In this document: one piece after another, positions 1-40,498 of the stretch
How positions within the stretch are numbered: position 1 is the first letter of the stretch
Layout of the letters: each line of letters begins with the position of its first letter
Assembly (NCBI GenBank): GCA_012031415.1
Contig: JAAUTN010000018.1
Location: 1 to 40,498 of the forward strand
From: Leptolyngbyaceae cyanobacterium SM1_4_3
GTDB lineage: Bacteria > Cyanobacteriota > Cyanobacteriia > Elainellales > Elainellaceae
Reading direction: 5' to 3'
DNA: 40,498 nucleotides
Program-made: the position numbers and the translations under genes
The notes under the pieces: model-generated
Database searches by the model: none
What the model saw: only the letters and a program-made list of their open reading frames with translations
What the model was told of the DNA's origin: nothing

Positions 1-61
1 GCGAGTCGCTCTTTGGGACGAAGTAGTTTCAGGCGATCGCCCCGATTGCCTTCACGCAAAA

Positions 62-1236
62 TCATGCTCGAATCGCATTTGCCACAACGCGATAGGAGTG
101 GAAGCCCCAGACGTAACGCCGACCACAATTTCACCGTGTGGCAGCCAGTTCTCACAAACTTCTAGATCTCGGTGCAGCGGTTTGTGTTCAACCTGATTGC
201 CTGGGCCAATCCGCTCGGCGCTGTCGATGTGGTAGGAGGGAATGCCCCGCTCGGTGGCAATTTCCTGTAAGTGAGTTGTGTTGGAGGAGTTGTAGCCGCC
301 GATTACAACCATCAGGTCGAGCGGTTCTTCCACCAGCTTAAACATGGCATCCTGTCGTTCTTGAGTTGCATCGCAAATTGTGTTGAAGCTGAGGAAATGC
401 TGGTTAAGCGCAGTAGGGCCATACTTTTTTAGCATGGTGTGCTCAAATAGCTTCCCAATTTGCTCGGTTTCTCCTTTTAGCATCGTAGTCTGGTTAGCGA
501 TGCCGACCCGCTCCAGGTCTTGGTCGGGGTCAAATCCGACAGAGCAGGCGCGGCTAAACTTTGCCATAAACTCCTGGCGATCGCCCCCGTTCAAAATGTA
601 ATCGCAGACATACTGAGCTTCCGTCAGGTTCAGGACAATCAGGTACGTGCTAGCAAAGGAACTGGTGGCGATCGTTTCTTCGTGGTTATACTTGCCGTGA
701 ATGATCGAGGTATGGCTATTTTTCTTGTGCTTTTCGACCGTGTTCCAAACTTTTGAAACCCAGGGGCAAGTCGTATCCACGATAGTGCAGCCTCTGTCAT
801 TGAGAAGCTGCATCTCCTGAACGCTAGCGCCAAAAGCAGGCAAAATCACAACATCGCCCTGATCTACCACCGAAAAATCCTTCTGACCTGCATTCACCGC
901 AATAAAACCGACCTGCATATCCCGCAAGCGCTGATTGACAGAGGGATTGTGAATAATCTCATTGGTAATCCAGATGCGCTCGGTGGGGAAGTGCTGGCGC
1001 GTCTCGTAAGCCATCGCAACGGCTCGCTCCACGCCCCAGCAAAAGCCAAATGCTTCCGCCAGTCGAATCGTTACATCCCCCCGGTTTAAGGTGTAGTTGT
1101 TTTCGCGAATTTGCTGAATCAGGTCGCTCTGATACTCAGTCTGCATCTGCCCAGAGACTTCCGCTTCGTGCCCAAATCCTTTGCGGTGGTATTGCTCAGA
1201 CGCATTGAGCGATCGCTTGAAGGACTTTGTATCCAT
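62..1236 (-). CDS. ispH: 4-hydroxy-3-methylbut-2-enyl diphosphate reductase (IspH), with one-base frameshift near the 3' end
   Basis: Last enzyme of the MEP isoprenoid pathway: it reductively dehydroxylates HMBPP to IPP and DMAPP with a [4Fe-4S] cluster. The three cluster cysteines are visible at about residues 66 ([10 protein letters not shown]), 157 (DTTCPWV) and 288 (NTICDATQE), and the long N-terminal extension is typical of cyanobacterial forms. I start at the ATG at 1236 (MDTKSFKRS), which has AGGGA about ten bases upstream; an in-frame ATG at 1293 would add 19 atypical residues. As read, the frame ends at 52 with a non-conserved tail after GVTSGASTP. Adding one base at about 93/94 gives [12 protein letters not shown] and a stop at 62, the expected end, for 391 aa. 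The break is probably a sequencing deletion. Downstream of nadA on the same strand. Confidence 0.93.
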
Positions 1237-1346
1237 GCCATTCTTTCCCTGCTTACACCTAACAAATAAAGCTACCTCAACTTTAGTGGGCATTGTCTAC
1301 CCGACACAAGTTTGAATCTTGTTTGAGTCTTGCTAAACCGCGATCC

Positions 1347-2321
1347 TTACACGCTCATTTCTAGCATTCGCTGAATCGGACGCAGTGCCGCAGCCTGAAT
1401 GTCTGCCGGAAGGGTAATTTCGGGTGTGCGGTTTTTCATTGCTAAATAGAGCTTTTCTAGCGTGTTTAGCCGCATATGGGGGCACTCATTGCAGGCACAG
1501 CTACTCATCGGCGGAGCGGGGATGAACTGCTTGTCGGGAGCCTGTTTCTGCATCTGGTGAATGATCCCCGCTTCGGTTGCCACAATAAATGCCCGCTTGG
1601 AGCTTTTTTGGGAATATTTGAGCAATGCAGTCGTAGAACCAACGTAGGAAGCATGACGCAGAACGGCAGGTTCACATTCTGGGTGAGCAATCACCTCGGC
1701 TGTGGGGTGAGCTACCTGAAGCTGCACAATTTTCTTTTCAGAAAAGTTTTCGTGTACCATGCAGGCTCCCTCCCACAGCACCAGGTCACGCCCTGTTTCT
1801 GCCATAACATAGCGCCCCAAATTGCGATCGGGTGCAAAAATAATGGGCTGCTCTTTAGGAATTTGGTTGACAATCTGGACAGCATTAGAGCTAGTGCAAA
1901 TGATGTCGCTCATTGCCTTAATTTCAGCCGTACAGTTAATGTACGAAACTACTAAATGATTGGGGTGGGCTGCTTTGAATGCCGCAAATGCCTGGGGTGG
2001 GCAGCTATCTGCTAGCGAACAGCCTGCATTCAGGTCAGGCAAAAGTACGAGCTTGCTGGGGTTAAGGACCTTAGCAGTTTCTGCCATGAAGTGAACTCCG
2101 GCAAAAACAATCACCTCTGCATTGGTGTTTGCTGCCTGTTGAGATAGCCCTAGTGAATCTCCAATGTAGTCTGCGATGTCCTGAATATCGGGGTCTTGAT
2201 AGTAGTGAGCCAAGACCACAGCGTTCAAGTCTCGCTTTAAGGTTTGAATTGCCTGAAACAGGTCACGAGGCAAGGTAAATGATGGGTCGTAGTTGAGTTT
2301 GAACGGTGCAGTGGTGAACAC
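1347..2321 (-). CDS. nadA: Quinolinate synthase NadA
   Basis: Condenses iminoaspartate (made by NadB) with dihydroxyacetone phosphate to quinolinate, the second step of de novo NAD synthesis. The 324-aa protein is full length. It shows the family start ([20 protein letters not shown]) and the three regions holding the [4Fe-4S] ligands: [10 protein letters not shown] near residue 100, the ACMVHE segment near 190, and CACNECPHM near 275. The start codon appears to be GTG at 2321. No Shine-Dalgarno is obvious. Its partner nadB lies about 25 kb away on the other strand, so the two are not in one operon. An inverted pair, GGTGGGTAGA at 2336-2345 and TCTACCCACC at 2428-2437, lies just upstream; its role is unknown. 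Confidence 0.95.
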
Positions 2322-2617
2322 GGTTAAAGAAACGCGGTGGGTAGAGTGGACTTGGAAGTTTTTTAATTATAGTTTTTTTTACCAAAAACGACATCAATAT
2401 TCTTGCACTAGAGCTATTTAGGCACGTTCTACCCACCCAAGTGCTGCGGAATTTATTAACAGAGCTATAGTGCATAGCCTATTTAATTCCTAGCAGTGAT
2501 GGGTATCTGACTGTTCAAGCTGAGCAGCCAAGATGTCTATTCAATAAAAAATATTTTGTCTTAAAGTACCAATATTCAGATGTTTTTACAGCGCTAAGCG
2601 CATATTCTAGGAGCCCT

Positions 2618-2657
2618 TTTGTGCATAAGCCCTCCCAACGTAGAGCTTATGCACAAA
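2618..2657. repeat. Inverted repeat, 13-bp perfect arms
   Basis: TTTGTGCATAAGC (2618-2630) and GCTTATGCACAAA (2645-2657) are exact reverse complements around a 14-base loop. There is no U-run, so it is more likely a palindromic repeat or protein site than a terminator. Confidence 0.7.
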
Positions 2658-2682
2658 CAGAATTGATGCACGTCCCCTGTGA

Positions 2683-2706
2683 AACAAGGGGCTTAAGCCC
2701 CTTGTT
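2683..2706. repeat. 24-bp perfect palindrome
   Basis: AACAAGGGGCTT at 2683-2694 is followed at once by its exact reverse complement, with no spacer. Similar 'AAGGGG...CCCCTT' palindromes are scattered through cyanobacterial genomes as small repetitive elements. It lies 26 bases from the preceding inverted repeat. Confidence 0.7.
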
Positions 2707-2798
2707 GGTGTGGAGAGCGCCTGATTTTTCGTCCTAGCTTGCGGTTCTGACAAAAACGTTTTAATCGAGGCGTGTAGTGCCGTATTTCAACAAAACAG

Positions 2799-2819
2799 CC
2801 ACGCGCCGTGCGTGGCTTG
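2799..2819. repeat. Short hairpin, 8-bp GC-rich arms
   Basis: AGCCACGC and GCGTGGCT flank a five-base loop. It lies downstream of the small minus-strand gene at 2880-3080 and could form a stem at its transcript end, though no T-run follows. Confidence 0.5.
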
Positions 2820-2879
2820 AGGAGCATGACTGGTAGAGGGATGTACCTCTAAATTCTTAAAGCCTAGATTCCTAAAAAT

Positions 2880-3080
2880 CTAGTCCACGACCTGCAAAAG
2901 GTCATGACGCAAGCCATACAGAACCCGATGAATCAACGCTTGCTGCTCCTCTGCAAGAGAGCCTTGAGATAAAGCAGAAACGAGACGACCTTCTTCTGTG
3001 CGGGTGATTTTGCGAGAAAATAAAATTTGCTCAACCAAATCCTCCAGAGGGATCTGGTAGACAGAGGCTTGTGTCTGCAT
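2880..3080 (-). CDS. Small conserved cyanobacterial protein, unknown function
   Basis: 66 aa, ATG start, no signal peptide or membrane segment. The pattern LVEQIL.SRKITR, then a helix with EEQQALIHRVLYGL and a terminal VVD, matches my memory of a family of short helical proteins widespread in filamentous cyanobacteria and not functionally characterised. It stands alone with long spacers on both sides. A small inverted repeat (CTAGATT/AATCTAG, 2864-2883) overlaps its stop. Confidence 0.7.
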   Translation of the reverse strand: MQTQASVYQIPLEDLVEQILFSRKITRTEEGRLVSALSQGSLAEEQQALIHRVLYGLRHDLLQVVD

Positions 3081-3296
3081 TTTGCTGATGGCTAGGCAAT
3101 GTTATAACTATCAGCTATTCAAAGGGAGTTAGACGTGATTGAAATCCGGCTGCTCTTGTGATCATTTCCTCCAACTAAGGTGATCTGAATCACTGCATAA
3201 AAGGCTCTTTTCAAGATGAAGCTTTAGCAAAGATTTAGAGCAGCAGGAGAAAGGGGTGCAGTCTTAAAGAGAATTGGAATAGTTCAAAGAATGGTG

Positions 3297-3686
3297 TCAA
3301 AACCTAAAGCCGACTTGCCCGTTGACTCCTCGAATGGAGTGGTAGCCTGCACCCAAAATCAGATTGTCAGTAGGGTTGATTTGGACTCCGCCAGAGACAG
3401 CGACTCCCTGGTCTTCTGAGTAAATCCCCAAACCAACGTAGGGAGAAACCTGATCGACCAGGGGCAAATTCACAAACGCCAGGGCATCTACCCCAGTGGA
3501 ATCTTCGGTGCCCAAACCCAATTCAACTCCAAAGTTTAAGGCTCTTGCGCCAACGGAAAAGGTGGTTTCGTCGTTGCGACTGCCAACCGACACCCAGGGT
3601 TGAGGAATCAGTTGGGCGGCGGCTTTACCTGTGGGAATCAGCACGAGTGATGCGACTAGGGTAGTAGAGAAGAGGAGAGATTTCAT
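3297..3686 (-). CDS. Putative small outer-membrane beta-barrel protein
   Basis: 129 aa. It begins with a clear signal peptide (MKSLLFSTTLVASLVLIP, then KAAAQ), so it is exported. The rest alternates polar and hydrophobic residues with many glycines (VSVGSRNDETTFSVGARALNFGVELGLG) and ends in aromatic F (GQVGFRF), a typical C-terminal signal for BamA-dependent barrel insertion. Its size would allow a small, perhaps eight-strand, barrel. I do not recognise a named family. It lies just downstream of the lpx/bamA cluster on the same strand but 85 bases past lpxB. Confidence 0.6.
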   Translation of the reverse strand: MKSLLFSTTLVASLVLIPTGKAAAQLIPQPWVSVGSRNDETTFSVGARALNFGVELGLGTEDSTGVDALAFVNLPLVDQVSPYVGLGIYSEDQGVAVSGGVQINPTDNLILGAGYHSIRGVNGQVGFRF

Positions 3687-3771
3687 GGCGCAATCAGCAC
3701 CCTAAGTGCTGTGATGGTGTCTATTTAAGCTGGACGATCGCCCCTTTAATCAAGTTGCGAACTTGCACTAG

Positions 3772-4940
3772 CTAAAGCACAAGGTTGAGAATTTCTTGGG
3801 CAGCGCGATCGCACACTCCCGGTTCTCCTAGCGCCTGCCGCATTTTTTGGTAGCCTGCTAGCATTTGCTGTCGCGGTTTTGGCTGGAGTAGTTGCAGAGC
3901 GATGCGGGTAACGGCTTCTGGGGTGGCATCGTCCTGAAGTAGTTCTGGCACAATCGGCTGCATTTCTACTAAATTGGGCGGCGATATGAACGGAATCTTG
4001 AATTTCAAGATGTTTTGAGCAATCCAGGCGGTGAGGGGGCTGACTCGATATAGCACGACCTGCGGAATGTCGAGTAGGGCAAGTTCCAGGTTGACTGTGC
4101 CAGATTTGGCGATCGCCAGATCCATTGCCGCAAAACAGTTTGCACCTGTGTCACGAGCGTTGCCCGTAAGCCATAGGTTTGAATCGCTTGCTCAATCGGA
4201 CGGCGATAAATCTCTAGCGATAGGGGAATCCAAAAATGTACCTGCGGCAGTTTTGCCTGAATTTGACGAGCGGCTTCAAAAATGACAGGCAGCAGATATT
4301 TCACCTCTTGGGGACGGGAGGCAGGCAAGAGGGCGATCGCCACCTGATCAGCAGCTATTTCTAAGGCTTCTCGCGCCTGTGTTCGGCTAGGGGCTGACTG
4401 CATCCGATCCACCAGGGGATGCCCCACCCAGATGACATCGGCTCCCCACTTTTGGTAGTAGCGGGCTTCTTCTGGAAAAATTGCCAGCAGGCGATCGACC
4501 ATTTCTACCACTTGCTTCGTTTTACTTGCCCCAAACGACCAAACCCACTCCTGCGGCGCAATGTAGTACACCACAGGAGCCTGAGGCAAATGCCGCTTGA
4601 CATAGCTGCCAATTCCCAAGTTGGGGGCGAGATAGTCGATCATCACGATCAGGTCAGGCGGATTCTGACGCAAATAGCGCTTTACCCGCCGCTGCATTCT
4701 CAGGGTAGGCAGGACATAGGGCAAAGATTCAAAAATTCCAATCGAGCCAATGGCGCTGGTGTCGCCCAGCAAAGTCGCGCCTGCGGCTGCCATGCGTTGC
4801 CCGCCCAGAGCCAAAATTTCCAGGGTCAGCCCAGTTTGCTCAACCCGATCTCGCAACGCCTTCACCAGCAAGGCACCCTGAAGGTCTCCAGATACCTCAC
4901 CCGTACTGATAAAAATACGGATTCGCCCATCATCCCTCAT
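3772..4940 (-). CDS. lpxB: Lipid-A-disaccharide synthase LpxB, with one-base frameshift
   Basis: Glycosyltransferase (GT19) joining UDP-2,3-diacylglucosamine and lipid X into the lipid A disaccharide at the inner membrane. The N-terminal part (4940 to about 4136) has FISTGEVSGDLQGALL, DYLAPNLGIGSYVKR, APQEWVWSFG and GHPLVDRM. The C-terminal part is in another frame and has DLAIAKSGTVNLELALL and PFISPPNLV. The break is near 4132-4135, a four-T run on the coding strand. Adding one T gives QTVFAAMDLAIAKSG and a 389-aa protein, the normal length. The start ATG at 4940 lies inside a heptamer repeat that seems to supply residues 2-5 (RDDG). Last gene of the bamA-lpxC-fabZ-lpxA-lpxB cluster. Confidence 0.92.
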
Positions 4941-4985
4941 CCTTCATCCCTTATGCCTCATCCCTTATGCCTCATCCTTCCCCTT
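4922..4985. repeat. Heptanucleotide (CATCCCT-type) tandem repeat between lpxA and lpxB
   Basis: A run of imperfect seven-base units (CATCCCT, CATCCTT, TATGCCT and similar) spans the lpxA stop and the lpxB start. It resembles the short tandemly repeated repetitive (STRR) heptamers known in cyanobacteria, and it contributes codons to both proteins. Confidence 0.65.
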
Positions 4986-5792
4986 CCCCCCTCGCCCTGA
5001 GGTCAGCCCACGCCGTCCCGTTTCCTGTGCCGCGATCAAAAACTGACGCAGATGCTGAAGATGTTCGTTGTCGGGGAGCAGGTCAAACTGTTCGATCGCC
5101 TGGTTGATAGTTAGCCCTGAGCGATAGATCATGCGAAAGGCTTTTTTGAGGGATTGTAAAACTCTGCCGTCATCTGCCTCGGCTAGACCTGCCCGCTGTA
5201 AACCTACCTGGTTGAGCGATCGCACCCTCGGAGGATTTCCCTCAACCAGCATATAGGGAGGCACATCGCGCTCGATTCGGCTCATTGCGCCCAGCATAGC
5301 GTGACGGCCGACCCAGACAAACTGGTGAATGCCAACCATTCCTCCAATCGTGGCCCGCGATTCAATGTGAATGTGACCCGCTAGAGACACTGCGTTAGAG
5401 ATGACGACTGAATTTTCGATGACACAGTTGTGGGCGACATGGACGTAGGCCATTAACAAGTTGCGATCGCCCACAATGGTCGCTTCCCCCGCTCTAGTAG
5501 CCCGATTAATCGTGACGCACTCCCGGATGCGATTGTCGTCGCCAATTTTAACTAGACTCAGGGAGCCGTCATACTTCAAGTCCTGCGGCTCAAGTCCGAT
5601 TACCGCTCCTGGAAAGATTTGATTGCGCTGCCCAATTTCTGTCCAGCCGTCAAGCACAACATGGGCACCAATCACGGTTTCCGCGCCAACGGTCACTTTC
5701 TCCCCAATCACACTGTACGGCCCCACTTCAACGGTGGGGTGCAGGTTGGCACCAGGATGAATTACAGCCGTTGGATGAATCAAAGTAGTCAA
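4965..5792 (-). CDS. lpxA: UDP-N-acetylglucosamine acyltransferase LpxA
   Basis: First lipid A enzyme: it moves a 3-hydroxyacyl chain from acyl-ACP to UDP-GlcNAc. The N-terminal two thirds are hexapeptide repeats forming a left-handed beta helix (IHPTAVIHPGANLHPTVEVG onward). The catalytic histidine is H121 in HVAHNC, and GGMVGIHQFVWVGRHA and the helical C-terminus (AFRMIYRSGL) are conserved. The start is a TTG at 5792, supported by GGAG eight bases upstream and by alignment with the family start. The last residues (GRGGKGKDEA) are encoded partly by the heptamer repeat and look non-native. 275 aa; overlaps no neighbour and is 62 bases downstream of fabZ. Confidence 0.95.
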   Translation of the reverse strand: MTTLIHPTAVIHPGANLHPTVEVGPYSVIGEKVTVGAETVIGAHVVLDGWTEIGQRNQIFPGAVIGLEPQDLKYDGSLSLVKIGDDNRIRECVTINRATRAGEATIVGDRNLLMAYVHVAHNCVIENSVVISNAVSLAGHIHIESRATIGGMVGIHQFVWVGRHAMLGAMSRIERDVPPYMLVEGNPPRVRSLNQVGLQRAGLAEADDGRVLQSLKKAFRMIYRSGLTINQAIEQFDLLPDNEHLQHLRQFLIAAQETGRRGLTSGRGGKGKDEA

Positions 5793-5854
5793 GGGACGGT
5801 CTCCAATCGCTTTCAGCCTATTGCTTTCGGCGTGTTTGCTTTTCAGTTTGCCAA

Positions 5855-6370
5855 CTAATCTACCAGAGAAAACATCAGTTCACCTTCTGCCACCAACTGA
5901 CCATTAACTTCGGCGCGTCCCTGCATTTTGCCAAACCGCCGCCGCTTGACCGCAAGCAGCTCAACCGTCATGACAAGCTGATCTCCAGGCACAACTGGAC
6001 GGCGAAAGCGTACTTTGTCAATGCCAGCAAACATCAGTAACCCATCGGGCACATCTGGAAGCTGGGTTAAGACCACACCACCAACCTGAGCCATCGCCTC
6101 GACGATGAGTACTCCAGGCATGATCGGTCGTCCTGGAAAGTGTCCCTGAAAATGAGGCTCGTTGAAAGTGACGTTTTTGATACCTACGGCTCGTTTGCCA
6201 GGTACGTAGTCGATGATTCGATCAACCAGGGAAAACGGATAGCGGTGTGGCAAAAGTTGCTGAATTTCTTCCAGGGTAAACACGGTTTTAGACTGGCGAT
6301 TGATCGGCTCTTGTTCGGTGTCGGCCGTGATATGAGGAGTCGCTGTGTGAACGTCAGCTAATGTAGACAT
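5855..6370 (-). CDS. fabZ: 3-hydroxyacyl-[acyl-carrier-protein] dehydratase FabZ
   Basis: Dehydrates 3-hydroxyacyl-ACP in fatty acid elongation and so competes with LpxA for the same substrate, which explains the linkage. The hot-dog-fold catalytic residues are visible: H77 in [16 protein letters not shown] and E91 in [22 protein letters not shown] is also conserved. The 171-aa product has about 30 extra variable residues at the N-terminus. ATG start at 6370. Confidence 0.95.
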
Positions 6371-6459
6371 GGATTAGTTAAGTAGGGCTTTCTTAGAAAG
6401 GAACTGTAAAGGGAAACGGCTTGCAACATCGCTCAGCTTACAGCACCGCTGAAACGATG

Positions 6460-7344
6460 CTAGCCGAGCAGAAGTTGAGCCACGAGCCGAGCCAGTTGGG
6501 TGTGCAGGCTGTGGCTAGCTTTATAGGCTAGAACGTGGACGAGGGGAAAGATTCCCAACAAACTTAAATCCCCTACTAAGTCTAAAAGTTTATGACGCAC
6601 TGGCTCATTTGAAAATCTTAGGGGCGGGTTTAGCCATCCTTCAGTTCCGCAAACCAGAGCATTTTCTAGACTACCGCCTTTAATCAACCCATTTTGTCGC
6701 AACTGTTCGATTTGATGCGCCAACCCAAAAGTGCGGGCTGGGGCGATCGCCTCTGCAAAGCTTTCCTGGGCGGGTGTCCAGCTATACCACTGGTTGCCGA
6801 TCGCAGGCAATTCAAAATCAATGCCATAGGTAAAACGCAGCGTCGGAGCGGGCAGAGCCGCCACAAATGCATCACCCTGATGAACCCAGATCGGCTCCTT
6901 GAGCGTGTAGACCGGACGGGGAGCGGATTGGGCAACGAGTCCAGACTGGGCGATCGCCTCCACCCACTCCCGCGCTGACCCATCCAACAGCGGCACTTCT
7001 GCCCCGTCGATTTCAATTCGGGCATTGTCAACGCCCATACCTGCCAGCGCTGCTAACAAATGCTCAACCGTGCGGACGCTAGCTTCCCCGTTCATCAACT
7101 CTGTAGACAGCAGAGTTTGGCTCACCGCCGCAATCCTTGCCGGAATAGAAGGCACTCCCGCCCGATCAACCCGGACAAAATAGCGCCCTTCCCCTGCCGC
7201 CGCAGGCAAGACCCGAACGCAGGTTGTCACTCCCGAATGCAAACCCACTCCTGACCGCTCAAACTCAGTCGCCAGAGTATATTGTGAAGCCTCAAACAGC
7301 CGCTCAGAACTATGCTCTAGCTGCTGCACCCCTGTCTCCTTCAT
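6460..7344 (-). CDS. lpxC: UDP-3-O-acyl-N-acetylglucosamine deacetylase LpxC
   Basis: Zinc amidase for the committed step of lipid A synthesis. The zinc ligands are visible as H95 ([10 protein letters not shown]), H251 and D255 ([15 protein letters not shown]), with the catalytic histidine H278 in [15 protein letters not shown] and the LLDGSA segment are conserved. 294 aa, intact. The ATG at 7344 follows bamA by only 26 bases, and the gap contains a heptamer repeat, so the genes are probably co-transcribed. Confidence 0.95.
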
Positions 7345-7370
7345 CCTTCATCCCTCATCCCTCATCCTGC
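7345..7370. repeat. Heptanucleotide repeat between bamA and lpxC
   Basis: Units of the CATCCCT/CATCCTT type fill the 26-base gap between the restored bamA stop (7371-7373) and the lpxC start. Same family as the copies at 4.9, 26.9, 29.7 and 40.1 kb. Confidence 0.6.
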
Positions 7371-9676
7371 CTAAAATCTTTCTCCAATGCCAAAGTGTAG
7401 CCTGCTGTCGCCATCATCGTTAAAGCCGTAGTCTACTCGAATTGCGCCCAGCGGAGACTGAATCCGAACGCCCACGCCATAGCCAAACCCAACCCAGGTT
7501 TATCTCGGATGCCTGCCGGATCGCCCGGTACATTGTCTCCGGTGCCCAGGTCAGAACCGACATCAACGAACAGCGCCCCGCCAATAATGGCAAAGAGTGG
7601 AAAGCGATACTCAGCGGTTGCCTGAATGAAGCTGCGACCGCTACCCAGTTCTCCTGAATCATAGCCGCGAACAGAATCAGTCCCGCCCAGAGAGAAGGCT
7701 TCATAGGGAGGCAAATCTCCTAGAATGGTGCCTGCTTGTAGATTTAATGCTAGCGTTTCAGGCCCTTCTGTGAAGTTGGTATAGTCTACCGGAATGTAGT
7801 AGCTGTAGCTTGCCCGCAAGCGGTTAAACAAAATGCCGCTCAGGGGAATGGTTTGCTCAGTGCTGAACCGCAGCAAAGAGCCGCTAGTTGGCTGAAGGGG
7901 GTTATCTCGTAAGTCTTGGGCAAGTCCAACCTGGAAGGTCAGCAGATCGTCGGTGCCGTCATCGTTAAAGCTGAGCAGGTTGCCTAACTCGTCACGCGGC
8001 GTAACTTCTCCGTCTCCATCCCGAATTGAAACCCGCTGATACTGCAAGCCCGCAGTAGCTCTCCAGTTTTCTAGACCCAGCCATTCGTCCAGGGGACGGC
8101 TAAAGCTAACGCCTCCTCCTAAACGCTGGACACGGGGGCGATCGCCATTATCTAGCTCAATCTCATTCTCACCGCCATCAAAAATCAGCGAAATCGAGCG
8201 ACGGTTAAACAGGTTGACCGTGTAGGAAGTGCGGTAAGGATCGCCCCCAATCCAGGGGTCAGTAAAGTTAACGTCAAACAGCAGGGCATCTCGTTCCCCT
8301 AATTGAATCTCGGCCCCAAGCCGCTGGTTGTTGCCACCCAGGTTTTGCTCTTGGTAGCTAACCGTGCCAAACAAACCACTGGAAGAGCTAAAACCGACCC
8401 CTGCGGCTAGAGAACCCGTGTTGCGCTCGATCACGTTGACAACCACATCGACCTTGCGGGGATCATCGCCAGGGTTCAGGGAAACCCTTACGTCTTCAAA
8501 AATCCCTAAGCCAAATACCCGCTGCAAATCTGACTGAATAGCGGTCTGGTTAAACACTTCTCCCGGCTGCGTTTCAAACTCGCGAGTAATGATGAACTCT
8601 CTCGTATTGCCTTCAATCGGTTCGCCATCCTCGTCTTCAGTTTCGCCATCTTGACCCAGGAAGCGCACCTGAATATCTTCAATTTCGCCCTCAGCCACCA
8701 CCAGCGTCACCGTTCCATCGGGTGAGACCTGAGGCGCATCGACCACCTGAGCCAGCACATAGCCATTGTCCTGATACCACTGGTTGAGTTCTTCAACGCC
8801 AAACTGAAAGTCGCGCAAGTTGAGAATGCTACCGTACTGTTCGCCAAAGATCTCGTCCACGACAGTTTGGGGTAATACCTGATTGCCTTCAACTTGAACC
8901 TGCTGTAGCACTGGGTTCGGCGACACTTCAAAGGTCACTCTCACGCCCAAAGGAGTATCTTCCGGAACAGCCCGCACATCCGAGAAAAAGCCCGTTGCAA
9001 AAATTGAGTTGATGTCTTCCTGAAGCTGCGAGCGGGTTGTCGTGCGCCCTGGCTGTGTCCGAATCGCCTCATAGACGACATTTTGCAAATCTCCTTCAGC
9101 CCCACTGACAAGGACTTCTGCAACGAGTACTCGCGGCTCAGGGGGAGAGGTTTCTGCGCCAGGGGCAGGGGCGGGTGGAGTATCTGCGGGCGGTGCATCT
9201 TCCTCCTGCTGATCCACAGGCTGATCATCTTCAGGCGAAGCCTCAGCAGGTGGAGCTTCGTCGGGCTGCTCAGGCTGTACTTCCTCTGAAGGTACAGGAG
9301 CATCTGCTGGAGGCTCGGCAGGTGAATCCGCTTCATCCTCAGAGGAGGGGGTGATGTCAAACTGAATTTGGTTGGGAGTTTCCTGAACTGGCGTTTGAGT
9401 GTTGGGCGGTGGAGTGCCTGCGTCTGCCGGGGTATCTACCTCGGAAGGGATAGGGGTTTGCGCCCAAAAGTTTTGGTCAGACGATTCGGGGGCGCTGACG
9501 GTGGGCAAGGCAGACAAAGCGGAAGTGGACACAAACGAGTTTTGTCCAACGATCTCCGAACTGTTAGTTTGTCCGGTAGCGGGAGCCACCTCAGAGGTTT
9601 GAGATTGGGCAGGACGGGACAGACCGAAAGCAGCCGAGGCAGTGAAGACTGCCAGTAGAACTGGAGAAAGACGCAT
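7371..9676 (-). CDS. bamA: Outer-membrane assembly factor BamA/Omp85, with one-base frameshift near the 3' end
   Basis: Inserts beta-barrel proteins into the outer membrane. After a signal peptide (MRLSPVLLAVFTASAAFG, then QSQ) comes a long Pro/Glu/Asp-rich linker to about residue 190. POTRA domains follow (TRSQLQEDINSIFATGFFSDV; GEVFNQTAIQSDLQRVFG), then the 16-strand barrel, with GGTDSVRGYDSGELGSGR as the loop 6 VRGY motif. I start at the ATG at 9676; an upstream ATG at 9736 would put 20 residues before the signal peptide. The raw frame ends at 7433 in a nonsense tail. Adding one T in the run at 7485-7487 restores GLGFGYGVGVRIQSPLGAIR and FGIGERF with a stop at 7371, giving 768 aa and the required terminal Phe. 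Confidence 0.93.
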
Positions 9677-9868
9677 ATTGTTTGGGTTGTTTAGCACTTC
9701 CACACACCACGACCTGCTGTTGCAGGTGAAGGACACAGAGAATCAAGCGGAAACCAGGCGGAGAAACGAATCGCTTTAGAGTTAGCGATCTAGCAAAACG
9801 ATCCTGGGCAATCGGAGAAATTTTACAGCATTGGCTGGAACAAACATTTGCCTATTTGGTGAGAGGGG

Positions 9869-10603
9869 CTAAATTTGATCAGTTTTAGCCAGAATTCTGG
9901 TCAAAACTTGCTGATAAGCTGCTTCGACGTTACCTAGATCGTGACGAAAGCGGTCTTTGTCCATCACGCGCTGTTTGGGGTCGGGGGCAGATTGGTCCCA
10001 CAGACGACAGGTATCGGGGCTAATTTCGTCTGCAAGCAGCAAGTTTTGGGACGGGTCTAAACCAAACTCTAGTTTGAAGTCCACCAATGTAATTCCACAC
10101 TTTTGAAAGAAATCAGTCAGGATTTGGTTAATTTTGAGCGCTTTGGAGCGAAGCTGTTCAACTTGTTCTGGAGTTGCCAGGTTGAGCAGAAGCAGGCGAT
10201 CGCCCGTCAGCAAAGGATCGCCCAGCGCATCATTCTTGTAATAGAACTCAACCAGTGGCGACTTCAGAACGGTGCCCAGTTCCAGTCCAGTCTGTTGACA
10301 GAGGCTACCAGCGGCAATGTTCCTGACGACGACCTCTAGCGGCAAAATCTGAACTGCCCGAACCCGCATGGTGTTTGCAGAAGGGCGATCGATGAAGTGA
10401 GTCGCGATCCCTTGAGCCTCTAGCAAGTGAAACAGATGGCTGGAGATGGCGCAGTTAATGTCTCCTTTGCCCTGAATGCTGCCTCGTTTTTGGGCATTAA
10501 AAGCGGTCGCATCGTCCTTAAAAAAAGACAGTAAAACACTGGGGTCATCTGTTGCGTAGAGAACTTTAGCTTTGCCTTCGTAGAGCTTTTCGTGAGCAGC
10601 CAT
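9869..10603 (-). CDS. purC: Phosphoribosylaminoimidazole-succinocarboxamide synthase (SAICAR synthetase)
   Basis: Purine synthesis step joining CAIR and aspartate with ATP to give SAICAR. Family motifs: LYEGKAKVLYATDDP near the start, FKDDATAFNAQKRGSI, EVVVRNIAAGS, LVDFKLEFGL and ADEISPDTCRLWD. The start is the ATG at 10603 (MAAHEKLYEGKAK); an in-frame TTG at 10630 would add nine residues absent from the family. 244 aa, normal length. It lies upstream of bamA on the same strand with a 192-base gap, so shared transcription is possible but not shown. Confidence 0.95.
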   Translation of the reverse strand: MAAHEKLYEGKAKVLYATDDPSVLLSFFKDDATAFNAQKRGSIQGKGDINCAISSHLFHLLEAQGIATHFIDRPSANTMRVRAVQILPLEVVVRNIAAGSLCQQTGLELGTVLKSPLVEFYYKNDALGDPLLTGDRLLLLNLATPEQVEQLRSKALKINQILTDFFQKCGITLVDFKLEFGLDPSQNLLLADEISPDTCRLWDQSAPDPKQRVMDKDRFRHDLGNVEAAYQQVLTRILAKTDQI

Positions 10604-10756
10604 GTAGAGATAGGTTGAGATTTTTCTCAAAACAAAAAAGTCAGGGAAAGCATTACTTTACCCCACCCTGGTATCACTCGAATGAAACAGCTTCACAATT
10701 CTAACGGACGGCGGCTCTACAGTAGAACTAGGATAGAAACCAACTGGGAGCAGCTT

Positions 10757-11680
10757 ATGGGAGTTTCTAAAAACCGCCTGGAAATTGAGTTAGTAGGACA
10801 GACCGATCGGTTGAGCAAACTGCCTACGATGTATGATTTGCCCAGCGAAGACCCCAGGGAATCCGGTTTGCCAGACGAATTTCACGACTTACAGCCGCAC
10901 TTGTTAAGCCGCACCCTGCGTTTGACGGGTTATTCGGGCGATCGCTACTTTACAGGCACCGACATGAACCTGTACTACAGCGTCGAGCATCCCCTCTGGC
11001 ACAAGCGCCCCGACTGGTTTCTCGTGGTGGATGTCCCCCGGCTTTATGCAGGTCACGATCTCCGTAACAGCTTTGTAGGTTGGGATGAAGGCAAAGCACC
11101 CAGCGTCGTTGTGGAGCTACTGTCGCCCGGACGGGAAGAGGAAGATTTGTGGATCTACGCCGATGAACGAATTGGGGAACCACCGGAAGATTTACCGCCT
11201 TACACGATCGAAGAAGACGAATCAGGCATCAGCCCCCCGCATAAGTGGCTCGTGTATGAGCAGGTTTTACAAATTCCCTACTACTTTGTTTTTAGTCGCT
11301 ACAGCGATCGCCTGCGCTGCTTTAAATTAATCGAGGGACGCTACCAGGAACAGCGGCTAACAGAAAATTCTCAGATATGGTTGCCTGAACTCAACATCGG
11401 GCTTGGTATCTGGCATGGAAAATTTGATGGCATTACGCGGGCATGGCTGCGCTGGTATGACGCTGAAGGCAACTGGTTACTGACTGACACCGAACAGGAG
11501 CATCAGCGAGCCGAGCAAGAACGGTTGGCAAAGGAACAGGCTCAAGCTCAACTGACCAGGGCCGCACAGAAACTGCTGAAATCGGGGATGACAGCGCTAC
11601 AAGTCTCAGAAATGCTGGGATTGGCGATCGCCCATGTTCAAGCCCTACAAGCAGAAGGACAAGCGAACCAAATAGAGTGA
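10757..11680 (+). CDS. Uma2 family (DUF820) restriction-endonuclease-fold protein
   Basis: Belongs to the Uma2 group, greatly expanded in cyanobacteria and predicted to have a PD-(D/E)XK nuclease fold; its cellular role is not established. Visible features are LPTMYDLPSEDPRESGLPDEFHD, the core TGTDMNLYY...KRPDWFLVVDVPRLY, and SVVVELLSPGREEED, where VEL.SP is the usual acidic motif. A Glu/Gln-rich helix (EQERLAKEQAQAQLTRAAQKLL) and an HTH-like tail (MTALQVSEMLGLA) follow. I start at the ATG at 10757 because GGGAG lies six bases upstream; an in-frame ATG at 10682 would add 25 residues. 307 aa, alone on the plus strand and divergent from purC. Confidence 0.75.
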   Translation: MGVSKNRLEIELVGQTDRLSKLPTMYDLPSEDPRESGLPDEFHDLQPHLLSRTLRLTGYSGDRYFTGTDMNLYYSVEHPLWHKRPDWFLVVDVPRLYAGHDLRNSFVGWDEGKAPSVVVELLSPGREEEDLWIYADERIGEPPEDLPPYTIEEDESGISPPHKWLVYEQVLQIPYYFVFSRYSDRLRCFKLIEGRYQEQRLTENSQIWLPELNIGLGIWHGKFDGITRAWLRWYDAEGNWLLTDTEQEHQRAEQERLAKEQAQAQLTRAAQKLLKSGMTALQVSEMLGLAIAHVQALQAEGQANQIE

Positions 11681-11752
11681 AAGTGAATCTGCGCGTCGCG
11701 TTTGTGTAAATACGCAGCAGAGCAGCAATCCACTCAAATCACTCTTAAGGGG

Positions 11753-12214
11753 ATGGCGATCGCCCCTCGCTTTCTTGATCATGGGGAAGAATTCAACCGC
11801 AGATATCAGGAAGCTGATTCGGCACTCACTCCTCTCTCACCCCAAGCACTATGGTGTAATAGCCTACTGGTTTGTCCGGTTTTGGAGGAAAGGGGGCGAT
11901 CGCACCAAGTCGTTTTACACCTTTATCCACCCCTGGCAGGAACTTGTGAAACATTGATCTACAGCGATGCCGGTGATGGATATGGAGACTGGCGACTTGA
12001 CCACTTTGAAGCAGTTCGGTTTGAACAGGGTTTGGACTTGATCTGGCGAGAAGAAGGTGAGTTTTCGTTTCCCTATACCAGCGTCCGAGTGCAGGTTCAT
12101 GGGTTTGAGCTACAGCAAGTGTGGGTTGATGATGTGGCAGCAAAACATAAGGAGAATGAGTGGAAGGGCGATCGCTTCCAAAAGATTTATTTACAGCGTG
12201 TTTCAGATAAATAA
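11753..12214 (+). pseudogene. Possible remnant of a GH31-type alpha-glucosidase C-terminal domain
   Basis: The reading frame from 11702 to 12214 contains HLYPPLAG, LIYSDAGDGYGDWRLDHF and FPYTSVRVQVHGFELQQVWVD. These recall the beta-sandwich C-terminal domain of cyanobacterial family 31 glycosidases (where YSDAGDGY is a recurring motif), recognised from memory only. The catalytic barrel is absent: upstream lies only about 60 residues, with LLVCPVLEE perhaps a barrel-end fragment joined directly to the last domain. It may be a leftover after an internal deletion. The ATG at 11753 is preceded too closely by AAGGGG, so whether it is expressed is doubtful. It could also be a free-standing small protein. 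Confidence 0.4.
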
Positions 12215-12307
12215 GAGCAAGCATATCTGCACTTCAAGAAAATGGTTGAACAAGCTGCGGCAACGCGAGATAATGAAAGATGGCAATTAACTCAAGAGGG
12301 CTGATCC

Positions 12308-13866
12308 ATGACCCAGACCGGGACTAAACCTGTGGGCACTGAACCCGTGTTCGTGAGTCCAATGGATCACTACAATCGGGAACTCATTGCCAATCTTCAT
12401 CCCGCCGATTGGGTTAACCCTACACCTGCTCAGCGATACAATCTGGTTGTGATTGGGGCGGGCACTGCTGGATTGGTGACAGCCGCCGGAGCCGGGCTGC
12501 TGGGCGCTAAGGTCGCTCTGGTCGAAAAACATCTGATGGGCGGTGACTGCACCAATGTTGGATGTGTGCCCTCAAAAGCAATGATTCGTTCGGCACGAGT
12601 GGCAGGTGAGATTCGTCGAGCAAAGCACTACGGGATCAATGTGCCTGGTGAAGTCACAGTAGACTTCTCAACGGTGATGGAGCGCTTGCGGCGAGTCCGC
12701 ACCGAAATTAGCCCAAATGACTCTGCAACGCGATTCCAGCAAGAGTTTGGGGTAGATGTTTTTTTGGAGAAGCACGGTTTTCAGGCTCAGATACAGTCGA
12801 GGTGGCGGGGCAAACGCTGCGATTTAAGAAAGCGGCGATCGCCACTGGTTCCTCTCCTCTCCATTTGCCGATCGAAGGATTAGAAGAATCCGGATATCTC
12901 ACCAACGAAACGGTGTTTTCACTCACCGAAAAGCCCGATCGCCTTGCTGTCATTGGTGGCGGCTACATCGGCTGTGAACTCGCCCAAACCTTTCGGCGCT
13001 TAGGATCAGAGGTTGTTCTGTTTCAGCGCGGTTCCCGCCTGCTCGACCGCGAAGACCTGGATGCATCAAACCTTGTGCAGCAGGTATTTATCCAGGAGGG
13101 AATTCGTCTGGTTTTGAAGTCACAGATCAAGCGAATCGAGCAAAAAGATTCAGTCAAAGTAATTCACTATGAAGCAGACGGGCAGGAGAATGCCGTTACT
13201 GTAGATGAGATTTTGGTAGGAGCAGGCAGAAAGCCCAATATTCAGGGGTTGAATCTAGAAGCGGTAGGAGTTAAGACCGATTCTAGAAAAGGAGTGATCA
13301 TTGATGATTATCTTCAAACCAGCAATTCTAATATCTACGCAGTGGGTGATGTCTGCATGAAGTGGAAATTCACTCATGCTGCCGATGCTGCTGCCCGCAT
13401 TCTGATTCAAAATGCCTTGTTTGCTGTTGCCGGAATTGGGCGCAAAAAGCTGAGTTCACTGGTGATGCCCTGGTGTACTTACACCGATCCTGAAGTTGCT
13501 CATGTTGGACTCTATCCCCATGAAGCACAGGAACGGGGGATGGAAATTGATACTTTCTGTGTGTCGCTCAACGATGTCGATCGGGCGATCGTAGATGACG
13601 AAACGGAGGGATTCTTAAAAATTCATGTTAAGCAGGGCACCGATGAGATTGTAGGCGCAACGCTGGTCGCTCGACACGCAGGCGAAATAATTAGTCAGGT
13701 TACGCTGGCGATGACCAATGGAGTAGGGTTGGGGGCGATCGCCAACACTATTTATCCCTATCCTACCCAGGCAGAAATCCTCCGCAAAGCTGCCAGCCAA
13801 TACGGCCTCAAGCGCCTCACCACCTTCAAACCGCTAGCCTCCAAATTTTTAGCCTGGAGACGTTAA
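12308..13866 (+). CDS. FAD-dependent pyridine nucleotide-disulfide oxidoreductase (mercuric reductase-like), with one-base frameshift
   Basis: Flavoprotein of the glutathione reductase/dihydrolipoamide dehydrogenase family. The first segment has the FAD motif VIGAGTAGLVTAAGAG and the redox pair GGDCTNVGCVPSKAM. The second has ATGSSP, the NAD(P) motif VIGGGYIGCELA, NIYAVGDV and the dimerisation domain with YTDPEVAHVG and ANTIYPYPTQAEI. The two segments are in different frames. The break is at the T7 run at 12759-12765; one extra base joins them (VDVF, then GEARFSGSDTVEVAG) for 519 aa. The ATG at 12308 has AGAGGG seven bases upstream. No HMA domain and no C-terminal Cys pair are present, so true mercury reduction is unlikely. 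Substrate unknown. Confidence 0.85.
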
Positions 13867-13883
13867 GAATCATGGATAAATCA

Positions 13884-13935
13884 CCTGTGGGGTGAGTGTC
13901 TCACCCGCTCGGACGGGCAAGATGCCCATCCCACA
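13884..13935. repeat. Dispersed palindromic repeat, copy A
   Basis: A roughly 52-base element beginning CCTGTGGGGTGAGTGTCTC and ending GCCCATCCCACA recurs almost exactly in reverse complement at 40249-40300. Its ends can pair (GTGGG with CCCAC) and it contains an internal GGGCAAGATGCCC stem. Similar elements are common between genes in filamentous cyanobacteria. It sits just after the FAD oxidoreductase stop. Confidence 0.75.
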
Positions 13936-14103
13936 TAACTGTACAGTTTCAGTATTTTTACGTAGGGCGGGCAAAGTAAATTGTGCCCATCAAGATGCGG
14001 TTCTTGAACAAATGGGCACGGACGATGCTCTTTACCCCTACTGTTAACACCTTATTTTAGGCTGTTAAGATATCGATGGGAACCAGCTTGGGAGGGGTTG
14101 GCA

Positions 14104-15974
14104 ATGATAGGTCAGCTACTGGGCGATCGCTACCAGATCCAGGAGTGTTTAGGCAAAAAATCGGGACGGCAAACCTTCCTGGCGTGGGATCAGCAGGCAG
14201 AACAACAGGTGGTAATCAAGCTACTCAGCTTTAACCGCGAGTTCGTTTGGGATGATCTAAAGCTGTTTGAGCGAGAAGCCGAAACCCTGCGTACTTTATC
14301 CCATCCCGCGATTCCTCATTACATCGATTTCTTTGAAGTGGAGTCTCCCCAGGTTCACCGATTTGCTTTGGTGCAGAGTTACGTCAAAGCAGATTCCCTG
14401 GCAAACCACCTGCAAGCCGGACGAACCTTTGCCGCAGCCGACCTCAAGCAACTGGCAACCTCCTTACTAGAAATCCTGGTCTATCTGCAAAGTCGTCAGC
14501 CTGCCGTTGTTCATCGTGACATTAAGCCCAGTAACGTTCTGCTCACTAATCGTTCTGGGCATCGGGCGGGAGACGTGTACCTGGTCGATTTTGGCTCAGT
14601 GCAAACCCTGGTGGCGACCGAGGGAGAAACCATTACTGTAGTGGGAACCTATGGCTACATGGCTCCTGAACAGTTTGGTGGACGCACCAGCCCGCAACAG
14701 ATCTGTATGGCTTGGGAACCACCCTAATTCATTTAGCAACGGGATGCCATCCGGCTGATATTCCCCAGCGGCGACTGAAGCTTCAGTTTGAACCCTTGAC
14801 TCAGGTAGACAGGTCTTTCAAGCAATGGCTTTCCCGTTTGGTGGAACCCGATCTAGAAGAAAGATTTGCTTCCGCAGCGGCGGCTTTAGAATCTCTCAAG
14901 TCTAACTCTCTTCCCAAAACTCTAGAATGGGCAGTGGTCAAGGCTGAGCCAGAGGCGATCGCCCAACCCTCCCACAGCCAAATCCAGCGCTCCGCCTCCG
15001 AACATCACCTCACCTTTCAGTTTCCCCCAAAAACTCAAACAGCTTCTCCTCTTCCATCCTCACGGCTCTGGAAAGTAACACCTTTGGCGCTGGTAGCAGA
15101 TTTGGTGATAATGCTCGTTAGTCCTCCGATCGCCATTTTTGCGGCTCTGCTGTGGGTCAGCAGCATTGGCATAGAGACCATCTTTCTCCGGCTGCGCCAT
15201 CGGCCTAGCAATAAACGAAGCAAGCCTCCTGCCCACCCCAACCTCTTACCCAACTTCTTGAAAGTAACCCGTCACCAGCTTATTTTGCGGCTGCATGACG
15301 GTAACTGTCGGCTACAGGAGGGCGATCGCCTCATCACTTCCCTGTCCTTACCCTTGTCCAGTATCAGAGCGCTGGAATATCGGGGCAGTCATGAACACTT
15401 CCATGCGCTGATTATTGAGGCAGATCAGCACTATGAGCTTAGGGGTGAAGGATTAGTTTCCACCAGAGAGCTAAGGTGGATCGCTGAAGAATTAAGCCAG
15501 CGGCTTAATTTACCCCTCCGCCACACTAAAGACTATTTGGTGCTGCCTCCGGCGATCGCTCAACAAGAACCAAAAACTTTGATCGACTTTCCCACCCCGA
15601 TCGCCAAACCGCCCGACACCCAGGTAATCCTGCTCAAGCGAGTCAGTTGGATTGACATCCTGATTCCAATTGATTCCAGCCAGGATGTGGAGGAGTACGA
15701 TCGCCTGCACATTGATGAACATCAAATTCGTCAATCTTTTGCCCAACAGCAAGATCCTCTTCCTGGTCTTCGCATGGCTATCAGTGCAATTGAATACTGT
15801 AGCGATCGGGATCAGGCGACCGGACTTTTGAGAATATGGGCGGGGAAGCGCAAGTATGAATTGGGTAGAGACTTGCTCTCGACTGCTGAACTAGAGTGGC
15901 TAGCTTACGAGTTGAGTGAGTGGCTGGGTTTACCCGTTTACAATACCCCAATTGCCTTATCGGTCTTGGGTTAG
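14104..15974 (+). CDS. Membrane-anchored Ser/Thr protein kinase, with one-base frameshift
   Basis: Hanks-type kinase. Residues 1-200 hold LGDRYQIQECLGKK, the catalytic loop VVHRDIKPSNVLL, the metal-binding VDFGSVQ and GTYGYMAPEQFGGRT, so it should be active. The frame then breaks near 14692-14694. Adding one G gives SPATDLYGLGTTLIHLATG, the expected kinase continuation, and a 623-aa product. After the kinase come one or two membrane segments (LALVADLVIMLVSPPIAIFAALLWV) and a C-terminal region of about 230 residues containing two similar blocks ending in RELRWIAEELSQRLNLPL and AELEWLAYELSEWLGLPV, probably a duplicated sensor or PH-like module. The ATG at 14104 is preferred because GGAGGGG lies six bases upstream. 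Its 3' end overlaps the convergent TPR gene by 18 bases. Confidence 0.87.
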
Positions 15975-16772
15975 TGCCTGGAACTCCTTATTTTTACGCA
16001 GTGGCTCAAACGTATGGTCAGACCGCGCCATCACGCGGTAGAGATTGGGGCTGAGAACCAGCGCCCGATGCAGATTTTTGATTGCCAGTTCAACATCGCC
16101 TTGCAGCGTAAAGGCGCAGGCTTTCCCATACCAGGCGTTAGGATTGTCCGCCCGATGCTTGAGTGAGCGATCGAAGCTGGCGATCGCTTCCTCAAGCCGA
16201 TTCATCTTGCTCAAAACCAGCCCTCGATAGTTCCAGGCGTAATAGCAACTGCTTTTGATCGAGATGGTTTTATCTAGGCTAGCGATCGCCTCTTCATATT
16301 GTTTCAGGGCAGCGAGAGACGTTCCCCGGTTGTACCAGGCGTGATAGTCGTCAGGCTTGAGGCTAAGGGCTTGATCAAAATTTTCGATCGCCTCTTTGTA
16401 GCGGTAGAGGCAGGCAAGCGCATTACCCCGGTTATACCAGGCTTTTTGATCTGCCGGATTAAACTGGATGGCGACACCAAAACCGTCTATTGCCTCTTCA
16501 TAGCGTCCTAACCGCGCCAGGGCAATGCTTCTGCCGTGCCAGGCCAGAGCAAGTTTAGGCTTGATCTTTAGCGCCTTGTCAAAACTGGTAATCGCTTCTT
16601 CATGCGCCCCTGACTCATACAGCGCATAGCCTCGATGCATCCAGGCATCATGATTTTTGGGGTTGACCTCCAACAGTCGATCAAATCTGGCGATCGCCCC
16701 TTCATACCGTCTGAGTTCGTAAAGCGCACTACCCTGACTAAACCAGGCGTGCAAGTCTTGATCCTGACTCAT
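15957..16772 (-). CDS. Tetratricopeptide repeat protein
   Basis: 271 aa made almost wholly of about seven 34-residue TPR units (for example AWYNRGNALACLYRYKEAIE with DQALSLKPDDYH), so it is a protein-protein interaction scaffold, probably cytoplasmic as no signal peptide is visible. The ATG at 16772 (MSQDQDLHAWF) starts exactly at the first repeat. A longer frame to 16922 adds a non-repeat hydrophobic stretch and is less likely. It converges on the kinase gene, sharing 18 bases at the stops. Partner unknown; the adjacent kinase is a candidate by location only. Confidence 0.85.
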   Translation of the reverse strand: MSQDQDLHAWFSQGSALYELRRYEGAIARFDRLLEVNPKNHDAWMHRGYALYESGAHEEAITSFDKALKIKPKLALAWHGRSIALARLGRYEEAIDGFGVAIQFNPADQKAWYNRGNALACLYRYKEAIENFDQALSLKPDDYHAWYNRGTSLAALKQYEEAIASLDKTISIKSSCYYAWNYRGLVLSKMNRLEEAIASFDRSLKHRADNPNAWYGKACAFTLQGDVELAIKNLHRALVLSPNLYRVMARSDHTFEPLRKNKEFQALTQDR

Positions 16773-17093
16773 GACAAACCTGAGCAAAGATGAAATGTGG
16801 TGAATTGGTCTTGGAAATATTGGATGCAATGCCCTGATCTGCCTGAGTAGGAGCAATTCGTAAAACTCTCCTACAAAATCAAGCCTAAATTGAGTAACGC
16901 CATAAATTGAGTATATGGGCATCTACACTCCAGCAGTATTCCCAATTTCCCATAGTTGCCATCAAAACAAAGTAGCATCAGCATTACAGCAGTTTATGAA
17001 TCCTGTTACGGACAGTATTGCAACCGCAAGACGCTGTATTGCATAAAGCTATATTCTATCTTCGGCGCAAAGACTTAACTCAAGAACCGCATT

Positions 17094-18496
17094 ATGGCTG
17101 AATTGACGCATCGCACTGAGCAAGATTCGATGGGCAAACGGCAAATTCCATCGGAGGCTTACTACGGTATTCAAACCCTGAGAGCGACTGAGAATTTCCC
17201 CATTAGCGGGTTAAAGCCGTTGCCAACCTATATAGATGCCTGTATTTTGATCAAAAAGGCGACGGCGATCGCCAATGGTGAATTGGGCTGCATCGCTTCA
17301 GATGTCGGTCAGGCAATCGTCCGGGCTGCCGATGAAGTGTTGCAGGGCAAGCTGCGGGATCAGTTTGTGGTAGACGTTTACCAGGCAGGTGCGGGCACCT
17401 CGCATCACATGAACGTGAATGAAGTGCTGGCTAACCGCGCTCTAGAGATTTTGGGCGATGAGAAGGGGAACTACAAGCGGGTGAATCCGAATGACCATGT
17501 GAACTATGGGCAATCTACCAATGACGTGATCCCGACGGCCATTCGGATTGGCGGACTGTTGGCGCTGGAGCATTCGCTCTATCCGTCCCTGGAAAGGCGA
17601 TCGCCACTCTCAATCAAAAAGCCGATGAGTTTCACGACATCATTCGTTCAGGACGCACTCACCTGCAAGATGCTGTTCCGGTAAGATTGGGCGAAAATTT
17701 TCGCGCCTGGGGTCAAATTCTCACGGATCACCTGACGCGAATTAGACTAGCCGCAAAGGATCTAACCGTGTTAGGGCTGGGTGGCAGTGCGGCGGGGACA
17801 GGGCTGAACACGCATCCCCAATACAGACAGCGAGTTGCCCAAATTTTGTCAGAACTGCTGGGTCAACCCTTGCAGCCTGCGCCTCATCTGATGGCAGCGA
17901 TGCAGAGTATGGCTCCGTTTGTGAATGTGTCGGGTTCACTGCGTAACCTGGCGCAAGACTGCGCCAAAATTTCTCACGATCTGCGCCTGCTCGATTCTGG
18001 ACCTAAAACAGGCTTTAAGGAAATTCAACTGCCACCCGTACAGCCCGGTTCCTCGATCATGCCAGGAAAATACAATCCGGTGATGGCAGAAATGACCGCA
18101 ATGGTTTGCTTTCAGGTGATGGGCTACGATGCGGCGATCGCCCTGGCTGCCCAAGCCGGACAGTTGGAGCTAAATGTCATGATGCCGCTGATTGCCTACA
18201 ACCTGATTCACAGCGTTGAGATTTTGGGCAACACATTGGCTGCGTTAACCGAGAAGTGCATTCAGGGAATTACGGCTAAGGGCGATCGCTGTCTTGCCTA
18301 TGCTGAGGGTAGTTTGGCACTGGTGACGGCGCTCAATCCCTACATTGGCTATCTTAATGCGGCTGCGATCGCTAAAGAATCATTGGAAACAGGCAAATCT
18401 CTGCGGCAGATTGTCCTGGAACGGGGACTAATGGATGAGTCAGCCCTGGCTCAAGTGTTAGATCTGGAGAAAATGAGCCTGCCTCCCAATGTTTGA
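17094..18496 (+). CDS. aspA: Aspartate ammonia-lyase (aspartase/fumarase family), with one-base frameshift
   Basis: Interconverts L-aspartate with fumarate and ammonia. The N-terminus has the aspartase-type RQIPSEAYYGIQTLRATENF, then GAGTSHHMNVNEVLANRA and PNDHVNYGQSTNDVIPTA. The C-terminal part has the family signature GSSIMPGKYNPVMAEM with the active-site serine loop. The frame breaks at the AAA run 17593-17595; one extra A gives LEKAIATLNQKADEF then GRTHLQDAVPVRLGENFRAWG, for 467 aa, the usual length. Aspartase is favoured over fumarase by the YYGIQTLRATENF start, but the substrate was not proved. ATG at 17094, divergent from the TPR gene. Confidence 0.88.
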
Positions 18497-18522
18497 TCTC
18501 AGTTACATTGGTGCGGTTTTTT

Positions 18523-18619
18523 CGGCATTGCTTAATCCGGCTATGAAATTGAGAGGGAAGGCTCGCGGAGCGAGCCTTCCCTCTCAATTTCATAGCTAAA
18601 ATCAGCAATGCCGTTTTTT
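18523..18619 (+). terminator. Very long perfect hairpin with outer stem and T-run, likely terminator
   Basis: Arms at 18541-18565 and 18571-18595 are exact 25-base reverse complements around the loop CGGAG. Outside them, CGGCATTGC (18523-18531) pairs with GCAATGCCG (18605-18613), followed by six Ts (18614-18619). It separates the convergent aspA and histidine kinase genes. The shape suits rho-independent termination of aspA, but the perfect inner arms also look like a small mobile palindromic repeat. Confidence 0.7.
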
Positions 18620-18654
18620 CAAACCTACGGTAGTCCTGTAGAGGAGTGGGCAGC

Positions 18655-19752
18655 TTACTCGTTCAAGCCATTGCTGAGCGGCAGAGTCACGGTAAACGTG
18701 GTGCCAACGTTGACCTGACTGCTGACTGCGATCGCGCCACCCGCCTGCTCTACTACCTGCTTGACAATTGCCAGCCCTAAACCTGTCCCCGGAATTTTAC
18801 CGACATTACTGGCGCGGTAGAAGGACTCAAACAGCCGAACCTGATCAGCAAGGGGAATGCCAATGCCCTCATCCTGTACTTGAACCACTACTGCCTCGGC
18901 TTGACACTGCAATCTGAGCCAAACGGTACTGCAAGGCGGTGAATATTTAATTGCGTTGGAGAGAAGATTAGTGAGAATCTGCCGCAGCACGGCTTCATTC
19001 ACATGAACGGTAAAGCATTCGTTTTCACAGTTAAACTCAATCGTGCGATCGGTGTTATTTCCAACTTTAATTTCTTCAATTAATTCGCGGCAGAAAGGTG
19101 CGATCGCCAGTGGCACACTGTTAGTAGCCAAGCCGTTTGCTTCAACTTTGCCAAACTCCAGGACATCATTCAGCAAAGCCGTCATCGAGTTAACCGCTGC
19201 TTGAATTCGCTGAAAAAAATCGGCGCGTCGTTCGGATGGCAGGTCGGGCTGCTCTAGCAGACGAGCAAACCCAGCAATAACATTGAGCGGATTGCGAAAT
19301 TCGTGGGAAACCATTGAGACGAAATGTGATTTGAGTTGCTTGAGTTCGCGCTCTTGTTCTAGTGCAGCCTGAAGCTGAAGGGAAAGTCGGCGCGATCGCA
19401 GCAGCATTTCTACCCGCGCTCGTAACTCTAACTTCTCGATTGGTTTGCCAATCAGCTCATCGACGGTTTGCCAGAGGTGACGCGTCAACAGTTTGACATC
19501 AGCCTGGAGAGTAATCAGCAAGACGGGCAAAAACACAGGCTGTTCAGCGTGTTTTCTGGCCTGTACCCACTCCCACAAATGATGCAGGGCTGCGCCATCA
19601 AGCACGCACAGGTCAAACGATTCGTTTAGCAGCGGCAGAGCTTTGCCCGCCTGCACCACAGATTCTCCGACCACGACTTCGTAATATCGCCCCAACCAGT
19701 CTGCTAGCAGGCGGCGATTTTCCGTTTGCTCCACAAAAATCAAAATTCGCAT
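18655..19752 (-). CDS. Receiver-histidine kinase sensor (REC-HisKA-HATPase)
   Basis: 365 aa, no membrane segment. Residues 1-120 form a response-regulator receiver with the candidate phospho-acceptor D52 (DLCVLDG) and the conserved lysine K103 (IGKPI). A short helix (QLQAALEQERELKQLKSHF) leads to the H-box with H150 (VSHEFRNPLN), then the ATPase domain with NLLSNAIKYSP, DEGIGIP and GTGLGLAIVKQ. The ATG at 19752 has GGGGGAG about six bases upstream and follows the KaiC-like stop codon by one base, so the two are surely co-translated. A longer frame from 19821 would overlap the upstream gene. The output is unknown; the receiver could be controlled by another kinase. Confidence 0.9.
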   Translation of the reverse strand: MRILIFVEQTENRRLLADWLGRYYEVVVGESVVQAGKALPLLNESFDLCVLDGAALHHLWEWVQARKHAEQPVFLPVLLITLQADVKLLTRHLWQTVDELIGKPIEKLELRARVEMLLRSRRLSLQLQAALEQERELKQLKSHFVSMVSHEFRNPLNVIAGFARLLEQPDLPSERRADFFQRIQAAVNSMTALLNDVLEFGKVEANGLATNSVPLAIAPFCRELIEEIKVGNNTDRTIEFNCENECFTVHVNEAVLRQILTNLLSNAIKYSPPCSTVWLRLQCQAEAVVVQVQDEGIGIPLADQVRLFESFYRASNVGKIPGTGLGLAIVKQVVEQAGGAIAVSSQVNVGTTFTVTLPLSNGLNE

Positions 19753-19753
19753 C

Positions 19754-21193
19754 CTACTCCCCCTCTGGCCATTCGGGGATACCCGTGAGAATGCCTCGAA
19801 GCTGGCTGAGCGGATTGCCAACCTTTACTCCATAGCGGCTGATTTGAAATTCGCGCAGGGTTTTCTCAAAATCGGTCATCCGCTTTTTGAGGACACCGAT
19901 GACGCGCCGCAGTTCGCCCCGCAGTTCTAGATAGCGCAGAAAAATAATCGTGTCGGCTAGATAGCTGATGCCAATTTCGGTGGCGCGAAATTCGCCCATA
20001 ATCGTTTCAAGCTCGTTGATCAGCAGCACTGCCACCCCCATGTTTTGCAGATACTTACAGAGGGCATGGAGGTGAGGTGTGAGGTCTTCTCCCCGCACTG
20101 AGAGCCGATAGCCAGAGATACTGTCGATCATTACAATTCGCGCCTGCTGTTGCTCAACCTCTTGCCGTACCAAATTAGCAAATTCATCTGGGGTGTAGTG
20201 GAGCGGCTCGATTTGCACGATCGCCAGCGTGCCGCGCTCCTGCATGGCGTGGACTGGAATGTTAATGCCTTCGGCGCGATGCATCAATGTTTCCTTGGCT
20301 TCCTCAAAGGTGTAAATCACCGATCGCTCACCCCGTCCGGCTGCCTCTTTCATAAACTGAAGTCCCAGGGTGCTTTTCCCTACACCGCTTGGACCGCTGA
20401 CAATCGTAATCGTGCTGCGCTCGATGCCGCCGTGCAGCAGTTCGTCAATTTCTGGAATTCCAGAGGAGATAGATTCTGTGGTGAAAGCTCGTTCAAAAGT
20501 TTCTGGCAGCAAGCGCGGAAAAAGCTGGATGCCGCTGTTGGTGAGGCGCAGGCTATGGTAGCCATCTCGAAAGCCACTGCCTCGAAACTTGGAGACTCTA
20601 AGGGTGCGATCGCCCTCATTGAAATTCAAATTCAGCACCCCATCGCTCATGAACTGCAAATCATCGTCAGGAGCTTCGAGGCTATGTTCTGAAGTGAACA
20701 AAACCGTGATGTCTTGCTCGACTAGAAACCGTAGAAACGACAGCACCTGCTTGCGAAACTGGAAAGGATCGGTGGCAAGATAGCGAAACTGTGTCATTGA
20801 ATCAATAAAAATTCGCTGTGGCTTTAGGGTTTCGACCTGCTCCACAATTCGCTGAGTCGTCGGTTCGCGCTCGACTTCAGCGGGTGAGAAAATATCGTAG
20901 GTCTGTACCTGAGCAAAAAATTCAGAGGTAGGGCTAAGGTCAAGAAAAGTAACGCCCTGCGCGTCAAATCCTAGCCCTTCAGCCGTTCTTCGCAGTTGGG
21001 CAACCGTTTCTGCCAGCGTAATAAATAGAACGGGTTCACTGTTTGCGGCTCCCGTCGTTAAAAAATGCATCCCCAGGGTGGTTTTGCCTGTTCCTGGCCC
21101 CCCTCGAACTAGATAAGCCCGACCAGGAACGTAGCCGCCATAAAGAACTTCGTTGAGACCCGAAATTCCCGTCGATAACCGATCTCTAGACAT
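19754..21193 (-). CDS. KaiC-like double RecA ATPase
   Basis: 479 aa with two KaiC domains: Walker A GGPGTGKT at 31-38 and GPSGVGKS at 267-274, and Walker B-type segments RIFIDSM and RIVMIDSISG. In the second domain the catalytic glutamate pair is kept (TFEEAKETL, E297-E298). In the first it reads LAET, so one glutamate is lost. At the KaiC autophosphorylation site the sequence is ATEIGISYLADTII: S431 of KaiC corresponds to S410 here, T426 to T405, but T432 is replaced by Y411. It is therefore a KaiC homologue rather than the clock KaiC, and no kaiA or kaiB is nearby. Its partner is the adjacent histidine kinase. Confidence 0.9.
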   Translation of the reverse strand: MSRDRLSTGISGLNEVLYGGYVPGRAYLVRGGPGTGKTTLGMHFLTTGAANSEPVLFITLAETVAQLRRTAEGLGFDAQGVTFLDLSPTSEFFAQVQTYDIFSPAEVEREPTTQRIVEQVETLKPQRIFIDSMTQFRYLATDPFQFRKQVLSFLRFLVEQDITVLFTSEHSLEAPDDDLQFMSDGVLNLNFNEGDRTLRVSKFRGSGFRDGYHSLRLTNSGIQLFPRLLPETFERAFTTESISSGIPEIDELLHGGIERSTITIVSGPSGVGKSTLGLQFMKEAAGRGERSVIYTFEEAKETLMHRAEGINIPVHAMQERGTLAIVQIEPLHYTPDEFANLVRQEVEQQQARIVMIDSISGYRLSVRGEDLTPHLHALCKYLQNMGVAVLLINELETIMGEFRATEIGISYLADTIIFLRYLELRGELRRVIGVLKKRMTDFEKTLREFQISRYGVKVGNPLSQLRGILTGIPEWPEGE

Positions 21194-21584
21194 TAGGAAC
21201 CCGTCTTCCCGCCTCCATTGATACTACAGAATTGTGATGTGACGTGTTCTTTCTGCTGCGTCGGGTTTGACGATCCGTTAGGAGCCAGAAAGTTCAGGCC
21301 TTGCTCGGTTGAGACACCTTTTCTACGACATGAATGAAGGCATCCATTGTTAGGCAGAACTTAAGGCTATGTCTGTTAGGTTTGAGAATATCATTAAAGC
21401 CCATTCTCAAGATTCTATTGTCAAAAGCTGTTGTTTCCTTTGCCTTCAGCCTCTCGGTACAGATCCATGCTTGTCTTAATCTCAATGGATTAGCAATATG
21501 TTAAGGAAAGCCAAAATCGTAAAATTCTGTACCATTCCACGCTCATAGTGTATGGTATCTCCTAAAACAGGTTGCGAGGCTCAG
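21194..21584. other. Intergenic region between divergent genes
   Basis: About 390 bases separate the KaiC-like gene (minus) from a small plus-strand gene. A 63-codon minus-strand frame (21294-21485) is open but I see no recognisable family or ribosome site. The region must hold both promoters, though none stands out. Confidence 0.5.
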
Positions 21585-21878
21585 ATGTACAGCCAAGACG
21601 GTTATACCCAACTGACGTTTCACTATATTGACGGTCACAGCGAATCTTTTACGGTCTACGAGCCGATTGAGGATGCAACCAGCCCCGCAGGGGTTCATCT
21701 AGAGGTACGGCACCTGCTAGAAAAAGATTGGTGGATTGTGAATTTAGAGGAACAGACGGTGTTTATCAACATTGATAATGTGATCAAGGTTGAAGTGAAG
21801 CCCGCTATTCCTAATATCAGAGGAGAGGGGGTTTTCTCTAACGCCGATCAGGTGACTACAATCAATCGGATGCGGTAA
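21585..21878 (+). CDS. Conserved cyanobacterial protein of unknown function
   Basis: 97 aa, no signal peptide or membrane segment. The pattern MYSQDGYTQLTFHYIDGHSESF, then EVRHLLEKDWWIVNLEEQTV and INIDNVIKVEVKP, suggests a small beta-rich domain that I associate with conserved hypothetical proteins in cyanobacteria. I chose the ATG at 21585 because GAGG lies seven bases upstream; an ATG at 21552 would add 11 residues. It ends 19 bases before the DUF362 gene, so an operon is likely. Confidence 0.7.
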   Translation: MYSQDGYTQLTFHYIDGHSESFTVYEPIEDATSPAGVHLEVRHLLEKDWWIVNLEEQTVFINIDNVIKVEVKPAIPNIRGEGVFSNADQVTTINRMR

Positions 21879-21897
21879 ATCGAGATGTGATTTAAGG

Positions 21898-22878
21898 ATG
21901 ACAACCATGCAGCCAAATGTAAGTCTAATTCGGGCTGAGAATTATGAGACTCAGCAGCTACGAGCCGATTTGGAGAGGCTGCTAGAGCCTTTGGGGGGAA
22001 TGGCGGCGTTTGTCAAAGCGGGCGATCGCGTCCTCCTGAAACCCAACCTGCTCACCGGGGCACGCCCTACGAAGGAATGCACCACCCGTCCAGAGGTCGT
22101 CTATTGCGTCGCGCAACTGGTTCAGGAAGCGGGCGGTAAGCCATTTTTGGGAGACAGTCCCGCTTTTGGCAGTGCCGCAGGGGTAGCCAAAGCAAATGGC
22201 TACTTGCCCTGGCTAGACAAACTGGACGTACCGATTGTAGAACTGCGGGGCAAGCGCTACGAAACGGTCAGCGCAGACTTTAACCATCTGTTGCTCTGCA
22301 AAGAAGCAATGGAAGCCGATGTGGTAATCAACTTGCCCAAAGTAAAATCCCATGTGCAGTTGACGCTCACCCTCGGCGTAAAAAATCTATTTGGCTGCGT
22401 TCCTGGCAAGATGAAGGCATGGTGGCACCTGGAAGCTGGGAAGGACAGCGATCGCTTTGGCAATATGCTAGTGGAAACGGCACGGGCGATCGCCCCCAAC
22501 CTGACGATCATGGATGGCATCATCGGTCACGAAGGCAAAGGACCCAGCGGTGGCGAGCCTCGTCAACTCGGCATTTTGGGCGCTTCGGCTGATGTATTTG
22601 CGCTCGATCGGTCAATGGTAGAAGTTCTCAACGCTGATCCGGCAACCATTCCAACTGTTGCAGCATCCCAGCGGCTAGGCGTTTGCCCCGAACTAGAAGC
22701 CATTCACTTCCCGCATCTGACTCCCCAAGCGCTACAGATCCTTGACTGGAAGTTTCCTGAACAGCTTATCCCCATTGACTTTGGCGCACCCCGTGTGCTT
22801 AAGTCTACCTTTAAGCATCTCTATATTCGGTTTATTAAGGAACCCGTTGCAGCCTACGCTGCTCAGGCTCATTCTTAG
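21898..22878 (+). CDS. DUF362 domain protein
   Basis: 326 aa. DUF362 features: VLLKPNLLTGARPTKECTTRP, GDSPAFGSAAGVAKANGY, VINLPKVKSHVQLTLTLGVKN, FGCVPGKMKAWWH and MDGIIGHEGKGPSGGEP. The family is often linked with iron-sulfur proteins, but no CxxCxxC ferredoxin motif is visible here, so the role is unknown. Start either ATG 21898 or ATG 21907; AAGG ten bases before the second makes it plausible too. Probably co-transcribed with the small gene just upstream. Confidence 0.8.
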   Translation: MTTMQPNVSLIRAENYETQQLRADLERLLEPLGGMAAFVKAGDRVLLKPNLLTGARPTKECTTRPEVVYCVAQLVQEAGGKPFLGDSPAFGSAAGVAKANGYLPWLDKLDVPIVELRGKRYETVSADFNHLLLCKEAMEADVVINLPKVKSHVQLTLTLGVKNLFGCVPGKMKAWWHLEAGKDSDRFGNMLVETARAIAPNLTIMDGIIGHEGKGPSGGEPRQLGILGASADVFALDRSMVEVLNADPATIPTVAASQRLGVCPELEAIHFPHLTPQALQILDWKFPEQLIPIDFGAPRVLKSTFKHLYIRFIKEPVAAYAAQAHS

Positions 22879-22907
22879 AGGGTATCTGAAAAGCAGCAAA
22901 TGCTCCC

Positions 22908-22981
22908 TGTAAGGGCGTAGCATTCGGCAGGTAGACTCTGGAATAGACCGAAAATTCTTGCCCGAATGCCACGCCCCTACA
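22908..22981. repeat. Dispersed palindromic repeat with GCATTCGG arms
   Basis: TGTAAGGGCGTAGCATTCGG (from 22908) pairs, with two mismatches and one bulge, with CCGAATGCCACGCCCCTACA (ending 22981) around a loop of about 30 bases. Elements of this sort are common between cyanobacterial genes. It lies between the DUF362 gene and the convergent coiled-coil gene and might also terminate transcripts. Confidence 0.7.
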
Positions 22982-23025
22982 AACTCGTGGATGACAGAGG
23001 GGAAACTTGGCTTCTTAGCCCAAAG

Positions 23026-23526
23026 CTATAGCTCTGTCGAGGATAGAAGTCTGGGAATCGGTAGAAGGTATCGGGTTTCTCCTAGCTGCTCCTGCAACGT
23101 GTCTACCTGCTGTGCGATCGCATTGTATCGATTGACTAGCTCAGAATAATCTGCGTACAGCGCATCGTACTTTGCTACAGCAGCATTGTGGTCAGTTGCT
23201 ATTTGATTGTGTTGCTCAACGGCTTCGGCATACTCCTCTTGCAAGTAAGCCGGAAGTCCACCAGGGTGATCTTGATCAAACGTCGCAATTTTTGACTGCA
23301 AGGTTTGAACTTTAAAGCTAGATGAGCTTAGCTCCAGCGTCATTTCCTTCAACCAGGACTCCATCTCTTGCATTGCAGAACGCTTTGCGCCAAGCTCTAC
23401 CTCAAGATTGCTGAGCTTAACCCGATCATCCCGCTTGTCGAAGTTTTGGACGCTGACAAAAACCAGATTCACGCCTAGAAGAAATGCGATCGCGGTCACC
23501 AGTCCCAGTAGCCGAATTCTAAACAT
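23026..23526 (-). CDS. Single-pass membrane protein with coiled coil, unknown function
   Basis: 166 aa. One N-terminal membrane segment (LLGLVTAIAFLLGVNLVFVSV) is followed by heptad-rich helices (LEVELGAKRSAMQEMESWL; YDALYADYSELVNRYNAIA; DTLQEQLG), so it is probably anchored in a membrane with a long coiled-coil stalk outside or in the periplasm. I start at the ATG at 23526 because GGAG lies seven bases upstream; a TTG at 23547 is possible. No family recognised. It follows uppP by 45 bases on the same strand, so a shared transcript and envelope role are plausible. Confidence 0.65.
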   Translation of the reverse strand: MFRIRLLGLVTAIAFLLGVNLVFVSVQNFDKRDDRVKLSNLEVELGAKRSAMQEMESWLKEMTLELSSSSFKVQTLQSKIATFDQDHPGGLPAYLQEEYAEAVEQHNQIATDHNAAVAKYDALYADYSELVNRYNAIAQQVDTLQEQLGETRYLLPIPRLLSSTEL

Positions 23527-23571
23527 CCCTGACTCCAGATTTTTCAACCCGTTATTTTAGAGCAATCGTTT

Positions 23572-24561
23572 CTAAGTGCCAGCAAGCCGTCCGTTGGCGA
23601 TCGCCAACAGCAGAGACAAGCCAAACGCCAACCGATACCAGACAAAAATCCAGGTGCTTTGACGCTGCAAGAAACGAATCAACCAGGCGATCGATAGGTA
23701 AGAAAAAATGAAGGTTGAGATAATTCCTACAATTAGGGCAGGCAAAACGTCCAGGTGATTTCTGACTTCAGTGGACTGGTAGAGGGTGGCGATCGCCAAC
23801 GTCGGCAAACCCAACAAAAAAGAAAACCGGGCTGCTGCGGGTCGCTCCAATCCTAAAAACAGAGCCATTGTCATGGTTGAACCAGAGCGAGAAGTCCCCG
23901 GAATGATGGCAAGCATCTGTCCCAACCCAACCAAAATGCCGTCTTTAATTTCGAGCAGGTTAAACCCCCGCTTGCGGCTACCAATTTTTTCGGCTAGCCC
24001 CATCAAAAGCGACATCATGATAGACATGAAGGCGATGACTAGCGCTCCTTCCAGAACCGATTGAGTTACCCCCGGCAGAGCCTTCTTGTAAAACAGTCCC
24101 CCGACCAAAGCGGGTACAGTCCCAATCGCAATGCCAACAAAAACTTTCCACTCATCCTGTTCCCAGTTCTTCTTACGAAAAGCCATCCAGCTTCCCGCGA
24201 TAGTTTGCTGAATGTCTGACCAGAAGTAGATCAGCACTGCAATGACGCTGCCAAACTGAATTGCATCCACAAAATACTTTTCGCCTAAAACATCCCAGCC
24301 AAATACTCTGGTGAACACGAGCAAATGCGCTGTGCTGCTAATTGGCAAAAACTCAGTTATTCCCTGGACAAACCCTAAAACGACGGCTTGCAGCAGATTA
24401 ACTTCTCCACCAGCAGCAGCCTCAGTTTGAGCAATCAATGGGGACATGAAGGACGGTAGCATCAGATAGTGGGGTAGGGCGAATGGCCATATCTCTATTG
24501 CCGTAGTCCAACTTGTATTGCTCATGAGAGCCAGACCCGCGTTGATTCCGGTCAAACCCAT
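23572..24561 (-). CDS. uppP: Undecaprenyl-diphosphatase UppP (BacA)
   Basis: Membrane phosphatase that recycles undecaprenyl pyrophosphate to the lipid carrier used for peptidoglycan and surface polysaccharides; overproduction gives bacitracin resistance. Family motifs are intact: LGFVQGITEFLPISSTAHL with the catalytic glutamates, and PGTSRSGSTM near residue 220. About eight hydrophobic helices follow. The ATG at 24561 has AGAGGAG five bases upstream; a GTG two codons earlier is the alternative. The roughly 50 residues before the catalytic domain, with a hydrophobic stretch and LIAQTEAAAGG, form a longer N-terminal extension than in E. coli and may be a signal-like segment. 329 aa. Confidence 0.93.
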   Translation of the reverse strand: MGLTGINAGLALMSNTSWTTAIEIWPFALPHYLMLPSFMSPLIAQTEAAAGGEVNLLQAVVLGFVQGITEFLPISSTAHLLVFTRVFGWDVLGEKYFVDAIQFGSVIAVLIYFWSDIQQTIAGSWMAFRKKNWEQDEWKVFVGIAIGTVPALVGGLFYKKALPGVTQSVLEGALVIAFMSIMMSLLMGLAEKIGSRKRGFNLLEIKDGILVGLGQMLAIIPGTSRSGSTMTMALFLGLERPAAARFSFLLGLPTLAIATLYQSTEVRNHLDVLPALIVGIISTFIFSYLSIAWLIRFLQRQSTWIFVWYRLAFGLSLLLAIANGRLAGT

Positions 24562-24861
24562 GCTCACTCCTCTATAAAGATCCGTAATTCAACAAAATTG
24601 CTGCCCTAATTTAAGCTCGAATTGCTGGACGTGTCTGCCCTAAAGCCGCATCTACACCAAATCTTCTAACCTTTGCTCTATTTGGCGATCGCTTGAAACG
24701 CGCTAGATTCCTCAGCAAATCTTACGCACCGATCTGCGCCTATCCCGGAATTTTTGAAGAATTTTAAGGTGACAGAAAAACTAAGCTATTGTTGTAGATA
24801 TGCCCCCCAGGGGGATGAATTTATGATATGTTAAAAAAGGTAAATTAATATTCATAATACT
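24562..24861. other. Intergenic region, AT-rich, between divergent uppP and DUF3120 gene
   Basis: About 300 bases with no coding potential. It ends in an AT-rich tract (24815-24860) directly before the DUF3120 gene. A GC clamp CCCCCCAGGGGGG lies at about 24804-24814. Promoters for both flanking genes are expected here but no consensus box is certain. Confidence 0.5.
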
Positions 24862-25608
24862 TTGTCTTCCTTTACTCCGTCATCACCCGCTCTCTACCAG
24901 GCTCGTCTAAAAGAAACCTCTTTAGCTGAAGCTCCTTCAAGCTGGGTTGGCGATCGCATTTCACCCAGCCGCATCCCCCAATCCTGGCTGTTTTTCACTG
25001 CCTCAATCTTTCTAGTGTCAGTGCCCGTCTTCTTCCAGGCTCCCCTGGTCAGGTGGTCGCCCTGGCTCAGCCTGTTGATCACTTTGGGCTGGCTGGGGTT
25101 AAGCCAATGGCTTAAATCCCGTCCCTCTGGCTATCTCTGGGGCGATTTGCTGTTTGGGTTTACCTGGACGTGGCTAGCAGGCTCCATCTACTGGGGCTGG
25201 TTCAGGTGGGAACCTTTTCTGCACTTGCCGATTGAGTCTCTGGGCTTACCGTTCACCCTTTGGTGTTTAGCCAAGCAGCGTGGAAAAGTGGGTAACTGGT
25301 TTTATCTAGGTTCCTTGTTCGGCACGGTCATGACGGATCTGTACTTTTACGTGGTCAATCTGATTCCCCACTGGCGGCAGCTAATGCAAATCGAGCCAGA
25401 CCAAGCTCAGTCGATTTTACAAAGTGCGGTCGCCCAAATTCAAACACCCTGGGGAGTAGGTTGGGCTATATTCTTGGTTAGCATTCTATTAATCGTTGGT
25501 TGTTTACCCATGCGCTCTCGACAGCTACACTGGAGGACGTTTGGTGGAGCCGTACTAAGTACGTTACTGGTCGATGGTTTATTTTGGCTGGCTGCTTCCT
25601 CGGTCTGA
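24862..25608 (+). CDS. DUF3120 integral membrane protein
   Basis: 248 aa with five or six hydrophobic helices (LFFTASIFLVSVPVFFQAPL; LSLLITLGWLGLSQWL; LWGDLLFGFTWTWLAGSIYW; WFYLGSLFGTVMTDLYFY; WAIFLVSILLIVGC; LVDGLFWLAA). Sequence and length fit the DUF3120 family, which as far as I know is restricted to cyanobacteria and plastids and has no known function. The only in-frame start near the family start is a TTG at 24862, without a clear ribosome site; the first 35 residues are variable, so the true start could be internal. Confidence 0.8.
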   Translation: MSSFTPSSPALYQARLKETSLAEAPSSWVGDRISPSRIPQSWLFFTASIFLVSVPVFFQAPLVRWSPWLSLLITLGWLGLSQWLKSRPSGYLWGDLLFGFTWTWLAGSIYWGWFRWEPFLHLPIESLGLPFTLWCLAKQRGKVGNWFYLGSLFGTVMTDLYFYVVNLIPHWRQLMQIEPDQAQSILQSAVAQIQTPWGVGWAIFLVSILLIVGCLPMRSRQLHWRTFGGAVLSTLLVDGLFWLAASSV

Positions 25609-25768
25609 GTCAGGGTATGATTTGAGGTATCCTGAGTCGGTGTGCAAAGTGATTTGCTGAAGATGCAGGTATTTGACACGATTGCGCTAGTATAGAGTCT
25701 CCTGCTAAGGAGCGTTTGCGCTATGGCATCGTGCTGAAAGCTGGATCTACAGAGAATTATTCGAGGTT

Positions 25769-25800
25769 AAGGTTTCCAATATCTAGATTTTGGAAACCTT
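25769..25800. promoter_or_regulatory. Perfect 11-bp hairpin upstream of the FHA-cyclase gene
   Basis: AAGGTTTCCAA (25769-25779) and TTGGAAACCTT (25790-25800) are exact reverse complements around ten bases. It lies 60 bases before the cyclase start and 160 after the DUF3120 stop. No T-run follows, so it may be an operator or an RNA structure rather than a terminator. Confidence 0.5.
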
Positions 25801-25861
25801 TATGAGTTATGGATAGATGCTTCAGGATGCATCATAGGGAAAGATCAGCGGTTCTTAGCCT

Positions 25862-26851
25862 GTGGTGACTTCACAACCCGTTCCCCATCTGATACTTCGT
25901 AACGAGTCAGGCAATCGTTATCTCTCTTTGGCAGGCAGCAACTGCTGGACTGTTGGAAGAGGCGACGACAACAACTTTGTCTTGCCTGACCGCTGGATTT
26001 CTCGTAACCATGCCATGCTTCAACGGATGGAGACGGGAGAGTTTTACCTGATTGATTTAGGCAGCCGTAACGGTTCGTTTGTCAACGGACGGCGAGTGAG
26101 TGTGCCCGTGACGCTACAGAATGGCGATCGCCTTACCTTTGGTCAAACCGAACTGGAATTCTACTGCCCACCCATTGAACACATGGCCGACTCTTCGGTG
26201 GGCATTGATTCCCAAGAATTCACGGCGACAGCAACGCTGCACGTGCGGCGGCTGATTTCGGTATTGGTGGTTGACATCCGAGACTTTACGGTGATGACCC
26301 GCCAGATTGACGAAAAGGTGCTATCTGAGGTGATCGGCACCTGGTTTCGTTGTGCTGGAGACATCATCCGCGAATATGGAAGTTGGGTTGATAAGTACAT
26401 CGGCGACGCTATTATGGCGGTTTGGATTCATGGCGCTCAAGGTGTGAGCCATGACGAGATGGTCCGAATTGCCCACGCGCTCAGTGCTTTGCACAAAATG
26501 ACCAGTCAGCTACACGAGCGCTATCCCTTGCCATTCCCACTGCGGGTTGGGGCAGGGCTGAATACGGGCTACGCGATGGTTGGAAATACGGGAACGGGCG
26601 ATCGCCCCGACTACACCGCTCTGGGAGATACGGTTAACGCTGCCTTTCGCTTGGAGTCTTCAACGAAGCAAATTGGCATGGATGTTGCCTTAGGCGAAAC
26701 CACCTACAAATATTTAGAAGCCTCTGGCGCAAAACCGAAGCTGTTTCGTCAATACACAGTTAGCATGAAGGGCTACGACTCGCCAACACTGACCTACGCT
26801 GGCTCTTTTGCCGACTTGAATACTTTTTTGCAGACAGCAGGGAAGGTTTAG
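25862..26851 (+). CDS. FHA domain-class III adenylate cyclase
   Basis: Makes cAMP from ATP. Residues 28-100 form an FHA phosphothreonine-binding domain (TVGRGDDNNFVLPDRWISRNH, with GSRNGSFVNGRRV). Residues 130-300 form the cyclase: metal aspartates D138 (VVDIRDFT) and D182 (KYIGDAIMAVW), purine-specifying K178 and T252, and transition-state N259 and R263 (DTVNAAFRLES). The Lys/Thr pair matches CyaB1-type cyanobacterial adenylate cyclases and argues for ATP over GTP. No membrane segment. The start is GTG at 25862 or the next GTG at 25865. The FHA domain implies control by Ser/Thr kinases, two of which are in this window. 329 aa. Confidence 0.92.
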   Translation: MVTSQPVPHLILRNESGNRYLSLAGSNCWTVGRGDDNNFVLPDRWISRNHAMLQRMETGEFYLIDLGSRNGSFVNGRRVSVPVTLQNGDRLTFGQTELEFYCPPIEHMADSSVGIDSQEFTATATLHVRRLISVLVVDIRDFTVMTRQIDEKVLSEVIGTWFRCAGDIIREYGSWVDKYIGDAIMAVWIHGAQGVSHDEMVRIAHALSALHKMTSQLHERYPLPFPLRVGAGLNTGYAMVGNTGTGDRPDYTALGDTVNAAFRLESSTKQIGMDVALGETTYKYLEASGAKPKLFRQYTVSMKGYDSPTLTYAGSFADLNTFLQTAGKV

Positions 26852-26918
26852 GGAAGGGATGAGGGATGAAGAAAATACTTTCTTGCCTAGCCCCTAGCCC
26901 CTAACCCCTAACTTCTCC
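26852..26918. repeat. Heptanucleotide repeats of two types
   Basis: Directly after the cyclase stop come AGGGATG/AGGGATGA units, then at about 26889-26912 a run of CCCCTAG/CCCCTAA units. The second type recurs in inverted orientation at 33691-33731. Confidence 0.6.
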
Positions 26919-27103
26919 CATACACCCAGGATCAACTGCTGCAAGCGGGGATCGTTTGAAAAATTTGGCAGGAAGATTCTCAAGGGTGGCGATCGATTGA
27001 CCAGTGGAAGTGGTAGTCTCTAAATAAGCGCTGTGTATAGCTTTCATTGCATAGGTTTAAGTTTGATCGATTTAGATTACTCGGAGCGGGAGGGACCTGA
27101 CTA

Positions 27104-27526
27104 ATGAGACGACTGGTAGGCGTAGTGCTGGTTTTGGGTTTGCTAGTGGGTTGCCTGGGGTGGTTAGTGCCTCAATCGGCCGTTGCAGCAAATTTGAGTA
27201 GCCTGACCTTCAATTCATCCCCAGTCTTGGCAGCGGAAATCCGAAACAGTGTAGATGACAAAATCCGCGAACTTGGCAGCAAGCTGGACTTGAACAACAC
27301 AAATGTCCGTGCTTTTACCCAATACCCCGGAATGTACCCAACACTGGCTCGGATGGTTGTTAAGAATGCACCTTTTAATGAAGTTGAAGATGTTCTGAAT
27401 ATGCCCAACCTGACCGATCGCCAGAAGGAAATTTTGCAGGCAAATCTGGATAAGTTTACCGTGACTCCACCAGCAGATGCCTTTGTCGAAGGAGGCGATC
27501 GCTTCAACAACGGTATTTATCGATAG
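27104..27526 (+). CDS. psbU: Photosystem II extrinsic 12 kDa protein PsbU
   Basis: Lumenal subunit that stabilises the oxygen-evolving manganese cluster. A cleavable lumen-targeting signal peptide ([20 protein letters not shown], ending near QSAVAA) precedes the mature protein. The mature part shows the helix-hairpin-helix-like PsbU core: KIDLNNTNV-type ([21 protein letters not shown]), [37 protein letters not shown], and the C-terminal [11 protein letters not shown]. 140 aa, full length. GGGAGGG lies 11 bases before the ATG. Confidence 0.96.
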
Positions 27527-27604
27527 AACGGGTTAAAATCTGGTTAAATTTAATTCTTTCATCCCTGTTGAATTGGATTCGCTCTTTGTACAGTAGGTTT
27601 AATC

Positions 27605-27640
27605 CAAAAGCTATTTCAGGTTAACCTGCACTAGCTTTTG
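27605..27640. promoter_or_regulatory. Nested palindromes upstream of nadB
   Basis: CAAAAGCTA (27605-27613) pairs with TAGCTTTTG (27632-27640), and between them is the perfect 12-bp palindrome CAGGTTAACCTG (27617-27628). It is 28 bases before the nadB start and 80 after psbU. It could be an operator for nadB or the psbU terminator; no T-run after the second arm favours an operator. Confidence 0.45.
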
Positions 27641-27667
27641 CCACTGTTCTCAGGGAGCGATTTTTAA

Positions 27668-29380
27668 TTGCCACATTTGTTATCTGACTCTGAACTTGAC
27701 TTGGCGGCTCAGCCGTTTGATGTGTTAGTCGTAGGCGGCGGGGCGGCAGGGCTATATGCAGCACTCTGTTTGCCACAACATTTTCGCGTCGGGCTGATTA
27801 CCAAAGATACGCTCTCGCTCTCTGCTAGCGATTGGGCCCAGGGCGGCATTGCAGCGGCGATCGCCCCCGAAGATTCTCCCACCCTGCATATTGAGGACAC
27901 GCTCAAAGCTGGAGTTGGGCTGTGTGATCCTGCTGCCGTGAAACTGCTGGTTGAGCAGGCTGCTCGCTGTGTTCAGTCTCTAGTTGAAATGGGCGTTGGC
28001 TTCGATCGCCACAATGGAGAGCTGGCGCTGACTCTAGAAGCTGCCCATTCCCGACGACGAGTGCTTCATGCCGCAGACACGACTGGACGCGCCGTAATCA
28101 CAACGCTGACCGCTCAAGTCTTGAGTCGCAAAAATATTCAGGTATTCTCGCAAGCGTTCGCGGTGGATCTCTGGTTGGCTGGCGATCGCTGCAAAGGAGT
28201 CAGTCTTGGCTATCAGGGAAAGATTATCTGGCTGCCAGCGGAAGCCGTTGTACTGGCTACGGGCGGCGGCGGACAAGTTTTTGCCCAAACGACTAATCCG
28301 GGTTTAAGTACTGGAGACGGTGTAGCAATGGCCTGGCGGGCGGGCGCACAGCTACGCGACCTGGAGTTTGTCCAATTTCACCCCACCGCGTTGACCAAAC
28401 CAGGCGCACCCCGATTCTTGATTAGTGAAGCAGTCCGGGGAGAAGGCGCACATCTGGTCGATGATCAGGGGCGACGGTTCGCGTTTGACTACCACCCCGA
28501 CGGGGAGCTTGCCCCTAGAGATGTCGTCAGTCGGGCAATCTTCAGCCATTTACAGAAAACAGCAACTGTCTCAACAGCCCATGTTTGGCTCGATTTGCGG
28601 CCCATTCCCGCTGAAACGATTCGACATCGCTTTCCCAACATCATTCAAGTGTGCCAACAGTGGGGTGTAGACGTATTTCATGAACCGATTCCCGTTGCCC
28701 CTGCCGCGCACTACTGGATGGGCGGAATCACCACCGACCTGATGAGCCGCACCTCGATTCCAGGACTATACGCGGTTGGGGAAACGGCTAGCACGGGCGT
28801 ACACGGAGCCAATCGACTGGCAAGCAACTCACTCTTAGAGTGTCTGGTTCTCGGAGCGCAGCTTGCCCACCTGGAGCTTCGACCTGCCTCTAGTCCAGAA
28901 AGCTTGGGGGATTGGGACAGGGAAGGCGATCAAGTTCCCTTGCTCCATACTCCAGATGCGGCAGAGGTGATTCAGGTTGAAGCGCTGAGGCAAGACATTC
29001 CAAAGCTGGTTTGGCAGAGTGCTGGAATTTGTCGGGAGCAGCGATCGCTCGAACGGGCGATCGCCCAGATCGAAACCTGGCAGCAGCAGTTCACCTCGCT
29101 CTCACTAACTCAAACTCTGGTTAATCTTAAAGCAAACCACTCCTTGCAGCTAGACACCTCTAACCCAGACCTCATGCTACGAACCTGGGGCGAAACGCGT
29201 AATCTTCTAGACATTGCCTATCTCATCCTAAAAAGCGCCGCCTTTCGCACCGAAAGCCGAGGTGGACACTATCGGCTGGACTACCCTCAAACAGAATCGA
29301 AGTGGCAAGTTCATACTCTTGTTTGCCGTCAAACTTGGCAGATAGGGAGGACGGAGGACGGAGGAAACTATGAATCATGA
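27668..29380 (+). CDS. nadB: L-aspartate oxidase NadB
   Basis: FAD enzyme oxidising L-aspartate to iminoaspartate, first step of de novo NAD synthesis, using oxygen or fumarate. The FAD motif is VLVVGGGAAGLYAAL; then SASDWAQGGIAAA, HSRRRVLHAADTTGRA, LATGGGGQVFAQTTNPG, EFVQFHPTAL, SEAVRGEGAHLV, PAAHYWMGGI and GANRLASNSLLECLV are conserved. The C-terminal helical domain ends in ESRGGHYRLDYP. The apparent start is TTG at 27668 with AGGGAG ten bases upstream; no ATG fits. The last residues (IGRTEDGGNYES) come from a GGACGGA heptamer repeat and replace the usual tail. 570 aa. Its product is the substrate of NadA, encoded at 1.3-2.3 kb. Confidence 0.95.
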   Translation: MPHLLSDSELDLAAQPFDVLVVGGGAAGLYAALCLPQHFRVGLITKDTLSLSASDWAQGGIAAAIAPEDSPTLHIEDTLKAGVGLCDPAAVKLLVEQAARCVQSLVEMGVGFDRHNGELALTLEAAHSRRRVLHAADTTGRAVITTLTAQVLSRKNIQVFSQAFAVDLWLAGDRCKGVSLGYQGKIIWLPAEAVVLATGGGGQVFAQTTNPGLSTGDGVAMAWRAGAQLRDLEFVQFHPTALTKPGAPRFLISEAVRGEGAHLVDDQGRRFAFDYHPDGELAPRDVVSRAIFSHLQKTATVSTAHVWLDLRPIPAETIRHRFPNIIQVCQQWGVDVFHEPIPVAPAAHYWMGGITTDLMSRTSIPGLYAVGETASTGVHGANRLASNSLLECLVLGAQLAHLELRPASSPESLGDWDREGDQVPLLHTPDAAEVIQVEALRQDIPKLVWQSAGICREQRSLERAIAQIETWQQQFTSLSLTQTLVNLKANHSLQLDTSNPDLMLRTWGETRNLLDIAYLILKSAAFRTESRGGHYRLDYPQTESKWQVHTLVCRQTWQIGRTEDGGNYES

Positions 29381-29403
29381 GCAAACTGGCGATCGCTAAA
29401 CTA

Positions 29404-29466
29404 CTCCCGACCGCTTCCCAACCGTTCCCGACCGCTTCCACAACGTTCCCGACCATCGCCGCAACG
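29404..29466. repeat. Three tandem 21-bp units
   Basis: Units start at 29404, 29425 and 29446 (for example TTCCCGACCGCTTCCACAAC plus G), with a decayed fourth from 29467 (TTCCTGGAC). The period is a multiple of three; on the minus strand they read as heptapeptides such as GNVVEAV and GNGWEAV. No ribosome site or conserved protein is apparent. Confidence 0.7.
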
Positions 29467-29590
29467 TTCCTGGACAGTGCTGAATCAGTTACAGGCAATG
29501 CAAAACCGTTTTCGACTATGCTGAAGTTGCTCTAGCTGTCTCCTGCTGTTGAGATGATTCATAATCCTTATCCCAAACATTAGGGTTATA

Positions 29591-29629
29591 GACGAAAGGG
29601 CACCCCATGCCGCAGGGTGCCCTTTCGTC
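29591..29629. terminator. Strong hairpin, 15-bp perfect arms, likely bidirectional terminator
   Basis: GACGAAAGGGCACCC (29591-29605) and GGGTGCCCTTTCGTC (29615-29629) are exact reverse complements around a nine-base loop. The position between convergent nadB and the Nudix gene and the high stability suggest a shared terminator, although the T-runs are short. Confidence 0.65.
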
Positions 29630-29739
29630 CATTTAGAGAAATGGTAGAACCTCAGTAACGATCACCTCGACATGAATAGCCGCTGCTTGTGGTAGCTAGA
29701 ACAACGGAATGGGAAGGCGATCGCTGATTCCCCCCCTTT

Positions 29740-29767
29740 ATCCCTCATCCCTCATCCTTCATCCCTT
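29740..29767. repeat. Heptanucleotide repeat overlapping the Nudix gene end
   Basis: TATCCCT, CATCCCT, CATCCTT and CATCCCT in a row. The Nudix stop codon (29752-29754) lies inside it, so the repeat encodes the last residues (RDEG). Confidence 0.65.
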
Positions 29768-30309
29768 AAAAAGGGCTTTGCCAACAGCAAGCTACAAATT
29801 GTCTTCGCGTCTACTGCTTCACCCGACAAAATTGCCTGCTCTAGCTCTTGAGCAGTCATCAGCACCGTTTCCATGTCCTCGTCTTCATCCTGGCTGGGTG
29901 GAACGTCAAGCTTTTCCAGGTCTTGCGCCAGAAATGCGTAGATGACCTCATCGGAGTAGCCGGGAGCCAAGAAGAATTCTCCTAGCTTTTGCCAGCGGTT
30001 AGCTCGATATCCGGTTTCTTCCTCAATCTCTCGCTGTACGGTTTTGGCTGGGTCTTCGTTCGGTTCGATGGTGCCAGCCGGAAACTCTAACAGGCGACCC
30101 TGAGCGGCAAAGCGATACTGTCGCACCAGTACTAGCTTGCCGTCTGAAGTGACTGGAACCGCCAGCGCTCCTCCCGGATGGCGAACACATTCCCAATCGC
30201 CCTCAACCTGGTTAGGCAAGCGCAAGCGGGTAACTTCAAAGCTAAACTTTCGTCCCTGGTAGAACAGTCGCTTGCTGAGAAGTTGGGGAGGTTCTTGACC
30301 GGGCTGCAT
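29752..30309 (-). CDS. Nudix hydrolase, probable ADP-ribose pyrophosphatase
   Basis: 185 aa. The Nudix box is complete (GTIEPNEDPAKTVQREIEEE then TGY: G, five residues, E, seven residues, REIxEExG). Upstream GGALAVPVTSDGKLVLVRQYR and downstream FFLAPGYSDEVIYAFLA are typical of ADP-ribose pyrophosphatases, which hydrolyse ADP-ribose to AMP and ribose 5-phosphate. The substrate is inferred from family resemblance only. ATG at 30309. Convergent with nadB; the NAD link is suggestive but the genes are not in an operon. Confidence 0.87.
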   Translation of the reverse strand: MQPGQEPPQLLSKRLFYQGRKFSFEVTRLRLPNQVEGDWECVRHPGGALAVPVTSDGKLVLVRQYRFAAQGRLLEFPAGTIEPNEDPAKTVQREIEEETGYRANRWQKLGEFFLAPGYSDEVIYAFLAQDLEKLDVPPSQDEDEDMETVLMTAQELEQAILSGEAVDAKTICSLLLAKPFLRDEG

Positions 30310-30396
30310 GGGGCTAACCTTAAATACGCAATTTGATCAGGACTTAGGATTCCTGTAGAACAAGCTTAAGACCCGCCCTGGAATCAACCTCAGGCT

Positions 30397-31698
30397 CTAC
30401 TGGACAAAGTTAGCAGCAGCGTTACTGGTGGAGGTGAGGTAGAGAGTGCTGGCAGGCTTCATGGCCAGACCAACATCCCGAATTCCTTTAATGCTTAGGA
30501 GTGTCTCACTGTCGGGCTTGGCGGGAACTTGGGCGGTTTGGAAGCCGTTGGTTAGCTGAGCCAAAGCCTGCTGCAAAAGCTGCCCTGCATCCATTGCTAG
30601 CCAGCCCTGGTCAGTCTTCTGACGAAACTCAAAGTGCAGGTGAGGGCCGGTGGAGTTGCCTGTGCTGCCGACTCGACCAATTACTTCTCCTTGCTCAATC
30701 CATTCTCCGGGCTGGACAAACAGTTCCGATAGGTGAGCGTAGAGCGTTTCGATGGTTTCGTCGCCGTGAGCCATGACGACCGTTAGCCCATAGCCGCCCA
30801 TAAAGTTGGCGATCGCCACTTTCCCAGAATAAGCTGCGACCACCGGAGTCCCCATCGGCGCACCGATGTCTGTGCCCTGGTGAAAGCGATAGCCGCCTGA
30901 AATCGGGTGAATCCGCCAGCCAAAGGCAGAGGTAATCACAGAAGGAATCGATACCGGAAACATCAGACTAACGTTGCCATTTCCAGGCAGAGCCGCAGGG
31001 CGAATAGTGCGGCTAAAGAATTCTCTGCCCGAAGGTGCGTTGCTGCCAAACGTAACTCCAGTGGGGCCAACGCTGACGGGACCCAAGCGCATGGAGCCGC
31101 CGTTTCGCGATGCCACCCCGTTTTGAGGTTGAGCATTGCAGATGCTAGCGGGCACATTCTGACCGTTTGCTACCGTTGCCTGACAGCCCGTTGAGCGCTC
31201 GGATAACACTACCGCAGGCTGTCCATAGCGCTGAGTTGCGCCAACGCTGTAGTCGGTCGAGTCGATGTAGCTGTTTTGCTCGACTGTCGGAGCCGAATTT
31301 GGCTGATTCAGGGTGTCTGCTGTGATCGGAGCGTCGCTAGACAGCCCCGGAACGACAATCGTTGGAGCATCGGCTGCGGATGGGCTGGAGGCTTGACTGG
31401 GAGAAGGGCTGGGGGCGGGGCTTGCCGCTGGAGGTGGCGTTACGACGGGAGCCGGAGCCGCAGATTCAGGTTCGACCACGACGGGAGCGGGCGCTGCGGG
31501 CTGCGGGCTGCTTTCAGCGGGCATCAGCAGGTCTTGAGCGCCAGGAACAATCGCTTCTGAGGCATCGGTCGATTGGGCAAAAGCGACCAGACCGCTGCTG
31601 AGGATGCCTAAGCTGCCCAGCCAACTGATCCCTTGAACGAGTAGCGATCGCTGAATAGAAGGTGTTGAAACTTGAGTGGATTTACGTCGTTGAGTCAT
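30397..31698 (-). CDS. M23 family metallopeptidase (LytM-type murein hydrolase)
   Basis: Exported envelope protein, 433 aa. An N-terminal hydrophobic segment (ISWLGSLGILSSGLVAFAQ) acts as a signal peptide or anchor. A Pro/Ala/Ser-rich linker runs to about residue 125. The M23 domain near residues 255-360 has the zinc motif HQGTDIGAP (HxxxD) and GPHLHFEFR (HxH), plus SAFGWRIHPISG and STGNSTG, so it should be an active peptidoglycan endopeptidase. ATG at 31698, with GTG at 31701 just before. Upstream of the Nudix gene with an 87-base gap. Confidence 0.9.
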   Translation of the reverse strand: MTQRRKSTQVSTPSIQRSLLVQGISWLGSLGILSSGLVAFAQSTDASEAIVPGAQDLLMPAESSPQPAAPAPVVVEPESAAPAPVVTPPPAASPAPSPSPSQASSPSAADAPTIVVPGLSSDAPITADTLNQPNSAPTVEQNSYIDSTDYSVGATQRYGQPAVVLSERSTGCQATVANGQNVPASICNAQPQNGVASRNGGSMRLGPVSVGPTGVTFGSNAPSGREFFSRTIRPAALPGNGNVSLMFPVSIPSVITSAFGWRIHPISGGYRFHQGTDIGAPMGTPVVAAYSGKVAIANFMGGYGLTVVMAHGDETIETLYAHLSELFVQPGEWIEQGEVIGRVGSTGNSTGPHLHFEFRQKTDQGWLAMDAGQLLQQALAQLTNGFQTAQVPAKPDSETLLSIKGIRDVGLAMKPASTLYLTSTSNAAANFVQ

Positions 31699-31883
31699 CA
31701 CTGCGTCCGCTACGTTAAAAACTTGCCCTAGCGATTTACGCCAACTTAGGCTGTTTGTTTAAGTCTTGACTGTATTGCACTCAAATTATGATGAGGCAAC
31801 AAACAGGGCAAGACTTCCCCCAGTTGGTCATCATTCTAGTCGTCTAGTTGGGGCATTCAGTTCCATCTGATTTATGTCCCACC

Positions 31884-32780
31884 CTAGTTCGCTGGCAAGT
31901 TGGAGTTAGCCCCATTGCTTGAATGGTCATATCCCAGACTGATTGTACCTGGCTCAAGGCTAATTTCGGCTGAAAGGGCGGGATTTTCCCCATTCAAACA
32001 AACCTGTAAGTCGCCTGTTGCAGAAATGCCTGTGACTTGTGCGGGTTGCTCTGCGCCAGAGTGATGGATCATGACCCGATGCCCGATGCTAGTCAGCAGT
32101 GCTTGATAGCGCGGCAAAATTGCCTCAATGCTGCGCTGTTGACAGAGTTGATAGCCAGCTATGATGCCTTGAAGGGCGATCGCCGCCAACATTTCCAGTG
32201 AAGTGATTTGCGGGTTAGGCTGTCGCTCTAGAATTTCCTGCAAGTTGATTCCCGTAGGGGGCACTGGATTTTGCCAATTAATTCCCACGCCGACGACGGC
32301 TTGAGTCACCCGCCCGCTCTGCATTCGCGTCTCGGTGAGAATGCCGCCCAGCTTGCGTTTCTCGACCACCAGATCGTTCAGCCATTTCAGCCCTACCGGA
32401 ATGCCGTAGCTTCGCAATGCTGCCGCGATGCCCCAGGCGCTACAGAGCGTCAGTTGAGCGCTATTGTCTACGGGCAGATTGGGAGTTAGCGCTACTGATA
32501 GATACAAACCACCCAGAGGAGACTGCCACTGTCGCCCCCATTGTCCGCGCCCAGACTGCTGCTGAAGGGCGATCGCCACTGTACCTTCAGTACTGCCCTG
32601 ATCCACCAGATGCCAAAGAACGCGATTAGTGGAGTCAACCGTTTCAAATAGGTGAATCTTGAAGGGCGGCTCGTTGATCTGGATCAATTCTGAATCTAAT
32701 CTGATCTGATCTCGGCACTCCGACAAGGCAATGATGAGTTGGTTTAGATCGAATCTCAAAGGTGGAGTTAGTTGAATCAA
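31884..32780 (-). CDS. birA: Biotin-[acetyl-CoA-carboxylase] ligase BirA
   Basis: Activates biotin with ATP and attaches it to the biotin carboxyl carrier protein of acetyl-CoA carboxylase. Motifs: FETVDSTNRVL, the biotinyl-AMP loop QQSGRGQWGRQWQSP, GGLYLSVAL, GLKWLNDLVVEKRKLGGIL and VVGVGINW. There is no N-terminal winged-helix domain, so it is the monofunctional type that does not repress transcription. 298 aa. The start is TTG at 32780, which lacks a clear ribosome site. Divergent from pgeF with 75 bases between. Confidence 0.92.
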   Translation of the reverse strand: MIQLTPPLRFDLNQLIIALSECRDQIRLDSELIQINEPPFKIHLFETVDSTNRVLWHLVDQGSTEGTVAIALQQQSGRGQWGRQWQSPLGGLYLSVALTPNLPVDNSAQLTLCSAWGIAAALRSYGIPVGLKWLNDLVVEKRKLGGILTETRMQSGRVTQAVVGVGINWQNPVPPTGINLQEILERQPNPQITSLEMLAAIALQGIIAGYQLCQQRSIEAILPRYQALLTSIGHRVMIHHSGAEQPAQVTGISATGDLQVCLNGENPALSAEISLEPGTISLGYDHSSNGANSNLPAN

Positions 32781-32855
32781 TGCAGGCTAGACTAGCATAG
32801 ATTTTTTGGCAACCTTGTGAGACATCTTTAAGAAAGTGTTTGAGCAGCAAAACTC

Positions 32856-33704
32856 ATGACAACTTCCCAATCAACCTGCTCACCAACCTGGCAGTGGAAA
32901 ACTTGGCAAGGACTCCCTTACCTCACCTGTAGTTTGCTAGAACCCTGGCTACACGGGTTCTTTACTCAACAGTTCTCGCCGCGATCGCCCGCCGACTTGG
33001 TGAAAGTGCTTGATCCAGCAGTTTCAACCTATCGAATTCGGCAAGTGCATGGCAACACAGTGCTGATGCCCTCTGAGGTTGAGCAGTTTCAGCAGGAACT
33101 CTCTGAATCATCCGCATCAGGCGATGAGGAAATAGTGTTTCCGCCTGCGGATGGTTTGCTGACGGAGCAGGCGGGGCAGGCGGTTTGGGTGTGCAGCGCC
33201 GACTGTGCGCCTGTGTTGATTGCTGATGTGGAAACCGGGCAGACAGCGGCGGTTCATGCAGGCTGGCGCGGCACGGCGGGTGAAATTGTGCCAAGAGCGA
33301 TCGCCCGCCTGCAATCCCAGGGCAGCAAGCTGCACCACTTGCGCGTGGCATTGGGGCCGGCGATCGCTGGAGAAGTTTACCAGGTGTCAACCACTGTTGC
33401 GGCTGAGGTCGGTCTAACGGTGGTTCAGGAAATTGCTAAATCAGTAGCTACTCCAGACCCAGAGCTAATTCTATCCGCCCTTCGAGAACTGCCAGAATCC
33501 CCACTGTTGAGCGACCCCCAACCTGGCAGGGCGCGGCTAGATGTACGGCGAGTGAACGCGCTTCAGCTTGAACAGGCAGGCATTCTCACCGAACACATTG
33601 CCATCGCCCCCTACTGCACCTACCAGCACACTGAGCATTTCTTTTCCTACCGCCGCGATCGCCTGAAGCAGGTGCAGTGGTCGGGAATTGTGAGTAGGGG
33701 CTAG
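32856..33704 (+). CDS. pgeF: PgeF/YfiH family protein (purine nucleoside phosphorylase/laccase-domain)
   Basis: Family once called polyphenol oxidase (laccase domain); members have zinc-dependent purine nucleoside phosphorylase/adenosine deaminase activity, and E. coli YfiH edits peptidoglycan precursors. The metal ligands are visible: H in IRQVHGN, C in SADCAPVLIAD and H in AAVHAGWRGTA. LDVRRVNALQLEQAGI and CTYQHTEHFFSYRRD are also conserved. ATG at 32856. 282 aa, full length. The stop lies inside a CTAGGGG heptamer repeat. Confidence 0.88.
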   Translation: MTTSQSTCSPTWQWKTWQGLPYLTCSLLEPWLHGFFTQQFSPRSPADLVKVLDPAVSTYRIRQVHGNTVLMPSEVEQFQQELSESSASGDEEIVFPPADGLLTEQAGQAVWVCSADCAPVLIADVETGQTAAVHAGWRGTAGEIVPRAIARLQSQGSKLHHLRVALGPAIAGEVYQVSTTVAAEVGLTVVQEIAKSVATPDPELILSALRELPESPLLSDPQPGRARLDVRRVNALQLEQAGILTEHIAIAPYCTYQHTEHFFSYRRDRLKQVQWSGIVSRG

Positions 33705-33731
33705 GGGCTAGGGGCTGAGGGCTAGCCCCTC
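33691..33731. repeat. Heptanucleotide CTAGGGG repeat between convergent pgeF and ppgK
   Basis: Three CTAGGGG-type units on the plus strand, then a CTAGCCCC return, so the block can also fold as a hairpin. It covers the pgeF stop and abuts the ppgK stop at 33732. Same heptamer, inverted, as at about 26889-26912. Confidence 0.6.
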
Positions 33732-34415
33732 CTAATCTCGCCAGAGGGCAATTCCGCCGAGTAGCCCCATGATGTTTCCTACGAGGGTGACGTTGGCGGG
33801 GAGTCCGAGGGTGACTTGTTTGGCTTCGCCGCCACCGATGTAGAGACGGTTGTAGTTAAACAAATGCTCTAGAGTGGCGATCGCCTTCTCTAAGCGTCGG
33901 TTCCAGCGCTTTTTGCCAATGGATTCCAGGGCTGCTCGTCCAAGCTGTTGCTCGTAGGTTTCGTCCTTGCGAAACGGGTGGTGTCCCATTTCCAGATTCG
34001 GCACCAGTCTCCCATCGACAAATAGAGCGGAGCCAAAGCCTGTGCCGAGTGTCACTACCAATTCTATGCCCTGTCCGGAAATTGCCCCCAACCCCTGAAT
34101 GTCGGCATCGTTTGCCACACGGACGGGCTTACCGAGTTTCTCAGTCAGAGTTATTCCCAAGTCAAAGCCAATCCAGGAAGCGTCAAGATTTACGGCAGTG
34201 CCGATGATGCCTTGCCGCACCACACCTGGAAAGCCGACAGAAACCCGATCAAAAGTTTGGTCAGATGCGAGTTGGGCGATCGCCCCAACAATTTTTTCGG
34301 GTGTAGCGGGCTGAGGCGTGTCTACTCGCGATCGATTGGTCTGAGGCTCACCTGCCTCGTCTAAAACCAATGCTTTGACTCCGCTGCCACCAATATCAAC
34401 GGCTAAAGTTTTCAT
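33732..34415 (-). CDS. ppgK: Polyphosphate glucokinase (ROK family)
   Basis: Phosphorylates glucose using polyphosphate, often also ATP. ROK features: the N-terminal phosphate loop AVDIGGSGVKALVLD, VSVGFPGVVRQG, RVANDADIQGLGA with the catalytic aspartate, VVTLGTGFGSALFVDG, MGHHPFRKDETYEQQLGRAA, and YIGGGEAKQVT. Polyphosphate use is inferred from resemblance to PpgK. I start at the ATG at 34415 (MKTLAVDIGG); an ORF start at 34439 adds eight unlikely residues. 227 aa. Convergent with pgeF. Confidence 0.9.
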   Translation of the reverse strand: MKTLAVDIGGSGVKALVLDEAGEPQTNRSRVDTPQPATPEKIVGAIAQLASDQTFDRVSVGFPGVVRQGIIGTAVNLDASWIGFDLGITLTEKLGKPVRVANDADIQGLGAISGQGIELVVTLGTGFGSALFVDGRLVPNLEMGHHPFRKDETYEQQLGRAALESIGKKRWNRRLEKAIATLEHLFNYNRLYIGGGEAKQVTLGLPANVTLVGNIMGLLGGIALWRD

Positions 34416-34472
34416 TCCCCAAGTTTTATGTGTTGCCAAGCTGTTAGCAGTCCTAAATCAGTTGTAAGACGA

Positions 34473-34518
34473 GGGTTTGTGAGAGGCGCATCGCTGAGGG
34501 GTGCGCCTCTCACAACCC
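34473..34518. repeat. Inverted repeat with GTGAGAGGCGCA arms
   Basis: The left arm 34473-34490 and right arm 34502-34518 match as reverse complements except for one bulged base. Flanking copies of TCCTAAATCA (34451 and 34549) form a direct repeat of the sort left by a small inserted element. Confidence 0.65.
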
Positions 34519-34814
34519 GCTTAAGGTTGCTATAGCAATCCTAAATCATTTACAAAACGCGCTGTTTGTATAAAGAGTGAACTGTGAGAGGATGCTTGAA
34601 AAGTCTAATCTCCAGGACTTATGAATTCTGCGGTGGAACAAAGTTACCCGATGACCCGCCCTGGAATCATTTCCGGGCTAAAAGCCTAAGTCCGTTAAAA
34701 CGAACTCAAATACACTAGAAGCTTGTTCCAACTCGTTCTAACGAGTTTTAGCTTTGAGCCTGAGATTGATCTCAAGTCCGTTGTTAATTTGGCAATAGAA
34801 GAGATGACTTTCTT

Positions 34815-34894
34815 GTAGGGTGGCGTTAGCGATCGCGTAACGCACCGAGATCAATGGTAACGGTGCGTTACGGCGTTGCCTAACGTGCCCTACG
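34815..34894. repeat. Palindromic repeat built on GGTGCGTTACG
   Basis: TAGGGTGGCGTTAGCG...GTAACGCACC on one side and GGTGCGTTACGGCG...AACGTGCCCTACG on the other form an imperfect long palindrome. This family is frequent between genes of cyanobacteria. Confidence 0.6.
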
Positions 34895-34920
34895 GGATCT
34901 TGGCTTTCAAATCACGAAGT

Positions 34921-35207
34921 ATGGCGCTTGAACCTCAGAGTATGACGCTTGAACCTCAGAGCATGACGCTCGAACCTCAGAGCATTAGCACTTGAACTCT
35001 AGAGCATGACGGCTGAACCTCAGAGCATGACGGCTGAACTTCGGAGCATGGTGCTTGTACCTCAGAGCATGATGGCTGAACCTCAGAGCATGACACTTGA
35101 ACCCCTAGAGCATGACGGCTGAACCTCAGAGCATGATGGCTGAACTTCAGAGCATGACGCTTGAACTACAAAGAATTGATCTTGACGACTTTTTCAAGAA
35201 TCCCTAA
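34921..35207 (+). repeat. Twelve-unit 21-bp tandem repeat, readable as heptapeptides, ending in a short open frame
   Basis: Units begin at 34921, 34942, 34963, 34984, 35006, 35027, 35048, 35069, 35090, 35112, 35133 and 35154, i.e. 21 bases except two of 22. All but the fourth begin with ATG. The usual reading is MTLEPQS, with variants MALEPQS, MTAEPQS and MMAEPQS. From 35154 the frame leaves the repeat (MTLELQRIDLDDFFKNP) and stops at 35205-35207. The two 22-base units break the frame, so only pieces of up to about seven heptads are open. No ribosome site is evident. It could be a small repeat protein gene broken by indels, or non-coding. Confidence 0.7.
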
Positions 35208-35214
35208 TTTTCTG

Positions 35215-35400
35215 GTTCCTCGCCGCTGGCTAGGAATTGAATGAGGAGGCTCTGCCTCCGGTTGCTCGATTCTGGAGGCAGAGCCTCCAACCCTTGCATG
35301 ACAAGGCAGAGCCTTATCACGAGAAGCAGTTAAGCTCCCCTGGTTCCTCGTCTCTCCCCTGGTTCCTCGCCTCTGCCTTGTCACGAGAAGCAACTTGACA
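35215..35400. repeat. Mosaic of short direct and inverted repeats
   Basis: GGTTCCTCG occurs at about 35215, 35342 and 35361. GGAGGCTCTGCCTCC (from 35245) is mirrored by GGAGGCAGAGCCTCC (from 35274). GCCTTATCACGAGAAGCA (35311) recurs as GCCTTGTCACGAGAAGCA (35375). The 75-codon minus-strand frame across it reads only repeat and is not a gene. Confidence 0.65.
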
Positions 35401-35463
35401 AATGAGACTTGAAGTTAAGCTGTAGGCATTGGGCTTTGCCTGGAAACGAGGTGTTTGTAAGAT

Positions 35464-37434
35464 TTACAGGCGAAAGCGATAAAAGACGTATCCATCTCGG
35501 AATGGATAGTCTTCTGAGACGTGCTGAATAATTCCCTGATCGAGCAGAATTTGTCCTAGATGGATGGCTTCTTCACGGGTGCAGTTTTGGGTCTGCACTA
35601 GCCACGCCACCGCCTCTGAGCCAATGAAGCAGGTGGGATAAAGGTTGTGGCGATACCAGCGATCGCTCACTTCAACACCTGAACTTCCCTGCATCGCAGT
35701 GGCGATCGCCTGAATTTTTTCATCGGTCAGCAGTTCCGCTGGGGCGATGGCGGGCGATCGCTCAATTGCCTCAGCACTGTTGATTGCACTGCCGATCAGC
35801 GATCGTGGGGAAGGCTCGGTGTCGCCATTAGAATTCTGGGTGTTTCCATCATGGATGCCTGGAAGCTGTCGCCACGAGGCAACAAACTCTTCGAGATGGG
35901 GCGATCGCAGATGCAGGTCGCGCTGAGGAAAGGGAATGGTGATGCCGTGTCGCCGCAGGCTAGCCTCAATGCGATAGTAGAGGTCACTTTTGACGCGAAA
36001 CTGCTTCTTGGGTTCGCCCGTCCAGACCATCAGTTCAAAGTTCAGCGCACTGTCTCCAAATCCTTGAAACCAAACCTGAGGGGCGGGTCTGATTAGAACA
36101 TCGGGATGGCTGCGGGCAGCCTCTAGCAGCGCGGTCTGCACTCGGTCAGTATCAGAATCATAGGCAATGTCAACGGGAATGCGAATGCGCGAAACCGGAT
36201 CGCCGTGACTCCAGTTGACCACCTCGGTTTCTAAGAAGCGGGAATTTGGCACGATGATTGTCACCTGATCGAGCGTGCGAATTTCGGTGCTGCGGGGCCC
36301 GATGCGCTCGACGGTGCCCATTAGCTCTGCGACTTTGACAAAATCTCCTACCTGAATTGGACGCTCCAGGGTAATGATCAAGCCGCTAATAAAGTTGTTG
36401 GTGATATTTTGAATGCCGAAGCCAATCCCCACCCCCAGGACGCTGGCAATAATGGCAAGCGAGCTAACGTCTAACCCCCAGATTTGCAGCAGGACAATTA
36501 GCCCCAAGAAGGCTAGCGTGTACTGAGTCAGGATGGTGATGACTTCTTGAACCCGCAGTTCTGCACCTGTTCGGCTTAAGACATAGATTCTAAACAAACG
36601 AGTGACGGCGCTGACTGCAAACCATAGCCCGACGGTGAAAGCAAGCAACAGCAATAATTGCAGCGCTGAGTAATTGCTCTCTCCGACATTGATGATGGGG
36701 GTGTTGAGGAAGTTAAACAGCGCATAGCGCAGGCTTCTGACTCCGGGAAACAGGTCGGTGACATAAAATGCGACAGCCGCCCAAAGTCCGATTTGAATGC
36801 CCAACAGGGCAAGCTGCAAAAACAGCCGAGCCGTTTGTTCTTTGGGATGAAATAATGCGGCGGGGCTGCCTAACCAGTCGCTCAAGCGGCGTGACACCGA
36901 TTTACCCAAGAACCACAGTCCCAGATGGACGACGATCGCCACCATCATTACAACCGCACTGAATATTACCGCCTGCTGGACATAGGTGGGCGAGCGCTCC
37001 AGTTGCCCCTGCCGCAAAGCTGCTTCGATGTCGCTGCGCCAGAGAGCCGCCTGATTGGGAGGACTTGTGCCCGTTGTGACATCTCCCTCGTTAACGGTGA
37101 GCAGGTTGCGATCGCTGGCTTGACTCCGAATGATCGTCAGCTTGCCATCGCGCACCACCTGAATGTCAGCAGGGTTGGGCGATCGCACTTCTTGCTGAAG
37201 CGCTTCATTAATAATTTCAGCCCGCTCAACGGCTGTTAGATTCCCCGATCTGCCAATCTGAAATAGCTCAACCCCATCAACCACCACAGGCGCTTTAACG
37301 GTCTGAGTGGCTAACGGCACCTGAGCGATTCCTGGAAAACTTAAGCTCAACAGCAGGGTAAGCGCTCCCAGCACCAGCCACAGCCAACGACGGTTGCGGG
37401 GAAGGAATGGGGGGACTAGGGGAAGTGGTGGCAT
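35464..37434 (-). CDS. Small-conductance mechanosensitive channel (MscS family) with C-terminal DEP domain
   Basis: 656 aa. A signal peptide (WLVLGALTLLLSLSFPGIAQ) and a periplasmic region of about 120 residues come first, followed by four or five membrane helices. The pore helix and MscS core are clear (ASVLGVGIGFGIQNITNNFISGL, then ERPIQVGDFVKV and GTVERIGPRSTEIRTLD, and PNSRFLETEVVNWSHGD). The cytoplasmic domain runs to about residue 510. After a low-complexity linker, residues 570-656 form a DEP domain (GVEVSDRWYRHNLYPTCFIG, then SEAVAWLV and DGYVFYRFRL). DEP domains bind membranes or signalling proteins, so the channel may be controlled by intracellular signalling as well as tension. ATG at 37434, 27 bases after the FHA gene. 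Confidence 0.9.
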   Translation of the reverse strand: MPPLPLVPPFLPRNRRWLWLVLGALTLLLSLSFPGIAQVPLATQTVKAPVVVDGVELFQIGRSGNLTAVERAEIINEALQQEVRSPNPADIQVVRDGKLTIIRSQASDRNLLTVNEGDVTTGTSPPNQAALWRSDIEAALRQGQLERSPTYVQQAVIFSAVVMMVAIVVHLGLWFLGKSVSRRLSDWLGSPAALFHPKEQTARLFLQLALLGIQIGLWAAVAFYVTDLFPGVRSLRYALFNFLNTPIINVGESNYSALQLLLLLAFTVGLWFAVSAVTRLFRIYVLSRTGAELRVQEVITILTQYTLAFLGLIVLLQIWGLDVSSLAIIASVLGVGIGFGIQNITNNFISGLIITLERPIQVGDFVKVAELMGTVERIGPRSTEIRTLDQVTIIVPNSRFLETEVVNWSHGDPVSRIRIPVDIAYDSDTDRVQTALLEAARSHPDVLIRPAPQVWFQGFGDSALNFELMVWTGEPKKQFRVKSDLYYRIEASLRRHGITIPFPQRDLHLRSPHLEEFVASWRQLPGIHDGNTQNSNGDTEPSPRSLIGSAINSAEAIERSPAIAPAELLTDEKIQAIATAMQGSSGVEVSDRWYRHNLYPTCFIGSEAVAWLVQTQNCTREEAIHLGQILLDQGIIQHVSEDYPFRDGYVFYRFRL

Positions 37435-37461
37435 AAGAAGGGGGGTGAAGACGGAGGAGCG

Positions 37462-38049
37462 TCATGGGTTATGGGTCATTGCCGATGGGTGATCAAACAA
37501 ACGGCTTTGCTGCTCTGCTTCGGGGACGCGGGGACGCAATTGTTCTAACACGGTAGTTGCCACAAACCAAACGCCCAACCCCATCAGCAGCAAAACGCCC
37601 AGCCCAACCAGCCACATCAGCAGCGTATTTTTCTGCAACGGGTTTCCCTGAGCATAGTGAGTGTGTTCTCGGACGTTCAGTTCCGTTGAGTTGCTGTCGT
37701 CAAACTGGGTCAGGGTGGCAATGATTTTGTAAGGGCCGACTCGCAAGGTATCTTTGCTAGACAAGGGCTGACTCCCTTTCTCAATCAGGCGACCGTTGAG
37801 GTAGGTGCCGTTGGCGCTGCGGTCGGTGATGTAAAGCTGGCGATCGGCGAGGGTAATCAGGGCATGGAAGCGTGAAACCTGCTTATGAGGTAGCTCCAGT
37901 CGCGAAACGGCCTTTTCACCCAGACGTTCGGGCATTTGGTGGGTTTCTCGCCCCAGTGCGATCGGCGGAACTAAGACGGGCTGCTGTAGCTCACCTGTCA
38001 CTGGGTCTTCCCACGTCAGCTGCACGTAAAGGGATGCGTCATCAGACAT
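37462..38049 (-). CDS. FHA domain protein with one membrane helix
   Basis: 195 aa. Residues 30-110 form an FHA phosphothreonine-recognition domain: PPIALGRE, the SRFHAL core and TDRSANGTYLNGRLIEKG. One membrane helix (LLMWLVGLGVLLLMGLGVWFVA) follows near residues 140-165, so the FHA domain sits on the cytoplasmic side with a short tail. I start at the ATG at 38049 (MSDDASLYVQ); an ORF start at 38076 adds nine residues. The extreme C-terminus (MTHNP) is encoded by an ATGGGTT heptamer repeat. It lies directly upstream of the MscS-DEP gene and divergent from a Ser/Thr kinase, a likely source of its ligand. Confidence 0.88.
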   Translation of the reverse strand: MSDDASLYVQLTWEDPVTGELQQPVLVPPIALGRETHQMPERLGEKAVSRLELPHKQVSRFHALITLADRQLYITDRSANGTYLNGRLIEKGSQPLSSKDTLRVGPYKIIATLTQFDDSNSTELNVREHTHYAQGNPLQKNTLLMWLVGLGVLLLMGLGVWFVATTVLEQLRPRVPEAEQQSRLFDHPSAMTHNP

Positions 38050-38268
38050 AGCAAGGTTTCCAGCGATTATTTGCAAATTGGACTCACTTCTGAAAGTAAC
38101 CTAAACTTAAGGCGAAACTCAGTTTAATATTCTGCGTCTTAGGTCAGAAAGGGATGCTTCAACGGGTGCCTGTCTTTGAACTGCACCCGAAATTCTCCGG
38201 ATTTGACCCAGATTGTCGGCTAAATTTGAGCGAAGGCTGCGATCGCCCTGCTATTTCCAACTCAGCAA

Positions 38269-40137
38269 GTGAATATTCTAAAGCTGTTTCAACCCATCGA
38301 TCCCGACCGACCTCTGGGAGGACGCTACAAAGTCATTAGCCAGCTTGGTGCGGGTGGCTTTGGTCAAACCTTCCTGGCAGAAGATCTGCATTTGCCCGGA
38401 AATCCTCGTTGCGTGGTCAAGCAGCTTCAGCCCCAAGTCAAAGACCCCACCAGTTTGCAAATTGCCAGACGGCTGTTTGATACCGAAGCCCAGGCGCTTT
38501 ATAAACTGGGGAACCACGACCAGATTCCTCGACTGCTTGCCCACTTTGAGCAAGACCAGGAATTTTATCTGGCGCAGGAGCTAATCGAGGGAGAGCCGCT
38601 AAGCGAGGAAATGACGGGGCAGCCCTGGCCCGAAGTCCGGGTCATTGCCCTGCTGCGAGATACGCTGACGGCGCTTACCTTTGTGCATCAGCAAAACGTG
38701 ATTCACCGCGACATCAAGCCGTCCAATCTGATTCGGCGCAAGTTCGATAGCAAGATTGTGCTGATTGACTTTGGAGCCGTAAAGCAGGCCAGTACGGTGC
38801 TGGTGAACCCGGAGACAGGCCCCACCCAAACTATCTCGATTGGCACTCACGGCTATATGCCCAACGAGCAGTTGGGCGGAAATCCTCGCTTTTGCAGTGA
38901 CATTTATGCGCTGGGCAAACTGGCAATCCAGGCGTTGACTGGGGTGCCGCCAAAACTGCTGCATGAAGACCCGCACACCTGCGAAATTTTGTGGCGCGAT
39001 CGCGCCCCCCACGTCAGCCCAGACTTAGCCGATATCATCGACAGAATGGTGCGCTATGACTTTCGCGCCCGCTACCCAACTGCGTCCCAAACTCTGTCAG
39101 ACTTAGAGCGGTTGCCTATTCTGACAGACGAATCGGTTGTGCCGCCCGTTCAGCAGGCGATCGCTGAAGCCCCTGTAGGAACGCAGTCATCCCAGGAGGC
39201 AGACATTCCTACGGCAACGGCTCCTACCCTGGCCGCTGATGAACTGTTGGGCAAACCCGCTGCCGCCCAACCAACCGAATCGCTATTGCCTCGTCCGGTC
39301 TCCCGCCCTGCCGCGTCACCCGCCCCGCTCCCCGCAGTGGCGCTAGCAGTTCCCACTTTGTCATCGGGACTTCCTTCAACGGTAATTCACTCCATTCTGA
39401 CGCGAATCCAGACGCTCAGACCGCTCCCCGTTGTGGCGGGAGCAGGAGCTGTCATTCTCATTTTTCTGGCTGGCAGAACTTTTACAGCCCCTCGTGCTGA
39501 GCAGGCAGTTTCCAACAGCCCCGTTCCCAGTGCTGCGGCTGAAAGTCCAGCCAGTTCTGATGATCCACAGGCGCAAGTGACTGCTCTGCTTACTGAGGGC
39601 GATCGCCTGCGACAGGCAAATCAATATCAGCCTGCTCTGGATCAATATGATCAGGCGATCGCCCTTAACGCCGACAACGCCGAAGCTCATTGGGGGCGCT
39701 GCTATAGCCTGGTTTATATGCAGCAGGTTGATTTGGGCATTGATGCTTGCAATCAGGCCCTCGCAATTCAACCTGAATACCCGGAGGCGCTGTGGCTCAA
39801 GGGATATGCTCTAGATCAGAAGCAACAGCATACAGAGTCTTTGAAGCTGTATGAACAGGCGATCGCCCTCAAGCCCGACTTTGCTCAAGCCTGGAGCAAT
39901 AAAGGAACCGCGCTGCTGCTGTTAGGGGAAACCCAAAAGGCGATCGAGGCCTTCGACCGCGCCACCGAACTTGACCCCGACTTAGCAGAAGCCTGGAATA
40001 ACCGGGGAGCAGCCCTCTGGAGCCTGCGCCGCTTTGACGAAGCAGTTGATTCCATCGATCGGGCAATTGAAATCAGACCCGATTACCAGGATGCACTGAG
40101 TCTGCGAGAGCAGATGCGGCAACAGTTAGGAAGGTAG
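38269..40137 (+). CDS. Ser/Thr protein kinase with transmembrane helix and C-terminal TPRs
   Basis: 622 aa. Residues 20-280 are a complete Hanks-type kinase: glycine loop LGAGGFGQTF, Lys K51 (CVVKQL), catalytic loop VIHRDIKPSN (D148), metal-binding IDFGAVK (D167) and GTHGYMPNEQLGG. A Pro/Ala-rich linker is followed by a membrane helix near residues 389-408 (LPVVAGAGAVILIFLAG). Four or so TPRs follow (about 430-615), e.g. AEAWNNRGAALWSLRRFDEA, likely on the far side of the membrane as sensor. The start is GTG at 38269. Divergent from the FHA gene, sharing a 219-base promoter region; the FHA protein and MscS-DEP channel are the natural substrates to test. Confidence 0.92.
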   Translation: MNILKLFQPIDPDRPLGGRYKVISQLGAGGFGQTFLAEDLHLPGNPRCVVKQLQPQVKDPTSLQIARRLFDTEAQALYKLGNHDQIPRLLAHFEQDQEFYLAQELIEGEPLSEEMTGQPWPEVRVIALLRDTLTALTFVHQQNVIHRDIKPSNLIRRKFDSKIVLIDFGAVKQASTVLVNPETGPTQTISIGTHGYMPNEQLGGNPRFCSDIYALGKLAIQALTGVPPKLLHEDPHTCEILWRDRAPHVSPDLADIIDRMVRYDFRARYPTASQTLSDLERLPILTDESVVPPVQQAIAEAPVGTQSSQEADIPTATAPTLAADELLGKPAAAQPTESLLPRPVSRPAASPAPLPAVALAVPTLSSGLPSTVIHSILTRIQTLRPLPVVAGAGAVILIFLAGRTFTAPRAEQAVSNSPVPSAAAESPASSDDPQAQVTALLTEGDRLRQANQYQPALDQYDQAIALNADNAEAHWGRCYSLVYMQQVDLGIDACNQALAIQPEYPEALWLKGYALDQKQQHTESLKLYEQAIALKPDFAQAWSNKGTALLLLGETQKAIEAFDRATELDPDLAEAWNNRGAALWSLRRFDEAVDSIDRAIEIRPDYQDALSLREQMRQQLGR

Positions 40138-40139
40138 GG

Positions 40140-40170
40140 GGGTGGGGGATGAGGGATGAAGGATGAGGAA
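40140..40170. repeat. Heptanucleotide repeat after the kinase gene
   Basis: GGATGAG, GGATGAA and GGATGAG units start a few bases after the kinase stop. Same family as at 4.9, 7.3, 26.9 and 29.7 kb, in opposite orientation to the lpx copies. Confidence 0.6.
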
Positions 40171-40248
40171 ATTCTTGTCCTATGTCAAGCAGGCATCATG
40201 CCTGATCGTCAATCAACTAAGGATTGGAATTAAATAAACTGCACATTC

Positions 40249-40300
40249 TGTGGGATGGGCAAGATGCCCGTCCGGGCGGATGAGACACCCACCCCACAGG
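40249..40300. repeat. Dispersed palindromic repeat, copy B (inverted)
   Basis: TGTGGGATGGGCAAGATGCC and onward to CACCCACCCCACAGG is the reverse complement of 13884-13935 with a few differences. Confidence 0.75.
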
Positions 40301-40320
40301 CTGTTTAAGCTGAAATCAAC

Positions 40321-40498
40321 TAAGGTTCCAGGCTTCTAATTCGCACATTGCGCCCATGTCTTTCACAACCCTCAACGGCCTCGGAATGCATCAGCAACAC
40401 GTCAGCATATCTTGTAAATGGTAGTTAATATTCGACTGCTGATCGCCAGTACCCGTTTCGGAGGGATCGACATATTTCCAGGTATGAACCAGTCCTTT
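40321..40498 (-). other. Possible 3' end of a gene running off the window edge
   Basis: On the minus strand the edge is open from 40498 to a TGA at 40391 (KGLVHTWKYVDPSETGTG, then DQQSNINYHLQDML). A second frame continues RYADVLLMHSEAVEG to a TAG near 40321. Adding one base after NINY would join them. Both segments look protein-like, but too little is present to name a family, and chance open frames are possible. Confidence 0.3.

Follow-up and report, generated by a model that had tools for sequence, protein, structure and literature searches.

A KaiC-like ATPase gene and the gene of a histidine kinase with a receiver-derived N-terminal domain form a coupled pair in a 40,498-nt stretch (the window) of Leptolyngbyaceae cyanobacterium SM1_4_3. 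The constant partner of the ATPase is this N-terminal domain, hereafter the adapter, and not the kinase, and the recurring pairing suggests a KaiC signalling module working without KaiB. With a probability of about 0.55 we regard the pair as one module, in which the ATPase would serve as sensor, bind the adapter via its B-loop and switch the kinase, with no need for KaiB.

Gene pair and domain organization

The ATPase gene (19754..21193, minus strand, 479 aa, ATG start) and the kinase gene (18655..19752, minus strand, 365 aa) were delimited by ORF and domain searches, in case of the ATPase also by alignment. As stated in the first-pass annotation, they are one base apart, with the TAG stop of the former at 19754-19756 and the ATG of the latter at 19752, and neither kaiA nor kaiB is near, since a genome-wide search for KaiA and KaiB found none on the window's contig, C164. 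KaiB matches occur on contigs C299, C668, and C500, and the only KaiA match lies on C299, where kaiA and kaiB accompany a frame-broken clock kaiC. Due to the presence of kaiA, kaiB, and kaiC elsewhere in the genome, the KaiC-like protein is a paralogue. A different gene of this genome, not that of the window kinase, encodes a SasA-type protein containing a KaiB domain. Promoter and terminator matches were no commoner than in shuffles, and neither protein exceeded the cut-off of any family among the 25 NCBIfam matches listed.

Two PF06745 domains were identified in the ATPase, and together with the AlphaFold model (mean pLDDT 85.1; TM 0.76-0.82 against the 50 KaiC chains listed) they reveal the double RecA-fold architecture of KaiC. 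The CI-type domain (20516..21175, minus strand) carries the Walker A motif GGPGTGKT, and its catalytic Glu pair aligns with A61/E62, the first Glu being replaced by Ala61, while the pair of the CII-type domain (19811..20467, minus strand), E297/E298, is intact. In the phosphosite-equivalent motif TEIGISY (19961..19981, minus strand), T405, S410, and Y411 correspond to T426, S431, and T432 of KaiC; thus S410 is retained and Y411 replaces the Thr of the clock S431/T432 pair. The residues named in the first-pass annotation, namely the equivalents of S431 and T426, Tyr in place of T432, one lost CI Glu, and an intact CII pair, were all read correctly. The ATPase is distinct from the clock KaiC of the KaiABC oscillator: it scores 186 bits against TIGR02655 (cut-off 546) and 277 against PRK09302 (cut-off 408), lacks the Ser-Thr pair, and has no adjacent kaiB.

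Pfam detected both HisKA (19138..19332, minus strand; SHEFRNPLN with His150) and HATPase_c (18673..18996, minus strand) in the kinase (AlphaFold model with mean pLDDT 89.5), and the H, N, G1, F, and G2 boxes were read as intact. For the N-terminal domain (19354..19752, minus strand), profile searches and the AlphaFold model predict a receiver fold, degenerate in its phosphorylation pocket (a pseudo-receiver); the last helix of the domain is continuous with the kinase helix. Among solved proteins, the profile comparison places the second receiver of PleD closest (E 2.9e-13). The proposal of an N-terminal receiver in place of the KaiB-like domain of SasA hence holds for the receiver type, but the domain is degenerate and is not recognized by Pfam at E 0.01. 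At the pocket positions, which we take to be those of CheY and name accordingly, the first acid is lost in all 80 family members, Asp is retained in 66, and Lys in 24. The window adapter retains Glu8, Asp52, Thr81, and Lys103 and therefore may still be phosphorylatable.

Conservation of the pairing

The ATPase is linked to an adapter protein in all nine orthologous genomes of the order, the window's included, and at all 12 loci that another 11 genomes contribute from a 386-genome sample of the phylum, so that all 21 orthologous loci from the two whole-genome searches have a nearby protein bearing the same N-terminal domain. In a scan of named loci chosen by two peptide motifs, 79 out of 80 ATPases are near an adapter protein; these loci are frequently metagenome bins, and their organism names may thus be wrong. 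For the window row the scan returned no adapter because a TTG-started mechanical ORF overlaps by more than the permitted 60 bases; the adapter profile search recovers it. The adapter of L102 escaped the scan in the same way; it was recognized by eye and confirmed by the profile search. L169, with a receiver-Ser/Thr kinase in place of the absent adapter, takes no part in the adapter counts.

The linked loci extend over Cyanobacteria, Chloroflexota, Nitrospirota, Myxococcota, Verrucomicrobia, and other bacteria, and over haloarchaea. Eight haloarchaeal loci were opened out of 23 rows listed; their ATPases are 44-56% identical. In six of them one or two adapter kinases follow downstream, and two have a stand-alone receiver instead. 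In Acaryochloris the adapter kinase is located upstream and divergent. The enzyme fused to the adapter is a kinase in 70 of the 80 members, including the window's, and otherwise a GGDEF, HD, or SpoIIE domain. No other neighbour family, of the 14 most widespread ones listed, occurs at more than 20 of 81 loci. Judged from the linkage counts, the pairing is far beyond chance.

The neighbours of homologues thus bear out the suggestion of a conserved pair that includes a kinase and has no kaiB at its locus. As partner, the kinase turned out to be the usual output, but the adapter is what is conserved, other outputs exist, and a third gene encoding a receiver is often present.

Distances between ATPases correlate with those between adapters (r 0.79 for 79 pairs, 0.59 after thinning to 32 pairs; none of 2000 permutations reached as much), although co-inheritance alone also produces such correlations. 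L185, whose KaiC-like frame is broken, was excluded from distance tests, trees, and KaiC residue counts, and X letters were stripped from the rows ahead of tree building.

Adapter matches above 100 bits are confined to the same genomes that carry the ATPase, 12 of 386 (11 candidates scored per genome) and 9 of 36. An exclusive occurrence of the adapter next to the ATPase was nevertheless rejected, since unlinked copies exist. G047 contains two, which re-score at 143 and 118 bits, and the stretch retrieved from it has no KaiC-like gene; weaker adapters of 59-85 bits are unlinked in the five further genomes opened. Profile matches of 50-55 bits occur in five more genomes. A search for sister-type ATPases, represented by L054, at E 1e-80 returned four of 292 phylum genomes, all of them with the window's family.

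The B-loop and a proposed mechanism

Residues 93-109 of the ATPase (20867..20917, minus strand) comprise the B-loop equivalent with a family-specific 8-residue insertion, FSPAEVER, located by alignment and in the AlphaFold model, where they form the only stretch of at least three residues with pLDDT under 50. In a model of the monomer, low confidence of a loop does not prove that a partner binds there. The insertion is conserved in the ATPase family, and none of 16 clock KaiC proteins has it, 16 being the number of usable proteins from the 19 loci L027-L045. Their selection required a [DE]SHIST motif, which fixes the clock entries when phosphosites are compared but leaves the absence of the insertion unaffected. 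Conservation of the B-loop among the named loci is inflated, since one of the two selecting motifs lies inside it, and members from the whole-genome search vary more (e.g., ESYEIFAPSEVERGP in G047 and QSYDILSPADVEREP in L098). According to passages of the clock literature, KaiB and SasA use a common CI surface, with the B-loop as the binding site of KaiB (PMC6769508, PMC12084410).

We infer a physical interaction along the following lines. The ATPase, presumably a hexamer by homology, would be the state-bearing sensor. The adapter would descend from a receiver, most members having lost part of the pocket for normal phosphorylation and carrying the output enzyme fused behind, and it would be bound by the enlarged, flexible B-loop of the first domain of the ring. 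The nucleotide state of the ATPase or phosphorylation of S410/Y411 may then decide on kinase switching, which would be transmitted along the helix connecting adapter and kinase. KaiB would be dispensable. In other members a stand-alone receiver may add feedback or input, which the window's lineage would manage without. That KaiC-like ATPases own a KaiB-independent output system, in which adapters with interchangeable effectors (kinase, GGDEF, HD, SpoIIE) dock on the enlarged CI B-loop in a slot later or independently used by KaiB and SasA, is a tentative and rather unlikely extension.

If the adapter docks on the B-loop, partner, site, and readout would be named for a family of several phyla and haloarchaea, and a two-protein system for studying KaiC output without KaiA and KaiB would be at hand. 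This would bear on how KaiC-like proteins signal without KaiB.

Alternative explanations

The signal could run in reverse, with kinase and receiver sensing the cell and acting on the ATPase as effector, which we consider possible, if unlikely. In favour of this direction, a separate receiver gene is situated between ATPase and adapter gene at 45 of 80 named loci, and at two of the eight haloarchaeal loci examined the ATPase is accompanied by a receiver with no kinase adjacent. Judging from sequence, the stand-alone receivers of the named loci are probably phosphorylatable: all 45 have the Asp and 44 the Lys (Pfam was run on 24 of them). The window's clade, however, lacks them, the enzymes fused to adapters need no downstream ATPase, and in the window ATPase Pfam found the two KaiC domains but no output domain. 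An association between loss of the stand-alone receiver and retention of the adapter Lys (22/35 versus 2/45, Fisher p 9e-9) was discounted: of the 24 rows with Lys, 22 fall in one clade, and independent tree pairs lend it no support.

An hourglass timer, in which a slow ATPase or phosphorylation cycle times the kinase output without KaiB, appears improbable. The C-terminal tail of KaiC has a role in KaiA binding; past the A-loop it comprises 4-14 residues in 80 of 81 rows versus 26-50 in the 16 clock KaiC proteins. The first CI catalytic Glu is gone in 73 of 80 members, KaiB is absent at the locus, and the genome already contains kaiABC. On the other hand, T405, S410, and Y411 are retained in 71, 78, and 78 of 80 members, respectively, passages in De Luca et al. 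2011 argue for an hourglass in related pairs (PMC3164672), and the cir genes of Haloferax volcanii, including the candidate relative cirC beside fixL, are described as varying in expression in light-dark cycles (PMC3941300).

A clock paralogue of the KaiC2 or KaiC3 type that employs a KaiB or SasA encoded elsewhere is very improbable. The genome does encode KaiB, SasA-type, and KaiA proteins, and some KaiC3 proteins are described with Tyr at the second site (PMC5520375). Against this, the ATPase is 27-30% identical to clock KaiC, has the insertion in the KaiB docking loop, and is linked to a receiver-type adapter at nearly all named loci; its family stands apart from clock KaiC and two KaiC2-like rows in a tree with no certain KaiC3. 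That the genes merely travel together is hardly credible: the patchy distribution across phyla fits gene-pair transfer, but the adapter persists through output swaps, the order change in Acaryochloris, and changed flanking genes.

Comparison with known systems

The idea of a module without KaiB is not wholly new, since operons of a kaiC and a kinase that lack kaiB were described for related KaiCs by De Luca et al. 2011, who proposed an hourglass; in their third group a receiver often comes after kaiC (PMC3164672). As described there, the KaiC-Nt_HK operon of Ramlibacter tataouinensis and its relatives resembles the window pair in a double-domain KaiC with SY/TY/SF sites followed by a kinase with a receiver-like N-terminus, both cotranscribed and without kaiB. 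The window pair shares the order of kaiC and kinase and such a site; it differs from that type, as presented in the paper, by kaiB on C299 and KaiB-type matches on C668 and C500, and by an N-terminal domain that gives only 0.1 percent (hhalign) against five domains that are presumably RtaNt-type. Direct homology between the adapter and the N-terminal domain found in proteobacterial pairs is not supported. The five domains match the stand-alone receiver profile (82 percent, hhalign). Loci of similar appearance, L054, L055, and L250-L252, appear to belong to the De Luca group; L054 and L055 are 34% and L250 is 41% identical to the window ATPase (P0001), and the kinases of L250-L252 gave no match to the adapter profile at E 1.

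KaiC-SasA output in Synechococcus, where the CI domain signals to a histidine kinase via an N-terminal domain, resembles the route proposed for the pair, and the window kinase shares the HisKA and HATPase_c core. SasA, as portrayed in PMC6769508, has a thioredoxin-fold KaiB-type domain, whereas the window kinase has an adapter of predicted receiver fold that matches receiver profiles, and its ATPase a larger B-loop. In the KaiA3-KaiB3-KaiC3 system of Synechocystis a receiver-type domain works with a KaiC, as proposed for the pair, but there the C-terminus of KaiA3 is KaiA-like and KaiB3 takes part as well, following the account in PMC11372060.

The haloarchaeal loci opened, with adapter kinases or receivers alongside, bear a likeness to archaeal hubs and to cirC. 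Archaeal KaiC-like proteins reportedly act as signalling hubs, as put forward by Makarova et al. in 2017. In Haloferax volcanii a double-domain cirC is located beside fixL, and for cir genes apart from cirA knockouts have been described (PMC3941300); the passages available from PMC5847659 and PMC3941300 describe neither the adapter domain nor a B-loop link.

The closest likeness of the adapter itself, by profile, is to PleD, in which a receiver is followed by an adapter receiver and GGDEF, the second receiver having the adapter role. The window's family differs from PleD by its KaiC-like partner and its mostly kinase outputs; in L181, L182, and L185, an adapter-GGDEF fusion beside a separate receiver resembles a split PleD.

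The gene pair in the window

The KaiC-like protein P0001 (479 aa, two KaiC-type domains by ORF and Pfam; 19754-21193, minus strand) is followed by a histidine kinase gene (365 aa; 18655-19752, minus strand) which starts one base past the KaiC-like stop codon. Alignment to KaiC places T426, S431 and T432 at T405, S410 and Y411 of P0001, in agreement with the first-pass annotation. The loss of one CI catalytic Glu reported there concerns the first residue (Ala61), with the second present as Glu62, and the CII pair is indeed intact (Glu297/Glu298). The observation of the pair was likewise right, and the pair is real, widespread and found well beyond the source genome.

The host is a draft genome of 7.79 Mb in 700 contigs, with the window on contig C164. 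Contig C299 holds kaiA and kaiB together with a clock kaiC whose frame is broken, and C668 a SasA-type histidine kinase with a KaiB domain. P0001, with 27-30 percent identity to clock KaiC found in the order, is therefore a second KaiC-type protein. The clock kaiC of this genome (G000 C299, locus L059, 7475-9054) is split between two overlapping frames next to kaiA and kaiB, which may be an assembly error.

Linkage of ATPase and adapter genes

With P0001 as query, an orthologue was found in 9 of 36 order genomes (63-97 percent identical; a contig edge interrupts that of G019). All nine are accompanied by a downstream protein sharing the N-terminal domain of the kinase, termed adapter here. A profile built from eight orthologues identified orthologues in 12 of 386 phylum genomes at 688-944 bits. 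The next match, at 318 bits, is a partial second copy in genome G047, and the others (at most 248 bits), with the exception of G036, are interpreted as clock KaiC and remoter relatives. In the 11 phylum genomes other than that of the window, an adapter protein is located downstream in 12 out of 12 loci; the adapter of one of these, L102, was separately confirmed in the adapter profile search.

A scan of named genomes yielded 80 loci with 58-97 percent identity, the top 80 among 97 relatives. As these were picked via two peptide motifs, conservation at those motifs is inflated. They belong to Cyanobacteria, Chloroflexota, Nitrospirota and Myxococcota, with further records named as Pseudomonadota, Verrucomicrobia, Sumerlaeota and Desulfonauticus; the closest among them, with 97 percent identity in P0001, comes from a metagenome bin of Leptolyngbyaceae. 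An adapter protein occurs at most 2.5 kb downstream in 79 of the 80, a count not additive to the preceding ones because several named loci come from genomes that were already included there without a name. At the remaining locus (L169, 1750-3752), the KaiC-like gene is followed by a gene for a 102-aa protein and by one for a receiver fused to a Ser/Thr kinase.

In the reverse search with the adapter, domains above 100 bits were confined to the 12 phylum genomes (of 386) and 9 order genomes (of 36) that also hold the ATPase orthologue. G047 carries two such copies (L227 and L228 on contigs C74 and C38) without a KaiC-like gene in the sequence retrieved around them, and the same applies to the weaker, unlinked adapters of L224, L225, L226, L229 and L230. 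In G036, a distant member, the KaiC-like gene is directly followed by a weak, frame-broken adapter match.

Distances of KaiC-like proteins are correlated with those of the adapters (0.79 for 79 pairs and 0.59 after thinning to 32 pairs) and with those of the stand-alone receivers (0.67, 44 pairs), and in none of these comparisons did any of 2000 permutations reach the observed value. Such correlations reveal shared inheritance and not an interaction. Among the 14 largest families of other neighbours inspected, the top family, an example of which is presumably a signalling protein, occurs at 20 of 81 loci. The second most widespread (13 of 81) is found in the Microcoleus-type clade and L121.

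A constant adapter with variable outputs

The constant part of the pair is the adapter domain. Across the partners of the nine orthologues from the order, residues 1-130 are still recognisable where the remainder is rebuilt. Within a set of 80 adapter proteins (window and 79 named loci), 70 contain kinase domains (69 HisKA, 69 HATPase_c; exceptions are L125 with HisKA_3 and L153, cut by a contig end). Other outputs are GGDEF (L181, L182, L185), HD (L139, L172) and SpoIIE (L176). In four proteins, the frame read contains no catalytic domain, namely in L145 (frame break), L174 and L175 (PAS and GAF only), and L177 (cut by a contig end). Complete adapter kinases are 346-963 aa long, and added PAS, GAF or receiver domains are common.

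The predicted structure of the adapter is a five-strand receiver fold, the last helix of which is continuous with the kinase helix (residues 107-165). Its profile matches receivers, with the second receiver of PleD on top, and gives an hhalign value of 95.6 percent against the stand-alone receivers encoded in the same operons. Of the 80 adapters, none has the first acidic pocket residue, 66 keep the phospho-Asp and 24 the Lys, which characterises the family as pseudo-receivers, although the window adapter retains Glu8, Asp52, Thr81 and Lys103.

A receiver gene, usually of about 120 aa, is situated between the ATPase and adapter genes in 45 of the 80 named loci. These receivers keep the Asp (45 of 45) and the Lys (44 of 45), and all 24 given to Pfam match Response_reg. 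The clade of the window (24 cyanobacterial rows) lacks the gene throughout, and since its presence and absence require 12 changes on the tree, it was lost or gained repeatedly. We think that the tight two-gene coupling of the window is a reduced form of the three-gene operon, although the tree gives no proof.

Features of the ATPase

Among 80 ATPases (window and 79 others, L185 left out), 78 keep the equivalent of Ser410, 78 that of Tyr411 and 71 that of Thr405; 73 have lost the first CI Glu, and the CII pair is kept in 76 and 80, respectively. Residues 102-109 (FSPAEVER) form an insertion present in none of 16 clock KaiC, adjoining residues that align with the B-loop, given as KaiC residues 116-123 in PMC12084410. 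According to PMC6769508, KaiB contacts the B-loop, and KaiB and SasA contest one CI surface. Residues 93-109 are the only stretch of at least three residues with pLDDT below 50 in the monomer model, which fits a binding loop without proving one. Past P473, the C-terminal tail comprises 4-14 residues in 80 of 81 rows, compared to 26-50 in the 16 clock KaiC.

Distant relatives

A search of a plasmid collection with P0001 gave 245 matching records, and 23 of the 25 matches listed are haloarchaeal (41-56 percent identity). Six of eight opened haloarchaeal loci carry adapter kinases directly downstream, four of them two; the other two have the stand-alone receiver only. In Acaryochloris (58 percent) the adapter kinase is located upstream and divergent, and in three proteobacterial records the downstream kinase lacks this adapter. 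The eleven adapters from haloarchaea and Acaryochloris all keep the Asp and all lose the Lys. Both CI Glu are kept in six of nine haloarchaeal ATPases.

Flanking features of the window

Between the kinase stop and a convergent lyase gene lies a hairpin (18523-18613) with 44-nt arms that are 89 percent complementary. Its core occurs at three sites in the genome, and the close relative L046 lacks it at the corresponding position, where the alignment skips about 120 bases; it looks like a small mobile palindromic element. Three genes near the pair appear broken. The Aspartase/fumarase-family lyase (17094-18496) is in two frames with about 32 Pfam profile positions missing between the pieces, and that of L046 is likewise in two pieces. 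Two overlapping ORFs at 14098-15974 possibly reflect a frameshift: the first (14098-14727) is an N-terminal protein kinase by Pfam, terminating inside the kinase domain, and the second (14712-15974), without Pfam match, reads like the remainder of a kinase. A Pyridine nucleotide-disulphide oxidoreductase (12308-13866) also spans two overlapping ORFs. At 25862-26851, an FHA domain and a class III nucleotide cyclase domain are fused in one protein (Pfam).

Comparison with known systems

Searches of the open-licence literature listed no paper whose title or displayed abstract concerns the adapter, the exchange of its outputs or the insertion at the B-loop. As far as could be seen, novelty lies in the role of the adapter as the constant partner, the swapping of outputs, the existence of a three-gene form, archaeal members that carry adapters in tandem, and the insertion at the B-loop. 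The KaiB-independent switch proposed in the first-pass annotation, for which any role in timing is hypothetical, is plausible and partly in print already: De Luca et al. (2011; PMC3164672) reported that kaiC can be followed by a specific kinase in the absence of kaiB, demonstrated that both are cotranscribed in Ramlibacter, recognised the kinase N-terminal domain as receiver-like and proposed an hourglass. A Tyr in some KaiC3 is mentioned in PMC5520375. The third group of De Luca et al., with a receiver often after kaiC and with Caur_0239 and rrnAC0131, which have SY sites, as named examples (PMC3164672), may include members of the present ATPase family.
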